DNA of 48,066 nucleotides from Lentisphaerae bacterium GWF2_49_21 (GTDB lineage Bacteria; Verrucomicrobiota; Lentisphaeria; Victivallales; GWF2-50-93): assembly GCA_001804805.1 (NCBI GenBank), contig MHBH01000088.1:1-48066 (forward strand). Reading direction: 5' to 3'. Shown here piece by piece: positions 1-48,066 of this stretch (positions within the stretch are counted from its first letter, which is position 1; each line of letters begins with the position of its first letter). The notes under the pieces are model-generated. The model did not search any database, had not been told where the DNA came from, and was given only the letters and a program-made list of their open reading frames with translations. Both the position numbers and the translations under genes were made by a program.

Positions 1-446
1 CCGTGGCTTTGTGCGAGGAAATGAATTTAGAATTTTAACCATTCTGGTGCTGGCAACCTCGTTTCACTCGGCGCCAGACCAAGAGGCGTTCTCTAAGAAT
101 ACATAAATGAATTGAACTGATAATATGGATCAAGAAAAAGAACACAAGACATCAAGGAGCACCATTCGGGTCTGACCCTTTTCATGTAGCATAACTCATT
201 GATCATTAATATGTTATTATTATTTTATAGGTATGTCAAATATGGCTCTTAGGACGATCCCATTACGCTTAGGTATTGCCTCTAAGAGCCTGATTAATAC
301 TAATACTGGAAAGTAAAGAGGAATAATTTCTAACCATTTTGCTTCAGGTAATCCAGCTTCGCTGGGCTCCTAAAGGCTTCGCAGAAAAGACATCGCTGCA
401 TTACCAGTTAAACGAACTCAAGAATGGTACAGGCTGAAGCCCGCAC
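1..446. other. Intergenic region, no gene seen; two inverted repeats
   Basis: I see no credible coding region here. A 9 bp inverted repeat (GGCTCTTAG at 244-252, CTAAGAGCC at 282-290) encloses a 29 nt loop. From 341 to 440 there is a nested set of inverted words: GCTTCAG near 341 and CTGAAGC near 433, GGTAAT and ATTACC inside these, and a small CCAGC-TTC-GCTGG hairpin at the centre. The phrase GGGTCTGACCC near 168 is short and self-complementary. These could be remnants of mobile or repeat elements. Nothing identifies a function. Confidence 0.4.
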
Positions 447-656
447 CTACTTTGATTCGTCGGAGCCTTTGACCTTTTTCAGGCATTTCGGGCAGATCTT
501 GTGGGTGACCTCTGTCTTCTTCCCCTGCTCCACCTGGTAATCGGCAAGAGTAAAGACGTTGTTGCACCAGGGGCAGAGAACAGGTATCTTCTTGACTTCC
601 TTGAGCGTGTCCCTGGAAATTCGCTGGGTTATATCTTTAATATCATCCTGGGCCAT
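447..656 (-). CDS. Small zinc-ribbon-like protein, paralogue 1
   Basis: This 69 aa protein has two CxxC pairs, C28/C31 in CPWCN and C55/C58 in ICPKC, with a histidine at 52 (HKICP). This is the spacing expected for a small treble-clef or zinc-ribbon fold. The HxICPxC ending resembles the SHGICPxC tail motif found after PAS, kinase and diguanylate cyclase domains in many Gram-negative bacteria, but no other domain is present. The N-terminal 25 residues are polar. It is clearly related to the neighbouring gene at 963-1169, with cysteines at identical positions. Start ATG has an AAGGAA site 8 nt upstream. That ribosome site lies next to the edge of the inserted repeat element, so the promoter of this gene may have been separated from it. 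The function is unknown. Confidence 0.7.
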   Translation of the reverse strand: MAQDDIKDITQRISRDTLKEVKKIPVLCPWCNNVFTLADYQVEQGKKTEVTHKICPKCLKKVKGSDESK

Positions 657-667
657 GTATGAATTCC

Positions 668-952
668 TTTAGGGAACCTCTAAAAATTCACAATTGGCGC
701 GTTGCGGAAGATTTTTGAAAGCTCAAAAAGAATTTCCGACCGAGGCGTATCAGGGCGATACGCCGAAGAAGGAACATTCTTCTTTGAGCCAAAATGATCC
801 GCAACCCAAAGGGCAACAAGTTCTTATGGATTCTGACCTCGTCAAAACATTGCTCAAATACCGCAGATGGGTATTCTCGCAATATTTTTCCTTGCCATCT
901 CTCCATAATCTATTGTTGCGCGTCATTTGTCAATTTTTAAAGGTTCCCTTTA
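668..952. mobile_element. MITE-like non-autonomous insertion with 4 bp target duplication
   Basis: The left end (672 onward, GGGAACCTCTAAAAATTCAC) and the reverse complement of the right end (948 backward, GGGAACCTTTAAAAATTGAC) match at about 26 of 30 positions, giving terminal inverted repeats of about 30 bp. TTTA flanks both sides (668-671 and 949-952) and looks like a target-site duplication. The 277 bp interior carries no transposase. It has short open frames on both strands that resemble hypothetical ORFs I remember from similar elements elsewhere, so I do not call them genes. The parent insertion sequence family is not identified; the ends are loosely like some IS4/IS5-type ends. The element sits between two paralogous zinc-ribbon genes. 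Confidence 0.75.
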
Positions 953-962
953 TCCTTAAAAA

Positions 963-1169
963 CTATACCTTGTTCTTTTTCTTCATTTTCTTATAGCACT
1001 GGGGGCAGATGCCGTGAGATACTCCTATCTTCTTGTCCCTCTTGACCTGCCATAGTGAAACCTTATAAATCATGTTGCACCATGGGCAGACAATCGGAAT
1101 CGTCTTGAGCTCATCCAAGGACTCCTTGGATATGATCTGGGTCAAGTCAGATATTGGCTCGTCAGCCAT
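963..1169 (-). CDS. Small zinc-ribbon-like protein, paralogue 2
   Basis: This 68 aa protein has CPWCN at 28-32, H52 and ICPQC at 54-58, the same positions as in the downstream paralogue (447-656). About 30 of the first 66 residues are shared, including the IP..CPWCN core and the QV...KK..V.H.ICP segment. It is preceded by a run of eight G on the coding strand that can serve as a strong ribosome site. It is the first gene of a two-gene minus-strand unit and is divergent from the LacI-type regulator, sharing the 1170-1415 intergenic region. The C-terminus is lysine-rich (KMKKKNK), which may bind nucleic acid, but that is inference. Function is unknown. Confidence 0.7.
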   Translation of the reverse strand: MADEPISDLTQIISKESLDELKTIPIVCPWCNMIYKVSLWQVKRDKKIGVSHGICPQCYKKMKKKNKV

Positions 1170-1296
1170 GATGCCCCCCCCTGCTCGTATTTATGGAAAC
1201 GAATCTATTATATCCTATCTGACGGACATTTGCAATCACAAGACCCAATGCCGTGGACATCTTTCCATGGATCTGCCCCCTTTCGGTCCGGTTTTT

Positions 1297-1403
1297 GCGT
1301 AATCGCTTACTCTTTGACGCGATATCTTATCCGTATACATTTTTCATTTAGCCGCTTGACATGCCTGATTGATGCTATCAATTATGCGTAAACAGTTACG
1401 CAT
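1297..1403. promoter_or_regulatory. LacI-type operators and candidate promoter of the sugar operon
   Basis: Two related palindromes lie upstream of the regulator gene. The first is GTAATCGCTTAC at 1299-1310. The second is ATGCGTAA-ACAG-TTACGCAT at 1384-1403, with perfect 8 bp arms. Both contain GCGTAA and fit GTAAnCnnTTAC, the half-site layout typical of LacI/PurR-family operators. Their centres are 89 bp apart. A TTGACA at 1356-1361 followed 18 bp later by AATTAT at 1380-1385 is a candidate sigma70 promoter whose -10 box overlaps the second operator. This arrangement suggests autorepression and control of the downstream genes. No similar palindrome is seen just before the ROK-like gene. Confidence 0.65.
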
Positions 1404-1415
1404 CTTTTTGCACAT

Positions 1416-2399
1416 ATGATAAAGCAGAAGCTCAACATCAAGGTGTTCGCATCGAGGCTGGGCGTTTCCACCGCCACGGTGTCACGCGCCTTCGGCACGA
1501 AGGGCCGCATCAGCGAAAAGACCCGCAGGATGATCATCTCCAAGGCCGAGAATTTCGGCTACAGGGCGAACTACCACGCCAGGAACCTCATCAGCAGGAA
1601 ATCGCAGAATGTCGCCTTCTTCTATCCTCCCCTGATCAAGGGCGAACCGGACTATTTCATTACTGAGATCATGTTCGGAGTCAGCGGCGCCTCTTCACAT
1701 AACAGCTACCCTCTGCAGATCCATCCGATATATCCGGAATCAATGGAATTCTGCAAGGACATGATACTCAATGGAAGCATTTCAGGGATAATCGTGACGG
1801 CCGGCACTCCGGAATCATCAGGCCTTGTAAAAACCGCGAAAAACAATGGGATTCCATATGTCGTAATAGGACACATGTCAGGGGAACGGCAATACACGGT
1901 CACCTTTGACAACTCCCGCGGAACCATGCTCGCCGGCAAATACTTCAAGGATACCGGTAAAAAGAATCCTGCCTACATAGGTGGACTTTTCGACAGGAGA
2001 AAACGTATTGGCTTCAGCGAAGGGCTTGGATTGCACGCGGGCAGGATTCTTTTCGACAACGGTGGCAGCACCTTCCATGACGGCTTCTCATCGTTTGAAC
2101 GCGTAATCAAATCAGCGCCCGATACCGACAGCGTACTGTGCGCAAACGACATTCTCGCGATGGGTTTCATAAAAGCTGCCCTGTCGAAGGGCTACAAGAT
2201 ACCCGGAGACATCGCCGTAATAGGTTTTGACGACATCAAGGTCGCAAGGTATTTCTCCCCTGCCCTGACGACCGTCAGGCTGCACCTTGACGAACTCGGG
2301 GAAAAATCGGTGAATCTGCTGAAGAGGATCATGAACGGGGAAAAGATGATCTCCGGAGAATCGGTCGACTGCGAGCTGATCGTGAGGGATTCGGCCTGA
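1416..2399 (+). CDS. LacI-family transcriptional regulator
   Basis: This 327 aa protein has an N-terminal LacI-type helix-turn-helix (FASRLGVSTATVSRAF, about residues 11-26). A type 1 periplasmic-binding-protein-like ligand domain follows, including the family segments SVLCANDILAMGF and IAVIGFDDIKVARYFSPALTTVR near the end. Length is normal. It should bind a sugar or sugar derivative and repress transcription. The palindromes at 1299-1310 and 1384-1403 just upstream are its likely operators. It is followed on the same strand by six sugar-metabolism genes to 9411, which it probably controls. No clear Shine-Dalgarno sequence precedes the ATG, but the start fits the HTH position. The effector is not predictable from sequence alone. 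Confidence 0.9.
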   Translation: MIKQKLNIKVFASRLGVSTATVSRAFGTKGRISEKTRRMIISKAENFGYRANYHARNLISRKSQNVAFFYPPLIKGEPDYFITEIMFGVSGASSHNSYPLQIHPIYPESMEFCKDMILNGSISGIIVTAGTPESSGLVKTAKNNGIPYVVIGHMSGERQYTVTFDNSRGTMLAGKYFKDTGKKNPAYIGGLFDRRKRIGFSEGLGLHAGRILFDNGGSTFHDGFSSFERVIKSAPDTDSVLCANDILAMGFIKAALSKGYKIPGDIAVIGFDDIKVARYFSPALTTVRLHLDELGEKSVNLLKRIMNGEKMISGESVDCELIVRDSA

Positions 2400-2443
2400 A
2401 AATAGCAACCACGAAAAACACGAATTACACGAAAGGTAAATTG

Positions 2444-3838
2444 ATGGATAATATGATAAGAACCAAACCGAAGATTCTGCCGGAGCTGGATCCGGGATTT
2501 ACGCCGGCGGTATTATGGAACAGGGAGTACTGCAGGCTTGTTGAAAAGACAGGCAAAGGCGTAAAGATCGCGATATGCCTGGAAAGGACCAACGGTTCTA
2601 TTTCAGTTTTCAGGACTTCCATACTTCCCGATGAACCAGGATATTCCGGATTGAACCTGCTGTATGTGGAAAGGCTGGTCAAGTACCTCCTCTGGATGAA
2701 GGGTGGCTGGAAGATTACAATCGCCGGCAGTGCGAAGATCGCAGAGGAAATCGGAAATATATATTCGACATCTGGAGCCCGCAAATTCGACAGTGAGATC
2801 ATGGGCGAAAAGATCTATGGCAAGGACATGCTCGTCACATCCTGCGAACTTCGCAATGCTCCGGCAGAGAACGAGACAGTTGTTTCTCTGGGCGGTAATC
2901 TTGACGGATGCAGGATCGGTTTCGATCTCGGAGGTTCAGACAGGAAATGTTCTGCAGTCATCGACGGCAAGGTCGTATTCACGGAGGAAATCCCCTGGGA
3001 TCCGTATTTCCAGAAGGATCCGGCATGGCACAAGGCGGGAATCAATGATTCACTCAAAAAAGCGGCTGCGCATCTTCCGCGGATCGACGCCATCGGCGGA
3101 AGTTCGGCAGGAGTATATGTCGACAACCAAGTACGGGTGGCATCTCTTTTCCGGGGAGTCTCAAAGGAAGATTTCAAGAGCGGTGTAATGAACATGTTCA
3201 TCGACCTGCAGAAGGAATGGAAGGTTCCGTTCGTGGTGGTCAACGATGGCGAGGTCACCGCTCTGGCAGGTGCGATGTCGTTGAACGACAATTCCGTCCT
3301 CGGTATTTCAATGGGCACAAGCATGGCGGCCGGATACGTGACTCCGTCCGGAAGCATAACCGACTGGCTCAACGAGCTTGCGTTCGCGCCGATCGACTAC
3401 AGGGACGATGCGCCTGTTGATGAATGGTCCGGCGACAAGGGATGCGGGGTCCAATACTTCTCCCAGCAGGCTGTTGCGAGGCTCGCACCCCTTGCGGGAG
3501 TAAATTTTCCTGCAGGCACACCTTTTGCCGAACAGCTTATCGAAGTCCAGCGGCTTATGAAGTCCGATGATCCGCGTGCCGGGAAGATTTATTCGACGAT
3601 CGGTACTTGCTTCGGATATGCCGTCGCGCAATATGCCCAGTTCTATGAGGTGAAGAACCTGCTGTTCCTGGGACGTGTCAGTTCCGGAACCGGCGGGGAA
3701 ATAATAATCTCGAAGGCACGGGAAGTCCTGAAGGATGAATTCCCGGAAATTGCAGGAAAAATAAATTTCCGGATGCCGGACGAGAAGATGAAAAGGCACG
3801 GTCAGGCCGTTGCGGCGGCGAGTCTGCCAAAAAAGTAA
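2444..3838 (+). CDS. ROK/ASKHA-like sugar kinase-fold protein
   Basis: The 464 aa product has an actin-like ATPase core after an extra N-terminal domain of about 150 residues. Phosphate-1 motif FDLGGSDRK is near residue 160, VNDGE near 267 matches the ROK sugar-binding segment, phosphate-2 motif GISMGTS is near 287, and an adenosine-type motif (FLGRVSSGTGG) is near 408. The ROK zinc motif CxCGxxGCxE is not present; only GDKGCG appears near 330. It may phosphorylate a hexose or act as a sensor. Start ATG at 2444 is preceded by AAAGG with 7 nt spacing; a TTG three bases earlier is also possible. The 45 bp before it holds three imperfect 9 bp repeats starting ACGAA. Substrate is unknown; the context points to an amino sugar. 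Confidence 0.75.
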   Translation: MDNMIRTKPKILPELDPGFTPAVLWNREYCRLVEKTGKGVKIAICLERTNGSISVFRTSILPDEPGYSGLNLLYVERLVKYLLWMKGGWKITIAGSAKIAEEIGNIYSTSGARKFDSEIMGEKIYGKDMLVTSCELRNAPAENETVVSLGGNLDGCRIGFDLGGSDRKCSAVIDGKVVFTEEIPWDPYFQKDPAWHKAGINDSLKKAAAHLPRIDAIGGSSAGVYVDNQVRVASLFRGVSKEDFKSGVMNMFIDLQKEWKVPFVVVNDGEVTALAGAMSLNDNSVLGISMGTSMAAGYVTPSGSITDWLNELAFAPIDYRDDAPVDEWSGDKGCGVQYFSQQAVARLAPLAGVNFPAGTPFAEQLIEVQRLMKSDDPRAGKIYSTIGTCFGYAVAQYAQFYEVKNLLFLGRVSSGTGGEIIISKAREVLKDEFPEIAGKINFRMPDEKMKRHGQAVAAASLPKK

Positions 3839-3904
3839 CTCGGGCATTCCTGCCCGAGACTCCGAACCGGAGAACCGGAGAACCGGAGAACCGGAGAACC
3901 GGAG
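3839..3904. repeat. Stop-proximal hairpin plus tandem octamer array
   Basis: Directly after the stop codon lies a perfect hairpin, CTCGGGCA (3839-3846), loop TTCC, TGCCCGAG (3851-3858). It has no following T-run, so it is more likely an mRNA-stabilising or repeat hairpin than a terminator. Five perfect tandem copies of the octamer AACCGGAG follow at 3865-3904, with two degenerate copies after them to about 3920. The array sits between the ROK-like and Gfo/Idh genes, which are otherwise co-directional. Confidence 0.85.
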
Positions 3905-3921
3905 TATCGGCGTAACGGAGA

Positions 3922-3955
3922 GAATTAGACAGGATAACAGGATTTACAGGATAAT
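3922..3955. repeat. Dispersed intergenic repeat (AGGAT/ACAGGAT type), copy 1
   Basis: The phrase AATTAGACAGGATAACAGGATTTACA, followed by GGATAA, contains short internal repeats of (A)CAGGAT. A nearly identical phrase occurs at about 35028-35060, also directly after a gene. The two copies differ at one base just after the shared phrase. I see no coding capacity. Similar ACAGGATTTACAGGAT strings are familiar from many bacterial intergenic regions, but I know no assigned function. Confidence 0.6.
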
Positions 3956-3979
3956 AAGAATACTGAAAGGATTTTTATA

Positions 3980-5155
3980 ATGAAAGATTTCAGGATTGGA
4001 CTGATAGGGGCCTGGGGTCGGGGACGGCTTGCATATTCGGCGCACAGGCCGGAAAAGGGCATAAGGATCGTTGCGGGAGCGGACATATCGGATTCCGGGC
4101 TGGCAAAGTTCAAGGAGAGAATCGGGCCCGAGACCGCAATCTACAAGGATTACAGGAAGATGCTGCAGAAGGAGGAACTCGATGCGGTTTTCGTGACATC
4201 CCCGGATTTCTGCCACGAAGAGCAGGCCGTCGCAGCCCTCAGCATGAAGATTCCGGTATATCTTGAAAAGCCCATGGCGATAACAATAAAAGGCTGTGAC
4301 AGGATACTTGATGCCGCAAGAAGGAACAGGACGAAGCTTTTCCTCGGCCACAACATGCGCTATATGCGTTTTGTCCATAAGATGAAGGAGATCATCGACA
4401 ATGGAATGATCGGCGAGGTGAAGGCCATCTGGTGCAGGCATTTCGTCTCATACGGTGGTGACGCATATTTCCGGGACTGGCATTCGGAAAGGAAATACAC
4501 GACCAGCCTTCTGCTCCAGAAGGGGGCACACGACATCGACGTCATACACTGGCTTGCCGACGCGTATACGAAGAGGGTTGTCGGATTCGGAAACCTGAGC
4601 GTCTATGACAAATGCAAGAGGCGGAAACCTTCAGAAAAAGGATGTGCCTCCTTCAACGCAACGCACTGGCCACCGCTGAAGCAGACAGGATTCAGTCCGA
4701 AAATCGATGTAGAGGACCACAACATGATCCTCATGCAGCTTGGGAACGGGGTACAGGCCACCTACCTCCAGTGCTTCTACACGCCGGACTCCTGCAGGAA
4801 CTACACGATCATCGGTACGAAGGGCAGGATTGAAAATTGCGGCGACTTTGGCGACCAGTGCACTGTCGAGATCTGGAACAAGAGGATCGACAGTTCCAGG
4901 CGAAGTGGCGATAAAAGCTATGTGTTCGGCAAGGATTTCGGCGGTCACGGCGGCGCAGACGAAAAGATAGTCCAGGGATTCCTCGACTACCTGCTCAAAG
5001 ACAAGACTCCGTACACTTCTCCAATTGCATCGAGATACAGCGTAGCGACAGGATACATGGGCGCGGAATCGATCAGATCCGGAGGAAAACCTTTTGACAT
5101 TCCGAAGCTCAAGCCCGATATTGAAAGGTTTTTCTCAAAACAGAGGATGAAATGA
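3980..5155 (+). CDS. Gfo/Idh/MocA-family oxidoreductase
   Basis: This 391 aa protein has an N-terminal Rossmann fold with a slightly unusual dinucleotide motif (GLIGAWGRG, residues 7-15). The hallmark EKP follows near residue 96 (VYLEKPMAI) and a catalytic-type KGAHDIDVIHWL sits near 181-192, where K and the two-histidine pattern match the family. The C-terminal half is the usual alpha/beta substrate domain. It should oxidise or reduce a sugar, or a sugar of a glycan, with NAD(P). In this operon it lies between the ROK-like protein and the PIG-L-type deacetylase, so an amino-sugar substrate is plausible. Some relatives remove N-acetylgalactosamine from glycans by an NAD-dependent redox mechanism (GH109); the sequence alone does not decide this. 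Confidence 0.85.
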   Translation: MKDFRIGLIGAWGRGRLAYSAHRPEKGIRIVAGADISDSGLAKFKERIGPETAIYKDYRKMLQKEELDAVFVTSPDFCHEEQAVAALSMKIPVYLEKPMAITIKGCDRILDAARRNRTKLFLGHNMRYMRFVHKMKEIIDNGMIGEVKAIWCRHFVSYGGDAYFRDWHSERKYTTSLLLQKGAHDIDVIHWLADAYTKRVVGFGNLSVYDKCKRRKPSEKGCASFNATHWPPLKQTGFSPKIDVEDHNMILMQLGNGVQATYLQCFYTPDSCRNYTIIGTKGRIENCGDFGDQCTVEIWNKRIDSSRRSGDKSYVFGKDFGGHGGADEKIVQGFLDYLLKDKTPYTSPIASRYSVATGYMGAESIRSGGKPFDIPKLKPDIERFFSKQRMK

Positions 5156-5163
5156 TATTAATA

Positions 5164-5279
5164 TGGAGTGCTGAAGCTTGCTTCAGCCATGTTTTCCGCG
5201 AAGCTAGCTTCGCGGAAGAAAAGCGGTACTCAGTCTTCGCCGAGAGGCTACGCCCGACACGGCAAGGTACCGCACTCCA
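5164..5279. repeat. Compound palindromic intergenic element A (REPIN-like)
   Basis: The outer arms TGGAGTGC (5164-5171) and GCACTCCA (5272-5279) are perfectly complementary and place GGAG at both outer ends. Inside are GCTGAAGC-TT-GCTTCAGC (5170-5187), an 11 bp hairpin TTCCGCGAAGC-TA-GCTTCGCGGAA (5194-5217), and GCGGTAC/GTACCGC (5223-5229, 5267-5273). The last pair encloses a module (CTTCGCC...GGCTACG...CGACAC) that resembles the separate repeats at 8432 and 39783. Outer and inner pairings compete. No ORF is present. It fills most of the gap before the PIG-L-type gene, leaving that gene's ribosome site free. Confidence 0.8.
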
Positions 5280-5317
5280 AGGTTGCTTCGCAACAAATTT
5301 AATGGAGATTTAGAAAT

Positions 5318-6166
5318 ATGAAATTAAAGAGTAAGAAAGCCGACATATTCGTGCCGAACGGCTCAAGCGAATCGGAGGCATTGAAACGCACCACGCATCT
5401 GTCAATCGCAGCCCACCAGGACGACACGGAGATATTCGCATACAACGGCATCGCAGAATGCTTCGGCAGGAGCGACAAATGGTTTTCAAGCGTGATAGTC
5501 ACTGATGGCGCAGGAAGCCCGCGTTCCGGAGTCTACAAGGACTACACCGACGAACAGATGAAGGAGATAAGGATCTCCGAACAGAGGAAGGCAGCGTCCA
5601 TAGGGGATTATTCGATCCAGATCCAGCTGGCATATCCGAGTTCGGCGGTTAAGAATCCGGCCGCAAAGGAAGTTTCAGACGATATTTTTGCGATACTCGC
5701 AGAGACGAAGCCACAGGTCGTCTACCTGCACAATCCTGCGGACAAGCATGACACACATGTCGCCTGCGTCATCCGCGCAATCGAGGCGTTGAGACGTCTT
5801 CCGGAAAAAGACAGGCCCGCCAAAGTATATGGCTGCGAAGTCTGGAGGAACCTTGACTGGCTTTGCGACGATGAGAAGGCCGTTCTGCCCGCATCCGACT
5901 ACAAGAATGTCGCGGGCGCCCTGCTCGGAGTCTTCGATTCCCAGATCACAGGCGGTAAACGATATGATCTTGCGGCGATCGGCCGAAGGCTCGCGAATGC
6001 AACCTTCTTCGCTTCCCATGAGACCGACGAATGCGATTCGCTGATTTTCGCGATGGACCTGACAGGGCTTGTGAAGAATGCAAAACTTTCAATTGCTGAT
6101 TTCACTGTCGATGCGATTGAAAGGTTCAGGAATGATGTGAAATCAAGAATAAATAAATTTTCCTGA
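5318..6166 (+). CDS. PIG-L/LmbE-family deacetylase
   Basis: This 282 aa protein shows the LmbE/PIG-L zinc motif as AAHQDDTE (H33, D35-D36, E38); the family form is usually AHPDD, and the proline is replaced by glutamine. The second metal-binding segment HNPADKHDTHVAC has H144, D145 and H147. Family members deacetylate N-acetylglucosamine-containing molecules such as GlcNAc-PI or mycothiol and bacillithiol precursors. A conserved FDSQITGGKRYD segment lies near residue 205. There is no signal peptide, so it should act in the cytoplasm. Start ATG has GGAG 10 nt upstream. Its place beside a hexosamine-kinase-like gene suggests an amino-sugar substrate. The exact substrate is not predictable. Confidence 0.85.
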   Translation: MKLKSKKADIFVPNGSSESEALKRTTHLSIAAHQDDTEIFAYNGIAECFGRSDKWFSSVIVTDGAGSPRSGVYKDYTDEQMKEIRISEQRKAASIGDYSIQIQLAYPSSAVKNPAAKEVSDDIFAILAETKPQVVYLHNPADKHDTHVACVIRAIEALRRLPEKDRPAKVYGCEVWRNLDWLCDDEKAVLPASDYKNVAGALLGVFDSQITGGKRYDLAAIGRRLANATFFASHETDECDSLIFAMDLTGLVKNAKLSIADFTVDAIERFRNDVKSRINKFS

Positions 6167-6191
6167 TACAGTCTGATTTCTTGAACATGAT

Positions 6192-6246
6192 GGAGCGCCG
6201 ACCTCCAGGTCGGCATTGAAAGAGCCGGTCTGGAGACCGGCGCTCC
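6192..6246. repeat. Twin-hairpin intergenic element B (REPIN-like)
   Basis: GGAG (6192-6195) is followed by the hairpin GCCGACC-TCCA-GGTCGGC (6197-6214). A second hairpin GCCGGTC-TGGA-GACCGGC (6224-6241) runs into CTCC (6243-6246). The second half, reverse-complemented, matches the first at all positions except two base pairs, each changed on both sides (A-T against G-C and C-G against T-A). The outer GGAGCGCCG and CGGCGCTCC can also pair. TTTT follows, so the element may also weakly terminate transcription after the deacetylase gene. Confidence 0.85.
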
Positions 6247-6293
6247 TTTTAAGAAAAGATTTTTTCAAAGAAGTATAATACGGAGTTATATTG

Positions 6294-7196
6294 ATGAAAC
6301 CAACTCTTTTAGTGCTTGCGGCCGGAATCGGAAGCCGCTACGGCGGACTCAAGCAGATCGATCCTGTCGGACCTTCCGGCCAAATTATCATCGACTATTC
6401 AATATATGATGCGATACGGGCGGGATTCGGGAAGGTCGTGTTCGTGATACGCAAGGATATCGAACAGACATTCCGCGAATGCATCGGAAGCAGGTTTGAA
6501 TCGAAGATCAGGACTGAATATGTCTTCCAGGAGCTCGATGCCCTGCCCAAAGGATTCAAGGTTCCGGAAGGACGCCAGAAGCCGTGGGGGACCGGACACG
6601 CGGTGCTTGTCGCAAAAAGCGCAGTCAAGGAACCATTTGCCGTGATCAATGCCGACGACTTCTACGGTCGCTGCGGCTACGAACTGCTCGTGCAGGAGCT
6701 TTCAAAGGCGAAAAACAGTTCTCCAGAAGAATATTTCATGGTAGGGTTCGAACTGAAGAACACGCTTTCGGAATTCGGTCACGTTGCGCGTGGTGTCTGT
6801 AAGACCGATCCGACAGGCCATCTCGTGGAAGTCATCGAACGGACAAAGATAGAGAAGACGGTGGACGGCGCGAAATTCACTGATGAAAATGGTGCTGTAA
6901 CAAAATTCATAGGCAACGAGATCGCCTCTATGAACATGTGGGGATTCACCCCCTCGCTCTTCGGATATCTCGATGAGCAGTTCTCGGAATTCCTCAAAGG
7001 CAATATCGGGAATTTGAAGTCCGAGTTCTTCATACCTACAGTTGTCAGCAGGCTCATAGACACTAAAAAGGCAAAGGTAAAAGTGCTTCCGAGCAAGGAC
7101 CAGTGGTTCGGGGTGACTTATAAGGAGGACAAGCCCGTCGTTGTTGAGAAGATAAGGAAGCTGTTCAGCTCAGGAATTTATCCGGAGAAGCTGTAA
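6294..7196 (+). CDS. Sugar-1-phosphate nucleotidyltransferase (NTP_transferase fold)
   Basis: This 300 aa protein starts with the nucleotide-binding signature LAAGIGSRYGGLKQ (residues 8-21). WGTGHAVL near 98-105 and NADDFYG near 119-125, with the metal-binding aspartates, follow. These are features of GlmU- and RmlA-like pyrophosphorylases that make NDP-sugars from NTP and sugar 1-phosphate. No C-terminal hexapeptide acyltransferase repeats are present. ATG at 6294 has CGGAG 8 nt upstream; the TTG at 6291 is less likely. It immediately precedes a NahK-like anomeric kinase gene, which would supply its sugar 1-phosphate. UDP-GlcNAc or UDP-GalNAc synthesis is the natural inference. It could instead be a UDP-glucose or other NDP-sugar enzyme. 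Confidence 0.8.
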   Translation: MKPTLLVLAAGIGSRYGGLKQIDPVGPSGQIIIDYSIYDAIRAGFGKVVFVIRKDIEQTFRECIGSRFESKIRTEYVFQELDALPKGFKVPEGRQKPWGTGHAVLVAKSAVKEPFAVINADDFYGRCGYELLVQELSKAKNSSPEEYFMVGFELKNTLSEFGHVARGVCKTDPTGHLVEVIERTKIEKTVDGAKFTDENGAVTKFIGNEIASMNMWGFTPSLFGYLDEQFSEFLKGNIGNLKSEFFIPTVVSRLIDTKKAKVKVLPSKDQWFGVTYKEDKPVVVEKIRKLFSSGIYPEKL

Positions 7197-7220
7197 TTTT
7201 TATTCGAGGGCATTTTCAAA

Positions 7221-7284
7221 GGAGGGCGGACTTTCCAGTCCGCCACTTGAATTAGGATTCGGCGGGTTAGAAAACCCGCCCTAC
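7221..7284. repeat. Twin-hairpin intergenic element C (REPIN-like)
   Basis: GGAG (7221-7224) precedes the hairpin GGCGGACT-TTCC-AGTCCGCC (7225-7244). The second hairpin GGCGGGTT-AGAA-AACCCGCC (7261-7280) is followed by CTAC (7281-7284), which is GTAG on the opposite strand. Reverse-complementing the second gives GGCGGGTT-TTCT-AACCCGCC, so the halves share a skeleton and differ at two stem pairs by compensatory changes. The stem is closely related to that of the tandem repeat at 33742. Confidence 0.85.
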
Positions 7285-7315
7285 TTATTAGGAAAAATTA
7301 TAAGAATGGAATTTC

Positions 7316-8419
7316 ATGAGTTCGAAAAAAGAATATAATCTCAAATCGATCTGCAGGAACTTCCAGTTGACCGGCGACTTCCTGCGCGCAGCACCTTATG
7401 GTTCCGGCCACATCAACGACACATTCGAGGCGATCTTCAACCAAGGCGGAATTAAAGTGCGCTACATCGTCCAGAGAATCAACCACGACATCTTCAAGGA
7501 TCCGGTGGCGCTGATGGATAATGTCCATAGGGTCACAAGCCATATCCATAGGAAGCTTTCAGATTCAGGCGATACCACGCGCAGGGCGCTGTCACTTATA
7601 GACGCGGTCGACGGCAAATCATTTTTCAAGGACAACGAGGGAAATTTCTGGCGCACTTATATCTTTGTCGAAAACACAAAGAGCTATAACATAATAGAAA
7701 CTGCTGACCAGGCCTATCAGGCCGCAAAGGCGTTCGGGGATTTCCAGAAATATCTTGTCGACATTCCCGGCGGCAGGCTCAACGAAACGATTCCTAATTT
7801 CCACAATACTCCGAAAAGGTTCGAAGCATTTGAAAAGGCGCTGGCCGCGGATTCCTGCAACCGTGCGAAATCCGCAGAGAAGGAAATTGCGTTCGCGCTT
7901 AAGAAGAAGGAGATGGCATGCACACTTCTCAGGCTTTGCGGCGAAGGTAAGATCCCCGAAAGGATTACACATAACGACACAAAGCTCAACAATGTCCTTC
8001 TCGATGAAAAGACAGGAGAGGCGGTCTGCGTCATTGATCTTGACACCGTGATGCCGGGGCTTGCGCTATATGATTTCGGAGATCTGGTGCGCACCAGCAC
8101 GAGCCCCGCCGCCGAAGACGAGAAGGATCTTTCAAAGGTGAAGATGCAGATGCACATGTTCGAGGCACTCGCGAAAGGATACCTGAGCGCCTCCAGTTCA
8201 TTCCTGACAAAGACTGAAATCGAATATCTTCCTTTCAGCGGGAAGCTCATTACATTCGAGATCGGAATCAGGTTTCTTACGGACTATCTTTCCGGCGACA
8301 CTTATTTCAAGATCCACCGCGAAAGGCACAACCTCGATCGATGCAGGACGCAGTTCAAGCTGGTGGAATCGATAGAATCCCAGGAAGATAAAATGCAGGA
8401 ACAAATTAAGAATATTTAA
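7316..8419 (+). CDS. N-acetylhexosamine 1-kinase-like phosphotransferase (APH fold)
   Basis: The 367 aa product has the aminoglycoside-phosphotransferase fold. ITHNDTKLNNVLLD, near residues 217-230, carries the catalytic aspartate and metal-binding asparagine. IDLDTVMPGLALYDFGDLV, near 240-258, is the DFG-like segment. The HNDTKLNNV and DLDTVMPG wording is close to what I recall of NahK, the bifidobacterial N-acetylhexosamine 1-kinase of about 360 aa, so anomeric phosphorylation of GlcNAc or GalNAc is the best guess. An N-terminal SGHINDTF loop fits a nucleotide-binding strand. The nucleotidyltransferase just upstream and epimerase just downstream match the logic of that pathway. Substrate is inferred, not shown. 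Confidence 0.8.
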   Translation: MSSKKEYNLKSICRNFQLTGDFLRAAPYGSGHINDTFEAIFNQGGIKVRYIVQRINHDIFKDPVALMDNVHRVTSHIHRKLSDSGDTTRRALSLIDAVDGKSFFKDNEGNFWRTYIFVENTKSYNIIETADQAYQAAKAFGDFQKYLVDIPGGRLNETIPNFHNTPKRFEAFEKALAADSCNRAKSAEKEIAFALKKKEMACTLLRLCGEGKIPERITHNDTKLNNVLLDEKTGEAVCVIDLDTVMPGLALYDFGDLVRTSTSPAAEDEKDLSKVKMQMHMFEALAKGYLSASSSFLTKTEIEYLPFSGKLITFEIGIRFLTDYLSGDTYFKIHRERHNLDRCRTQFKLVESIESQEDKMQEQIKNI

Positions 8420-8431
8420 CCACAGAACACA

Positions 8432-8461
8432 TCCTCCTTCGCTGGGAAGCTACGGAGGACA
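8432..8461. repeat. Short hairpin repeat (TCC.CC-TTCGCT...CTACGG.GGA), copy 1
   Basis: TCCTCC (8432-8437) pairs with GGAGGA (8454-8459) around a conserved TTCGCTGGGAAGCTAC loop. A second copy at 39783-39812 has TCCGCC and GGCGGA, a compensatory T-A to G-C change, around a loop differing at one base. This copy lies between the kinase-like and epimerase genes. Confidence 0.75.
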
Positions 8462-8496
8462 GGCAGAAATAGAATGAATTATTGAAAGGTTTTTAC

Positions 8497-9411
8497 ATGA
8501 AAATACTTGTAACGGGCGGGGCGGGATTCATCGGCAGCCATATTGTCGAACATTTCCAGGGAAAGGCAGACATTGTCATACTCGACAATTTCCGTACCGG
8601 AAAAAAACAGAACCTCAAGGGATTCGACTACAAGCTCATCGAAGGAAGCATTCTAGAAAAGAAGGCTGTCAGGGAAGCTGTCAAAGGCGCCGATTATATA
8701 TTTCACATGGCGGCGGCGATAAGTGTGGTCGAATCCATGGAGAAACCTGTAGAATATGTAAAGGTCAATACAGAAGGAACACTCATAGTTCTTGAAGAAT
8801 CGGCCGCAGCCGGTGTCAAGAAACTCTGCTTCAGCACTTCTGCCGCATGCTACGGGGAGAATCCCGAGTCTCCGAAGGTTGAGACCATGAAACCTGAGCC
8901 TCTCAGTCCTTATGCCATTACCAAGCTTGACGGGGAATATTACTGCGAGATGTTCGCCAGGGAAGGAAAATTGAAGACCACATCGATGAGATATTTCAAC
9001 GTCTTCGGTCCGAGACAGGATCCAAAGAGTGTATATGCAGCGGCGATTCCTATTTTCGTCTCAAGGGCTGTTGCCAACGCACCGATTTCGATTTATGGCG
9101 ATGGCGAACAGACGAGGGATTTTGTTTACGTAAAGGATGTAGTTGCGGCAAATGTGTTCATGTCGCAGAATGATATCAGCGGAGTCTTCAATGTCGCCTA
9201 CGGCAATAAAATCACCATTGACGATCTTGTGAAGATGGTTATAAGGATGACAGGATCCAAATCGAAGATCGAATACAAGCCCGAGCGTCCCGGCGAGGTA
9301 AAACATTCCCTTGCATCGACAGAGAAACTTCTTTCAACCGGCTTCAGTCCGAGTTCCGATTTCAAAGAGGGCATGAAGGCGACTGTGGCTTATTTCAGCG
9401 GCCTGAAGTAA
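8497..9411 (+). CDS. NDP-sugar 4-epimerase-like extended SDR
   Basis: This 304 aa extended short-chain dehydrogenase has the NAD motif TGGAGFIGSH (residues 6-15), a catalytic serine/threonine segment STSAACYG (113-120) and the YxxxK pair Y139/K143. GDGEQTRDFVYVKDVV near residue 200 is typical of UDP-glucose and UDP-GlcNAc 4-epimerases and their relatives. ATG at 8497 has AAAGG 7 nt upstream; the earlier in-frame TTG at 8482 lacks such a site. It closes the presumed operon and would interconvert the NDP-amino sugar made upstream, for example UDP-GalNAc and UDP-GlcNAc. A dehydratase is less likely because the C-terminal half follows the epimerase pattern. Confidence 0.85.
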   Translation: MKILVTGGAGFIGSHIVEHFQGKADIVILDNFRTGKKQNLKGFDYKLIEGSILEKKAVREAVKGADYIFHMAAAISVVESMEKPVEYVKVNTEGTLIVLEESAAAGVKKLCFSTSAACYGENPESPKVETMKPEPLSPYAITKLDGEYYCEMFAREGKLKTTSMRYFNVFGPRQDPKSVYAAAIPIFVSRAVANAPISIYGDGEQTRDFVYVKDVVAANVFMSQNDISGVFNVAYGNKITIDDLVKMVIRMTGSKSKIEYKPERPGEVKHSLASTEKLLSTGFSPSSDFKEGMKATVAYFSGLK

Positions 9412-9499
9412 GAGATTTAAACCTAACTTCATATTGCACCGATTCACTGGATCCTGGTTATAACCGAAATTTTACTTTGAAAGGCTTGTTGTAAGCTGT

Positions 9500-9946
9500 A
9501 TGTTTCAGATGTATGGAGTTACTACCGGAGTGCTGATCCAGTCCGTAAACAGAAACAATGCCAGGTTTCCAGATGACTTCATGTTCCAGCTTGACAGCCA
9601 GGAACTTACAAACTTGAAATCACAAATTGTGATATCAAGTTCGTCATGGGGCGGACGTCGGAGCAGGTTATATGTCTTCACGCAGGAAGGAGTTGCCATG
9701 CTTTCAGGTATCCTCAGGAGTAAGAGGGCGGTCGCCACCAACATACAAATAATGCGTGCCTTCGTCCGAATGCGAGAAATGCTCGAGACAAACGCCAAGT
9801 TGGCGGTCAAACTCAAGGAGCTGGAAACCAAGCTCGACATGACAGACAAGAAGGTTATCGCTATTATGGAAGTCCTTAGGAATCACCTGAGGCAGCCTCC
9901 TCCGCCTGCAAAAAGAAAGATCGGATTTCATAATGAAGAAATATAA
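9500..9946 (+). pseudogene. ORF6N-domain protein remnant, 5'-truncated
   Basis: The reading frame begins inside the ORF6N domain. MYGVTTGVLIQSVNRNNARFP corresponds to the middle of the usual domain, followed by DDFMFQL, a FTQEGVAMLSG segment and NIQIMRAFVRMRE. Intact members have about 20 more residues (an xLDSDLAxLY-like helix) before this point. Upstream the frame is open only to 9464, after a stop at 9461-9463, and offers no plausible start. No ribosome site lies close to the ATG. The C-terminus has a coiled-coil-like segment (residues 92-125) and a proline-rich tail. ORF6N proteins are typical of phage and mobile DNA, so this looks like a decayed acquired gene. Confidence 0.7.
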
Positions 9947-10266
9947 GACATATATTTTTTATGTTCTTGTGCTTTCTCTCCTCTTGAATATGTCCTGCAT
10001 GTCGCTACAAGAAAGCCCGCAGCCCAATTTGTTCCTCTGGACCTGATGCAGTAAATAAATACAAGGAAGCCTTATGGTTGGGGAATTCATCCCACTTTGT
10101 CCAATCAGAAAATATTGCCGATGTCAATGATTCTTTTATTACAGTTGAAGGGACATTCATAAAGGGGCCCGGCGGACACATGGGGATTTGGGCCGGTGAA
10201 ATTGACAGGGTGACTAAAATAGAAATTCGCGCTCCCAAGGAAAAGGAAGCCCCTCGCAAAGAATAG
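9933..10266 (+). pseudogene. Frameshifted small lipoprotein-like gene
   Basis: From ATG at 9933 a lipoprotein-like signal peptide can be read: basic MKKYKTY, a hydrophobic stretch, then SC near residue 22. This frame stops at 10044-10046. A second frame one base over, open from 9988, reads on in SPICSSGPDAVNKYKEAL style and then carries a short beta-rich domain with GTFIKGPGGHMGIWAGEIDRV, ending at 10266. Joining the two around 10005-10025 gives one continuous protein of about 105 aa, so a single-base indel, real or a sequencing error, is likely. It overlaps the end of the ORF6N remnant. The function is unknown. Confidence 0.55.
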
Positions 10267-10310
10267 TTCATTATAAAAATCTTTTCATAATAAAAATTTT
10301 TGAAACTTGT

Positions 10311-10338
10311 TTGCAATACTACGATAGGATACTAAATT
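10311..10338 (+). promoter_or_regulatory. Candidate promoter of tRNA-Leu
   Basis: TTGCAA (10311-10316) is followed after 16 bp by TAAATT (10333-10338), about 29 bp before the tRNA. The same 11 bp string TTGCAATACTA occurs before tRNA-Thr, which supports a shared promoter-proximal element. Confidence 0.4.
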
Positions 10339-10366
10339 AGCCGTCCAATTTTACAGGACGAGAAAT

Positions 10367-10450
10367 GCTCGGGTGGTGAAATGGCAGACACGCATGTTTG
10401 AGGGGCATGTGGAGCAATCCGTGTGGGTTCAAGTCCCACCCCGAGCACCA
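10367..10450 (+). tRNA. tRNA-Leu(GAG)
   Basis: The 84 nt gene starts GCTCGGG and ends CCCGAGC-A-CCA, a perfect 7 bp acceptor stem with encoded CCA. The anticodon loop TTGAGGG gives anticodon GAG. A long variable arm (class II) is present, as expected for tRNA-Leu, and GGTTCAAGTCC forms the T arm. It precedes tRNA-Thr and tuf. Confidence 0.95.
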
Positions 10451-10699
10451 ATTGTAAATATTCACTGCGGAGAGAAAAAGATGGTCCGTCGAATATTTAC
10501 TGCGAAAAATCCAAGGGGTATCCGTATTAGATGATAATGCTGGATTCCGCTTCGAGCAGCAGCTTCACAAAATCCGTATTTTATTTTTTTTCGTTTTTTT
10601 TTGAATTTTCTTTCAATTTGAGTTGCAATACTAGGAAATCGACGTATTTTTTGTGTCCGCTTTGTTTTTCGCGTTTTATATCGCGCAATACAGACCGGT
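10451..10699. other. Intergenic spacer with direct repeat and promoter of tRNA-Thr
   Basis: The 14-mer AATATTYACTGCG plus flank occurs twice, around 10456-10469 (AAATATTCACTGCGG) and 10492-10505 (GAATATTTACTGCGA). Long T-runs lie at 10580-10600. TTGCAA (10623-10628) followed after 16 bp by TATTTT (10645-10650) is a candidate promoter for tRNA-Thr; it begins with the same TTGCAATACTA found before tRNA-Leu. I see no gene. Confidence 0.45.
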
Positions 10700-10775
<76 letters not shown>

Positions 10776-10874
10776 TAAGAATGCAATCAGATTTGATGCG
10801 GAATGAACAGATGAGCAGGATTTGATTTAACATTATATAAATATTGAAGGTACTAAAAAACCGGGAGGTTTAGG

Positions 10875-12086
<1,212 letters not shown>

Positions 12087-12118
12087 CCAAAACCGTATTA
12101 TTTAGTTAGACTGGCAAC

Positions 12119-12159
12119 GCGATCCCGAACCAGTACGCACTGCGGACAGTTCGGGTCGC
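12119..12159. other. Long imperfect hairpin between tuf and rpmG
   Basis: GCGATCCCGAAC (12119-12130) pairs with GTTCGGGTCGC (12149-12159) with one bulged T. The 18 nt loop contains a further short CAGT/ACTG pair. No T-run follows, so this is probably an mRNA processing or stability element rather than a terminator. Confidence 0.5.
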
Positions 12160-12184
12160 TTATGTAAAGAAGCAGGTGAAAAAA

Positions 12185-12337
12185 ATGGCGCGTGAGATCA
12201 TAACACTGGCGTGCACGGAGTGCAAGAACAGGAACTATTCGACAATGAAGGAGAAGAGGAACACTCCCGGACGTCTGGAGAAGAAGAAGTATTGCAAACA
12301 TGACCGCAAGCACACGCTCCACCGGGAAATTAAGTAA
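12185..12337 (+). CDS. rpmG: 50S ribosomal protein L33
   Basis: This 50 aa protein begins [18 protein letters not shown] and ends with a [16 protein letters not shown]-type tail. It keeps the L33 pattern of a CxxC pair (C10/C13) and a [13 protein letters not shown]-terminus. The second cysteine pair is incomplete: only one cysteine, in YCKHD, remains. The start ATG follows GAAGCAGGTGAAAAAA, with a weak AGG site. The gene sits between tuf and tRNA-Trp/secE, the classical position. A GTG nine bases upstream could be an alternative start. Confidence 0.93.
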
Positions 12338-12349
12338 CAATTAATTTTC

Positions 12350-12425
12350 AGGTGAGTAGCTCAATTGGTAGAGCGGCGGTCTCCAAAACCGCAGGTCGCA
12401 GGTTCGATCCCTGTCTCACCTGCCA
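12350..12425 (+). tRNA. tRNA-Trp(CCA)
   Basis: The 76 nt gene has acceptor stem AGGTGAG with CTCACCT, discriminator G and encoded CCA. The anticodon loop CTCCAAA gives CCA. Position between rpmG and secE is the usual one for tRNA-Trp. Confidence 0.96.
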
Positions 12426-12464
12426 GATAATAAAAAATGATTTCAAAGGGATAACTGGTCTGTC

Positions 12465-12662
12465 ATGGGAATATGGATTACAAAGACAAGGCACTTTATC
12501 AATGACACTCTCGCCGAGCTGAAGAAGTGCAGCTGGCCGGAGAGATCGCAGCTTTTCGAATCGACAGTGCTGGTGATCATAACCGTGCTTATGCTCGCTT
12601 CTTTCGTGGCGCTCGTCGACTTCGTGAGCATGAAGATCATAAGCTATCTCACTGGAATGTAA
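12465..12662 (+). CDS. secE: Preprotein translocase subunit SecE
   Basis: This 65 aa protein is the minimal SecE form with one transmembrane helix. An amphipathic N-terminal helix carries the family signature ELKKCSWPERSQLFEST (residues 18-34), where KxxWP is conserved. A hydrophobic helix (about 36-56) and a short tail follow. It stabilises SecY in the inner membrane. It lies between tRNA-Trp and nusG as in most bacteria. The ribosome site (GGGAT) is weak and somewhat distant. Confidence 0.93.
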   Translation: MGIWITKTRHFINDTLAELKKCSWPERSQLFESTVLVIITVLMLASFVALVDFVSMKIISYLTGM

Positions 12663-12686
12663 ACAACTATTCAGGGAACTTTTAAT

Positions 12687-13250
12687 ATGTCTGAACAGAA
12701 ACCGGGACAATGGTTCGTAGTCCACACCCTCTCGGGACATGAGAACAAGGTCAAGGAAAAGATAGAAAAGCACATGGCGAAGGGCGAGGCCAGGAACGTC
12801 TTCGAGGTGCTTGTGCCGATGGAGAAGATCTCCGAGGTCCGCCAGGGAAAGAAGACGACGATGTCGCGCAAGTATTTCCCGGGATATATCCTTGTGAGGA
12901 TGGATCTTTTCAATCCTGAAACGAAGAAGATTGACGAGGATTCCTGGTATTTCGTCCGTGAGATACAGGGAGTCATAGGATTCATAGGAAGCGGGAACAA
13001 GCCGATCCCCCTGAGCCCGTCCGAGGTCGACGACCTGATGAGACAGGTCACGGAGACCGAGGCCAAGGTGACGCCCAAGATCAATTATGACGTCGGAGAG
13101 ACGGTGAAGATCAAGGACGGCGCATTTGAGAACTTTGAAGGGGTCATAGAGGAGATAGACCAGGAGCGCGGCAAGCTGAAGCTCCTTGTTTCGATATTCG
13201 GGCGTTCTACGCCTGTTGAACTTGAGTATTGGCAGGTTGAGCGCGAGTGA
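12687..13250 (+). CDS. nusG: Transcription elongation/antitermination factor NusG
   Basis: This 187 aa protein has an N-terminal NGN domain (WFVVHTLSGHENKVKEKI, PMEKISEVRQGKK, KYFPGYILVRMD) and a C-terminal KOW domain (GETVKIKDGAFENFEGVIEEID), followed by the LLVSIFGRSTPVELE beta strands. Length is normal. It binds RNA polymerase, couples it to ribosomal protein S10 and modulates pausing. AGGGA precedes the ATG. It follows secE by 24 bp and precedes rplK, so it is probably co-transcribed with both. Confidence 0.97.
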   Translation: MSEQKPGQWFVVHTLSGHENKVKEKIEKHMAKGEARNVFEVLVPMEKISEVRQGKKTTMSRKYFPGYILVRMDLFNPETKKIDEDSWYFVREIQGVIGFIGSGNKPIPLSPSEVDDLMRQVTETEAKVTPKINYDVGETVKIKDGAFENFEGVIEEIDQERGKLKLLVSIFGRSTPVELEYWQVERE

Positions 13251-13343
13251 TCGCACTCGATATGGCATATAAGAACTAATTCATGGTGTGTGGGAGAGGA
13301 TACCTGCCTTTTCGGACCACCGCATGAATAGGAGAAAATTAAA
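13251..13343 (+). promoter_or_regulatory. nusG-rplK intergenic leader
   Basis: The 93 nt spacer holds GTGTGTGGGAGAGG followed by CCTTTTCGGACCACC, so GTGG/CCAC and AGG/CCT words can pair into an imperfect stem. A similar GTGGGAGG...CCAC leader is common before rplK in other bacteria and may be part of the L1/L11 control region. I could not verify the fold. AGGAG before rplK is the ribosome site. Confidence 0.4.
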
Positions 13344-13772
13344 ATGGCAAAGAAAGTAGTCGGGCAGATTAAACTGCAGATTCCTGCCGGCGCCGCCAAT
13401 CCGGCGCCTCCCGTCGGTCCAGCACTTGGACAGGCCGGGGTGAACATCATGGAATTCTGTAAGAAATACAATGCCGCCACGCAGTCCCAGGCCGGAATGA
13501 TCCTCCCAGTGATCATCACCGTCTACCAGGACAAGTCATTTACGTTCATAACGAAGACGCCGCCTGCGTCGATCCTCATCAAGAAGCTTGCGAACCTCGC
13601 TTCCGGATCGAAGACACCCGGCAGGGAAAGCGTCGGGAAGATCACCAGGGCGCAGATCAAGGAGATCGCAAAGCTCAAGATGAAGGATCTGAACTCCAGG
13701 ACTGATGCCGCCGCGATGCGAATCATCGAAGGTACAGCCCGCAGCATGGGCATCGAGGTGGTCGATGCGTAA
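13344..13772 (+). CDS. rplK: 50S ribosomal protein L11
   Basis: This 142 aa protein has the L11 N-terminal domain ([31 protein letters not shown], residues 14-44) and a C-terminal rRNA-binding domain with [19 protein letters not shown], ending in [10 protein letters not shown]. It binds the GTPase-associated centre of 23S rRNA. AGGAG lies upstream of the ATG. Its last codons overlap the start of rplA by 8 nt, indicating translational coupling. Confidence 0.97.
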
Positions 13773-14472
13773 AAGAAGCAAAGCATACAAGGTGAAACTG
13801 GAAAAGGTCGACAAGGCCGCCAAGCTTCCCATCAAGAAGGCCGTTGATCTGCTTGTCACTCTTCCAAAAGCCAAATTTGATGAGACGGTGGACCTTTCTT
13901 TCAAGCTCGGTATCGATCCGAAGCAGTCCGACCAGAACGTCAGAGGCACGGTAGGTCTTCCAAAGGGATCTGGAAAGAAAGTCCGTGTAGCTGTCGTAGC
14001 CGACGGTGAAGCCGCAAACAAGGCGAAGGCCGCCGGAGCGGACCACGTGGGATTTGAAGATCTGATCGGCAAGATAAAGGGAGGATGGCTTGAGTTCGAC
14101 ATCCTTATTTCAACACCTTCCGCCATGAACCAGGTCAGAACCCTCGGCAAGGTGCTCGGACCGAAGGGTCTCATGCCCAATCCGAAGACAGGCACTGTGA
14201 CCGAACAGGTCGATGTCGCCGTCAAGGAGTCCAAGGCCGGACGAGTTGAATTCAGAATTGACAAGGGCGCATGCATCCATGTGCCGGCAGGGAAAATGTC
14301 CTTCAAGAAGGAGGACATCGAGGAGAACTGCAGGGCCATCATACAGGCCATCGTCCGTGCGAAGCCAGCGGCGTCCAAAGGCGTCTACATTGAAAGCTGC
14401 ACGCTTTCATCGACGATGGGCCCCGGAATCAGAGTTGATGTCAACGAATTTTCCAAGGCGGTGGTATCATGA
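13765..14472 (+). CDS. rplA: 50S ribosomal protein L1
   Basis: The 235 aa product begins MRKRSKAYK, matching the usual L1 length of about 230 aa. The frame is open further upstream, but those residues lie within rplK and do not resemble L1. Family segments include [19 protein letters not shown] and the conserved [19 protein letters not shown] (about 131-149). L1 forms the L1 stalk and represses its own operon in many bacteria. The start overlaps the rplK stop by 8 nt and the stop overlaps the rplJ start by 4 nt. Confidence 0.97.
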
Positions 14473-14993
14473 GAGTTGAAAAAGTCCAACTGTTGAATGA
14501 AATCGGGAATACGCTCGAGAAATCGGACTACATATTCCTCATCACATACAAGGGGTTGAAGGTTTCGGACTTCTCCGAACTCCGCGGCTCGCTTGGCAAA
14601 TTCAATGCCGAATGCCATGTCCTGAAAAACCGCATGATCAGGAAAGCTGCGGAAAAGAAAGGCATAAAAGGCCTTTCCGAACTGAAGCTTACCGGAGACA
14701 CTGCGCTGGTTTCAGGCAAAGGAGATGCGGGTCCGGTGGCAAAGGCCCTGATGGTCTATTCGAAGGCGCATGAACAGGTATCGCCCAAGGCCGGATATCT
14801 TGAAGGTGCAATGGTCAGCAAGGGCGACATAACGGCAATAGCCAGCCTGCCCTCACGCGACGCCCTCAGGTCACAGCTGCTCGGAGTCCTGCTCGCTCCT
14901 TCGAGGAATCTTGTTACAATTCTCAACGTGAAGGCTTCAGAGATAGTGAATGTCCTGAACGCATATAAAGATAAAAAAGAAAAAAGCAATTAA
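14469..14993 (+). CDS. rplJ: 50S ribosomal protein L10
   Basis: This 174 aa protein has the L10 rRNA-binding N-terminal domain ([47 protein letters not shown]) and a C-terminal helix that binds L7/L12 dimers. ATG overlaps the rplA stop in ATGA, so there is no room for the separate untranslated leader in which L10 normally represses its own mRNA. Any autoregulatory site would have to lie inside rplA. rplL follows 23 bp downstream. Confidence 0.96.
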
Positions 14994-15016
14994 TAATAAA
15001 TATGGAGGTTCTTAAA

Positions 15017-15424
15017 ATGTCAGAGGAAGTAAAAATCGAAGTTTCAAAGGAAATGGACCAGTTCATCTCCTACGTAGAAAATCTTTCAGTTCTTGAACTC
15101 TCAAAGCTTGTAAAAGCCCTTGAAAACCGTCTCGGCGTCACAGCCGCGGTTCCGATGGCGGCTGCAGCAGCAGCTCCTGCGGGCGGTGCAGCAGCTCCGG
15201 CAGCTGAGGAAAAGACTGAATTTACAGTCGTACTTACCAGTTTCGGCGCTGACAAGATCAAGGTCATCAAGGAAGTCAGGACGATAACAGCTCTCGGACT
15301 CAAGGAAGCCAAGGATCTTGTTGAAGGCGCTCCCAAGCCTGTCAAGGAAGGCGTATCAAAGGAAGAAGCCGCCAAGATGAAGGCACAGCTTGAGGCCGCA
15401 GGCGCAAAAGTTGAACTTAAATAA
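15017..15424 (+). CDS. rplL: 50S ribosomal protein L7/L12
   Basis: This 135 aa protein has an N-terminal dimerisation helix, an Ala/Gly/Pro-rich hinge ([19 protein letters not shown], about 52-70) and the conserved C-terminal domain [21 protein letters not shown]...[15 protein letters not shown] that recruits GTPase factors. The ATG at 15017 has GGAGG 7-8 nt upstream; an in-frame ATG at 15002 lies before that site and is less likely. The hinge and C-terminal domain have standard length. Confidence 0.97.
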
Positions 15425-15430
15425 CTATAG

Positions 15431-15486
15431 ATGAAGATGACTGCGGCGGGGGTACGCCTCCGTCGCATCTTCATTTTCATGTTTTT
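15431..15486 (+). terminator. Attenuator-like hairpin between rplL and rpoB
   Basis: ATGAAGAT (15431-15438) pairs with ATCTTCAT (15467-15474). Inside, GCGGCGGGGG (15443-15452) pairs with CCTCCGTCGC (15457-15466), with two G-U pairs and loop TACG. TTTTCATGTTTTT follows. This 18 bp stem with an interrupted T-run suits partial termination between ribosomal and polymerase genes, as known in E. coli. Confidence 0.8.
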
Positions 15487-15562
15487 GCATTTCTGGGGTC
15501 GGAGATCGCTTCTCCGTTTTATCGTTTAAACCGTTTATAACAATCTGTGCAGGGTGTGGACT

Positions 15563-18500
15563 ATGGCTGATCGCATTAATTTTGGTAAACTGCAGGACGT
15601 GCTAAATATTCCTGACCTCATCGGGGTCCAGCTTGAATCTTATGCAGCGTTCCTACAGCAGGACGTTCCTCCGGAAAAAAGGAAAAACCAGGGTCTGCTT
15701 GAGGTTTTCAAGGAAGTATTTCCGATCGAAAGCTTCGACAAGCAGCTTACTCTCGATTTCTTCAACTATACAATCGGCGAACCTAAACGAAGCGTTCTTG
15801 ACTGCATAAAGGATGGCGAAACCTACTGCGCCCCCCTGCATGTCACGTTCAAGATCGACGACAAGGGCAAGAAAGTCGAGGAAATCGTCTATTTCGGCGA
15901 TCTCCCGATGATGACCGACCGCGGCACCTTCGTGATAAACGGGGCCGAACGCGTGATCATCAGCCAGCTGCACAGATCCCCTGGAATCTGCTTCGAGAAG
16001 ACACGCCATTCCAATGGCCGCACTCTCTATTCATACAGGATAATCCCGGACCGCGGCTCCTGGATGGAAGTCCAATACGACATCAACGACCTCATCTATA
16101 TCTATCTCGACAGAAGGCGCAGGAGAAGAAAGTTCCTGATCACTACATTCCTCCGTTCCATCGGATACGAGACAAACGCGGACATCCTTTCAGCAATATA
16201 CAAGGTTGACAGTTTCACTGTCGCGACGCTCCTCAAGAAGAACTCCAAGGAGCTTTCATGCTATTACACTGTCAACGACGTAGTGGATCCTTCCGGGTCG
16301 GTCATTGTCAACGAACTCGAACCCCTTACCGAAACCATCCTCAAGACCATATCCGACGCTGACGTCAAGAAAGTCGATCTCGTGGAGATTCCCGACGGAG
16401 TCAACCACATGATCCTCTGCCTGAAGCGCGATCCATCCAGGAACATGGAGGAGGCGTTGAAGGAAGTCTACAAGAGGATGAGGCCTGGAGATCCGCCAAG
16501 CATCAGCAATGCAAAGCAGCTCCTCAAGCGCCTGTTCTTCGACATCCGCCGCTATGACCTGGGAGAAGTCGGAAGATTCAAGATCAACCAGAAGCTTGGA
16601 ACTGAAATTCCAATCACCGAGAGGATACTCAACAAGAAGGATCTGATGGAGGCTACAAAGAACCTCATCAAGCTCCGCAACACCGGCGGCCAGGCGGACG
16701 ACATCGACCATCTAGGCAGCAGGCGTGTAAGGACGGTCGGAGAACTTCTCCAGAACCAGTGCCGCGTCGGACTTGTCAGGACTGAACGTCTCATCCGCGA
16801 ACGCATGACTCTCCTTGGAACAGACGGAATCAGCATCTCCCCCGGACAGCTTGTGAATCCGAAGGCCTTTGCAGGGGTCGTAAGGGACTTCTTTGCGAGG
16901 AACCAGCTTTCACAGTTCATGGACCAGACAAATCCCCTGTCCGAGCTAACCAACAAGAGGCGCCTAAGCGCACTTGGACCAGGCGGACTAAGCCGCGAAC
17001 GCGCAGGATTCGAAGTCCGCGACGTACATTCAAGCCATTATGGAAGGGTATGCCCGATCGAGACGCCTGAAGGTCCGAACATCGGTCTTATATCTTCAAT
17101 GTCACTCTATGCCAGGATCAACCGCTATGGATTCCTTGAAACCCCATACCGTCTTGCCAAAAATGGTATTGTGTCAAAGGAGATCAAATATCTTACAGCT
17201 GACCAGGAGGAGAAATTCATAATAGCACAGGCTAATGCCCTGATCGATGAAAAGGGCAAGTTCCTAAATGAAATGGTCATGTGCAGACATATGGGCGACT
17301 CTTCCGAAATAGCTCGAGAGAAGGTCCAATGCATGGACGTCTCACCAAAACAGCTTGTAAGCGCAGCAGCCGGACTTGTTCCTTTCCTGGAACACAACGA
17401 CGCAAATCGCGCGCTCATGGGTTCAAACATGCAGCGCCAGGCCGTCCCACTCATGACAACCGAATCCCCTCTCGTGGGAACAGGTCTTGAGCACAGGGTC
17501 GCGGCAGATTCCAGGGCGGTTGAGACAACTGTCAAGGAAGGTATCGTCGCAAGCGTCACAGGAAACACTGTCATAGTGACTCCCGACGGCAAGGTACCGC
17601 GATCGGAAAAAGATGAGAAGGCCCAGTTCTACCACCTCAAGAAATATCTCCGCAGCAACGCAGGAACATGCATCAACCAGCGTCCGATCGTCAGAATCGG
17701 CCAGAAGGTGAAGAAAGGCGATGTCGTTGCAGACGGCGCCGCGACTGCAAATGGAGAACTCGCGCTCGGAAAGAACGTCTTCGTGGCGTTCATGCCCTGG
17801 TGCGGATACAACTTCGAAGACGCCATCGTGATCAACGAGAGGATTGTCAAAGAAGACGTGTTCACAAGCATACATATCGATGAATTTGAACTGACAGCCC
17901 GCGACACCAAGCTCGGTCCGGAGGAAATCACACGCGACATCCCGAATGTCAGTGAAGAAGCACTCAGGAACCTCGGGCCGGACGGGATTGTCAGACTCGG
18001 TGCAGAAGTCAAGGCCGGCGACATTCTTGTCGGGAAAATCACACCCAAATCCGAAACAGAACTCGCTCCGGAGGAAAGACTTCTCAGGGCCATCTTCGGC
18101 GAAAAAGCCGCAGATGTCAAGGATTCAAGCCTTATCGTCAGCAGTGGCAAGGGTGGAATCGTGATGGATGTCAGGATCGAGAGAAGCAAGGATCCCAACA
18201 GGCAATCGCTGACAAAATCAGAAATCCGCCGCCAGACAAAGATGGCGAAGGACAACTATAAGAACGAATACAACGAGATCGTCGAGGAACTTGCCGACAG
18301 GCTTGCAGAGATAATGCTTGGCCAGAAGCTCCCCTGTCCGATCTATGATTCATCATCGTCAAAGCATAATGCGATACTCATATCCGCGAACAGGAAAGTC
18401 ACGAGAAGCTCAGTCCTCAAGCTCGCGAACAAGCATCTGCATTACAAGATGGATTCATGCCCGCTCAGGAAGACGATCGACGGAATAATCGAGACTTTCA

Positions 18501-19390
18501 TTCCGAGATTCAAGGAAATTGAAGCCAGCAGGGACGAAATACTCAATTCACTCGAAAAGGGAGAGGGCGTTGATCCGGGGATCGTGAAGAAAGTCAAGGT
18601 CTACGTAGCGAGCAAACGCAAGCTCGAAGTCGGCGACAAGATGGCCGGACGCCATGGTAACAAAGGTATCGTGGCCAGGATAGTGCCCGAAGAGGACATG
18701 CCATTCCTTGCGGACGGTACTCCTGTCGACATCATCCTCAATCCACTCGGTGTACCTAGCCGTATGAACGTCGGACAGGTTCTTGAGACACATCTTGGCT
18801 GGGCCGCAAAAATACTCGGAATGCAGGTCGCAAGCCCGGTATTCGATGGTGTCAGCGAGGAGAAGATTGTCGAACTTATGAAAAAGGCCGACGAAAAGAT
18901 CGCAAAAGACAAGGGTGAACCCTGCACCCTCGGCTTCAGACAGGAAGGCGGAAAACTGGTGTTTGATGGGAAGACCGACCTCTTCGACGGAAGAAGCGGT
19001 GAAAAGTTCGCCCAGAGGGTTCTCGTAGGTCAGATCTACATGATGAAACTCGACCATCTGGTATCGAACAAGATACACGCACGAGCGGTCGGTCCATACT
19101 CTCTTGTAACGCAGCAGCCTCTCGGCGGTAAAGCCCAGCATGGCGGACAGCGCTTCGGAGAAATGGAAGTGTGGGCGCTCGAAGCATATGGAGCGGCATA
19201 CACCCTCCAGGAAATGCTCACAGTCAAGAGCGATGACGTTGTCGGACGCGCAAGGATTTATGAATCCATCGTCAAAGGACACAACGTCCTCGAGCCGCAT
19301 AGGCCTGAATCCTTCAACGTCCTGCTGAAGGAAATGCAGAGCCTTGGAATTGACATCCGAATCACAAACAAACAAAGCTTGACTGATTAA
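15563..19390 (+). CDS. rpoB: RNA polymerase subunit beta
   Basis: This 1275 aa beta subunit has all main regions: the N-terminal DKQLTLDFFNY segment, the rifampicin pocket SQFMDQTNPLSELTNKRR (about 452-469), the PIETPEGPNIGL segment, LVGKITPKSE and the C-terminal GGKAQHGGQRFGEMEVWALEA clamp connection. In the rifampicin cluster the residue matching E. coli H526 is asparagine (N464), a change known in other species for reduced rifampicin sensitivity. The rest of the pocket is standard. ATG at 15563 has AGGG 8 nt upstream; an in-frame GTG at 15554 is the alternative. rpoC follows after 18 bp. Confidence 0.98.
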   Translation: MADRINFGKLQDVLNIPDLIGVQLESYAAFLQQDVPPEKRKNQGLLEVFKEVFPIESFDKQLTLDFFNYTIGEPKRSVLDCIKDGETYCAPLHVTFKIDDKGKKVEEIVYFGDLPMMTDRGTFVINGAERVIISQLHRSPGICFEKTRHSNGRTLYSYRIIPDRGSWMEVQYDINDLIYIYLDRRRRRRKFLITTFLRSIGYETNADILSAIYKVDSFTVATLLKKNSKELSCYYTVNDVVDPSGSVIVNELEPLTETILKTISDADVKKVDLVEIPDGVNHMILCLKRDPSRNMEEALKEVYKRMRPGDPPSISNAKQLLKRLFFDIRRYDLGEVGRFKINQKLGTEIPITERILNKKDLMEATKNLIKLRNTGGQADDIDHLGSRRVRTVGELLQNQCRVGLVRTERLIRERMTLLGTDGISISPGQLVNPKAFAGVVRDFFARNQLSQFMDQTNPLSELTNKRRLSALGPGGLSRERAGFEVRDVHSSHYGRVCPIETPEGPNIGLISSMSLYARINRYGFLETPYRLAKNGIVSKEIKYLTADQEEKFIIAQANALIDEKGKFLNEMVMCRHMGDSSEIAREKVQCMDVSPKQLVSAAAGLVPFLEHNDANRALMGSNMQRQAVPLMTTESPLVGTGLEHRVAADSRAVETTVKEGIVASVTGNTVIVTPDGKVPRSEKDEKAQFYHLKKYLRSNAGTCINQRPIVRIGQKVKKGDVVADGAATANGELALGKNVFVAFMPWCGYNFEDAIVINERIVKEDVFTSIHIDEFELTARDTKLGPEEITRDIPNVSEEALRNLGPDGIVRLGAEVKAGDILVGKITPKSETELAPEERLLRAIFGEKAADVKDSSLIVSSGKGGIVMDVRIERSKDPNRQSLTKSEIRRQTKMAKDNYKNEYNEIVEELADRLAEIMLGQKLPCPIYDSSSSKHNAILISANRKVTRSSVLKLANKHLHYKMDSCPLRKTIDGIIETFIPRFKEIEASRDEILNSLEKGEGVDPGIVKKVKVYVASKRKLEVGDKMAGRHGNKGIVARIVPEEDMPFLADGTPVDIILNPLGVPSRMNVGQVLETHLGWAAKILGMQVASPVFDGVSEEKIVELMKKADEKIAKDKGEPCTLGFRQEGGKLVFDGKTDLFDGRSGEKFAQRVLVGQIYMMKLDHLVSNKIHARAVGPYSLVTQQPLGGKAQHGGQRFGEMEVWALEAYGAAYTLQEMLTVKSDDVVGRARIYESIVKGHNVLEPHRPESFNVLLKEMQSLGIDIRITNKQSLTD

Positions 19391-19408
19391 TCTCAGGAGG
19401 ATTTAAAA

Positions 19409-22400
19409 GTGATAGACAGCAGTTATGCATATAAGGAACTTCTCGGACAGCGTGAGGAAAGTTCTTCATTCGGCGGAGTCACGATCAACGTGGCGTCTCC
19501 TGAAGTCATACGCTCATGGAGCCATGGTGAAGTCAAGAATCCTGAAACAATAAACTACCGCAGCTTCAAACCTGAAAAGGGCGGCCTTTTCTGCGAGAGG
19601 ATCTTTGGTCCTACACGCGACTGGGAATGTAATTGCGGTAAATACAAGAGAGTGAAGCACAAGGGAGTCGTCTGCGACAGGTGCGGCGTCGAAGTCACCC
19701 AGTCAAGGGTCAGACGTGAACGCATGGGTCACATCGATCTTGCAGTTCCAGTTTCACACATATGGTTCTTCAAGTGCATGCCCAGCCGTATCGGTCTCAT
19801 GCTCGACATGACCGCCAGGGCCCTTGAAAGAGTCATCTATTACGAGGACTGGGTTGTGACGGATCCCGGCGATACGCCTCTCAAGCAGGGACAGCCTCTC
19901 TCAGAGCTCGAATACCGCGAAGCCCGTGAAGACTACGGCGAAAACTTCAAGGCCGACATGGGCGCTCCCGCCGTCAGGGTCCTCCTTGAAAAAATAAATC
20001 TTGAAGCCCTCATGAAGGATCTTGAGGTGCAGATGGCCTCCACCAGGAGCAAGGTCATCCGTATCAAGCTCGCAAAAAGGACAAGGCTTGTTGAAGGTTT
20101 CATGAAGAGCAATTCACGTCCTGAATGGATGATCCTGGAAGTACTTCCTGTGATTCCTCCGGACCTCAGGCCCCTTGTGCCCCTTGAAGGCGGAAGGTTT
20201 GCGACATCAGATCTCAACGATCTGTACAGAAGGATCATAAACAGAAACAACCGTCTGAAGAACCTGCTCAAGCTCAGGACTCCTGAAGTCATCATCCGCA
20301 ACGAAAAGCGCATGCTCCAGGAAGCCGTTGACGCCCTTCTCGACAACGGCCGCCATGGCCGCGCCGTCACAGGTGCAGGAAACCGCCCTCTAAAATCCCT
20401 CAGCGACATGCTCAAGGGGAAACAGGGCCGCTTCCGCCAGAACCTCCTTGGAAAACGCGTTGACTATTCAGGCCGTTCGGTCATTGTCGTCGGCCCTGAG
20501 CTCCAACTCGGACAGTGCGGACTTCCGAAGAAGATGGCCCTCGTCCTCTTCGAACCCTTCATAATCCGCTATCTAAAGCAGAGAGGCTATGTGCACACCG
20601 TGCGCAGCGCGAAGAAGATGATCGAACGCGGCGAACCTGTTGTCTGGGACATCCTCGAGGAAGTCACCAAAGGGCATCCGGTCCTGCTCAACCGCGCACC
20701 GACACTCCATCGTCTCAGCATACAGGCATTTGATCCTATCCTCATCGAAGGTTCAGCCATCCGCATACATCCGCTCGTATGTACGGCATTCAATGCAGAC
20801 TTCGACGGAGATCAGATGGCGGTCCATATTCCGCTGTCAAGCCCGGCGCAGCTCGAGGCAAGGCTTCTCATGTTCGCCACGAACAACATATTCTCGCTCG
20901 CGAACGGCAAGCCGATAACGACTCCTACCCAGGATATCACGCTTGGTTCCTATTATCTCACTGTCAAGCCCAGGAACATCGATAAGGCGAAGGCTTTCAA
21001 GGACTATTTCGAAGTCATTTCCGCTCTCGATGCGGGCGCGATCAAAATACATGACGCGATCAAGTTCCCGAATCCCGACCTTGGAAAAAAGACAATTCAT
21101 GGCAATTCCGAGAACCGCTTCATCCTGACGACACCCGGCCGCTGTATCTTCAACGAGATATGGGACAAGAGCCTCGGTTTCTATAATGATGGTGCCGACA
21201 AGAAACGCCTTGGAAAGCTCATTACCCTGACCTATGTCCACGTGGGACACGAAAAGACCGTAGAAGTCCTCGACGCCCTTAAAAGACTGGGTTATGAATA
21301 TGCGACACGAGCCGCTTTCTCCATCTCGATCACTGACATGATCATTCCTGAGAAGAAAGAGGAGCATATTGAAAATGCCAGGAAGGAAATCGAAAAGGTC
21401 GAGGCGCAGTTCCACCGCGGTGTAATCACCGCCGGCGAACGCCACAACAAAATCATCGACATATGGACACAGGCCAGCAACAGGGTTGCGAACGAACTCT
21501 TCGCCTCGCTTGATCTTTCCGGCGACAAGGACAAGGCGAAAGCCAACGAAATCAACCCGGTGTTCGCGATGCTTGACTCCGGCGCACGAGGCAGCAAGGA
21601 CCAGATCCGCCAGCTCGCCGGTATGCGTGGTCTTATGGCCAAGCCGTCAGGCGACATCATCGAGCGTCCTATCATCTCGAATTTCCGTGAAGGTCTTTCG
21701 GTCCTCGAATACTTCATCAGTACGCATGGAGCAAGGAAAGGTCTGGCCGATACGGCCCTTAAGACCGCTGACTCCGGATACATGACACGTAAGCTCGTAG
21801 ATGTCTCACAGGATGTCATCTGCCATGAGCATGACTGCGGTACCGTCAAGGGTATCTGGGTTGGAAATGTAGTGGAAGGCGATGAGGAGATAATCCCTCT
21901 CAAGGACAGGATTGTCGGAAGGTTCAGCGCCCAGGACATACGTGATCCGATAAAGGGTGACGGCTCCCTGATAATCGCTGCGAACGAAGAGGTGACCGAG
22001 GCGATTGCTACCAGGATAACAGACAGCGGCATCAACCGCATATATATACGTTCGGTTCTCACATGCGAGACGAAATTCGGAGTATGTATAAAGTGCTATG
22101 GCCGCAATCTGGCGACAAGCAGGCTCGCGGACATCGGGGACGCCCTCGGAATCATAGCAGCCCAGTCGATCGGTGAGCCCGGCACACAGCTTACAATGAG
22201 GACATTCCACATCGGTGGTACTGCTTCATCCTCATACAAACAGCCTGTGATCAGGGTCAGGAATCCTGGCGTGATCAAATATTTCAACGCTAGGATCGTC
22301 ACGAACGACAAGAATGAACAGATCGTTGTAAATAAGAACAGCTTCATCATCATTGAAGATGAAAAGGGCGTTGAAATCGACCGTTATGAACTGGCGATAG

Positions 22401-23593
22401 GCGCAATACTTGCAAAAGCCGAAGGCGAGAAGGCCAAGGCCAACGACAAGATCGCAAGCTGGGATCCCTACAATATTCCGATCATCTCGGAAGAAAGCGG
22501 AACCGTCGAGTTCCGCGATCTCATCGAAGGGGTCACGCTGAACCACGAGAAAAAGGCCAACGGAGTAGAGGAAATCACTGTGATGGAACACCGTGAAGAC
22601 CTTCATCCGCAGATCGTAATCAAGGACGACAAGGGCGAAATTATCTCCCATTACACCCTTCCGGCAAGCGCATACCTCATGATCAAGGAGGATACCAAGA
22701 TCAAGGCAGGTACGGTGCTCGCAAGAATGCCGCGTCAGACCGCCAAGAACAAGGATATCACCGGCGGACTTCCGCGCGTCGCTGAACTTTTCGAGGCGAG
22801 AACTCCCAAGGACATCGCCGAGATAGCAAGGATCGACGGCAAAGTAGAGCTCGGGAAAATGGTCCGCGGCCGCCGCCAGCTGATCATACGCGACGTTGAG
22901 AACAATCAGACTGAAGAGCATCTTATCCCGGCGAACAAGCATCTATCCGTAGGAAAAGGCGACATCGTGCACAAGGGCCAGAAACTGACTGAAGGTTCGA
23001 TTGTCCCGCAGGAACTTCTCGCAATCTGCGGTCCGCAGGAGCTCCAGGAATATCTTGTGAACGAAGTACAGCTCGTATACAGGGCCCAGGGCGTCGAGAT
23101 CAACGACAAGCATATTGAGGTCGTTGTACGCCAGATGCTGCAGAAGGTGCGCATCACGGATCCGGGCAACACCCAGTTCCTGATTGGAGAACAGGTTGAC
23201 AAATATGTATTCCTCGATGAGAATACATCGGTGACATCAAAGGGCGGAAAGGCCGCCGAAGCCGAACCCGTGCTTCTTGGAATAACGAAGGCGTCACTTG
23301 AAACCGACAGTTTCATTTCCGCCGCATCCTTCCAGGATACGACGAGGATACTGACTGACGCCGCCACCCTCGGCAAGATCGACTATCTGAGGGGGTTCAA
23401 GGAAAACGTCATTACAGGACATCTCATTCCGGCCGGAACCGGCACTGAAGAGATCCAGAAGCTCCTTATCAAGAAACTTGGCGAAGAACTTCCTCCTGAG
23501 GCCGATCTTTCAAAGCCGCAGCAGGACAAGCCTACTCTTGAGGAAGCCGCCGCGATCAACGCAGCCCGGGAGATGCTTTCCATCAAAGATTGA
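19409..23593 (+). CDS. rpoC: RNA polymerase subunit beta-prime
   Basis: This 1394 aa subunit has an N-terminal zinc finger ([22 protein letters not shown], about residues 72-92), the bridge and switch regions, and the catalytic [12 protein letters not shown] near 461-471 with three aspartates for magnesium. A second zinc site is built from CHEHDCG and [14 protein letters not shown] near 806-900. The family C-terminal segments [13 protein letters not shown] and [22 protein letters not shown] follow. It starts with GTG, supported by AGGAGG 8 nt upstream. It forms one unit with rpoB. A good sigma70-type promoter lies just after its stop codon. Confidence 0.98.
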
Positions 23594-23602
23594 TTTGGAG
23601 AG

Positions 23603-23630
23603 TTGCATATTTAAGGACATGTATTATAAT
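23603..23630 (+). promoter_or_regulatory. Promoter of the str/S10 genes
   Basis: TTGCAT (23603-23608) and a perfect TATAAT (23625-23630) are separated by 16 bp, immediately after the rpoC stop. Transcription would start near 23637, leaving a leader of about 45 nt that contains a small CCCGC/GTGGG hairpin before rpsL. Confidence 0.8.
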
Positions 23631-23679
23631 ATGGGCCCGCTTTTTGAGTGGGACATGAAATAAAAGACAGGAAAAATTA

Positions 23680-24051
23680 ATGCCGACAATTAACCAGTTG
23701 ATTAAAAATGGCCGCAGCATGAAGATCAAGAAGAGCAAGTCCCGTGCGCTCGAAGGTTGCCCCCAGAGGCGCGGAGTCTGCCTGCAGGTTACGACCAGGA
23801 CGCCGAAGAAACCTAATTCGGCCCTGAGGAAGATCGCAAGGGTGCGTCTTACGAATGGCGAAGAAGTCACAGCCTATATCGGCGGTGAAGGACACAACCT
23901 CCAGGAACATTCGGTTGTCCTCGTAAAAGGCGGCCGCGTACGCGACCTCCCCGGTGTGAGATACCACATCGTCCGCGGAACCCTCGACTGCCTCGGAGTC
24001 GAGAAACGCAAGCAGGCGCGTTCACAGTACGGTGCGAAGAAGGCCAAATAA
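23680..24051 (+). CDS. rpsL: 30S ribosomal protein S12
   Basis: This 123 aa protein is of standard length, with [18 protein letters not shown] (about 38-55) holding the lysine tied to streptomycin response and [20 protein letters not shown] (about 83-102). At the second streptomycin-linked position arginine is present in VRDLPG, a common natural alternative to lysine. S12 is in the decoding centre. It is the first gene after the promoter at 23603-23630. Confidence 0.97.
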
Positions 24052-24054
24052 GGC

Positions 24055-24119
24055 AGTTCCGTATTTTTTTGAGGAACTTTGAAGCTGTCGGCATCCGAAG
24101 GATGTCGATAGTTTTTTTT
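24055..24119 (+). terminator. Tandem hairpins with T8 between rpsL and rpsG
   Basis: The first hairpin, AGTTCC (24055-24060) with GGAACT (24073-24078), has a T-rich loop. The second, CTGTCGGCATCC (24085-24096), loop GAA, GGATGTCGATAG (24100-24111), has 12 bp with two G-U pairs and is followed by eight T (24112-24119). This meets all criteria of an intrinsic terminator, although the str genes normally form one operon, so conditional attenuation is plausible. Confidence 0.85.
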
Positions 24120-24148
24120 GATTAAACAATAAACCAGGAACAGGGAAA

Positions 24149-24619
24149 ATGAGAAGACATAGATCGCCAAAAAGAGTCCTTACTCCGGACGTGAAATATA
24201 ACAGCGAGCTTGTTGCCCGCCTCATAAATACGATCATGATAAGCGGCAAGAAATCGACCGCCCAGAGGATCGTGTATGATGCATTCAAGGGGATAAAGCT
24301 CAAGAAGAAGGACATGGAACCCCTTGAGGTCTTCCTCCAGGCGCTTGAAAACGTCAAGCCCCGCCTCGAAGTCAAGAGCCGCCGAGTCGGCGGTGCGACA
24401 TACCAGGTTCCCGTGGAAATAAATCCTGAACGCCAGGTCGCAATCGGCCTCCGTTGGATCGTCACATACGCCAAGGGACGCAAAGGCCAGGCCATGAAGA
24501 ACGCCCTTGCATCGGAAATCCTCGACGCTCTCGACAACACGGGTTCTGCAGTTAAGAAAAAGGAAGACACACACAAGATGGCGCAGGCCAACAAGGCTTT
24601 TGCCCATTACAAATGGTAA
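24149..24619 (+). CDS. rpsG: 30S ribosomal protein S7
   Basis: This 156 aa protein begins [27 protein letters not shown] and keeps the core [27 protein letters not shown]. It binds the 3' major domain of 16S rRNA and nucleates the small-subunit head. In E. coli S7 regulates the str operon through the rpsL-rpsG gap; here that gap holds the hairpins at 24055-24119, which could play a comparable role. fusA follows after 30 bp. Confidence 0.97.
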
Positions 24620-24649
24620 TTTTTTTGATTTAAGGTTCTTTGACAGTTT

Positions 24650-26767
24650 ATGCCCAACAGTGTGAAAAAGGAATATAAGGAGGCCCCAGGCCGGACGGTT
24701 CCGCTCGCAAGAGTGAGGAACATCGGCATCATGGCCCATATCGACGCTGGCAAGACAACTGTCAGCGAAAGAATACTCTACTATACAGGCAAAAACTACA
24801 AGATGGGCGAGGTCCACGAGGGCACCGCCACTATGGACTGGATGATCCAGGAGCAGGAACGCGGCATCACCATCACCTCAGCCGCCACCACCTGCACATG
24901 GAAGGACCACAAGATAAACCTCATCGACACCCCCGGACATGTCGATTTCACCGCCGAAGTCGAAAGATCCCTGCGCGTACTCGATGGAGCCGTCGCAGTG
25001 TTCTGCGCTGTCGGCGGAGTCCAGCCGCAGTCCGAAACAGTCTGGCGCCAGTCGAAGAAATACAATGTGCCGATAATCGCGTTCGTGAACAAGATGGACA
25101 GGACCGGCGCCGATTTCTATAAAGTGGTGGAGGACATACATGACAAGCTCGGGGCAACCGCCGTCCCCCTCCAAATACCAATAGGAAAGGAATCCTCGTT
25201 CGAAGGAGTCGTGGACGTCCTCGAGAAAAAGGCGTTATACTTCATTGAAGAGGAACTCGGCGCGGAAATCCATGTGAAGGAAATTCCGGCGGAACTGAAG
25301 GAACAGACCGAGAAGGCATATAAATACATAGTTGAATGCCTGGCCGAAGTCGATGACCATATCATGGGAATGTTCCTCGAGGACAAGAAACCGGACGTCA
25401 AGACCATCAAACAGGCGATAAGACGCAGAGTGCTTGCAGGGGACATTGTCCCGGTAGTCTGTGGTTCAGCATTCAAATACAAGGCCGTACAGCCAGTTCT
25501 GGACAGTGTTGTCGAATACCTCCCCTCCCCGATCGACGTATGGGAGATAAAAGGCACGGATCCGGCGACCGAACTGCCAATGTCACGCCACGTCGGCGAT
25601 ACCGAACCGTTCTCAGCCCTCGCCTTCAAGATAATGAACGATCCCCATGTCGGCAAACTTACATTCTTCAGAGTTTATTCAGGCTGCCTTGAAAAGGGCA
25701 CTACCATATTCAATCCAAGGACTAAAAGACGCGAAAGGATCGGAAGAATCCTCCAGATGCATGCGAACCGCAGGGACGACCTCGACCAGGTGTTCAGCGG
25801 CGACATCGCAGCCGCAGTAGGACTCAGGAACGCCACCACCGGCGATACTCTCTGCTGTGAAGACAAGCAGATCATACTTGAATCGATGAAATTCCCGGAG
25901 CCTGTGATATCCATGGCCGTCGAACCCAAGACATCCGGCGACCGCGACAAGCTCTACACCGCCCTAGGCGCGCTCTCCGACGAGGATCCTACCTTCAGGA
26001 TAAAGACTGACGAGGACACAGGGCAGACAATTATTTCCGGAATGGGTGAACTCCATCTCGACATCATACGCGACAGGCTTTTAAGGGAATACAAAGTCGA
26101 GGCGAATACTGGAAAACCTGAAGTCGCATACAGGGAGACCATCTGCAAGGCTTCCGAATCAAACACCAAATTCGTGCGGCAGTCCGGCGGACGCGGCCAG
26201 TACGGCCACGTAATAATCAGCATGGAGCCGAGACCAAGAGGTTATGGCGTCATCATTGAAAACAAAGTTGTGGGCGGAAGAATTCCCAAGGAATTCATAA
26301 AGCCGATAGAGAAAGGCCTTATCGAGGCCTCTACGACAGGTGCCCTTGCCGGATATCCGGTGGTGGACCTGCACATACAGATACTCGACGGTTCATATCA
26401 TCCTGTCGACTCCTCCGAACTTGCATTCAAGATCGCCGCTTCAATGGCCTTCAAGGATGCTTCGAAGAAGGCGGGCATGATAATTCTTGAACCGATAATG
26501 AAGGTCGAGATCACGACTCCGGACGAGAACATGGGGGATGTGATCGGCGACACTTCAAGCCGCAGGGGACAGATCATCGAGGTGGAGACCAAGGGCAACA
26601 CGACGAAGATCCTCGCCCACTCGCCCCTCTCCGAGCTTTTCGGCTACGCTACGGCAATACGCTCTCTCTCGAAAGGGAGAGCTTCATATTCGATGGAACC
26701 TTCACATTTCGAGAAGGTCCCCGTGGAACTACAAAAACAAATTGTTGAAAAGGAAAAAATAAAATGA
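24650..26767 (+). CDS. fusA: Translation elongation factor G
   Basis: This 705 aa GTPase translocates tRNA and mRNA. G1 is AHIDAGKTT (about 29-37), switch I is the standard [13 protein letters not shown], and G3 DTPGHVDF and G4 NKMD are present. Domains II-V are complete, with [10 protein letters not shown] and [12 protein letters not shown]. Its normal switch I contrasts with that of the EF-Tu in this window. The ribosome site (AAGG about 20 nt upstream) is weak. The stop overlaps rpsJ by 4 nt, and no second tuf follows. Confidence 0.97.
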
Positions 26768-27093
26768 GCGCAGCAGCAACAAGCAAACAGACAATTCGGA
26801 TCAAACTGCAGGCTTTCGATCATCGTATTTTGGATCAGTCTGTGGCGGAGATCGTGAATACAGTGCGCAGGACCGGAGCTCTGATAGCGGGACCGATTCC
26901 ATTGCCGACGAGGATCGAACGCTTCACGGTGAACCGTTCACCGCATTGTGACAAGAAATCAATGGACCAGTTTGAAATCAGGACCCATAAACGCCTGATG
27001 GACATCATCAATCCGACCGCAAAGACGGTGGACGAGCTCAAAAAGCTCAACCTCCCGGCCGGCGTTGACATCTCCATCAAGATCGGTTCCTGA
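26764..27093 (+). CDS. rpsJ: 30S ribosomal protein S10
   Basis: This 109 aa protein has the S10 core [38 protein letters not shown] and [18 protein letters not shown]. An N-terminal extension of about eight residues makes it slightly longer than the usual 100-105 aa. S10 also partners NusB and NusG. ATG overlaps the fusA stop (ATGA), suggesting translational coupling between fusA and the S10 genes. Confidence 0.96.
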
Positions 27094-27142
27094 AGGCACC
27101 TCTGCATTAATTAAACGCACGTGCCTCTAAAAAAGGAGAAGT

Positions 27143-27787
27143 ATGAAAGGTATCATCGCAAAAAAACTCGGCATGACCCAGGTCTATGACGAAAACGGCG
27201 TACTCATTCCAGTCACCGTTCTCCAGGCCGGACCATGCACAGTGATGGAAGTGAAAACCAAGGACAAGAACGGATATTCTGCTGTCCAGCTCGGATTCGG
27301 AGCGAGAAAAGCCAAGAACGCCGGCAAGGCCATGATCGGCCGCGCAAAGAAGGCGGGCATGGAGGGAAATCCCCACTCGGCATTCAGGGAAATACTCGAC
27401 ACTGAAAAGGAATTCAAGGTCGGCGAGATAATAAAGGCCGACATATTCGCTGCAAAGGAATATGTAGACGTCAACGGAATCATCAAGGGCAAAGGTTTCC
27501 AGGGCGTTGTCAAACGCTTCCATTTCGCCGGCGGACGCGCAAGCCATGGCGGCGGCTGGGACAGGAGGCCTGGATCCATAGGTCAGAAGGAAAAACCCGC
27601 CAACGTCATCAAGGGCAAGAAGATGCCCGGACATATGGGCAACGTTCCGAGGACTATCCAGAACCTGCTTGTCGTCAAAGTCTCTCCTGAAGAGAATCTT
27701 CTTTTCCTAAAAGGCGCTGTTCCCGGCCCTACCGGCGGGATCCTGACTGTCAGAAGCGCCATCAAAAAAAGCATTAAAAAGAATTAG
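27143..27787 (+). CDS. rplC: 50S ribosomal protein L3
   Basis: This 214 aa protein has N-terminal GIIAKKLGMTQVYDENG and the conserved RASHGGGWDRRPGSIG and KGKKMPGHMGN loop (about 134-165) that reaches the peptidyl-transferase centre. The usual glutamine-methylation site region (GS.G) is kept with local differences. AAAGGAG precedes the ATG. It follows rpsJ by 49 bp. Confidence 0.96.
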   Translation: MKGIIAKKLGMTQVYDENGVLIPVTVLQAGPCTVMEVKTKDKNGYSAVQLGFGARKAKNAGKAMIGRAKKAGMEGNPHSAFREILDTEKEFKVGEIIKADIFAAKEYVDVNGIIKGKGFQGVVKRFHFAGGRASHGGGWDRRPGSIGQKEKPANVIKGKKMPGHMGNVPRTIQNLLVVKVSPEENLLFLKGAVPGPTGGILTVRSAIKKSIKKN

Positions 27788-27797
27788 GCGGTGACTT

Positions 27798-28460
27798 ATG
27801 GCTAAGACAAAAAAAATAAAATCAGACGTAAAGAAGGAATTATCTGTAAAGATAATTGACAACAATGGTTCCGCGGCTGGGGATCTCACCCTGAAGCCGA
27901 AACATTTCGAGCTCGAAAAGGGTGCACAGGCCGTGCATGATTCAGTGGTCGCACACCTCGCCGAGAAACGCGCAGGGACAGCCTCCACCAAGGACCGCTC
28001 AGAGGTCAGCGGCGGCGGTGCGAAACCCTGGCGCCAGAAGGGCACCGGACGCGCACGCGTCGGAAGCAACAGAAGCCCGATCTGGAGACATGGTGGAATC
28101 ACGTTCGGACCGAAGCCCCGCAAATACGGGATGAAAGTCAACAGGAAAGTCCTTGCCCTCGCACTCAAGCGCGCATTTTCGGAAAAAATTGCCGATGGCA
28201 CCTTGGTCATGGCTGAATCATTCAAGATAGACGCACCGAAGACAAAGAACGTGGCGTCCCTCCTGGACAAGATGAAGCTCGGTGAGAATGTACTGCTGGT
28301 GCTGAAGGAGATCGACAAGGATCTCGTCAGGGCCTCCCAGAACATGCCGAACGTCATGCTGGTCAAAGCGGATTCCGTGAATACATATCAGCTACTGCTC
28401 ACGCATAAAATACTTTTCACGAAAGACGCGATGGACGTCTTCCTGAAACGGCTCGAATAG
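27798..28460 (+). CDS. rplD: 50S ribosomal protein L4
   Basis: This 220 aa protein has the L4 extended loop around PWRQKGTGRARVGSNRSPIWRHGGITFGPKPRKY (about 75-108) that lines the exit tunnel, and C-terminal LLLTHKILFTKDAMD. An extra lysine-rich N-terminus (MAKTKKIKSDVKKE) precedes the core. Spacing to rplC is 10 bp and to rplW 14 bp. Confidence 0.95.
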   Translation: MAKTKKIKSDVKKELSVKIIDNNGSAAGDLTLKPKHFELEKGAQAVHDSVVAHLAEKRAGTASTKDRSEVSGGGAKPWRQKGTGRARVGSNRSPIWRHGGITFGPKPRKYGMKVNRKVLALALKRAFSEKIADGTLVMAESFKIDAPKTKNVASLLDKMKLGENVLLVLKEIDKDLVRASQNMPNVMLVKADSVNTYQLLLTHKILFTKDAMDVFLKRLE

Positions 28461-28474
28461 AAAGGAAGCAATCC

Positions 28475-28756
28475 ATGAACAATCCATATCAGATCATAGA
28501 GACCATTCTGGTCACAGAACGAAGCATGGACCTTAAAGCTGCCAACAAATACATCTTTAAAGTCCATACTGATGCGAACAAGATCGACATCAAGAGCGCC
28601 ATAGAGAAGCTCTATGAGGTCAAGGTCAAGTCCGTGAACATCATCAACAAGATGGGCAAGATGAAACGCGCCGGCAGGCTTATGAAATATGGCCGCCGCC
28701 CAGCCGTCAAGAAGGCGATCATAACATTGTCAAAGGGTTCGATAGAAATCGTTTGA
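28475..28756 (+). CDS. rplW: 50S ribosomal protein L23
   Basis: This 93 aa protein matches L23: an N-terminal ILVTERSMDL segment, the core NKYIFKVHTDANKIDIKSAIEKLYEVKVKSVN and a lysine/arginine-rich loop. It sits at the tunnel exit and contacts trigger factor and SRP. AAAGGAAG provides the ribosome site. It is in the normal S10-operon position between rplD and rplB. Confidence 0.95.
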   Translation: MNNPYQIIETILVTERSMDLKAANKYIFKVHTDANKIDIKSAIEKLYEVKVKSVNIINKMGKMKRAGRLMKYGRRPAVKKAIITLSKGSIEIV

Positions 28757-28778
28757 CGCAACTTAACGAGGTAATATT

Positions 28779-29615
28779 ATGCCATTGAAGACATTTAGAC
28801 CGCTTACACCGGGACTGAGAGGAAAATCGGTGCTTGATTTCTCGCACATCACCGCCGACTCTCCATTGAAATCCCTGACCTCAGGCAAAAGGGGTACCGG
28901 CGGCAGGAACAACAACGGACGCATGACCACCCGTTACCGCGGTGGCGGCGTGAAAAGACGCCTGCGCATGATCGACTTCAAACGCGACAAGGAAGGAATT
29001 CCCGCGAAAGTCGCAACGATCGAATACGATCCCAACCGCAGCGCGAATATCGCCCTCCTCTTCTACGTGGACGGTGAAAAGCGTTATATCCTCGCCCCCA
29101 TCGGGCTCAAGGTCGGTGACACGGTGATGAGCGGCGAAAAGGCCGAGATCAAGCCTGGAAACGCCCTGAAGCTCAAGAATATCCCGGACGGCATCGAGAT
29201 CCATAACATCGAGAACTATCCCGGAAGCGGCGCCAAGCTTGTCAGGTCCGCCGGAATGCTCGCCCAGCTCCGTTCAAAGGAAGGAGAATACGCGACAGTC
29301 AAGCTCCCGAGCGGCGAAGTCAGGATGCTCCATATCAACTGCTACGCTACGATCGGACAGGTCGGAAACCTCGATTTCATGAACATCAAATACGGCAAGG
29401 CCGGACGCAAGCGCTATCTCGGCATCCGTCCGCATGTCCGCGGCATGGCGATGAACCCTATCGACCATCCCAACGGTGGTGGTGAAGGACGTTCGAAATC
29501 AGGCGGTGGCAGACAGCACCCGATGTCGCCCTGGGGCAAGCTTGCAAAAGGCAAGAAGACACGCAAGAAGAGAAGAACTTCCAATAGATTCATAATTGAA
29601 CGGAGGAAAAAATAA
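28779..29615 (+). CDS. rplB: 50S ribosomal protein L2
   Basis: This 278 aa protein has the L2 RNA-binding domains and the near-catalytic loop [17 protein letters not shown] (about 227-243). The usual text is NPVDHPHGGGEGR: the first histidine, tied to peptidyl-transferase function, is kept, and the second is asparagine. The N-terminal segment [28 protein letters not shown], here split over residues 30-57, is standard. The last base of its stop is the first base of the rpsS ATG. Confidence 0.97.
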
Positions 29616-29902
29616 TGGGTAGGTCCATCAAAAAAGGTCCCTTCGCGGACGCACACCTCCTCGAAAAGGTGGAGAAGATGAACAAGAGCGGAATGAAGAG
29701 GCCTATCAAGACCTGGTCGCGCCGCTCCATGATAGCCCCCGATTTCGTCGGACATACTTTCAATGTCCACAACGGCAAGACTTTCATTAACGTGTTCGTG
29801 ACTGAAAACATGGTCGGCCACCGTCTCGGTGAATTCGCAATGACCCGTACGTTCAAACAGCACGGTGTCATCAGCGGTAAGACAGCCGCCACCACCACGT
29901 AA
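29615..29902 (+). CDS. rpsS: 30S ribosomal protein S19
   Basis: This 95 aa protein begins [19 protein letters not shown] and keeps [19 protein letters not shown] and [21 protein letters not shown] in the end of rplB serves as ribosome site. It is the last ribosomal gene of the block. In most bacteria rplV and rpsC follow; here two hairpins and an unrelated gene follow, so transcription and the cluster both end. Confidence 0.97.
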
Positions 29903-29928
29903 TTCAAAGACATATATCGACTTCAAAA

Positions 29929-29998
29929 GGGGCATCCTCCGGGATGCTCCTTTTTATTTTCTTTTAAGGCGAACTTGAGTTCGCCTTAAAAGAAAATA
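29929..29998. terminator. Double terminator after rpsS
   Basis: GGGGCATCC (29929-29937) pairs with GGATGCTCC (29942-29950) with one G-U pair, followed by T5. Directly after comes a 21 bp perfect palindromic stem (29955-29975 with 29978-29998, centre AACT-TG-AGTT) with T-rich left and A-rich right flanks, usable on both strands. This is an exceptionally strong stop at the end of the ribosomal block. Confidence 0.9.
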
Positions 29999-30083
29999 CG
30001 CTTGTGTCTCCGCCTCTCTGTGGTAGATTACAATTCCATCGTTCTTAAATCGGCAATTGACAATCATAAATCGGAAATATCCT

Positions 30084-31070
30084 ATGTCAGATAAAATCAA
30101 AGTCGGCGTGATTGGGGTCGGTGTACTTGGCAAGCACCACACTCGTCTTTATAAGCAGGACAAGCACGCGGAACTCGTCGGCATATACGACGCAAACAAG
30201 GAGACCGCAAAAGCCGTTTCCGAGGAATTCGGTGTCAAGGCCTTCCCGACAATAAAAGAGCTTTCCGCCAACTGCGACGGGCTCAGCATCTCCGTTCCCG
30301 CAGACTTGCATTATGAGATAGCCCTGGAACTTCTCAAGGACAAAAAACACCTCCTTATCGAAAAGCCCATTACCGCCAAGGTTGAACATGCCGAGGAGCT
30401 GGTCCAGCTCGCGGAGAATAACAATGTCGTGCTCAGCGTCGGACATGTCGAAAGATTCAATCCTGTCATGAGTTTCCTTGAGAAACAGGCTGGAAAGACT
30501 CGTTTCATCGAAGCCCACAGGCTTGCCCCCTACCCACCCCCGCGCCCCGGCATGCACAGGCGCGGCACGGAAGTAGGAGTTGTCCTTGATCTGATGATCC
30601 ATGACCTCGATATCATCCTGCACATGGTTGACAGCGAAGTCGAGCGCGTTGACGCAGTAGGGATCCCTGTACTCAGCAAAGGTGAGGATATTGCAAACGC
30701 CAGAATCAAGTTCAAGAACGGTTGCGTGGCGAATGTCACAGCAAGCCGTGTCAGTCCGGAGCCCATGCGAAAATTCCGCGTTTTCCTGACAGACTCATAC
30801 ATTTCCCTGGATTATGCCGATCGATCAGGCGTCATGTATACAAGAGGCCTGCTTGGAATTAAGAAGATAGCAGTACCGGTCAATGACCATAACGCCCTTG
30901 AGAAGGAGCTTGAAGATTTTGTTAATTGCGTCCAGGCTGCAATCAAGACTGGCAAGGCCCCTTCCCCAAAGGTTTCTGGCAGGCACGGACTCGAGGCCCT
31001 GAAGCTTGCAGTGCTCATAACCGACACGTTGCACGCCTATAACAAGCATTACAAGGTATTCGAGAAATAA
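30084..31070 (+). CDS. Gfo/Idh/MocA oxidoreductase, possibly UDP-GlcNAc 3-dehydrogenase-like
   Basis: This 328 aa protein has dinucleotide motif VGVIGVGVLGKHH (about 7-19), EKPIT near 93 and a catalytic-type DLMIHDLDIIL near 171. The segments GHVERFNPV and AHRLAPYPPPRPGMHRRGTEVG resemble the subfamily that includes GnnA, which oxidises UDP-GlcNAc at C3 for lipid A with amide-linked chains. The partner aminotransferase GnnB is not in the window, so this is tentative. ATG at 30084 is preferred over an upstream in-frame start because the dinucleotide motif then sits at the normal distance. It follows the terminator closing the ribosomal block and precedes ispE by 25 bp. Confidence 0.8.
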   Translation: MSDKIKVGVIGVGVLGKHHTRLYKQDKHAELVGIYDANKETAKAVSEEFGVKAFPTIKELSANCDGLSISVPADLHYEIALELLKDKKHLLIEKPITAKVEHAEELVQLAENNNVVLSVGHVERFNPVMSFLEKQAGKTRFIEAHRLAPYPPPRPGMHRRGTEVGVVLDLMIHDLDIILHMVDSEVERVDAVGIPVLSKGEDIANARIKFKNGCVANVTASRVSPEPMRKFRVFLTDSYISLDYADRSGVMYTRGLLGIKKIAVPVNDHNALEKELEDFVNCVQAAIKTGKAPSPKVSGRHGLEALKLAVLITDTLHAYNKHYKVFEK

Positions 31071-31095
31071 AATTTTCGGACGAAAATTTTATAAC

Positions 31096-31926
31096 ATGAA
31101 AACAAATGCAAAAGCAAAGATAAACCTGTTCCTGCGCGTAATCCGCAAACGTGCAGACGGATACCATGAGATCGAGACAATCTTTCTTCCGCTTAAAGAA
31201 CCTTGTGATACAATCACTCTGACTGATTCCAAGGATGGCAAACTTACAGTAACGTGTACTGTCCCTGCCCTTTCAGGTCCGGATAATCTCTGCCACAAGG
31301 CTGCGGAAGCTTTTGCGAAATTCGCAAAAATCAGGCCATCCTGGAAGATTCATGTGACAAAAAGGATCCCTGTGGCTGCCGGGCTCGGTGGTGGAAGCAG
31401 CGATGCGGTGGGAGTCCTGCGCCTTTTACAGCAAAAGTACCCCCATAAAATCTCCGAAGCGGATATTTTATATCTGGCGTCAAAGATCGGGGCCGATGTT
31501 CCGTTCTTCCTCAATCCGGTGCCTTCAATTGCTAAAGGAATTGGTGGAAAACTGGAGCCGCTTCCGATAAAATGCGAAATTCCTATCGTCGTTGTCTTTC
31601 CAAGGTTCCCTGTCAGCGCAAAATGGGCGTATCAGAACAGGATGAAATCCGACAGCAGAGTTTCGCTGGACAAAGTTCTTTCTGCGCTCGAGAGAAATGA
31701 TCTAAGGAAGCTTGCTTCCCTCCGGAACGACCTTTCTCCGGCGTTATGGAAAAAGTTTCCTTTCTTAAGTATTTTAAAGGATGAAATGATAAAGGCCGGG
31801 GCACTCGGCGTTGAAGTTTCCGGCAGCGGTTCATCGTTGTTCACAATTGCGAAATCCGCAAAATCCGCGAAGAGGATTGTCAAGGCTATGAACAAACGCT
31901 TCGGAAACAGTGTTGAATGCTTTTAG
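31096..31926 (+). CDS. ispE: 4-diphosphocytidyl-2-C-methyl-D-erythritol kinase
   Basis: This 276 aa GHMP kinase catalyses the ATP-dependent step of the MEP isoprenoid pathway. The N-terminal KAKINLFLRVIRKRADGYHEIETIF (about 5-30) and ATP-binding VAAGLGGGSSDA (about 93-104) are diagnostic. The C-terminal GVEVSGSGSSLFTI is the third GHMP motif. Length is normal. It is probably co-transcribed with the oxidoreductase upstream. Confidence 0.95.
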   Translation: MKTNAKAKINLFLRVIRKRADGYHEIETIFLPLKEPCDTITLTDSKDGKLTVTCTVPALSGPDNLCHKAAEAFAKFAKIRPSWKIHVTKRIPVAAGLGGGSSDAVGVLRLLQQKYPHKISEADILYLASKIGADVPFFLNPVPSIAKGIGGKLEPLPIKCEIPIVVVFPRFPVSAKWAYQNRMKSDSRVSLDKVLSALERNDLRKLASLRNDLSPALWKKFPFLSILKDEMIKAGALGVEVSGSGSSLFTIAKSAKSAKRIVKAMNKRFGNSVECF

Positions 31927-31944
31927 TATCCATTAACATGAAAC

Positions 31945-32003
31945 ATGCCTTACGGCATTAACTACGAACATAGAATTTGTTTGTAGTTAAGCCCGTAAGG
32001 GCT
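31945..32003. repeat. Twin-hairpin intergenic element G (GTAG type)
   Basis: ATGCC-TTAC-GGCAT (31945-31958) and AGCCC-GTAA-GGGCT (31990-32003) are small hairpins flanking a 13 bp stem TTAACTACGAACA/TGTTTGTAGTTAA (31958-31970, 31978-31990; one G-U pair). Read outward from the centre, both halves say GTAGTTAA then a hairpin with GTAA loop. The stems differ at two pairs by compensatory changes. A T-rich tract after the second hairpin may terminate ispE transcription. Confidence 0.8.
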
Positions 32004-32036
32004 GTTCTTTGTTTTAAATTTAAGGAATAAAGATTT

Positions 32037-33050
32037 ATGAGAAACGGAATAACCGCAGGCGGAAACTGGATAATCGACCTGATTAAGTTTGTTGATAGCT
32101 ATCCTGAGGAAGGAAACCTGTCCAGCATCCTGAAGACGGAAGCTCCGGCAAACGGTGGATGCCCTTACAGCGTCCTTCTTGATCTTGCAAAACTCGGGAC
32201 TGACATGCCCTTGCAGGCGGTTGGAGCCATCGGCGATGATGAACATGGAGATTTCATCCTGAAAGACTGCAAAAAACATAATATCAGCACGGAACTCCTC
32301 AGGAAACGTCCCGGACAGCCCACTTCATATACAGATGTCATCACAGTAAAATCCAATGGACATCGCACGTTCTTCCACGCAAGAGGCGCGAACGCCACAT
32401 TGGATATCGACGATTTTGTGATTGACAAGATAAGTGGGAAAGTATGCCTGGTCGGTTATTTGCTGCTCCTCGACAAGCTCGATGAGTCCGATAAGAAATT
32501 CGGGACGCGTGCCGCAAGGCTTCTATCGATGATGAAGGAGGCGGGAATTGAGACTGCTATCGACGTCGTAAGTGAGAACAGCGAGAGATTCAACAGGATC
32601 GTCACACCTTCGCTCAAGTTCACCGATTATCTCATATTCAACGAGATCGAGGCCGGGAAAGTGCTCGAGAAACGGATCAGGCAGAAAGATGGGAGCATCG
32701 ACTTTAAGGATGCCACTGATGCCGCTGACGCTCTCCTTAAAATGGGTGTCGGTAAAATGGTTGTCATTCATTTTCCTGAAGGCGCTGTGGCAACGGTCAA
32801 GGAGAAGAACAAGATCGTCCGTGAATCACTAAAATCCTTAAGACTGCCTGAAGGATATATCAAAGGGACAGTTGGTGCCGGTGACGCCTTCTGCGCAGGC
32901 TGCCTCTACATGCTGTACAAGGGCAAAAACATCAAGGACATCCTGGAATTCGGAAGCGGAGTAGCGGCAGCTTCCCTGAGCCACCCTGGCGCATCCCAGG
33001 GAATCAAGTCAATTGACCAGGTGAAGGAACTGATAAATAAATTTTCATGA
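32037..33050 (+). CDS. PfkB-family carbohydrate kinase
   Basis: This 337 aa protein has the ribokinase/PfkB fold. The N-terminal substrate segment is AGGNWIIDLIKFVDSYPEEG with GG near 40 (ANGGCPYSVLLDLAKLG). The C-terminal signature is GTVGAGDAFCAGCLY, with catalytic D283 in GAGDAF. The N-terminal NGCPYS/AGGNW pattern does not fix the sugar. Neighbours are a D-lyxose/D-mannose isomerase and a mannitol-1-phosphate-dehydrogenase-like gene, so a fructose or other ketose kinase is a reasonable guess. No ribosome site is strong; AAGGAATAAAG lies just upstream. Confidence 0.85.
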   Translation: MRNGITAGGNWIIDLIKFVDSYPEEGNLSSILKTEAPANGGCPYSVLLDLAKLGTDMPLQAVGAIGDDEHGDFILKDCKKHNISTELLRKRPGQPTSYTDVITVKSNGHRTFFHARGANATLDIDDFVIDKISGKVCLVGYLLLLDKLDESDKKFGTRAARLLSMMKEAGIETAIDVVSENSERFNRIVTPSLKFTDYLIFNEIEAGKVLEKRIRQKDGSIDFKDATDAADALLKMGVGKMVVIHFPEGAVATVKEKNKIVRESLKSLRLPEGYIKGTVGAGDAFCAGCLYMLYKGKNIKDILEFGSGVAAASLSHPGASQGIKSIDQVKELINKFS

Positions 33051-33078
33051 GACGAAAATTTATAACCGGAAAAAATTT

Positions 33079-33744
33079 ATGAAAAGATCTGAATTGAACA
33101 ATTATCTGCGTGAAGCCAAGGATTTCTTCAAAAAGCACAAGTTCGAGCTGCCTCCATGGGCCTTCTGGTCTCCTGAGCAATGGAAGAAAAAAGGCAAGGA
33201 ATGCGATGAGATCAGAAAGAACAAACTGGGCTGGGATATCACCGATTTCGGAGGTGGCGACTTCAAGAAGCTCGGACTCCTCCTGTTCACAATACGGAAC
33301 GGCAGTTACGGTGAAAAGAGTGGCAAGCCATACGCAGAGAAGATAATGATCGCCAGAGTGAACCAGATCACCCCGACACATTTCCACTGGAACAAGATGG
33401 AGGACATAATCAACCGCGGCGGTGGGGATCTCGTCATGAGGCTCTGGAAGGCGGATAAGAAGGAAGGTCTTTCCAAGGAAACTTTCACTGTGCAAGTCGA
33501 CGGGGTGACACGGAAACTCAAGTCAGGCAGCCTCCTGAGGCTGAAAACAGGAGAGAGCATAACCCTCGAACCGTACATCTACCATCGTTTTTGGGCGGAG
33601 AAATCAATGTGCCTTATAGGAGAAGTGTCAATGGTCAATGACGACGCCAACGACAACCGGTTCTATGACAAGATCGGGCGCTTCCCGGAAATCGAGGAGG
33701 ACGAGAAGCCGCTGCATCTTTTGTGTAATGAGTATCCTAAGTAA
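33079..33744 (+). CDS. D-lyxose (D-mannose) ketol-isomerase, cupin family
   Basis: This 221 aa cupin closely follows the D-lyxose isomerase family (E. coli type, about 227 aa). It starts MKRSELNNYL, then LPPWAFWSPEQW, a KLGWDITDFGGGDF segment, and metal ligands H101 and H103 in PTHFHW with E108 in KMEDIINRGGG. A further histidine is at 169 in YIYHRFWAE, and CNEY is at the end. These enzymes interconvert D-lyxose with D-xylulose and D-mannose with D-fructose using a divalent metal. It lies 28 bp after the PfkB kinase, consistent with isomerise-then-phosphorylate. Its stop codon TAA is the first three bases of the tandem repeat that follows. Confidence 0.9.
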   Translation: MKRSELNNYLREAKDFFKKHKFELPPWAFWSPEQWKKKGKECDEIRKNKLGWDITDFGGGDFKKLGLLLFTIRNGSYGEKSGKPYAEKIMIARVNQITPTHFHWNKMEDIINRGGGDLVMRLWKADKKEGLSKETFTVQVDGVTRKLKSGSLLRLKTGESITLEPYIYHRFWAEKSMCLIGEVSMVNDDANDNRFYDKIGRFPEIEEDEKPLHLLCNEYPK

Positions 33745-33863
33745 GGCGGGCTTTCCAGCCCGTCAAGTAGTAAGGCGGGCTTTCCAGCCCGTCAAGTAGT
33801 AAGGCGGGCTTTCCAGCCCGTCAAGTAATTTTATAAAAGGAACAGGCTAAAAGCCTGTCTTAC
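33742..33863. repeat. Triplicated 29 bp hairpin repeat with inverted partner (element D)
   Basis: Three perfect tandem copies of a 29 bp unit lie at 33742-33770, 33771-33799 and 33800-33828 (the last base of copy 3 differs). Each forms GGCGGGCT-TTCC-AGCCCGTC (one G-U pair) and ends CAAGTAG. After 13 bp an inverted partner hairpin ACAGGCT-AAA-AGCCTGT (33842-33858) ends in CTTAC, which is GTAAG on the other strand and matches the GTAAG that opens copy 1. The unit stem is nearly that of element C at 7221. Confidence 0.9.
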
Positions 33864-33868
33864 TAAAG

Positions 33869-35017
33869 ATGTCAACATTTCTTGGAATAGGACTGGGCCC
33901 GATACAGACAGGAATATTCCTTCTCGGGGCTTCAAAAGGCGGCTTCGACAGGATTGTCGTCGCCGATGTTGATAAATCCCTTCTGACGGCACTTCGTGCC
34001 GACAAGGGATTTATAACTATAAATATTGCCACAAAGGACAGAATTATTTTGGAGAAGATCCCGAATGTCGAGATATTCGATCCTACAGATCTGTCTGATT
34101 TGGAAAAACTGATTGGAATAGCAGCCGAGGCTGATGAGATCGCCACCGCTCTTCCCGGAGTCAAATTCTTTGCGAACATCGCATCTTGGTTGAAGAAGGG
34201 CTTTGAAAAGGATCCTGACCGCAGGAGAATCATCTATACCGCTGAAAACCATAATCATGCCGCCGAACTCCTGCAAAAAGCCGTTGGAGGGAATTTTCCA
34301 AACACCTATTATTTGAATACAGTAGTCGGCAAGATGAGCGGGATCATTCCTGCATCCGAATGTATAAAGAGAAATCTCGTTCCTCTGACACCTTCTGCCG
34401 ACCGCGGGCATCTCGTCGAAGAATTCAACAAAATCCTGATAAGTAGCTGTCCCGGAATTAATGACAGGAAAACACAAGGGCTTATCGTCAAGAAGGATCT
34501 TCTCCCCTTCGAGGAAGCCAAACTATATGGGCATAACGCCATCCACATGCTTCTCGGGCTCCACGCCTCAGAAAACAAGATCGCCTTCATGCATGAGCTT
34601 GCCAGTCATCCGGATTTAATCGAATTGGGAAGACGAGTCTTCATAGATGAATCAGGACTTGCCCTGTGCAAAAAATGGAAAGGCGCCGATGAACTTTTCA
34701 CTGAAAAAGGCTACAAAGAATATGCGGAAGATCTTCTTGTCAGGATGGTCAATCCGTTCCTGACAGACTCCGTTGACCGCGTCTGCCGTGACCTTGAACG
34801 GAAGCTTGGCTGGGACGACAGGATAATCGGTACGATGCGAGTCGTCATATCCCAAGGCTTTAAACCAGTCGAACTTTCCCGCGGCGCCTCAATCGCCACT
34901 AAAAAACTATTCGGCTCCAAGGCCTGCGAATTCCGCAAAGGCTTCGAAAAACTCTGGCCAGCACCATGGACGAAGGAGCATGAAGATATTTTCGACAGGA
35001 TCCTTTCCTCAAAATAA
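33869..35017 (+). CDS. Mannitol-1-phosphate 5-dehydrogenase-like protein
   Basis: This 382 aa protein resembles the long-chain polyol dehydrogenase family (MtlD type). A Rossmann-like start (LGIGLGPIQTGIFLLGASKGGFDRIVVADVD) is followed by YTAENHNHAAELL near 124 and the catalytic-type KLYGHNAIHMLLG (K218, N223, H226). The C-terminal domain (DSVDRVCRDLERKLGWDDRIIG) matches the family. The glycine motif GLGPIQTG is less standard than the usual GAGNIGRG. Expected reaction: oxidation of a polyol 5-phosphate such as mannitol 1-phosphate to fructose 6-phosphate, which would join the product of the PfkB and isomerase pair upstream. Substrate unproven. Confidence 0.75.
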   Translation: MSTFLGIGLGPIQTGIFLLGASKGGFDRIVVADVDKSLLTALRADKGFITINIATKDRIILEKIPNVEIFDPTDLSDLEKLIGIAAEADEIATALPGVKFFANIASWLKKGFEKDPDRRRIIYTAENHNHAAELLQKAVGGNFPNTYYLNTVVGKMSGIIPASECIKRNLVPLTPSADRGHLVEEFNKILISSCPGINDRKTQGLIVKKDLLPFEEAKLYGHNAIHMLLGLHASENKIAFMHELASHPDLIELGRRVFIDESGLALCKKWKGADELFTEKGYKEYAEDLLVRMVNPFLTDSVDRVCRDLERKLGWDDRIIGTMRVVISQGFKPVELSRGASIATKKLFGSKACEFRKGFEKLWPAPWTKEHEDIFDRILSSK

Positions 35018-35266
35018 ATCAAGAATTAGACAGGATAACAGGATTTACACGATAAGATTTATCTATTCAATATCTATTCATTTACTATTCACCGCAACCG
35101 TCAACACCATATGCATTTCATTGGATTACAAGGCATTACATTCGCCATTTCACTAATTTAACCTATTCAATATCTATTCATTAAACCGCATGAATACACA
35201 ACTGAAGTTGTGAACTCCTACAATCTTGAATACTATCCCCTTCGGTTAGTCTGTGCAAGTCTGTGG
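35018..35266. repeat. Intergenic region with direct repeats
   Basis: No gene is seen. AATTAGACAGGATAACAGGATTTACA followed by CGATAA begins near 35028 and repeats the phrase at 3922. CTATTCAATATCTATTCATT occurs twice, at about 35062 and 35163. CACAACT-GA-AGTTGTG (about 35197-35212) is a perfect short hairpin. The spacer separates convergent genes (mtlD-like on plus, trpB on minus) and shows no clear intrinsic terminator. Confidence 0.6.
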
Positions 35267-36472
35267 CTATAGGAGGTATTTCGCGGCCTGTTCGACGTCC
35301 TTGTCGCCCCTGCCGCTGATGTTGATTACGACTAACTGGTTCTTCCTCATCTTCGGGACGATCTTAAGGGCGCCCGCGACCGCATGTGCGCTTTCCAGGG
35401 CGGGGATGATCCCTTCCTGTTCTGAGAGGAGCTTGAATGCGGCAAGGGCCTCCTTGTCGCTGACCTTCGTGTATTGAACACGGCCGGAATCCTTGAGATA
35501 GGAATGTTCAGGTCCGACGGCAGCATAGTCGAGTCCGGCTGAAACCGAATGCGTCAGGGCAATCTGTCCGTTCTTGTCCTGAAGCACATAACTGCGGGTT
35601 CCCTGCAGTATTCCAAGTCTTCCGCCTGCGAATCTCGCAGCATGCTCGCCGATGCGGCTTCCCCTGCCCCCTGCCTCGACACCAAGCATCTTCACCCGCT
35701 TGTCTGCGAGGAAAGGATGGAAGAGGCCGATGGAATTGCTACCTCCGCCGACGCAGGCGATAAGTAGATCAGGAAGTCTTTTTTCCTTCTTCAGGATCTG
35801 TTCCCTGGCCTCGCGGCCGATACAGCTCTGGAAATCACGGACTATTTTCGGGAACGGATGAGGGCCAAGAGCGGAACCAAGTATGTAATGGCTGTCACGG
35901 CTTGAAGACACCCAGTCACGGATCGCGGCGCTGACAGCCTCCTTCAAGGTCTTCTGTCCGGCATAGACCGGACGGACTTCTGTGCCGAGGAGCTGCATCC
36001 TTATTACGTTCAATGCCTGACGTTTCATATCGACTTCGCCCATGTAGACGACGCATTCGAGCCCGAACCTGGCGGCGGCTGTCGCCGTGGCGACTCCGTG
36101 CTGTCCAGCACCGGTCTCGGCAATGACGCGTTTCTTGCCCATGCGGACGGCAAGCAGGGCCTGTCCGAGGGAATTATTGATCTTGTGGGCGCCAGTATGA
36201 CAGAGGTCCTCCCTTTTCAGATATACTTTTGCCCCGCCAAAATATCTGGTGAGACGTTCGGCGAAATAAAGGGGCGTAGGCCTGCCGACATAATCCTTCA
36301 TGAGCCCATTGAAAGTCCTAATAAATTTAGGATCCTGCCTGCTTTCCTCATAGACCTTGTCGAGTTCTTTTAGCGCAGGAATAAGCGTTTCCGGCACGAA
36401 CATTCCGCCATACTGGCCAAAATGACCGAGGGAGTCAGGCATTTTATATTTTTTGAAATTCATCATTTCCAT
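35267..36472 (-). CDS. trpB: Tryptophan synthase beta chain
   Basis: This 401 aa PLP enzyme joins indole and serine to make tryptophan. The PLP lysine is K97 in HTGAHKINN, the catalytic glutamate is in AETGAGQHG (about 119-126), and the phosphate-binding loop is [10 protein letters not shown]. Other family segments are present ([25 protein letters not shown]), with S378-type SGRGDKD near the end. It stands alone: no trpA or other trp gene is nearby. The start is uncertain, with ATG at 36472 or at 36463, where a GGA lies 5-6 nt upstream. The gene may also serve the aromatic 2-oxoacid metabolism encoded at 41859-45677, but that is speculation. Confidence 0.95.
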
Positions 36473-36553
36473 GTCAAATTTAAAAGTTGCCGTGTTAGAT
36501 TAAGAAATATACAATATCACTTGTTCAATTGCGAATTTCATGGACCTGTCAAG

Positions 36554-38164
36554 ATGACATTTATGGAACCATCAGAGCAGCAGAAACCAGAAGAATCACT
36601 GGACTATTTCGGGATAAAACCCGGAACTGCCATGATCATCATCTTGCTCGTAGCAGTCTTCTTCCGGATGTTCAACATATCGGAGACAAGCCTATGGACG
36701 GATGAGCTCGCGACCTATTGGGCATCAACCGCGCCCACGGTGCAAGAGACCATAGACAGGGTGGCCGAGACACAGGGGCAGTCGCCTCTCTATTATCTTC
36801 TTGAAAGGGGTATTCTGGACTATTTACCCAATAACGAATTTTCCGTGCGGCTTCTCTCCCTCATCGCTTCCATCATATCAGTATATCTTATGTTCCTTCT
36901 TGGACGACTTATCTTCGACATAGACGCGAAGGCGCTTTTTGCGAGCCTGATATTCGCGATCCATGAAACCATGGTCTATTATGCGCAGGAGGCCCGTCCA
37001 TACTCACTCGGGATCATGTTCGTGCTTCTTTCCCAGATATTCTTCCTGTATATGTTCAGGAGGAAATCGATATTCGACTTCATCTTCTATATCTTATTTT
37101 CAATACTGACCTTCTATTCCCACTACGTCTTCGCATCGGTACTTCTGGCACAGAACATTTATTACGTCTATATCATTGTCCTGAAAAAAAGCCCGATCCA
37201 TCCTTCCCCTCAGAAATGGATCTTGTCCCAGATACTTATAGCAATAACAATCCCAGTGCTTCTTTTCCAGCTTTCCGGAATGTTTGACAACCGTGTAGCC
37301 TGGGACTGGCTCAGGCAGATGAACATATTCCAGGCCCTCAAGCTTCTAATATCCATTTTCAACCTGAAAGTACTTTTGCTGCTTGCGGGATGTTTCATTT
37401 TATTCTTTACCTCTGAAAAAATTGACTTCAAAGCCCGGCTCATGGAACATTCATCACGGTATTTCCTGCTTTTCTCCTGGCTGGTTGTCCATTTCATATT
37501 CATATTCTGCGTTTCAAAATTCCTTGGCATTTCGCTTTTCGATCCAAGGTACTTTGTAATGTGCCTGATACCGTTCTTCTTCATCATGTCAGGACTTGTC
37601 CATATATTCAAGTCCGACATCCTCAGAGTCGCCTTTCCAGGGGTATATATCGTCCTCTACCTCGGATTCATCTCCATTCCGAACTACATGACATACGGAC
37701 ATTTTTCATACAGGATCACCCACAACTGGCGCGGCTCCGTATCATTTGTAAATAAAAACTACAAGCCCGGCGATGTCATCCTGCTCCGTTCCGGATTCGT
37801 AAATGAAAACTGGATCCCGTCTACGGAAAACAAGATCGTGCAGGATTATGTGAAAGCCCCTTTCAGAAGCTTCTACTGGAAGAAAAGGAAGGGCCTTCCA
37901 CGCCCGACCATCTACAACCTTACCTACACCTGGGAAAAGGATTTCTATCCGTATTATGATATGATCTTCGACAAGGCCAAAGGATATGACCGTATCTGGA
38001 TAATGGGGGTCAACACTCCCAATACAAACTATCCTGTATCAAACATCAGCACATTGTTTGAAAAGGAATTTGAATTTGTAAAAATTTACGAGGCAAATTA
38101 TTCCGGCGTCTACGTCTGCCTGATGTCATCGAATCCATATAAAAACGAACCGCTGTCGTTCTGA
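36554..38164 (+). CDS. GT39-like membrane glycosyltransferase
   Basis: This protein of about 536 aa has around ten predicted transmembrane helices. Its first extracytoplasmic loop contains SLWTDELATYW, the Asp/Glu motif typical of GT39/GT83 (PMT, ArnT-like) enzymes that use polyprenyl-phosphate sugars. QSPLYYLLERG and a YYAQEARPYSL segment also fit the family. A soluble C-terminal part of about 150 residues follows. The open frame extends upstream to 36422 but that part overlaps divergent trpB and has no family likeness, so ATG at 36554 (MTFMEPSEQQ) is preferred; 36563 is possible. The acceptor is unknown; cell-envelope glycan or protein is likely. Confidence 0.75.
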   Translation: MTFMEPSEQQKPEESLDYFGIKPGTAMIIILLVAVFFRMFNISETSLWTDELATYWASTAPTVQETIDRVAETQGQSPLYYLLERGILDYLPNNEFSVRLLSLIASIISVYLMFLLGRLIFDIDAKALFASLIFAIHETMVYYAQEARPYSLGIMFVLLSQIFFLYMFRRKSIFDFIFYILFSILTFYSHYVFASVLLAQNIYYVYIIVLKKSPIHPSPQKWILSQILIAITIPVLLFQLSGMFDNRVAWDWLRQMNIFQALKLLISIFNLKVLLLLAGCFILFFTSEKIDFKARLMEHSSRYFLLFSWLVVHFIFIFCVSKFLGISLFDPRYFVMCLIPFFFIMSGLVHIFKSDILRVAFPGVYIVLYLGFISIPNYMTYGHFSYRITHNWRGSVSFVNKNYKPGDVILLRSGFVNENWIPSTENKIVQDYVKAPFRSFYWKKRKGLPRPTIYNLTYTWEKDFYPYYDMIFDKAKGYDRIWIMGVNTPNTNYPVSNISTLFEKEFEFVKIYEANYSGVYVCLMSSNPYKNEPLSF

Positions 38165-38522
38165 ACGAATAAATTCCAAGTTCCAATACTCAACAAAACA
38201 ATTGGGGATTGTTGTCTTCGATGTTGAATTTAACGCTGAAAGCGTATAGTGATAAAGCCTATGGTTTCAACCATAGGTTTTATAATCGAGTTGATTTCGT
38301 CCTGAAGGGACGGAGTAAGAATAGACAGGCCGCAAAAACATGAAAATAATTATACGATGATACTCCGTCTCTTCAAGACGGTTGGGTTGTGTATGATTTA
38401 CCTGTGGTTGAAACCACAGGCTGTAATACTCCATCCCTTTGGGATGAAGAGAAAGACAGACTATTCTCAAATCGAAGTCAGGACTTGACTGAAAATTCAT
38501 ACCAATCCATAAGGTTGCAAAC
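38165..38522. repeat. Large nested palindromic element E
   Basis: This 358 bp gap holds no gene. CCTATGGTTTCAACCATAGG (38258-38277) and CCTGTGGTTGAAACCACAGG (38401-38420) are hairpins that are inverted copies differing by one compensatory A-T to G-C pair. Inside, CGTCCTGAAGGGACGGAGT (38298-38316) is the inverted copy of ACTCCGTCTCTTCAAGACG (38362-38380), again with a compensatory pair. A third ACTCC-hairpin copy, ACTCCATCCCTTTGGGATG, is at 38428-38446. ACGCT-GAA-AGCGT lies at 38233-38245. The whole 164 bp can fold either as local hairpins or as one long arm. Confidence 0.85.
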
Positions 38523-39764
38523 ATGCCAGAAACTAACAAATACGGGCTTATAATTGCCGGCGGCGGACCGTCCGGACTCATGGCTGCCATTGGAGCCGCA
38601 CAGAAAGGCTTGAAGATCCTTTTACTTGAGAAAATGGATTCCCCCGGCAGAAAACTCCTGTCCACCGGAGGCGGGCGCTGCAATATCACGAATATCCTTT
38701 CAAAGGAAAAGCTTGCGGAATCGTTCGGGCGCCATGGACGCTTCATAATTCCAGCACTCAATTCCCTTTCCCCGGAACATCTCAGGGATTTTTTCCGGAA
38801 CCTGGGCGTTCCAACCGTATGCACCGACGGTTTCCATATATTCCCGGAATCACAGAAGGCGTTTGACGTACTTGAAGCGCTCCTGAAAAAAGCACGAGCG
38901 CTTGGAGTTGAAATACGGAGCTCTTCCAAAGTCCGGAGCCTGCTGATTGAAGGATCAGGCATTTCCGGGTTAGCGACAGATAACTGCGAATTTCGCAGCG
39001 ACAAGGTCCTGCTTGCCACCGGCGGAAGAAGCTACCCGAATTTGGGTTCGGACGGAAGCGGCTATGCACTTGCGAAATCCGCAGGGCACAGGATAATCAA
39101 CCCCGTACCGGCCCTCGTCGAACTCTACTGCGAGGAAAAATGGCCAGGGCAATGCGCTGGGATAACATTCAAGGACATTGAGCTGAAACTGACAAAGAAG
39201 GATGTTTCGGCAGGTGAATTCCTTTTCACGCATTCCGGCATATCCGGACCGGCGACGATGAATATTTCCGGAAAAGCCTCAGCTCAGCTGGCACAGGGGG
39301 AGAAGGTCACCTTGCTTATGAATTATTTTCCTGACAGGAATATGAACTCCTGGCTGGCTGAATTTGAAAAATGGCATAAAGAAAGCGGAAAGAAACATGT
39401 CTTGAACATGCTGTCAGATCATCTGCCAAGAAAACTTTCGGCGATACTCTGTTCCATGGCCGGATGCCCAGAAGACCTCGAATCTGCGAATTTCGCAAAA
39501 GGGCAGAGGGAAAAGCTTGCCCGGCTCCTGGCTGAATGTCCTTTGACAATTACTGGAACAGCAGGCTTTGACAGGGCAATGGTCACAAAAGGAGGAGTAT
39601 CACTGAAAGAAGTGAATCCTGATACGCTTGAAAGCAAAATCGTCAAAGGCCTTTATTTCGCCGGGGAAATCCTGGATCTTGACGGCCCCTGCGGCGGCTA
39701 TAATCTTCAATGGGCGTTCTCTAGCGGGCATCTGGCAGGGAAGGCGATAGCAGCTAAACCGTAG
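38523..39764 (+). CDS. HI0933/YhiN-family FAD-dependent oxidoreductase
   Basis: This 413 aa flavoprotein has the dinucleotide motif IIAGGGPSGLMAAIGAA (about 10-26). The family-specific LEKMDSPGRKLLSTGGGRCNITN (about 36-58) and C-terminal GGVSLKEVNPDTLESKIVKGLYFAGEILDLDGPCGGYNLQWAFSSG follow. The family is widespread and poorly characterised; members have been linked to reduction of unsaturated steroid bonds (BaiN), but most have no known substrate. It appears monocistronic, following the large palindromic element. Confidence 0.9.
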   Translation: MPETNKYGLIIAGGGPSGLMAAIGAAQKGLKILLLEKMDSPGRKLLSTGGGRCNITNILSKEKLAESFGRHGRFIIPALNSLSPEHLRDFFRNLGVPTVCTDGFHIFPESQKAFDVLEALLKKARALGVEIRSSSKVRSLLIEGSGISGLATDNCEFRSDKVLLATGGRSYPNLGSDGSGYALAKSAGHRIINPVPALVELYCEEKWPGQCAGITFKDIELKLTKKDVSAGEFLFTHSGISGPATMNISGKASAQLAQGEKVTLLMNYFPDRNMNSWLAEFEKWHKESGKKHVLNMLSDHLPRKLSAILCSMAGCPEDLESANFAKGQREKLARLLAECPLTITGTAGFDRAMVTKGGVSLKEVNPDTLESKIVKGLYFAGEILDLDGPCGGYNLQWAFSSGHLAGKAIAAKP

Positions 39765-39777
39765 CTGGGAATTTGTC

Positions 39778-39822
39778 GGGCTTCCGCCTTCGCTAGGAAG
39801 CTACGGCGGACACAGAAAGCCC
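39778..39822. repeat. Short hairpin repeat (TCC.CC-TTCGCT...CTACGG.GGA), copy 2
   Basis: GGGCTT (39778-39783) pairs with AAGCCC (39817-39822). Inside, TCCGCC (39783-39788) pairs with GGCGGA (39805-39810) around TTCGCTAGGAAGCTAC. Compared with 8432-8461, the variable stem pair is G-C instead of T-A. It lies between convergent genes and may help end both transcripts. Confidence 0.75.
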
Positions 39823-39832
39823 AATATACTTC

Positions 39833-40729
39833 TTACTTTCCTGAGAGCAGCTTCTTTGCCTGGATGGCAATTTCCGGATCGGGATTTCCCTTGGCTTTCT
39901 CCAGCAGTTCAGAAGCCTTGTCACCTAAAGCCTTGAGTTTTTCATAAGCTGTCTTCCGTTTGCCGGGATCGGCCGCCCCGAGCTCAGCTATAAGGCTTTC
40001 AATCTCTTTTCTCTCGTCATCTGAAATCGCGACCTTTACTGAAGGTTTTTCCAGAGTTGCTGACATTTCAAACTCTTTAAGCTCAGAACGGCTTTTTTTG
40101 CCTGCAAAAACCCATTTTCCCCCGGCTTTCTCCATCATCAGACTGGGCTGGGGGGCGGTCCCTTCAGCAAAAACAAGAAGCGCCTTTGTCTTTTCCTTGT
40201 TATATTTGACACCTGAGACCTTGGCGGAATCAATCTTAGCCCCTTCGGCCCAGAACTTCTCTGACCGGTGTTCATCTGCTATTTCTATTTCGGCTTCCGC
40301 TCCCATTTTCTCGCATACGCATTTCATCAATGCATTCTTGTCACGCTTCTTGAACGCGTTACGCAGCGATTCCCAGGCGGCTTCGGGCGTATCGCGGTTG
40401 ACCAGGTCCCATTCCTTGCCGGTGAGTTCTTTGAAATCTGCTGCGGCAAGGACTGACAGTTCACCTTCGGGCGCCGTCTCGAGCAGGAGCTTGATGTCCG
40501 CGATGGATTCGTCATTCTTCTTGAGCTGCACGAAGCATTTGGAACGCCAGTACAGGGACGGTCCGTATAATGGATTCGGTTTAACCTTCTCATCAATCAC
40601 TTTCGTAAACGCCGTGACGGCCTTGTCGTAGTTCTTTTTCTGGTATTCAGCAATTCCATCGCTGAACCATTGGCTGATGGAAAGAAATATTGCGAGTGTC
40701 AACGATGCGATATTTGCTATTGATTCCAT
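39833..40729 (-). CDS. Membrane-anchored TPR/HEAT-like protein of unknown function
   Basis: This 298 aa protein has a hydrophobic N-terminal segment (IASLTLAIFLSISQW) that may be a signal anchor. One or two TPR-like motifs follow (DGIAEYQKKNYDKAVTAFTKVI; YWRSKCFVQLKKNDESIADIKLLLETAP). The middle domain of about 110 residues contains AWESLRNAFKKRDKNALMKCV, reminiscent of SnoaL/NTF2-like stress domains. The C-terminal helical repeat (LIAELGAADPGKRKTAYEKLKALGDKASELLEKAKGNPDPEI split across the last 60 residues) is like HEAT repeats common in planctomycete-type proteins. ATG at 40729 has AGGAGG 8 nt upstream; the TTG two codons earlier is too close to it. It lies 46 bp downstream of the LamG-like gene, probably in the same operon. 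Confidence 0.7.
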   Translation of the reverse strand: MESIANIASLTLAIFLSISQWFSDGIAEYQKKNYDKAVTAFTKVIDEKVKPNPLYGPSLYWRSKCFVQLKKNDESIADIKLLLETAPEGELSVLAAADFKELTGKEWDLVNRDTPEAAWESLRNAFKKRDKNALMKCVCEKMGAEAEIEIADEHRSEKFWAEGAKIDSAKVSGVKYNKEKTKALLVFAEGTAPQPSLMMEKAGGKWVFAGKKSRSELKEFEMSATLEKPSVKVAISDDERKEIESLIAELGAADPGKRKTAYEKLKALGDKASELLEKAKGNPDPEIAIQAKKLLSGK

Positions 40730-40775
40730 TCCCAAATCCTCCTTTATCCTAATATTAACAGGTTATTTCCCCATA

Positions 40776-41579
40776 CTACTTGTCCGTGGATAACTTCATG
40801 GCGTTGCCGTATTTCCCCTGTATCCTCTCATACGAGCCAGTGATAATGCCTTTGGCCTTGCCTTCCGGTGTCGTATAAGCCCTGGTCTTGTCGGCAAGCT
40901 GGAGCTTGTCGAAGTTATCCATGAGCGTAGTATCCTTGTCGATTTTAGGCCCGACGCTGAAGCTCCCAGCAATTTCTTCTGAAGTCCTTGCTTTTGATGA
41001 GAACCTGATTGCATCGACAAGCGCCTTTGAGTTATAGTTCACATCGCCAATCCTGATCAAGAATGAAGCAGTCGACGGGAGATCCGATTTTAGAAAATTA
41101 TCCATCTTCGAGTATTCCTTGCCGTCTGCATAAAAAACCATCTGCAGATTTCTCTTGTCCGGAGCTGTATCGTCGACATACTTCCATGTCATCGCGAAAT
41201 AATGCCAGTCATTGGAATTCCACTTCAGCTTCTCCTGGGCAAGGGCAACAGGATTTTTCAGGAAATTGGCGGAAATCCTGATGCTTCCACCGGTCCTGAC
41301 ATTCTCGCAGACGACCTTGAGGCCGTCGGATCCGCTTCCTCCGACAAACAGCAGGAAGCACTGTATCTCCTGCCCGGCCGGCTTGGCCGACATGTCAAAG
41401 AGGGGCTTGAACCATACTTCATATGTTCCTTCGTTGAAGTCCACGATTTTGTCGGCGGAATATTCTATCTTGCCTCTTTTGCCTGGATCTGCTTTTCCGG
41501 CAGGGGCCTGGGCCTGTGACGGAGATGTAAATGCAAGGGCAATCAGTAAAACGACGGCAATGGCGAAGTATTTGTTCAT
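40776..41579 (-). CDS. Secreted LamG/concanavalin A-like domain protein
   Basis: This 267 aa protein has a clear signal peptide (MNKYFAIAVVLLIALAF, cleavage near SQAQA). A beta-rich domain of the LamG-like jelly-roll type follows: GTYEVWFKPLFD, NDWHYFAMTWKY, FYADGKEY and VDAIRFSSKARTSEEI, the last being a common ending of Laminin_G_3-type domains. Such domains bind carbohydrate or other ligands outside the cytoplasm. AAAGGAG precedes the ATG. It appears to head a two-gene minus-strand operon with the TPR/HEAT-like gene. Confidence 0.8.
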   Translation of the reverse strand: MNKYFAIAVVLLIALAFTSPSQAQAPAGKADPGKRGKIEYSADKIVDFNEGTYEVWFKPLFDMSAKPAGQEIQCFLLFVGGSGSDGLKVVCENVRTGGSIRISANFLKNPVALAQEKLKWNSNDWHYFAMTWKYVDDTAPDKRNLQMVFYADGKEYSKMDNFLKSDLPSTASFLIRIGDVNYNSKALVDAIRFSSKARTSEEIAGSFSVGPKIDKDTTLMDNFDKLQLADKTRAYTTPEGKAKGIITGSYERIQGKYGNAMKLSTDK

Positions 41580-41700
41580 CCTGGGCTCCTTTAATTAGTA
41601 ATAAACTGAATTTAATCTAAAAGCTGATTTTTTAAAATCATATCTGGCATATTTCCATGAAGAACCTATTTTACCTGAATACTTGTTAAATATTTCACAA

Positions 41701-41796
41701 ATAAAGAATCTCCTGACGGCCATCCTGTCCCCGCCGCAAGCAACGGGGTATTACGGACGCCCTCGCTCGCCTCACGGCGCGCCGGAGATTCTTTAT
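41701..41796. repeat. Palindromic intergenic element with 13 bp arms
   Basis: ATAAAGAATCTCC (41701-41713) is perfectly complementary to GGAGATTCTTTAT (41784-41796). The 70 bp interior is GC-rich and contains CCCCG (41730) with CGGGG (41744) around CCGCAAGCAA, and further GGCG/CGCC words. It lies in the 279 bp gap before iorA. Surrounding gap sequence shows no gene; CCGACCC-AAG-GGTCGG at about 41815 is another small hairpin. Confidence 0.75.
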
Positions 41797-41858
41797 AACA
41801 AAAGAAAATCAACGCCGACCCAAGGGTCGGGGAATTTGACCCAACTAAGATCAAATCA

Positions 41859-43430
41859 ATGACAAATAAATTTCTATTGAGCGGCAATGAGGCTGTTGCA
41901 GAAGCCTCCCTGGACGCAGGGGTCTCTCTCGGAACCGGATATCCCGGAACACCTTCGACGGAGATACTCGAGCATTTCGCGGAGATCGGTGGAAAAGCGC
42001 AGTGGTCACCGAATGAAAAAGTCGCGCTTGAAGTCGGAGTAGGCGCCGCATACGGAAAAGCACGCGCCATCGTCACGATGAAGCATGTCGGCCTCAACGT
42101 CGCCGCAGACCCCTTCTTCACCGCCGCCTATACCGGAGTCGACGGCGGACTTGTCATTGTATCGGCGGATGATCCGGGAATGTCCTCGAGCCAGAACGAG
42201 CAGGACAACCGCCATCTCGCTGAAGCGGCTGAAATTCCAATGCTTGAACCTTCGGATTCCCAGGAGGCCTACGATTTCACTGTAAAAGGATTTGAGCTTT
42301 CGGAAAAATGGAAGATCCCGGTGCTCCTAAGGATGACCACAAGGATCTGTCATTCAAAGACAATAGTTGAAAAGAAAATCAGACCTTCCAAAGGATATTC
42401 CAATCTCAAGTTCGTCAAGGATCTCCGCGGAAAAGTCATGATCCCCTCCAACGCGCGCCCTGCCCATCTGCGCCTCCGTGAAAAAATTGCGGAACTCGCA
42501 GAATTCAACGAAGAGTCATTTTTCAACAAGGTTGAAAAAGGACTGATTGATACAGGGATAATAACATCGGGAATATCCTACCAGTATGCAAAAGAGGCGG
42601 AACCGGATGCCGGCATCCTGAAACTTGGAATGACATATCCCCTGCCCTTCGACAAAATCCGTTCTTTCGCTGGCAAATACAAGAGATGCATTGTGATTGA
42701 AGAAGGCGATCCATACCTCTTTAAATCCATCATGGCGGCTGGTATAGAAGTCGAAGGCAAACATGATATTTTCAGGCTAGGCGAACTCAACTTGAAACGG
42801 GTCAGGAAAATCCTCGCAGGCGAGAACACATCCGAAGAAATCCCCCCGTGCGGGAAAGCACCACAGCTATGTCCGGGCTGCCCGCATAAGACAGTCTATG
42901 AAGCCCTGAAAAAACTCGGATGTACGGTCCCCGGGGACATCGGCTGCTATTCGCTCGGGACTCTTCCTCCATACGAGGCGATGGACACCCTCCTATGCAT
43001 GGGCGCGGGAATCACCGTCGGGCTCGGGCTCCGGCATATCCTTCCGGAAGAAAAGGCGATGAAGGTCGTCAGCGTCATCGGCGACAGCACATTCATCCAC
43101 AGCGGAATCACCGGCCTGGTCGACATGGTCTACAACCGGCCTCCGACAGGTCATGTTGTGATAATCCTCGACAACAATACTACAGCCATGACCGGACTCC
43201 AGGAGCACCCCGGGAGCGGAAGGGACATAATGCACAATCCATCGCATCAGGTGAAGATAGAGGATATATCAAGGGCGATCGGGATTGAGAACGTGGATGT
43301 GGTCGACATGCTGAAAAATCCGGAAGAAATTGAGAAGATCATCACAAAGCGGCTTTCTGAAAAAAAGACTTCAGTGATTATCGCAAGACGTCCATGTGTC
43401 TTATCGGTAAAATTAAAGGCTAAAATATGA
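41859..43430 (+). CDS. iorA: Indolepyruvate oxidoreductase subunit alpha lacking the ferredoxin domain
   Basis: This 523 aa TPP enzyme subunit oxidatively decarboxylates aryl pyruvates to aryl-acyl-CoA. The N-terminal pyrimidine-binding domain has GTGYPGTPSTEI (about 25-36); LCPGCPHKTVYEAL is near 337-350 and the TPP motif GDSTFIHSGITGL...DNNTTAMTG is near 408-450. Typical IorA is about 600-650 aa and ends with a domain holding two 4Fe-4S clusters. Here the protein stops at ARRPCVLSVKLKAKI, exactly where that domain normally begins, and has no CxxCxxC motif there. Electrons must leave by another route. It overlaps iorB by 4 nt. Confidence 0.9.
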   Translation: MTNKFLLSGNEAVAEASLDAGVSLGTGYPGTPSTEILEHFAEIGGKAQWSPNEKVALEVGVGAAYGKARAIVTMKHVGLNVAADPFFTAAYTGVDGGLVIVSADDPGMSSSQNEQDNRHLAEAAEIPMLEPSDSQEAYDFTVKGFELSEKWKIPVLLRMTTRICHSKTIVEKKIRPSKGYSNLKFVKDLRGKVMIPSNARPAHLRLREKIAELAEFNEESFFNKVEKGLIDTGIITSGISYQYAKEAEPDAGILKLGMTYPLPFDKIRSFAGKYKRCIVIEEGDPYLFKSIMAAGIEVEGKHDIFRLGELNLKRVRKILAGENTSEEIPPCGKAPQLCPGCPHKTVYEALKKLGCTVPGDIGCYSLGTLPPYEAMDTLLCMGAGITVGLGLRHILPEEKAMKVVSVIGDSTFIHSGITGLVDMVYNRPPTGHVVIILDNNTTAMTGLQEHPGSGRDIMHNPSHQVKIEDISRAIGIENVDVVDMLKNPEEIEKIITKRLSEKKTSVIIARRPCVLSVKLKAKI

Positions 43431-43897
43431 ATGATACTATCAACATAGTCATTGCCGGAATCGGCGGACAGGGCGTGATAAAGGCTTCGGACATCCTTTC
43501 CGAAGCAGCATTCACAGCCGGATATGACGTCAAAAAAAGCGAAATACACGGGATGAGCCAGCGCGGCGGTTCAGTGACAAGCGATGTCAGGTTCGCTAAA
43601 AAAGTATTCAGCCCGACGGTTCCTCCCGGCGAGGCCGACTTTCTTGTCGTCCTTGCGGATGATCAGGTCGAAATAAACTGTCATCTCCTGAAGAAAGGCG
43701 GGAAATTGATAACATCAAAAGACATTGACCTTTCGAAGATTCCGAATCCAAAGACGTTGAACACCGCGCTTCTAGGCGCTTTGAGCTCATTCATCGGCAT
43801 ACCTTTGAAAAACTGGGAGGAAGCAATAAGGAAACTTCTTCCTCCAAAATCCACGGATATGAACATTGAAGCTTTCAATATGGGAAGGAAACAATAA
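43427..43897 (+). CDS. iorB: Indolepyruvate oxidoreductase subunit beta
   Basis: This 156 aa protein has the gamma-type domain of 2-oxoacid oxidoreductases: IVIAGIGGQGVIKASDILSEAA (about 7-28) and SEIHGMSQRGGSVTSDVRF (about 38-56), both diagnostic. It is shorter than usual (about 190-200 aa), lacking much of the C-terminal part. ATG overlaps the iorA stop (ATGA), and its stop is directly followed by the paaK ATG. It forms the enzyme with IorA. Confidence 0.92.
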   Translation: MNDTINIVIAGIGGQGVIKASDILSEAAFTAGYDVKKSEIHGMSQRGGSVTSDVRFAKKVFSPTVPPGEADFLVVLADDQVEINCHLLKKGGKLITSKDIDLSKIPNPKTLNTALLGALSSFIGIPLKNWEEAIRKLLPPKSTDMNIEAFNMGRKQ

Positions 43898-45229
43898 ATG
43901 CAGACTGTCAACAAGCAGAAAGCTGAAGTCAATCCTGCCAGCGCCGCAGATTTCCTTCCTGAAGACAAACTTCGCGAGCTTCAGCTTGACCGTCTGGAAA
44001 AGATCGTATTGAGATCCTATGAACGCACCGTCCTTTACAAGAAAAGGATGAACGGGAAGGGAATCCATCCTGGAGACCTGAAATCGCTTGATGACATCAG
44101 GCATCTGCCGTTCACTGTTAAAAATGATCTGCGTGACACATATCCCTTCGGCCTTTTTGCGAGTCCCATGTCTGAAATCGTCCGTCTCCACGCTTCAAGC
44201 GGAACGACAGGTAAACCGATCGTTGTCGCATACACCCAGGAGGATCTGGATGTATGGACTGATTCGATGGTGAGGACATTCGCTGCATGCGGGCTGCATT
44301 CCGGGGACATCATCCAGAACGCATACGGGTACGGGCTTTTCACCGGCGGGCTCGGTGCTCATTACGGTGCGGAAAAACTTGGTGCGACTGTCATTCCGAT
44401 ATCAGGCGGAAACACTGACCGCCAGCTGATGATAATGCAGGATTTCGGCACCACGGCATTCTGTTCCACGCCGAGTTATTTCACCTTCATGATCGAACGG
44501 GCCGCTGAAATGAAGATAGACATCAGAAAGCTTCATCTCAGGACCGGTATATTCGGCGCAGAACCATGGACGGAGGAAATGCGCAACCACATTGAGAAAG
44601 CTTCTGGAATAAAGGCATATGACATCTATGGCCTTTCAGAAATAACCGGCCCTGGAGTTGGCAGCGAGTGTGAAAAACAGGACGGCCTCCACATCTTCGA
44701 GGATTACTTCTATCCGGAGATAATAGATCCTGTGACTGAAAAAGCACTGCCTGACGGCACGGAAGGTGAACTGGTGCTGACGACCCTCTGTAAGCAGGCT
44801 ATGCCGATGATACGCTACAGGACCCGTGACATCACAATGATCATGCCAGGCAAATGCAAGTGCGGACGGAACATCAGGAGGATCAGGAAGATCAACAGGA
44901 GGAGCGACGACATGCTGATCATCCGCGGAGTCAACATATTCCCCTCGCAGATCGAATCCGCGATCCTCGCAGTCGAGGGGATCCTGCCACATTATCAGAT
45001 AGTCCTGACGAAGGAGAAGGGGCTGGATAACATAGAGGTCCAGGTTGAGATCACTGAAAAAGTATTCAGCGACAAGGTTGGTGCGATGGAGGAGCTCCAG
45101 TCCAAACTTGTCCAGGCGCTTGAAAATGTCACCAGCATCCGGATCGGAGTGCGCCTTGTTGCGCACCAGACAATCAAGCGGAGCGAAGGCAAGGCGAAAA
45201 GAGTCATCGACCTGAGAAACAAAAACTGA
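43898..45229 (+). CDS. paaK: Phenylacetate-CoA ligase
   Basis: This 443 aa adenylate-forming enzyme makes arylacetyl-CoA from ATP, CoA and an arylacetate. It has the P-loop-like LHASSGTTGKPIVVAYT (about 95-111), the YGYGLFTGGLGAHYG and YGLSEITGPGVG adenylation motifs (the latter near 246-257) and a C-terminal DMLIIRGVNIFPSQIES hinge. The direct junction with iorB and the following ACT gene is a recurring context in which aryl-CoA metabolism is shared. It may run in reverse, gaining ATP from the aryl-CoA made by IorAB. Confidence 0.93.
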   Translation: MQTVNKQKAEVNPASAADFLPEDKLRELQLDRLEKIVLRSYERTVLYKKRMNGKGIHPGDLKSLDDIRHLPFTVKNDLRDTYPFGLFASPMSEIVRLHASSGTTGKPIVVAYTQEDLDVWTDSMVRTFAACGLHSGDIIQNAYGYGLFTGGLGAHYGAEKLGATVIPISGGNTDRQLMIMQDFGTTAFCSTPSYFTFMIERAAEMKIDIRKLHLRTGIFGAEPWTEEMRNHIEKASGIKAYDIYGLSEITGPGVGSECEKQDGLHIFEDYFYPEIIDPVTEKALPDGTEGELVLTTLCKQAMPMIRYRTRDITMIMPGKCKCGRNIRRIRKINRRSDDMLIIRGVNIFPSQIESAILAVEGILPHYQIVLTKEKGLDNIEVQVEITEKVFSDKVGAMEELQSKLVQALENVTSIRIGVRLVAHQTIKRSEGKAKRVIDLRNKN

Positions 45230-45245
45230 AAAACGGAGTCTCCCC

Positions 45246-45677
45246 ATGAAAATCAAACAGCTTTCCCTTTTCATTGAAAACCGTACAGGAGCACTTTCAG
45301 AACCGTGCAGGATACTTTCGGAAGCTGGCATAAACATTGTGACACTATGCCTTGCCGATACGCAGAATTTCGGGATCATGCGGCTGATCGTGAAGGAATG
45401 GCAGAAGGCGGAAAAACTTCTGAGCGCCAGGGACTATGCCGTGAAAACCACCGATGTTGTCGCAATAGAGATTGATGACCGTCCGGGAGGGCTTGCAAAA
45501 ATCCTGATGATACTTGAGAAATCAGGCTTGAACGTGGAATACATGTACGCCTTCACTTCGGGAAAGAACGGCAGGGCGGTGCTTGTCTTCCGATTTGAAA
45601 AACCGGACGAGGCGATAAAAATCCTTTCAGCGAAGGGCATCAATGTCCTTGGAGAAGCACATATTTTTGAAAAATAG
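45246..45677 (+). CDS. Tandem ACT-domain protein
   Basis: This 143 aa protein consists of two ACT domains. The first begins KQLSLFIENRTGALSEPCRILSEAGINIVTLCLADT and the second, near residue 73, VVAIEIDDRPGGLAKILMILEKSGLNVEYMYAF. ACT domains bind small ligands, often amino acids. Its fixed place after paaK suggests it senses an aromatic amino acid and modulates the operon enzymes. GGAG lies before the ATG. It is the last gene of the four-gene operon. Confidence 0.9.
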   Translation: MKIKQLSLFIENRTGALSEPCRILSEAGINIVTLCLADTQNFGIMRLIVKEWQKAEKLLSARDYAVKTTDVVAIEIDDRPGGLAKILMILEKSGLNVEYMYAFTSGKNGRAVLVFRFEKPDEAIKILSAKGINVLGEAHIFEK

Positions 45678-45737
45678 CTTCTTTCCCCAACCGTTAAAAA
45701 TGCCAGATGCAGCCCAAAAGAGATATTCTCAATAAAA

Positions 45738-45798
45738 GTAGTTGGGCTTGAGCCCGACAATTCTATAATCTGAACAGGCGGGTTAAAACCCACCCTAC
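45738..45798. repeat. Twin-hairpin intergenic element F (GTAG type)
   Basis: GTAG (45738-45741) leads into GTTGGGCT-TG-AGCCCGAC (45741-45758). GGCGGGTT-AA-AACCCACC (45777-45794, one mismatch) is followed by CTAC (45795-45798). Thus GTAG marks both outer ends, and the right hairpin is nearly that of element C. It separates the convergent ACT and nuclease-like genes. Confidence 0.8.
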
Positions 45799-45825
45799 TT
45801 ATATGGAGAAGACTTTCGGCTTACT

Positions 45826-46713
45826 TCATCCCAGGCAAAAACTGCGGAATTCGCAGTTCTGGCATTTTGAATCTGAATCCGGTCTCAGATCCTGTGGGGA
45901 ATTATTCTCAAATTCTATCATGTCGAGGGCGCTTTCCCTTATGATGTCCGCAAGTTCCCCAGTATTCCTGTAGGAATAGGCGCAAAGGCCGTCCGGATAT
46001 GCCTCCCCTGTAAAAACGCTCCTTGCATTGATCTTCTCCTCTGGAACTGAGAATTTCCGGCAGGCATAAATGACATTCAGCCCTGTAACAGAGTGCCAGT
46101 CGTCGTTCCCTATGTCCTTTCCGCAGAAAAAATTTACCAGGTTCAATCCTTTCTCATCAGTAAAAACAAAATCCGGTGAAATCCATATCTTCAGATCTTC
46201 AAGAAAAAAGGAAACAGGATTCTTCAAGTCCATGAAATTGGAATATGGAAGCCTGGCGATTTCTTCAAACACGTTGTTACGGCTGAAAGAGGCAATATCC
46301 TTGAAGACCTTGTCCACGGCATGATCAAAGATTCCATCAAGATTTTCTTTTCCGTAGAATATTTCAGAAAGGTTGAGTTTCTTAGGATCAGTCTTCCACT
46401 CGAAAGCGGCAAGGGAGTGCCAGTCGTCCTTAAGTTTCCGAACGGCAGCCCTCTTCAAGTTCACAGTATTGAAATCAATATTGCGGACATGCGATTCATT
46501 GAAAACTCTCCTGACGGTGTCGCGGAAGACCTGGTATGTCCATGTATCAAAGGTGCGGAGGTTCTTGAGTGCATATACGATGCGCGTGTTTTCATCTGAA
46601 AACCTGTCCCAGCCCTGCCAGGCGGCCGTATATCTCAGATGGTAGGCCTTTTTGCAGGACTCAAAACACCTGTATCTGGACCAGGACCAGGAAAATTCCC
46701 TTTTCAGTTCCAT
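45826..46713 (-). CDS. PD-(D/E)XK nuclease-superfamily protein with degenerate active site
   Basis: This 295 aa protein has the family start FSWSWSRYRCFESCKKAYHLRY and a Cas4/AddB-like set of cysteines, C20 with C284, C287 and C293 (KCQNCEFRSFC), that could hold a 4Fe-4S cluster. The presumed core WISPDFVFTDEKGLNLVNFFCGK (about 177-199) keeps the first aspartate, D181. Where active relatives read xDWKTGK, it has NFFCGK, so the second acidic residue and the lysine are missing. It may be catalytically dead and act in DNA binding. It lies 5 bp downstream of sppA on the same strand. Confidence 0.7.
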   Translation of the reverse strand: MELKREFSWSWSRYRCFESCKKAYHLRYTAAWQGWDRFSDENTRIVYALKNLRTFDTWTYQVFRDTVRRVFNESHVRNIDFNTVNLKRAAVRKLKDDWHSLAAFEWKTDPKKLNLSEIFYGKENLDGIFDHAVDKVFKDIASFSRNNVFEEIARLPYSNFMDLKNPVSFFLEDLKIWISPDFVFTDEKGLNLVNFFCGKDIGNDDWHSVTGLNVIYACRKFSVPEEKINARSVFTGEAYPDGLCAYSYRNTGELADIIRESALDMIEFENNSPQDLRPDSDSKCQNCEFRSFCLG

Positions 46714-46718
46714 GGAAA

Positions 46719-47837
46719 TCAGAATCCTGAAGGGAGGAGATATACTTTGCCGGGTTCTACGAGATTTGTCCAGCTCTTCATGCCAGGCATCTCGACTCTG
46801 ACCTTGTTTTCCGGACCTTTCGCCCCCATGAATATATCCGCCAGGGTAAACACCCTCTTGTAAGTGACTACCTTGAAGTCTCCTTCCAGCCCGGCCAGTT
46901 CATTAGCCTTGGAAACGGCATCCTCGAAGAATCCGAGTTCATCAACAAGTCCAAGTTCCTTGGCTTTCATGCCGGAGAAGATCCTGCCGTCGCCGATCTC
47001 AGTGGTCTTTATCTTTTCAACAGTGATATTCTTCGCCTTGCGTCCTTCAGCGACAATATTGGCAAACTCATTGTAGATTTCCATGATCAAATCCTGCGCG
47101 AGCTGTTTTTCAGCATCGGTCCTTTCTCGGGCTCCGCTGAGCATATCCTTCATTACGCCGGACTTGTAGACTTCTGACTGGACCCCTATCTTGTTGAACA
47201 GCTTCTGGTAGTTCATTGTTTCTATGATGACTCCGATGCTTCCCGTGGTCGTAAGCCTGTGGGCTATGATATAGTCGGAGGCGACGGCTATGTAATAACC
47301 TCCGCTCGCCGCCATGGATTCCATGTATGAAACGACCTTTATCTCATTATCCCTCAGCTGCATGACCTTGTGATGGATCATGTCGGCGGCCGTAACTTCC
47401 CCTCCTGGAGTATCAAGCCTGAGTATAACGGCCTTGACCCTGGAATCTTTCCTGGCCTGTTCAAGCTGTTCGCATATCTTTGTGGAATTTGCAATCTGGT
47501 AGAAAGTCTCATCGGCATTCAGGATGATACCCTTGACATCAATGATGACAATCTTTTTTGAAGCAAAATAATTACCTTCCACCATCTCCTCTACGAACTT
47601 ATTCCTGACTGGTTCGAAAGACGTCATTTCCGGCACTCCGCTGAACAGTGAGCCGGCGATGTAGAATCCTATCGCGAATACGGCCGCAATGCTTCCTGCG
47701 ACCAGGAGGAAAATTGAAAGGACTATTCCAAGGACAAGGCATCCCTTCCGGCTTTTTCCGGGTTCTGGCTGCTGTGATAATGGCGTATGCTGGAGGTTTT
47801 CATCCAACGTCTGCCCGATATTTGAATTTTCCGACAT
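46719..47837 (-). CDS. sppA: Signal peptide peptidase SppA, S49 family
   Basis: This 372 aa membrane protease has a proline-rich cytoplasmic start, one transmembrane helix (GCLVLGIVLSIFLLVAGSI, about 32-56) and an S49 domain. LRLDTPGGEVTAAD is near 139-152 and the nucleophile is S178 in MAASGGYY. The general-base lysine is probably K230 in SGVMKDM, 52 residues later as in the short Bacillus-type SppA. It has a single S49 domain, unlike the double-domain E. coli form. It degrades leftover signal peptides and may act on membrane proteins. GGAG precedes the ATG. Confidence 0.93.
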   Translation of the reverse strand: MSENSNIGQTLDENLQHTPLSQQPEPGKSRKGCLVLGIVLSIFLLVAGSIAAVFAIGFYIAGSLFSGVPEMTSFEPVRNKFVEEMVEGNYFASKKIVIIDVKGIILNADETFYQIANSTKICEQLEQARKDSRVKAVILRLDTPGGEVTAADMIHHKVMQLRDNEIKVVSYMESMAASGGYYIAVASDYIIAHRLTTTGSIGVIIETMNYQKLFNKIGVQSEVYKSGVMKDMLSGARERTDAEKQLAQDLIMEIYNEFANIVAEGRKAKNITVEKIKTTEIGDGRIFSGMKAKELGLVDELGFFEDAVSKANELAGLEGDFKVVTYKRVFTLADIFMGAKGPENKVRVEMPGMKSWTNLVEPGKVYLLPSGF

Positions 47838-47940
47838 AGGAAATCTCCGTGTTTGATTAAACTGTTAAGGGAAACCTAATATAGTGCTCCATATGGCAAT
47901 CACAAATGGAAACGGTTGACAGTCGTCGGTCGTCAGGAGC

Positions 47941-47980
47941 CAGTAGCTAGTAATCAGTGATCAGTTGTCAGTAATCAGTG
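47941..47980. repeat. Short imperfect repeats next to the insertion element
   Basis: CAGTAGCTAGTAATCAGTG, then ATCAGTTGTC and AGTAATCAGTG repeat the words (G)TAATCAGTG and CAGTNNTCAG. Such strings are common in intergenic regions of many bacteria and form no stable hairpin. The insertion element begins at their right end. Confidence 0.6.
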
Positions 47981-48066
47981 TCTTGTCCTGAAATAAGTTG
48001 ACACTTGCCAAAAGGAAAGGCAAGTAGTATGAAAGAGGTTTTCAGGTATAGTGAGTCATTTAAGAG
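47979..48066 (+). mobile_element. Left end of an IS3-type insertion sequence (partial)
   Basis: TGTCTTGTCCTGAAATAAGT, continuing into TGACAC, begins with TG and has the look of an IS3-family terminal repeat. It is followed 50 bp later by a transposase-like start codon. The right end lies outside the window, so family and intactness cannot be confirmed. Confidence 0.65.
48029..48066 (+). CDS. IS3-type transposase OrfA, first 12 codons
   Basis: MKEVFRYSESFK resembles the start of IS3-family OrfA helix-turn-helix proteins (M-K-x-R-Y-S-x-x-F-K). AAAGGAAAGG lies upstream. The gene is cut off by the window edge. Confidence 0.55.
   Translation, partial: MKEVFRYSESFK

Follow-up and report, generated by a model that had tools for sequence, protein, structure and literature searches.

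The Zinc-Ribbon Gene Pair and the Element Between Its Members

The window, that is the whole 48,066-nt stretch of DNA from Lentisphaerae bacterium GWF2_49_21 analysed here, carries two short tandem genes on the minus strand, between which a MITE is located (Table 1). The encoded proteins both contain paired CxxC motifs and are 48% identical to each other, in agreement with the first-pass annotation, which had described them as paralogous zinc-ribbon genes; comparison of the two proteins with Pfam and NCBIfam returned no family above cut-off. The left end of the MITE, at position 672, reads GGGAACCTCTAAAAATTCACAATTGGCGCG, its imperfect reverse complement terminates at position 948, and TTTA abuts the element on both sides. 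The inverted repeats of about 30 bp, the flanking TTTA and the length of 277 bp had been proposed before, and both the coordinates and the length proved exact. When the window was scanned for 17-bp ends bordered by 4-bp duplications (at least 15 of 17 matches, spacing 150–400 bp), this element alone emerged, while the same scan of five first-order Markov randomisations of the window returned none. The open reading frames within the MITE do not exceed about 70 aa, apart from one of 100 aa that extends past its right end. At 277 bp the element is too short to encode a transposase, and it is a MITE without genes of its own.

Table 1. Coordinates of the features at the zinc-ribbon locus (positions within the window).
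Feature	Position	Strand	Remarks
Downstream zinc-ribbon gene	447..656	-	69 aa
AAAGGA, ribosome-binding site for the downstream gene	665..670	-	Aligns with AAGGAA in two congeners
Target-site duplication, copy 1 (TTTA)	668..671		5' portion of AAAGGA; reads TAAA along the genes
MITE	672..948		277 bp, IS5-type ends GGGAACCTCTAAAAATT
Left terminal inverted repeat	672..701	+	30 bp; window scan, pattern matches
Internal arm A, long hairpin	701..805		Compensatory changes among copies
Internal arm B, long hairpin	813..919		Compensatory changes among copies
Promoter-like TTGACA-17-GATTAT in the right end	905..933	-	Points at the downstream gene
Right terminal inverted repeat	919..948	-	30 bp; 26/30 identical to left
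Target-site duplication, copy 2 (TTTA)	949..952		
Upstream paralogous zinc-ribbon gene	963..1169	-	68 aa

In the direction of the genes, TAAA comes directly after the MITE, and GGAATTCATAC and the ATG of the downstream gene come next. This TAAA, the minus-strand reading of the left TTTA, runs straight into GGAATTC and thus forms AAAGGA (670–665), located 8 nt ahead of the ATG at position 656. The earlier claim that the insertion lies beside the ribosome site and that the duplicate contributes to its AAAGG context is borne out, as the TAAA copy constitutes the 5' part of AAAGGA. With its 5' half supplied anew by the duplicated TAAA, the downstream ribosome site stays intact.

Copies in the Genome, the Genus and Beyond

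Seven other full-length copies of the MITE, 276–309 bp long and 73–82% identical, are present at unrelated loci of the same genome, together with fragments. The element was also found, in many copies each, in all three sampled congeners: G001, linked to MHBI01 (Lentisphaerae bacterium GWF2_50_93), G002, linked to CAMCYE (labelled Victivallis vadensis), and G003, apparently equivalent to JANYBI (Lentisphaerae GL140_5). The remaining 56 of the 60 genomes searched, which belong to the family and order, yielded no copy. Exact 4-bp AT-rich target duplications flank 22 of the 41 full copies gathered (TAAA in 12, ATAA in 7, TCAA in 2 and TTAA in 1, complements pooled), and the flanks of the remaining copies are non-identical or truncated. 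The first-pass annotation had considered that copies at other loci devoid of inverted repeats or target duplications would speak against a mobile element; the copies at other loci carry duplications of their own, exact in the proportion just given. The genes beside different copies are mostly unrelated, the strongest matches being open reading frames that overlap the MITE itself. Genes of about 490 aa seemed to recur beside the copies, but they are unrelated to one another, and the impression was produced by the flank length of 1.5 kb.

Several loci show contacts between the MITE or its ends and longer reading frames. At L184:6155-8182 (G000:C36:34154-36200, minus strand), the in-frame ATG and the opening codons (MARKSKLW...) for a 673-aa protein come from a lone MITE end, GGGAACCTCTGAAAATTAGCATATGGCACGC. 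Among the homologues of this protein in other genomes, those that extend over the N-terminal region become alignable at about residue 12 at the earliest, and most of them at residues 19–26; judging from these alignments, the start of this gene looks transposon-derived. At L185:1182-2735 (G000:C40, minus strand) another lone end is positioned in frame within the 5' region of a long open reading frame, the start of which could be the ATG within that end (HMACKAILAALYIPM...). A 602-aa open frame at L002:3-1808 (minus strand), with the N-terminal part MTISLKGTSKNWHMARDRRLW..., spans a whole MITE copy and is a possible MITE–gene fusion. Elements of 45–56 bp, comprising barely more than the two ends and in some cases bordered by 4-bp duplications, were noted at L011, L012, L120:6409-6464 and L110:3966-4010, and appear as if they were solo end pairs that are still mobile, or deletion relics.

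Unrelated MITEs of 141–160 bp occur in gammaproteobacterial bins (JAOUGF, CAKKRP; L078, L086, L116, L132, L144, L152 and others). They have the same 17-bp ends, many of them with AT-rich 4-bp duplications, indicating that this type of end is widespread. A literature search yielded neither a publication printing the MITE end sequences nor a relevant one on MITEs in Lentisphaerae.

A Candidate Partner of the IS5 Family

A search for a full insertion sequence with the same ends had been suggested earlier, and an intact one of 1287 bp, belonging to the IS5 family, is present in the same genome (G000:C73; L180 1490-2776), flanked by TTAA. Its ends are GGGTTCCTCTAATAATT and GGGAACCTCTAAAAATT, and it encodes a transposase (about 340 aa, free of internal stops) that scores 288.7 bits against the NCBIfam IS5 model NF033581 (cut-off 140) and contains the Pfam domains DDE_Tnp_1 and DUF772. 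Decayed copies of this IS are located on C46 of the same genome and C111 of G001. The MITE end is identical to the right end of the IS at 17 of 17 positions and to its left end at 14 of 17. The identity is limited to the terminal 17–20 bases, with no match beyond about 20 bp, and the 240-bp interior of the MITE has no source in the IS; the MITE is therefore not a simple internal deletion derivative of this IS. The C73 element is, by the likeness of the ends, the likely source of the transposase acting on the MITE.

The MITE could instead have been moved by a transposase of another family, since lost or residing elsewhere in the genus. The conservation of the MITE ends reaches 30 bp (SRCAWWTGGCGCG), beyond the match with the IS, the left end of which differs at three of 17 positions; the MITE-rich genomes G002 and G003, both incomplete drafts, gave no match to the C73 transposase; and the same 17-bp ends are carried by the unrelated gammaproteobacterial MITEs. 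Against this stand the complete identity with one end of an IS from the very same genome and the shared type of AT-rich 4-bp duplication, and we regard another transposase as rather unlikely, while giving it serious weight.

Folding and Co-Variation of the Arms

The minus-strand RNA of positions 640–980 is predicted to fold with –131.7 kcal/mol (z –10.5 against shuffles). The consensus fold of 26 copies consists of a terminal stem and two long arms (701–805 and 813–919), and 28 of its 89 pairs show changes on both sides. Covariation was further counted on a tree of 33 copies of 276–279 bp, the 309- and 310-bp copies being left out, for 87 pairs predicted on both strands. These counts, which refer to related copies, to a tree built from the same columns and to pairs taken from the predicted fold, gave 47 paired double changes versus 43 single breaks, the latter comprising 13 to G-U, 14 to A-C and 16 to other mismatches. 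On average, unpaired columns changed in 3.1 steps, whereas paired columns, about four times slower, changed in 0.83. Within the both-strand pairs, 11 types were recorded for G-U (13 cells) and likewise 11 for A-C (17 cells). This equality argues against selection on a one-strand RNA, because the two mismatches are equivalent under strand exchange.

Alternatively, the repeat might be a structured non-coding RNA or an mRNA leader element that is retained for the way its RNA folds, its mobility being secondary or belonging to the past. Folding far better than that of shuffled sequences, doubly compensated pairs, the number of paired double changes relative to breaks and the slower paired columns are all consistent with it. 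However, RNA selected on one strand should favour G-U, which is only as common as A-C; an Rfam search of the MITE and its neighbours gave nothing above the gathering thresholds, only weak matches; and the exact target duplications, the dispersed unrelated sites and the empty orthologous sites described below require mobility. We consider this reading improbable. The first-pass annotation had named conservation as a structured RNA as an argument against an insertion: the full-length fold and the covariation are indeed there, but they are not strand-specific, and the evidence for mobility stands.

The changes in the arms fit better with a constraint on both strands or a correction of the arms at the DNA level than with one-strand RNA selection. 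The whole 277-bp MITE is a three-armed palindrome with co-varying arms, in which paired double changes are about as numerous as the surviving changes of one side and G-U is not preferred. Its arms may serve to correct one another, or may be under selection, as DNA hairpins and not as RNA, a proposal that we put forward tentatively and would not yet favour over its negation. Candidate causes at the DNA level would be template switching in replication, the repair of cruciforms, or a requirement of transposition for the fold. Should the co-change of the arms at the DNA level hold, this MITE family would constitute a natural data set for hairpin-arm correction in bacteria.

Empty Sites and the Ancestral Gene Pair

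A search for alleles without the insertion, suggested earlier as a check, identified the orthologous gene pair devoid of the MITE in two congeners (G003:C624 and G001:C1). The flanking bases align at these empty sites, and AAGGAA of both congeners is equivalent to AAAGGA of the window; the gap between the genes is about 40 nt there, versus 25 nt in the empty window as computed. The latter value agrees with the earlier estimate of about 25 bp, obtained when the element and one TTTA are subtracted from the intergenic gap of 306 bp. Since the orthologous tandem pair has empty sites, the pair is the ancestral state and the insertion a derived one. That the long gap is ancestral and was deleted in the relatives is conceivable in principle and has gained no supporting evidence, but the relatives entirely lack the MITE sequence while keeping homologous flanks and the copies elsewhere bear target duplications of their own, so this history is extremely improbable.

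In the distant relatives L233 and L237 two zinc-ribbon domains are fused in a single open frame, and in L235 they are encoded in overlapping frames. Such fused or overlapping frames support the pair as one functional unit. The conserved tandem order, the short gaps in relatives and the domain fusions strongly suggest that the two genes formerly belonged to one operon.

At present the downstream gene may be expressed by read-through of the long hairpin or from the promoter-like site at 933–905. A match to TTGRCA-17-RATTAT recurs in each of the 41 MITE copies, which in itself does not speak for activity; the end repeat and the pairing also constrain this stretch, and promoter-like matches in the region are near chance frequency (three found versus 1.6 expected).

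Proposed History of the Locus

A non-autonomous MITE of the IS5 family would have jumped between the two genes of an ancestral zinc-ribbon operon, with duplication of a TTTA target. The mover would be an IS5-family transposase supplied in trans, e.g., that of the 1287-bp IS, presumed to recognise the 17-bp end GGGAACCTCTAAAAATT. The duplicated TAAA would then have rebuilt the 5' half of the downstream ribosome site, and the downstream gene would now be read through a 277-nt hairpin or from the promoter-like site inside the MITE. We hold this account, taken as the insertion of an IS5-type MITE into an ancestral zinc-ribbon operon mobilised in trans by an IS5-family transposase, to be very probable. 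The locus provides an example of an insertion that split a gene pair, yet left the ribosome site usable.

Comparison with Known Elements

By its ends and target duplication the element can be classified as an IS5-type MITE, representing a new family and an ordinary type of event. With IS5-family insertion sequences, as exemplified by the C73 element, it shares the 17-bp end and the AT-rich 4-bp duplication, whereas it lacks a transposase and its interior has an origin other than that IS. A comparable element, the Chunjie MITE of Geobacter uraniireducens, was reportedly described by Chen et al. in 2008. Chunjie, to which a review refers (PMC10969869), is a direct precedent for MITEs in bacterial operons, and it reportedly resembles the present element in its dispersed copies, variable length and conserved ends, but it belongs to another organism and another copy family, to which the Lentisphaerae MITE adds congeners with empty sites and a candidate partner of the IS5 family.

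MITE transcripts typically form stable stem-loops (PMC10969869), and the QMITEs of Coxiella alter small RNAs (PMC5896051). QMITE1 and QMITE2 of Coxiella burnetii (PMC5896051), as well as the Correia elements and ERIC (PMC10969869), are likewise small, mobile, strongly folding and intergenic, and some of them alter nearby transcripts or reading frames; the Lentisphaerae MITE is set apart from all of these by their names and descriptions. An IS5-type MITE family is thereby documented in Lentisphaerae, with empty sites, target duplications and a candidate source of the transposase.
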